Translations under genes and position numbers: made by a program
The notes under the pieces: model-generated
Database searches by the model: none
Told to the model about the DNA's origin: nothing
What the model saw: the letters and a program-made list of their open reading frames with translations, nothing else
Shown here: one piece after another, positions 1 through 6,778 of the stretch
Layout of the letters: each line of letters begins with the position of its first letter
Position numbering within the stretch: the stretch's first letter is position 1
Source: Thermoplasmata archaeon
Lineage (GTDB): Archaea; Thermoplasmatota; Thermoplasmata; Thermoplasmatales; Thermoplasmataceae
Assembly (NCBI GenBank): GCA_021806345.1
Contig: JAJZXP010000235.1
Location: 1-6,778, forward strand
Reading direction: 5' to 3'
Length of the DNA: 6,778 nt

Positions 1-51
1 GAAATTGTGCTTATCGCAGTGATGGATTATTACCCCCTTTTGTGGGTGCAT
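1..51 (-). CDS. Start of an unidentified protein, cut by the left edge
   Basis: An ATG at 51-49 opens a frame that stays open to the window edge, giving MHPQKGVIIHHCDKHNF. A GGAG sits 7 nt upstream (62-59), a good Shine-Dalgarno spacing, which is the main reason to treat this as a real start. The N-terminus has a short hydrophobic strand (VII) followed by histidines, a cysteine and an aspartate, as at the first strand of some metal-dependent hydrolases. Seventeen residues are too few to name a family. It lies on the same strand as the drm-like genes, about 330 nt beyond the end of the 1000-residue gene, so it could be read from the same transcript or from its own promoter in the A+T-rich gap. 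It could equally be an unrelated neighbour. Confidence 0.45.
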   Translation of the reverse strand, partial: MHPQKGVIIHHCDKHNF

Positions 52-58
52 TTCTCTT

Positions 59-62
59 CTCC
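59..62 (-). promoter_or_regulatory. Shine-Dalgarno-like site for the left-edge gene
   Basis: The minus strand reads GGAG followed by 7 nt and then the ATG at 51. This is the only good ribosome-binding site in the 1-380 region and supports the start chosen for the gene cut by the left edge. Confidence 0.45.
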
Positions 63-70
63 AGAAAGAC

Positions 71-107
71 ATAAAATTATAAATTAATAACAGTTAATAA
101 ATTTTAT
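71..107. repeat. A+T-rich inverted repeat with an internal direct repeat
   Basis: ATAAAATT at 71-78 is exactly complementary to AATTTTAT at 100-107. Between the arms, TTAATAA occurs twice (84-90 and 94-100). The arms are pure A/T, so an RNA hairpin would be weak. The position, 20-56 nt upstream of the putative ATG at 51, fits a promoter or operator region better than a terminator. In DNA this A/T-rich, such repeats also arise by chance. Confidence 0.35.
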
Positions 108-149
108 TATTTTCCATTCGGTCCAAAAGTTGGGAACATATTAAATAAA

Positions 150-165
150 TACTTTCCCTGTCATT
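150..165 (-). repeat. 16-bp exact copy of the drmB translation start
   Basis: On the minus strand this reads AATGACAGGGAAAGTA, identical to the sequence at 5658-5643 that carries the first five codons (MTGKV) of the drmB-like gene. Here the frame continues only two more codons before a TAA. About 25 nt further on, GGACCGAATGGAAAATAATA (124-105) resembles the drmB stretch encoding Tyr-Gly-Pro-Gly-Ala, which in drmB lies 36 nt beyond the shared word. This may be a degenerate relic of a drmB 5' end or a coincidence. Confidence 0.45.
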
Positions 166-322
166 TTATTGCTTATAATAATGTCCTACAAGAAGAATAG
201 GAAAAGTATGTGCCTACGTTTCTAACGAGTTGAGGCTGAAAAGATATCGTGGTGATAAAAGCAGGGATAGCAGGATAAATTTATTGTCTATAAAAGCCGT
301 CAAGTAGCGGATTCAATAATTT

Positions 323-351
323 TTACACAGTCTCAATCAGTTACACAGTCT
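323..351. repeat. Two 11-bp direct repeats, 18-bp period
   Basis: TTACACAGTCT occurs at 323-333 and again at 341-351, just downstream of the end of the 1000-residue gene. The second copy runs into TATAAA, and GTCTATAAA also occurs at 286-294. An 18-bp period is a little under two helical turns, which would suit a dimeric DNA-binding protein, but there is no gene start nearby for it to control. Low-complexity chance repetition is possible. Confidence 0.4.
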
Positions 352-353
352 AT

Positions 354-369
354 AAATTTTACAAAATTT
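354..369. repeat. Small A/T palindrome after the operon's last stop codon
   Basis: AAATTTT and AAAATTT flank a 2-nt centre, 12 to 27 nt past the TAA of the 1000-residue gene. With no G-C pairs, an RNA stem would be weak and no clear U-run follows on the minus strand, so it is not called as a terminator. Confidence 0.25.
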
Positions 370-380
370 CGATTACTTAG

Positions 381-3300
381 TTAAGGCTCCAAATAATCCT
401 TATAATTATTCAACGTCTTCAACTGGACTACTTCATTTCGTAATTTGACTTTGAAACAATGCACTACCCTGAATAGTCCGGATTCTTTAACTAAATTATT
501 AAGTTCTACTTTTATCTGGTCATGAAGGAACCGGAGATCTTTTTCGAGTTTTCTTCCAGATAAAAGGGACCCTCTAAAACCTTGCAGAAATGTAGAAGCT
601 AGATAGCTTCTCTCCCCGTTCGCAAGTTCCAGGTTCATATCAGGAAACTTGCTGTTTATCCCCTCATATATCTTTTGAATATCTGTTATGCTCTTAGGAT
701 GCTCTACCCAGTACACTTGATACTTACTATGTCCAAGTTCTATTACTTCGTAATCATTCCACCATTTTTTAATATATTCAGGATCACTGGCGTTTAAACT
801 GAGTGTCGATAGAAATTCTGACAATTGATTATTAGCGGCACATTCAGTAACATTATTTTTTAATCTATAGTTCTCAAATGTTTTGCGCAAATCATTAATC
901 CAGCGTTGACTGTCTGCAAATATTTCTTCAAACCCGTTCCATTCATATGGGCCTTTTCTAAACACCGTGTTTTTTGCATATTTCCTCATATAAATTATAA
1001 ACGCGGTCTTAAAGGATCGATATAACCCGTTTGAATCAACCAAAATATTTTTACCAACAAGGGCTTTTTCTTTTTCCCTACCTCTCATTAAGGTTAAATC
1101 TATTTCCGTGAGTTTTTCCTTTTCCTTAACTGTGAGATTTGAATCTACTGGAATGAACATTCCATTATCCATTGAATCAATAATCAGCAATGCTTCTTCT
1201 CCAGATTTTATCTTTGCATATTCATAATGTCTTACAATTTCATTTTCGTCCGTATACTTACCAGCTGCGTAGTTTATTTCGCTTAACACATAATCATCTT
1301 CTACTTCCTGTATAGTATCGTGGAAAAGGGGACTAGCTTCCATGCTCACTTCTTTTACCACATTTGGTGCTGTGTCGTGTTCTGATAAAATTCTAAATGG
1401 TCTTGATTTAATATCAAATAGTCTATTGTTCACTATAGCTTTTGTTTTCTCCAAGTTGGCAGTTGCCCCTAAAAAGATGAATTCATTTGCTTTGCTATCA
1501 TATATAGAATATCCCATGCTCGGATACGAAGTTGCAAGTATTACATAATTGAAGTTAGGGGACATACCGGATTCTATATTTACTAATTTATCCCATGTGG
1601 AAATTCGAACCCTTTTTGCATCGGCATCGGATAAAGAGATTTCATTAATCAATGTTTGTGTACCCTTCAAATCCCTATAATTCACAATAATTGAGACCAC
1701 GTTATCTCTGATTTGTAAAAGTTCTAACAAAACTTTTTTTGCCTCCTCCCAAAGAGGATTGGTGTGTAACTCTCCATTGAAAGTATATAATGAACTCAAG
1801 CTGTTGTTAAATTTATCAAATATCGATTCCCCCAACTTTTCCTTTATCATAGCCATTACTGAATCATATGATAATATGTCTAAGGTATTACCCTTTCTTT
1901 TGAAAGAATCTGTACTAGAAGGATTTCCGTATAAGTCTAAAAAACTTTTAAGAAGTTCTCTAAAAAAGTAAGCGATATCCCGTTTCAAATTCTGGTTAAA
2001 AATCTCATCAAGGTAACCCAGGTTTTCCATTAGGTCATCCAAGGACTTTACTATAACGTATTTAATCAAAGGCTCTATATGATTTTGCTTTCCAATTTCT
2101 TTCCATAATGAAGATAACGGATTGTAGTAGTATTTGTCTGTTGGTGGGTTCTTCTCCCATAACTTGTTTAGAAATATCGCGGAATCACAAGTATGCACTG
2201 ATACATTTGATTCTTCTGATAGTGGTGCTCCATATATGTTGTATAAATGTCTGTAGTCTTTGTTGGTCGAAAACATGATAATATTTGATGTGTTATTTTG
2301 TTTTAGAAGCTTAAGCAAACTACGATAATTTGGGCCATTCATGAGTTTGTCCTTTATGAACCAGTCACAGTTTGGAAAAATAACAAGACCCGGTTTTATT
2401 TCTCTTAGCTTCTCGAAGATGAATTCATGATCTTCTTCATTGAGAAAAATCAATCTGCTATTTCCCAAATTGTCGTTTGCTGAAGCACTGCAAAGGTATT
2501 TAGGAGGAAATTTCTTTTTTGCCTTAACGATTTTCTCCGAATTCAGAAGATTTTCCCAAAGCCATCTCTTGTCGTATACGAATTTCCCAGTATATTTTTT
2601 TATTTCATCTATTCTGAGGTCTATCTTGCCGTCCGGGTTCAGTAATGAAGTTTCTTTTTCCTTTTCTAAACGTTTGATAGTTAAGTTTCTAACGCAATTC
2701 TCTCCGTATTCCGATCTTAGCTGTTTCAAAACCATGTTTTTGCATTGAATGACGCTTTTATCCGTCGTATACTTTGTCCTATCTTTACTTCCAACCCGTT
2801 TTTCTTCATACTCTACAATTTTTTCTAGTTTTATAAAATCAGTGCTATCTATCTTCTTCATTTCATTATTGGTCTCTGTGTTTCCTTGGTTCAATTGAGA
2901 ATCATCGTCATAGAAAACCATTTTATCGAACGATTCCATAATGTTTGATGCATGTATAATATGGTCCTCATGGTCTTGTATTTCATCAATTACAACTACT
3001 CTCTTCCCTTCATTTTGTAACAGATATTGAACTATTAGAATTGGTATAAATTTTACTTTCTTCCAAGGCCAAGTAACAAGTATATTATTAGGTGGCGTCA
3101 GTTCTTTAAGCCAATCAATATAAGACTGTTCCAAGAGATTGCTCTCTACTGCCCAGGGAAGCTTAATAAATGACGTTGATTCCTTAGGAATAGATGGGTT
3201 CAATCTGTATACCTTATCAAATGTATGTGGAAATCTTTCTTTATAGAACTTTAGCTTGTTAGTAAAAATGCAACCACAATTATTGCATTTAAACCAATCA

Positions 3301-3383
3301 GAATCTAACTCCTCTAATTGTGTGCCTATCAGATGCGGTTCTTTACAGTCAGGACATGTTATGCACAAATGAAAATATTTCAT
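381..3383 (-). CDS. Large zinc-ribbon protein with degenerate ATPase/helicase-like region (possible DISARM component)
   Basis: This 1000-residue protein is not one I can name. It starts at an ATG overlapping the stop of the PLD gene (ATGA), with GAGGGAGAG directly upstream. Residues 7-38 form a likely zinc ribbon: C7, C10-x2-C13, then C33-x2-C36. Residues 101-131 (ILVTWPWKKV..., then GKRVVVI) have the shape of helicase motif I and the following strand, but WPWKKVKF replaces the GxGK[T/S] loop. VVVIDEIQD at 129-137 resembles a Walker B DExx box, though unusually close to the loop. A polar, charged stretch covers roughly 155-260. A second alpha/beta region (564-650) contains strands SIIVNYRD, RVRISTWDKL and YVILATSYPS, then FIFLGATANLEK, suggestive of the second RecA-like domain of SF1/SF2 helicases without clear catalytic arginines. 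The C-terminal third is helical and unassigned. There is no visible signal peptide or membrane span. Inferred role: DNA-binding or scaffolding partner of the DrmA/B/C proteins. Comparison with DrmE of class 2 DISARM is the first test. Confidence 0.8.
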   Translation of the reverse strand: MKYFHLCITCPDCKEPHLIGTQLEELDSDWFKCNNCGCIFTNKLKFYKERFPHTFDKVYRLNPSIPKESTSFIKLPWAVESNLLEQSYIDWLKELTPPNNILVTWPWKKVKFIPILIVQYLLQNEGKRVVVIDEIQDHEDHIIHASNIMESFDKMVFYDDDSQLNQGNTETNNEMKKIDSTDFIKLEKIVEYEEKRVGSKDRTKYTTDKSVIQCKNMVLKQLRSEYGENCVRNLTIKRLEKEKETSLLNPDGKIDLRIDEIKKYTGKFVYDKRWLWENLLNSEKIVKAKKKFPPKYLCSASANDNLGNSRLIFLNEEDHEFIFEKLREIKPGLVIFPNCDWFIKDKLMNGPNYRSLLKLLKQNNTSNIIMFSTNKDYRHLYNIYGAPLSEESNVSVHTCDSAIFLNKLWEKNPPTDKYYYNPLSSLWKEIGKQNHIEPLIKYVIVKSLDDLMENLGYLDEIFNQNLKRDIAYFFRELLKSFLDLYGNPSSTDSFKRKGNTLDILSYDSVMAMIKEKLGESIFDKFNNSLSSLYTFNGELHTNPLWEEAKKVLLELLQIRDNVVSIIVNYRDLKGTQTLINEISLSDADAKRVRISTWDKLVNIESGMSPNFNYVILATSYPSMGYSIYDSKANEFIFLGATANLEKTKAIVNNRLFDIKSRPFRILSEHDTAPNVVKEVSMEASPLFHDTIQEVEDDYVLSEINYAAGKYTDENEIVRHYEYAKIKSGEEALLIIDSMDNGMFIPVDSNLTVKEKEKLTEIDLTLMRGREKEKALVGKNILVDSNGLYRSFKTAFIIYMRKYAKNTVFRKGPYEWNGFEEIFADSQRWINDLRKTFENYRLKNNVTECAANNQLSEFLSTLSLNASDPEYIKKWWNDYEVIELGHSKYQVYWVEHPKSITDIQKIYEGINSKFPDMNLELANGERSYLASTFLQGFRGSLLSGRKLEKDLRFLHDQIKVELNNLVKESGLFRVVHCFKVKLRNEVVQLKTLNNYKDYLEP

Positions 3384-3850
3384 CTCTCCCTCAATCTACG
3401 TAAAAGCATTTCCAGTTTATGCGCAATTGCTGGTATATGGATTTCAACTCCTAATTCATAATTGGTCACCATGCCAGCAAAAGTCGTATTAGCTGAGCCA
3501 ACTATTGCTTTTTTCATATCAGAAATAATCACCTTGGAATGAAGCACGTTGTTTTCAACTCTGAACACATTGAGATTAAGGTATTTGTTTTCTAGCTCCT
3601 TCAGTTTCCTAAGATATTCTTCTGAAATAGACGTGCTACTATAATTTAGATAAATTTCAACTGAAACTCCTCTTTCCAGTGCTAAGCGAAGCTTTTCTAT
3701 AATTTGATCATCCGAGAGGGCAAAGATGGTCAGCGAAAGGCTATCCTGTGTTCTATCAATAAGTTCTTTTGTAGTTTCCGAAAATGCTCTTATTCCATTC
3801 CCTACCCATTTGTCGCCAGTTGCTAATATTTTAACATCCAGATCTTTCAT
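3380..3850 (-). CDS. drmC: DrmC-like phospholipase-D family nuclease-type protein
   Basis: The protein belongs to the phospholipase D superfamily. It carries one complete HKD motif, H104-x-K106-x4-D111-x6-G118-S119-x-N121, numbered from the ATG at 3850. Upstream is the usual alpha/beta PLD half-domain: a strand at residues 38-45 (LSLTIFAL), a helix, then VSVEIYLN. With a single HKD motif, family members normally dimerise to build one active site on phosphodiesters, often nucleic acid. At 156 residues it is little more than the PLD domain. I prefer the ATG at 3850, 1 nt after the TAG of drmB. A TTG at 3862 would add four residues and overlap drmB by 11 nt; neither start has a strong Shine-Dalgarno. 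The stop overlaps the next ATG (ATGA). The drmC label rests on position after drmA and drmB as much as on sequence. A standalone Nuc-like PLD nuclease is the alternative. Confidence 0.82.
   Translation of the reverse strand: MKDLDVKILATGDKWVGNGIRAFSETTKELIDRTQDSLSLTIFALSDDQIIEKLRLALERGVSVEIYLNYSSTSISEEYLRKLKELENKYLNLNVFRVENNVLHSKVIISDMKKAIVGSANTTFAGMVTNYELGVEIHIPAIAHKLEMLLRRLRER
3384..3392 (-). promoter_or_regulatory. Strong ribosome-binding site of the 1000-residue gene
   Basis: The minus strand reads GAGGGAGAG immediately before the ATG at 3383, with GAGG 5 nt away from the start. It lies inside the last codons of the PLD gene. It is the clearest Shine-Dalgarno of the cluster and suggests that the last gene has its own initiation signal as well as coupling to the gene before it. 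Confidence 0.65.
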
Positions 3851-3851
3851 A

Positions 3852-5657
3852 CTAATCGCCAATAACTATGTGACGATCAAGGCACATATTTCTATGCTCA
3901 CAGGATGTTTCTGATGTAAACAGACAGCTGTAACAGGCTGCACCATTAACCTTATTGGTCACTTTCTTTGTTTCAAAACATAATGGGTCGTTTGAGCAAA
4001 AACGTAAGTTAGTAATGGCCTGTCCAAATATCTCTTCAAGTTGTATTTGATTTGTTATACCGATGAGACCACCCATACTTCCATCGTCACCTGGAGAAGT
4101 GGTATAAATCAATATACCTCCTTTCTTGAATTTGCGATCAACATACACTCTTTCCCTGAGAGATGAAGAAGAGTATCCACCATATTGAGAAAGGGCCCTT
4201 ATTAGTGCATGGGAAATAGAATGATACAATACAAACATAGGTCTTGCAGGAATGTTCTCCCAGTATTGGTTTCCAAATGTAATCCCTGAATTCTTGTCCG
4301 ACTCTATTTCCCAGGAGTTATCTTCATTGAAAGATGACTCATTAAAGTCATCTTCAAGTGTTATGAATAAACCTTCTCCCTTCCCTTCAAATCCAGGGTA
4401 CCAACTCATTCCTCCCATTTCTATTTGAGACGATACTTGCCTATTGGATGAGTCAATGACTGTTTTATTGTTGCCTTCTGTATATGGTGTTCTAGTGTAA
4501 CCTATTTGTGCAGTAACCGTTCTCAACCTATCTATGGGATAAACCACAAATGGGAATTTGTAAGATTTCACGTAAATAGGTTCCAGGATACTGAAGTTAT
4601 CAGTACATCTCGGCGCCCCACTTGCCAATGATTCAAACTCTTCATAAATGAAATCCATGAATTTCCTATCTTTGTCATTCAGTTTGTTAAAATAAGTGAT
4701 CAAATCTAATTTACTATTTTTATTTACATAATCGCTTATTGTTTCTTTAGCCTCTGTTGAGATATGCGTTAGCCGATCCAAAGCGGCTAAAAAATCCTGA
4801 TCAGACAGAGCAGAACCAGTGACTATCAACGCCTCTATTGCAGAACTCACCTCTACTCTTTGAAGCACACTGGATATGCTTTTATCATATTCAGGTATTG
4901 TTAAGAAAGTTATAGTATCTGTAACTCTGAGAGCACTTGATTGTCTCTGCAGCGTCTTCATAATTTTATTACACTCACCTGTATTTCTTTCGACTCCCGT
5001 TATTGATGGCCGATCATCAGTTTTGTTCAAGGGGAGTTCCGTCTCTGGTAACCTCGCTGTACAGGGAAAATCAATATTATATATCTCCTCCATGTTGGTT
5101 GATGCACCGCACTTATGACATGATATTGTTATATCTGCTAGAGAGCTTCCTTGGCTATTCCAGTTAAAATAACTCTGTTCACATTTACCACCCTTTTTCG
5201 AATGAACTGCATAATTCCACTTTACTTCATCCATATGGCCATTTATGCAAGCCATTACGAATCTTACGGCAGATGAATCGTAATCTTTGTTACAGATTGG
5301 ACAACCCGTGGTGCCATAGAGGATCGGATCATGATTTGCTTTTCTACCATAGCATATCCTCCACCTGGGAAAGTAATACGTTGAATAAATGGCTTTATAT
5401 GAAGGAATATTGAGACCAGCGTTCGTTGGCAGTGCAAATACTCCTGCGTCTTTACCTTTTAAGTTCTTCAAAACCACCCTCAATCTGCTATCTACTATCT
5501 CGAAATCTCTTATGTTGCTTGAATTTAAATACCTTGTACTTACTCCTTTGTTTATTGAAGGAATCAGTCTCGGCCCTCCTTCGCTTTCTATTATTGCTCC
5601 GGGTCCGTATATAAGTATAAATTGAGATCTTGTAAGATGTTGTACTTTCCCTGTCAT
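3852..5657 (-). CDS. drmB: DrmB-like DUF1998 zinc-binding protein (DISARM core)
   Basis: DrmB is the DUF1998 partner of the DrmA helicase in DISARM, and this 601-residue protein shows the family pattern throughout. The N-terminus has R10-S-Q-F-I-L-I-Y-G-P-G-A (10-21), the typical RSQ...GPGA opening. Probable zinc ligands follow: C119/C122 (GCPIC), C137 within the family signature FVMACINGHMDEVKW (133-147), C159 and C180/C183. The central part has R377-x5-Q384-I-G-Y-T-R389 and GEGLFI (427-432). DUF1998 occupies about 475-596: YHSISHALIRAL, then SLRERVYV, GGILIYTTSPGDDGSMGGL, C554-SNDPLC560 and C575-YSC578 followed by C586, C592 and LDR. The ATG immediately follows the TGA of drmA (TGAATG) and lacks a well-spaced Shine-Dalgarno, so translation is probably coupled. 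The ATG is supported because the family opening begins only ten residues in. The gene is complete, with no frameshift or lost motif. Confidence 0.93.
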   Translation of the reverse strand: MTGKVQHLTRSQFILIYGPGAIIESEGGPRLIPSINKGVSTRYLNSSNIRDFEIVDSRLRVVLKNLKGKDAGVFALPTNAGLNIPSYKAIYSTYYFPRWRICYGRKANHDPILYGTTGCPICNKDYDSSAVRFVMACINGHMDEVKWNYAVHSKKGGKCEQSYFNWNSQGSSLADITISCHKCGASTNMEEIYNIDFPCTARLPETELPLNKTDDRPSITGVERNTGECNKIMKTLQRQSSALRVTDTITFLTIPEYDKSISSVLQRVEVSSAIEALIVTGSALSDQDFLAALDRLTHISTEAKETISDYVNKNSKLDLITYFNKLNDKDRKFMDFIYEEFESLASGAPRCTDNFSILEPIYVKSYKFPFVVYPIDRLRTVTAQIGYTRTPYTEGNNKTVIDSSNRQVSSQIEMGGMSWYPGFEGKGEGLFITLEDDFNESSFNEDNSWEIESDKNSGITFGNQYWENIPARPMFVLYHSISHALIRALSQYGGYSSSSLRERVYVDRKFKKGGILIYTTSPGDDGSMGGLIGITNQIQLEEIFGQAITNLRFCSNDPLCFETKKVTNKVNGAACYSCLFTSETSCEHRNMCLDRHIVIGD

Positions 5658-5658
5658 T
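5643..5658 (-). repeat. drmB start, second copy of the 16-bp repeat
   Basis: AATGACAGGGAAAGTA on the minus strand spans the drmA stop/drmB start junction and codons 1-5 of drmB. The identical 16 bases occur in the intergenic region at 165-150. Confidence 0.5.
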
Positions 5659-6778
5659 CAAACCACAAATCCTGTTGTCTCCTCAACTTCTCTAAGTGAT
5701 TGAGGTACATTGTCAAAGACAATGGAAAGCCCTTTATTTTTATGATATGGATCGCCCAGCACAACATTTTCATTGGCCTTATAGTATTCAGCAAAAACCA
5801 TCTTTGAGACAGATCTAGACTTATTGATCCATTTATCTGCTTCACTCTCTATGTAGTTAATCAGTGTGTTCACTTTAACGATTTCCATCATTGCTGACAG
5901 TCTTTCACGAATAAAATTTTCAAAAACGATCAAATCAATTTTTGAACCTTGCTTCAAGATAACTTTTCCATCGCCCCCATTCCAGTCGACTGAACTATGA
6001 AGAAAATTTCTAAGGAAAGACACCATTGACGGACCTACGCCCCTTGCCATACTACCCTCTGCATATGGAAATACTGAGGATGGTTCCACCTCTAAGTATT
6101 TTCTTTGATGGTAGGCTGGGAAAGCTTCATAGTGGCTAAGGTCTCTTGGTCTCCCTGAACGCAAGAACGTAACAACTAAACCTCCATGCTTTCGTCCTAC
6201 TCGTCCAGTTGCCTGAATATATTGGGTAGTTGTTTTTGGTTGACCGTTTACGACCATAAGGGATAAGTGAGAAATATCAACTCCAGTGCCAAACATGGAT
6301 GTTGTAAAAATGCTATCTGGGTTTAAGGAAATATCTCTTTCCTCCCCACGCTCTAGATCGTCAAGTAACTGTGGTATGTCGGTTGAGTTTATCCTGCTTG
6401 AGAGTTCTGTAACATTCCCTTGATCTAACATTCTGGGGTTGCCTGCCGAGATATTATGAATACGCTCAACAGTATCTGCCCGATAAAGGCCTCTTGCTCC
6501 TCCAAGTTCTTTTATTGAATTAAAATAGCCAACAAGAGTCCAGAAAAACTTGCTATTACTGTCACTTCGAAGCTGATAAACACTCTGAAGAAGATTAGCC
6601 CATATGCGTATGTTAGGGGTAAGGGGGCCCCACCCTGGAGAATATATTCCAGCATAGATCCTCCCTGCTATATCTTCGTTCCAGCTTTTGTTTCTGTCCC
6701 TTTCTCTGACGAAGAAGCTATCCTCGATTTTAAGCCCATTGGGGGGGAACTGACAAACTTCCCTTGCAAACAGTCTTT
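5658..6778 (-). CDS. drmA: DrmA-like SF2 helicase, C-terminal part only
   Basis: The frame is open from the TGA at 5660-5658 to the right edge, giving 372 visible residues; the start lies outside the window. An ATG at 6431 is internal, since the frame upstream of it encodes family-typical sequence: FPPNGLKIEDSFFVRERD, then GPLTPNIRIWANLL, LVGYFNSIKELGGARG and DTVERIHNISAGNPRML. After that come helicase motif V (SMFGTGVDISHLSLMVVNG), motif VI (QYIQATGRVGR, arginine finger region) and the DrmA-type continuation GLVVTFLRSGRPRDLSHYE and YHQRKYLEVEPSSVFPYAEG. The tail is helical with charged stretches. Together these identify the second RecA-like domain and C-terminal extension of a DrmA helicase, an ATP-dependent DNA-acting enzyme that works with DrmB. 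The Walker A and DExH motifs must lie in the missing N-terminal part and cannot be checked. The stop abuts the drmB start. A 7-C run at 6747-6741 keeps the frame. Confidence 0.92.
   Translation of the reverse strand, partial: RLFAREVCQFPPNGLKIEDSFFVRERDRNKSWNEDIAGRIYAGIYSPGWGPLTPNIRIWANLLQSVYQLRSDSNSKFFWTLVGYFNSIKELGGARGLYRADTVERIHNISAGNPRMLDQGNVTELSSRINSTDIPQLLDDLERGEERDISLNPDSIFTTSMFGTGVDISHLSLMVVNGQPKTTTQYIQATGRVGRKHGGLVVTFLRSGRPRDLSHYEAFPAYHQRKYLEVEPSSVFPYAEGSMARGVGPSMVSFLRNFLHSSVDWNGGDGKVILKQGSKIDLIVFENFIRERLSAMMEIVKVNTLINYIESEADKWINKSRSVSKMVFAEYYKANENVVLGDPYHKNKGLSIVFDNVPQSLREVEETTGFVV

What the first reader, a model, noticed from the sequence alone, without database searches (positions are those of the whole stretch)
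381..6778. DISARM-core operon with an unassigned 1000-residue fourth member downstream of drmC
DrmA, DrmB and DrmC signatures are clear, but the fourth gene is translationally coupled through ATGA, has its own strong Shine-Dalgarno and does not look like a methyltransferase or a canonical SNF2 helicase. Such tight linkage implies a shared function. It could be a very divergent DrmE or a new component defining a DISARM variant.
Basis: partly seen in the sequence, partly recalled or inferred. Interest (0 to 1): 0.72.

Follow-up and report, generated by a model that had tools for sequence, protein, structure and literature searches.

The report
Archaeal DISARM operon with divergent DrmE
The window holds part of an archaeal antiviral DISARM operon whose unassigned fourth protein looks like a very distant relative of the known DISARM protein DrmE, built like a helicase that has lost its ATP-binding motifs.

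Summary
drmA (3' part), drmB, drmC and a 1000-residue gene (here X) lie on the minus strand, X overlapping drmC by ATGA. X reaches no Pfam, NCBIfam or PADLOC family. The contig continues past the window: glycosylase and C5-cytosine methyltransferase genes precede a full drmA, so the operon is MTase-glycosylase-drmA-drmB-drmC-X. X is a rare family, seen here only in archaea where the organism is named. In 12 of 12 X loci whose neighbourhood I read, X directly follows drmC, drmB or a fused drmAB gene. DrmE HMMs miss X even at E<=10. Profile-profile comparison links X to DrmE (score 53.5, probability 70%; at most 30.7 in 60 shuffles), and X sits in the slot after drmC that DrmE holds in 4 of 5 archaeal loci read. 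The X model (pLDDT 84.6) matches RIG-I/Hef-type SF2 helicases over residues 77-671, yet none of 19 X sequences has a Walker A motif or a DExH at the motif II place. Best reading: a class-2-like archaeal DISARM subtype, its DrmE-like protein a dead helicase serving as DNA-binding or scaffold subunit. The mechanism is inferred.

The parts
5661..6776 (-). drmA, 3' part (372 aa in window; full gene 5661-9407 on the contig, 1249 aa, PTGGGKT and DELH motifs)
   Evidence: PADLOC DrmA 1.1e-153; NCBIfam DrmAL 500 bits, partial gene; complete on the contig; motifs
3855..5657 (-). drmB, 601 aa, DUF1998/MZB C-terminus
   Evidence: PADLOC DrmB 4.9e-193; Pfam MZB 2.5e-10; NCBIfam DrmB_fam 449.5 bits, cut-off 240
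3383..3862 (-). drmC, short PLD-type nuclease (160 aa from TTG), one HxK motif
   Evidence: PADLOC DrmC 1.7e-45; PLDc_2 3e-20; HSK motif
381..3383 (-). X: 1000-aa DrmE-like protein, stop codon included in the coordinates; N-terminal zinc-ribbon-like CxxC pairs, degenerate SF2 helicase core (residues about 77-671), C-terminal beta plus helical part
   Evidence: No family hit; relatives; model pLDDT 84.6; SF2 helicase fold; remote DrmE homology
3380..3383 (-). ATGA overlap of the drmC stop and the X start
   Evidence: 4-base drmC-X overlap in 7 of 7 loci with a separate drmC

Best explanation
X is the fourth core subunit of an archaeal DISARM subtype and a very distant homologue of DrmE. Its fold is that of an SF2 helicase of the RIG-I/Hef kind that has lost the ATP-binding and hydrolysis motifs, with an N-terminal zinc ribbon added. 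Most likely it is a non-catalytic DNA-binding and scaffolding subunit. It would be made together with the PLD nuclease DrmC (overlapping genes) and would position that nuclease, and the DrmAB helicase, on incoming unmodified DNA, much as the dead helicase domain of XPF serves its nuclease (XPF comparison recalled). The C5-methyltransferase of the operon would mark host DNA. The MutY/Mig-like glycosylase would repair the T:G mismatches that deamination of 5-methylcytosine produces. Shown: gene content, linkage, motif loss. Supported by computation: DrmE homology and fold. Inferred: DNA binding, scaffolding, antiviral activity, glycosylase substrate.
Confidence: 0.6

Rival explanations
1. X is a DISARM component not descended from DrmE: an inactivated Hef/RIG-I-type helicase recruited independently in archaea to fill a similar slot.
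For: DrmE HMMs miss X at E<=10. X and DrmE are joined by one 70% profile hit that weakens with other alignments. DrmA of X loci does not group with DrmA of archaeal DrmE loci. The X model matches RIG-I and Hef.
Against: X resembles DrmE (score 53.5) far more than it resembles Hef (27.7), and DrmE resembles Hef no better (29.0). Segments outside the helicase core fall in order too, though not significantly.
Confidence: 0.24
2. X is an active ATPase or translocase whose motifs have merely drifted; the lysine of TWPWxxVKF would replace the Walker A lysine.
For: P106 is invariant over 14 aligned X proteins and the lysine at 111 is kept in 13 of 16 long X sequences, at the Walker A place of the model (strand 99-104, helix 113-123).
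Against: No glycine-rich loop and no GK[ST] in 19 of 19; motif II mostly reads [PQETK][ND]xD; the lysine is R, R or N in three long relatives and E, P or S in the three short ones.
Confidence: 0.1
3. The glycosylase of the operon is an effector (a base-excision restriction enzyme), not a repair enzyme, and X directs it.
For: Restriction glycosylases exist (PMC10273834, passages read). The glycosylase gene is embedded in the operon.
Against: Best PDB match is the G-T mismatch enzyme 1kea (2.7e-38), with MutY almost tied (8.8e-38). In L071, which lacks X and the glycosylase, a Vsr mismatch endonuclease gene follows the MTase, which fits repair of deaminated 5mC.
Confidence: 0.08
4. X is a neighbour by chance with a housekeeping role.
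For: None found.
Against: 12 of 12 loci linked, from several archaeal groups; 4-base overlap with drmC in 7 of 7.
Confidence: 0.02

Closest known systems
DISARM class 2 (DrmA, DrmB, DrmC, DrmE, DrmMII; definition read in a passage of PMC9252829)
   Same: DrmA, DrmB, DrmC and a C5-cytosine methyltransferase; a large protein with remote DrmE similarity
   Different: X is below every DrmE HMM tried; a MutY/Mig-like glycosylase gene is built in; DrmC is short (140-172 aa in the 7 loci measured) or absent
DrmE family (NF038316, NF038323, Pfam PF24957 DrmE_C)
   Same: Position after drmC as in 4 of 5 archaeal DrmE loci; profile-profile similarity; helicase-like model; similar order of predicted secondary structure (by eye)
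   Different: No HMM match at E<=10; zinc ribbon at the N-terminus; about 940-1030 aa (short form about 805-825) against 651-874 for the four complete-looking and one plasmid DrmE used here
RIG-I/MDA5, Hef and XPF helicase domains (SF2)
   Same: Predicted fold of residues 77-671
   Different: ATPase motifs lost; no significant sequence-profile match to Hef; XPF not distinguished from other SF2 helicases
Mig.Mth (1kea) T:G mismatch glycosylase beside an archaeal C5-MTase (the pairing is recalled, not from a call)
   Same: Closest PDB relative of the L013 glycosylase; about 220 aa, no MutY C-terminal domain; next to a C5-MTase
   Different: Lies inside a DISARM operon; substrate untested, MutY nearly as similar

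Membership tests
DISARM core | DrmA, SF2 helicase with intact motifs | tested here: met
   PTGGGKT and DELH in the full-length gene
DISARM core | DrmB (DUF1998/MZB) | tested here: met
   over the NCBIfam cut-off
DISARM core | DrmC, PLD nuclease | tested here: met
   NCBIfam DISARM_DrmC_I 79 bits is under its 133-bit cut-off
DISARM class 1 | DrmD SNF2-like helicase and DrmMI | tested here: not met
   Neither among the ORFs of the 11,705-base contig; the contig ends 365 bases past the MTase, and no genome-wide DrmD search was made
DISARM class 2 | DrmMII C5-cytosine methyltransferase | tested here: met
   Contig 10099-11340, outside the window, Pfam DNA_methylase 6.1e-58
DISARM class 2 | DrmE, as recognised by family HMMs | tested here: not met
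   NF038316 and PF24957: 0 of 8 genomes at E<=10; Pfam, NCBIfam and PADLOC hmmscan none at E<=1
DrmE family | Remote homology by profile-profile alignment | tested here: met
   Score 53.5 against at most 30.7 in 60 shuffles; probability 70%, but 51% and 19% with other alignments
DrmE family | Same fold | tested here: inconclusive
   Both models match SF2 helicases, but DrmE pLDDT is only 57
Active SF2 helicase | Walker A GK[ST] and DExH/D motif II | tested here: not met
   Walker A in 0 of 19; no DExH/D at the motif II position; stray DExH/D strings elsewhere in 7 of 19
RIG-I/Hef/XPF family | Sequence-level membership | tested here: inconclusive
Mig-type T:G glycosylase | HhH-GPD fold, FeS cysteines, about 220 aa | tested here: met
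   (9 sequences, four C-terminal cysteines in each); Pfam HhH-GPD 26.0 bits, just below the 26.2 cut-off, for the own copy
Mig-type T:G glycosylase | Excision of T opposite G | not testable with these tools
   Needs a biochemical assay

The most novel reading that the evidence does not exclude
Archaea carry a DISARM subtype built around a dead RIG-I-like helicase that senses foreign DNA structures without ATP hydrolysis and hands them to a separate PLD nuclease, with a dedicated base-excision enzyme policing the system's own 5-methylcytosine marks. DrmE in general would then be a pseudo-helicase sensor.
Probability: 0.25. Interest if true: 0.72.

Novelty: new variant of a known kind. Interest (0 to 1): 0.5.

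Why it matters
In the passages read here DrmE has no assigned function, and PMC9142583 calls for study of DrmD and DrmE. X gives a confident model of a DrmE-like protein and suggests that this subunit is an inactivated helicase, which can be tested at once on purified protein. The operon also shows a glycosylase, probably for mismatch repair, built into a DISARM locus, which suggests that the cost of 5-methylcytosine deamination matters for such systems in archaea. The three family libraries searched here miss the fourth gene.

Tried and rejected
Direct family searches of X (Pfam, NCBIfam, PADLOC) gave only noise; PDB sequence searches gave only noise or zinc-finger matches. X was not found in plasmids (E<=1), in viral contigs (two peptide patterns) or, as a single-sequence query, in genome contigs; the alignment query, which used one peptide pattern, then found 6 loci, so distant relatives may have been missed. 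The last protein search, with alignment A2, added one fragment only. Two short matches (G500, G047; zinc ribbon only) were dropped as spurious. L029 (DrmE_fam 2.1e-5, a stop inside) and the other short DrmE_fam hits were not counted as DrmE; one of them, in G185, lies in a Hef ORF.

The first profile comparison of X and DrmE gave only 27 columns at 19%; the larger alignments gave 70%. DrmE structure as a direct test: the model came out at pLDDT 57 and its VIA rows mix helicases and AAA+ proteins, so fold agreement is support, not proof. Secondary structures of X and DrmE were compared by eye. The DrmA tree (11 of the 12 X loci, L014 left out because its drmA is in pieces) was tried to place X loci among DISARM classes: they form a group with L071 (100/100) away from archaeal DrmE loci, but branches are long and it does not settle the class. 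Literature: searches listed no paper that, by title, abstract or the passages read, describes X, an archaeal DISARM with a glycosylase, or DrmE as a helicase-like protein; the listed papers were not all opened. Ofir et al. 2018 is not held and was not read.
Full report
What is there. On the minus strand of the window lie drmA (3' part), drmB, drmC and X, closely packed. DrmA, DrmB and DrmC are assigned by PADLOC at E 1e-45 or better. In NCBIfam only DrmB passes its curated cut-off; DrmA is partial in the window and DrmC is short. X is 1000 aa with no match of note in Pfam, NCBIfam or PADLOC. Its start overlaps the drmC stop as ATGA.

Beyond the window. The window is the start of an 11,705-base contig of its genome; the copy held differs from it at 10 of 6778 bases. 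Searching the genome with a relative's DrmA and glycosylase placed full drmA at 5661-9407 and a glycosylase at 9407-10087; a C5-methyltransferase gene lies at 10099-11340. The operon therefore reads MTase, glycosylase, drmA, drmB, drmC, X.

How widespread X is. A protein search found 11 proteins, the window's own included; two carry an organism name, a Thermoplasmatales and a Helarchaeota MAG. X was found in 7 of 400 genomes of the class. A pattern scan of 84,980 species gave 6 loci: a Thermoplasmatota MAG, Bathyarchaeota, Archaeoglobales, Aciduliprofundum, Ferroplasma acidarmanus Fer1 and Heimdallarchaeota. All named holders are archaea.

Linkage. I read 12 distinct X loci: own, L013-L019, L053, L054, L057 and L072 (in L017 X is cut by the contig end). 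In 12 of 12, X directly follows drmC (7), drmB (2: L015, L016) or a fused drmAB gene (3: L018, L019, L072). The drmC-X overlap is 4 bases in 7 of 7. Conversely, DrmB was found in 11 of 400 class genomes at 13 places, 10 over the cut-off. Of those 10, 9 have X beside them; L071 does not, and has drmA-drmB-drmC-MTase-Vsr instead. The 3 places under the cut-off show no X: one has a DrmE (L075), one an unassigned 1049-aa protein (L074), and in one the contig ends just past drmC (L073). Where the flank is visible, an MTase and a glycosylase accompany X in 9 of 9 loci (own, L013, L014, L015, L016, L053, L054, L019, L072; in L019 and L072 they lie after X; in L014 and L016 the MTase was recognised from its sequence only, in L016 as a fragment). 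L057 shows a glycosylase fragment at the contig edge; L017 and L018 end too early.

Is X DrmE? By family HMM, no: NF038316 and PF24957 find nothing at E<=10 in 8 genomes, 7 of which carry X. By profile-profile alignment, probably. A profile of 19 X sequences against 6 DrmE proteins scores 53.5 (probability 70%, E 4e-5, 292 columns); weaker segments before and after it lie in the same order but are not significant alone. Adding L074 lowers this to 51%; the first, smaller alignments gave 19% over 27 columns. Sixty block-shuffled DrmE profiles reached 30.7 at most, reversed profiles 21.2. X against DrmA, DrmB, MTase, UvrD and Hef profiles gave at most 2.1%. DrmE against the one bacterial DrmE-like protein (L021) scores about as well (73.9%), but X against that protein gives nothing. 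In an unfiltered hmmsearch with the DrmE profile, the X proteins of L013 and L014 were the best hits after the DrmE and DrmE-like proteins, at E 0.008 and 0.09, not significant alone; the reverse search with the X profile did not single out DrmE. Position: in 4 of 5 archaeal loci with DrmE (L046, L047, L048, L075) that gene directly follows a drmC-like gene, as X does; of these only L046 passes the NF038316 cut-off, L047 and L048 score 72 and 49 bits against 80, and L075 was matched by my own DrmE profile. In the fifth, Haloplanus plasmid L049, DrmE precedes the helicase gene, as the DrmE-like gene does in the bacterial L021. None of the genomes with X also had a DrmE_fam match at E<=1e-3 in the 389 genomes searched both ways, though numbers are small.

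Catalysis. At the Walker A position long X proteins read TWPWxxVKF or close to it, at motif II mostly [PQETK][ND]xD, at motif III mostly FST. Of 19 sequences, 0 have a P-loop GK[ST]; 7 of 19 hold a stray DExH/D string elsewhere. DrmA in the same operons keeps a TGxGKT or AGGGKT loop and DELH or DEMH in 12 of 12. X is thus most likely a dead helicase.

Glycosylase. The L013 enzyme's best PDB match is 1kea, a G-T mismatch enzyme (2.7e-38), with MutY entries practically tied (8.8e-38). It has 228 aa and no MutY C-terminal domain. Its place beside a C5-MTase, and the Vsr mismatch endonuclease gene after the MTase in L071, favour repair of deaminated 5-methylcytosine. That archaeal Mig.Mth accompanies a C5-MTase is recalled, not from a call.

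Mechanism. PMC9142583 (passages) describes DrmAB activation by unmodified 5' overhangs and names DrmD and DrmE as open. PMC12458937 (abstract and passages) describes DrmC as the PLD nuclease and mentions many uncharacterised DISARM-like classes. PMC9252829 and PMC11705971 (passages) give the class 2 definition and an archaeal provirus case; PMC10273834 (passages) treats restriction glycosylases. I propose that X binds DNA and holds DrmC and DrmAB on it; this is inference.

Verdict. A new variant of a known kind: an archaeal, class-2-like DISARM with a highly divergent DrmE-like pseudo-helicase and a built-in glycosylase.

Noticed in passing
L071 (G018:C62), 4459-12963: DISARM core drmA-drmB-drmC followed by a C5-MTase and a Vsr mismatch endonuclease gene, without X or glycosylase.
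   Followed up: partly
L016, L018 and L072 (G390: contigs 112, 120, 115): One genome carries three separate X-type loci, two of them with fused DrmA-DrmB proteins and short X (823 and 807 aa).
   Followed up: partly
L014, 9622-13400: drmA of an Aciduliprofundum sp. MAG is in two pieces in the assembly; cause (real or assembly) unknown.
   Followed up: no
L074, 4306-7452: Unassigned 1049-aa protein directly after a drmA-drmB-drmC set in another class genome; no Pfam match at E<=0.1; possibly a further DrmE-like group.
   Followed up: partly
L015, 3535-6306: UvrD/RecB-like helicase with a Cas4-like end next to the Ferroplasma acidarmanus DISARM locus.
   Followed up: no
L030 (G185:C44:45789-46274): NCBIfam DrmE_fam weakly hits (E 9.8e-4) an ORF that also matches the Hef helicase family, a hint by sequence that DrmE itself is helicase-derived.
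   Followed up: partly
L020, 2936-5404: Upstream of drmA-drmB on a Priestia megaterium plasmid three adjacent ORFs stand where DrmE would be expected; the third matches the DrmE profile (E 2.3e-6).
   Followed up: no
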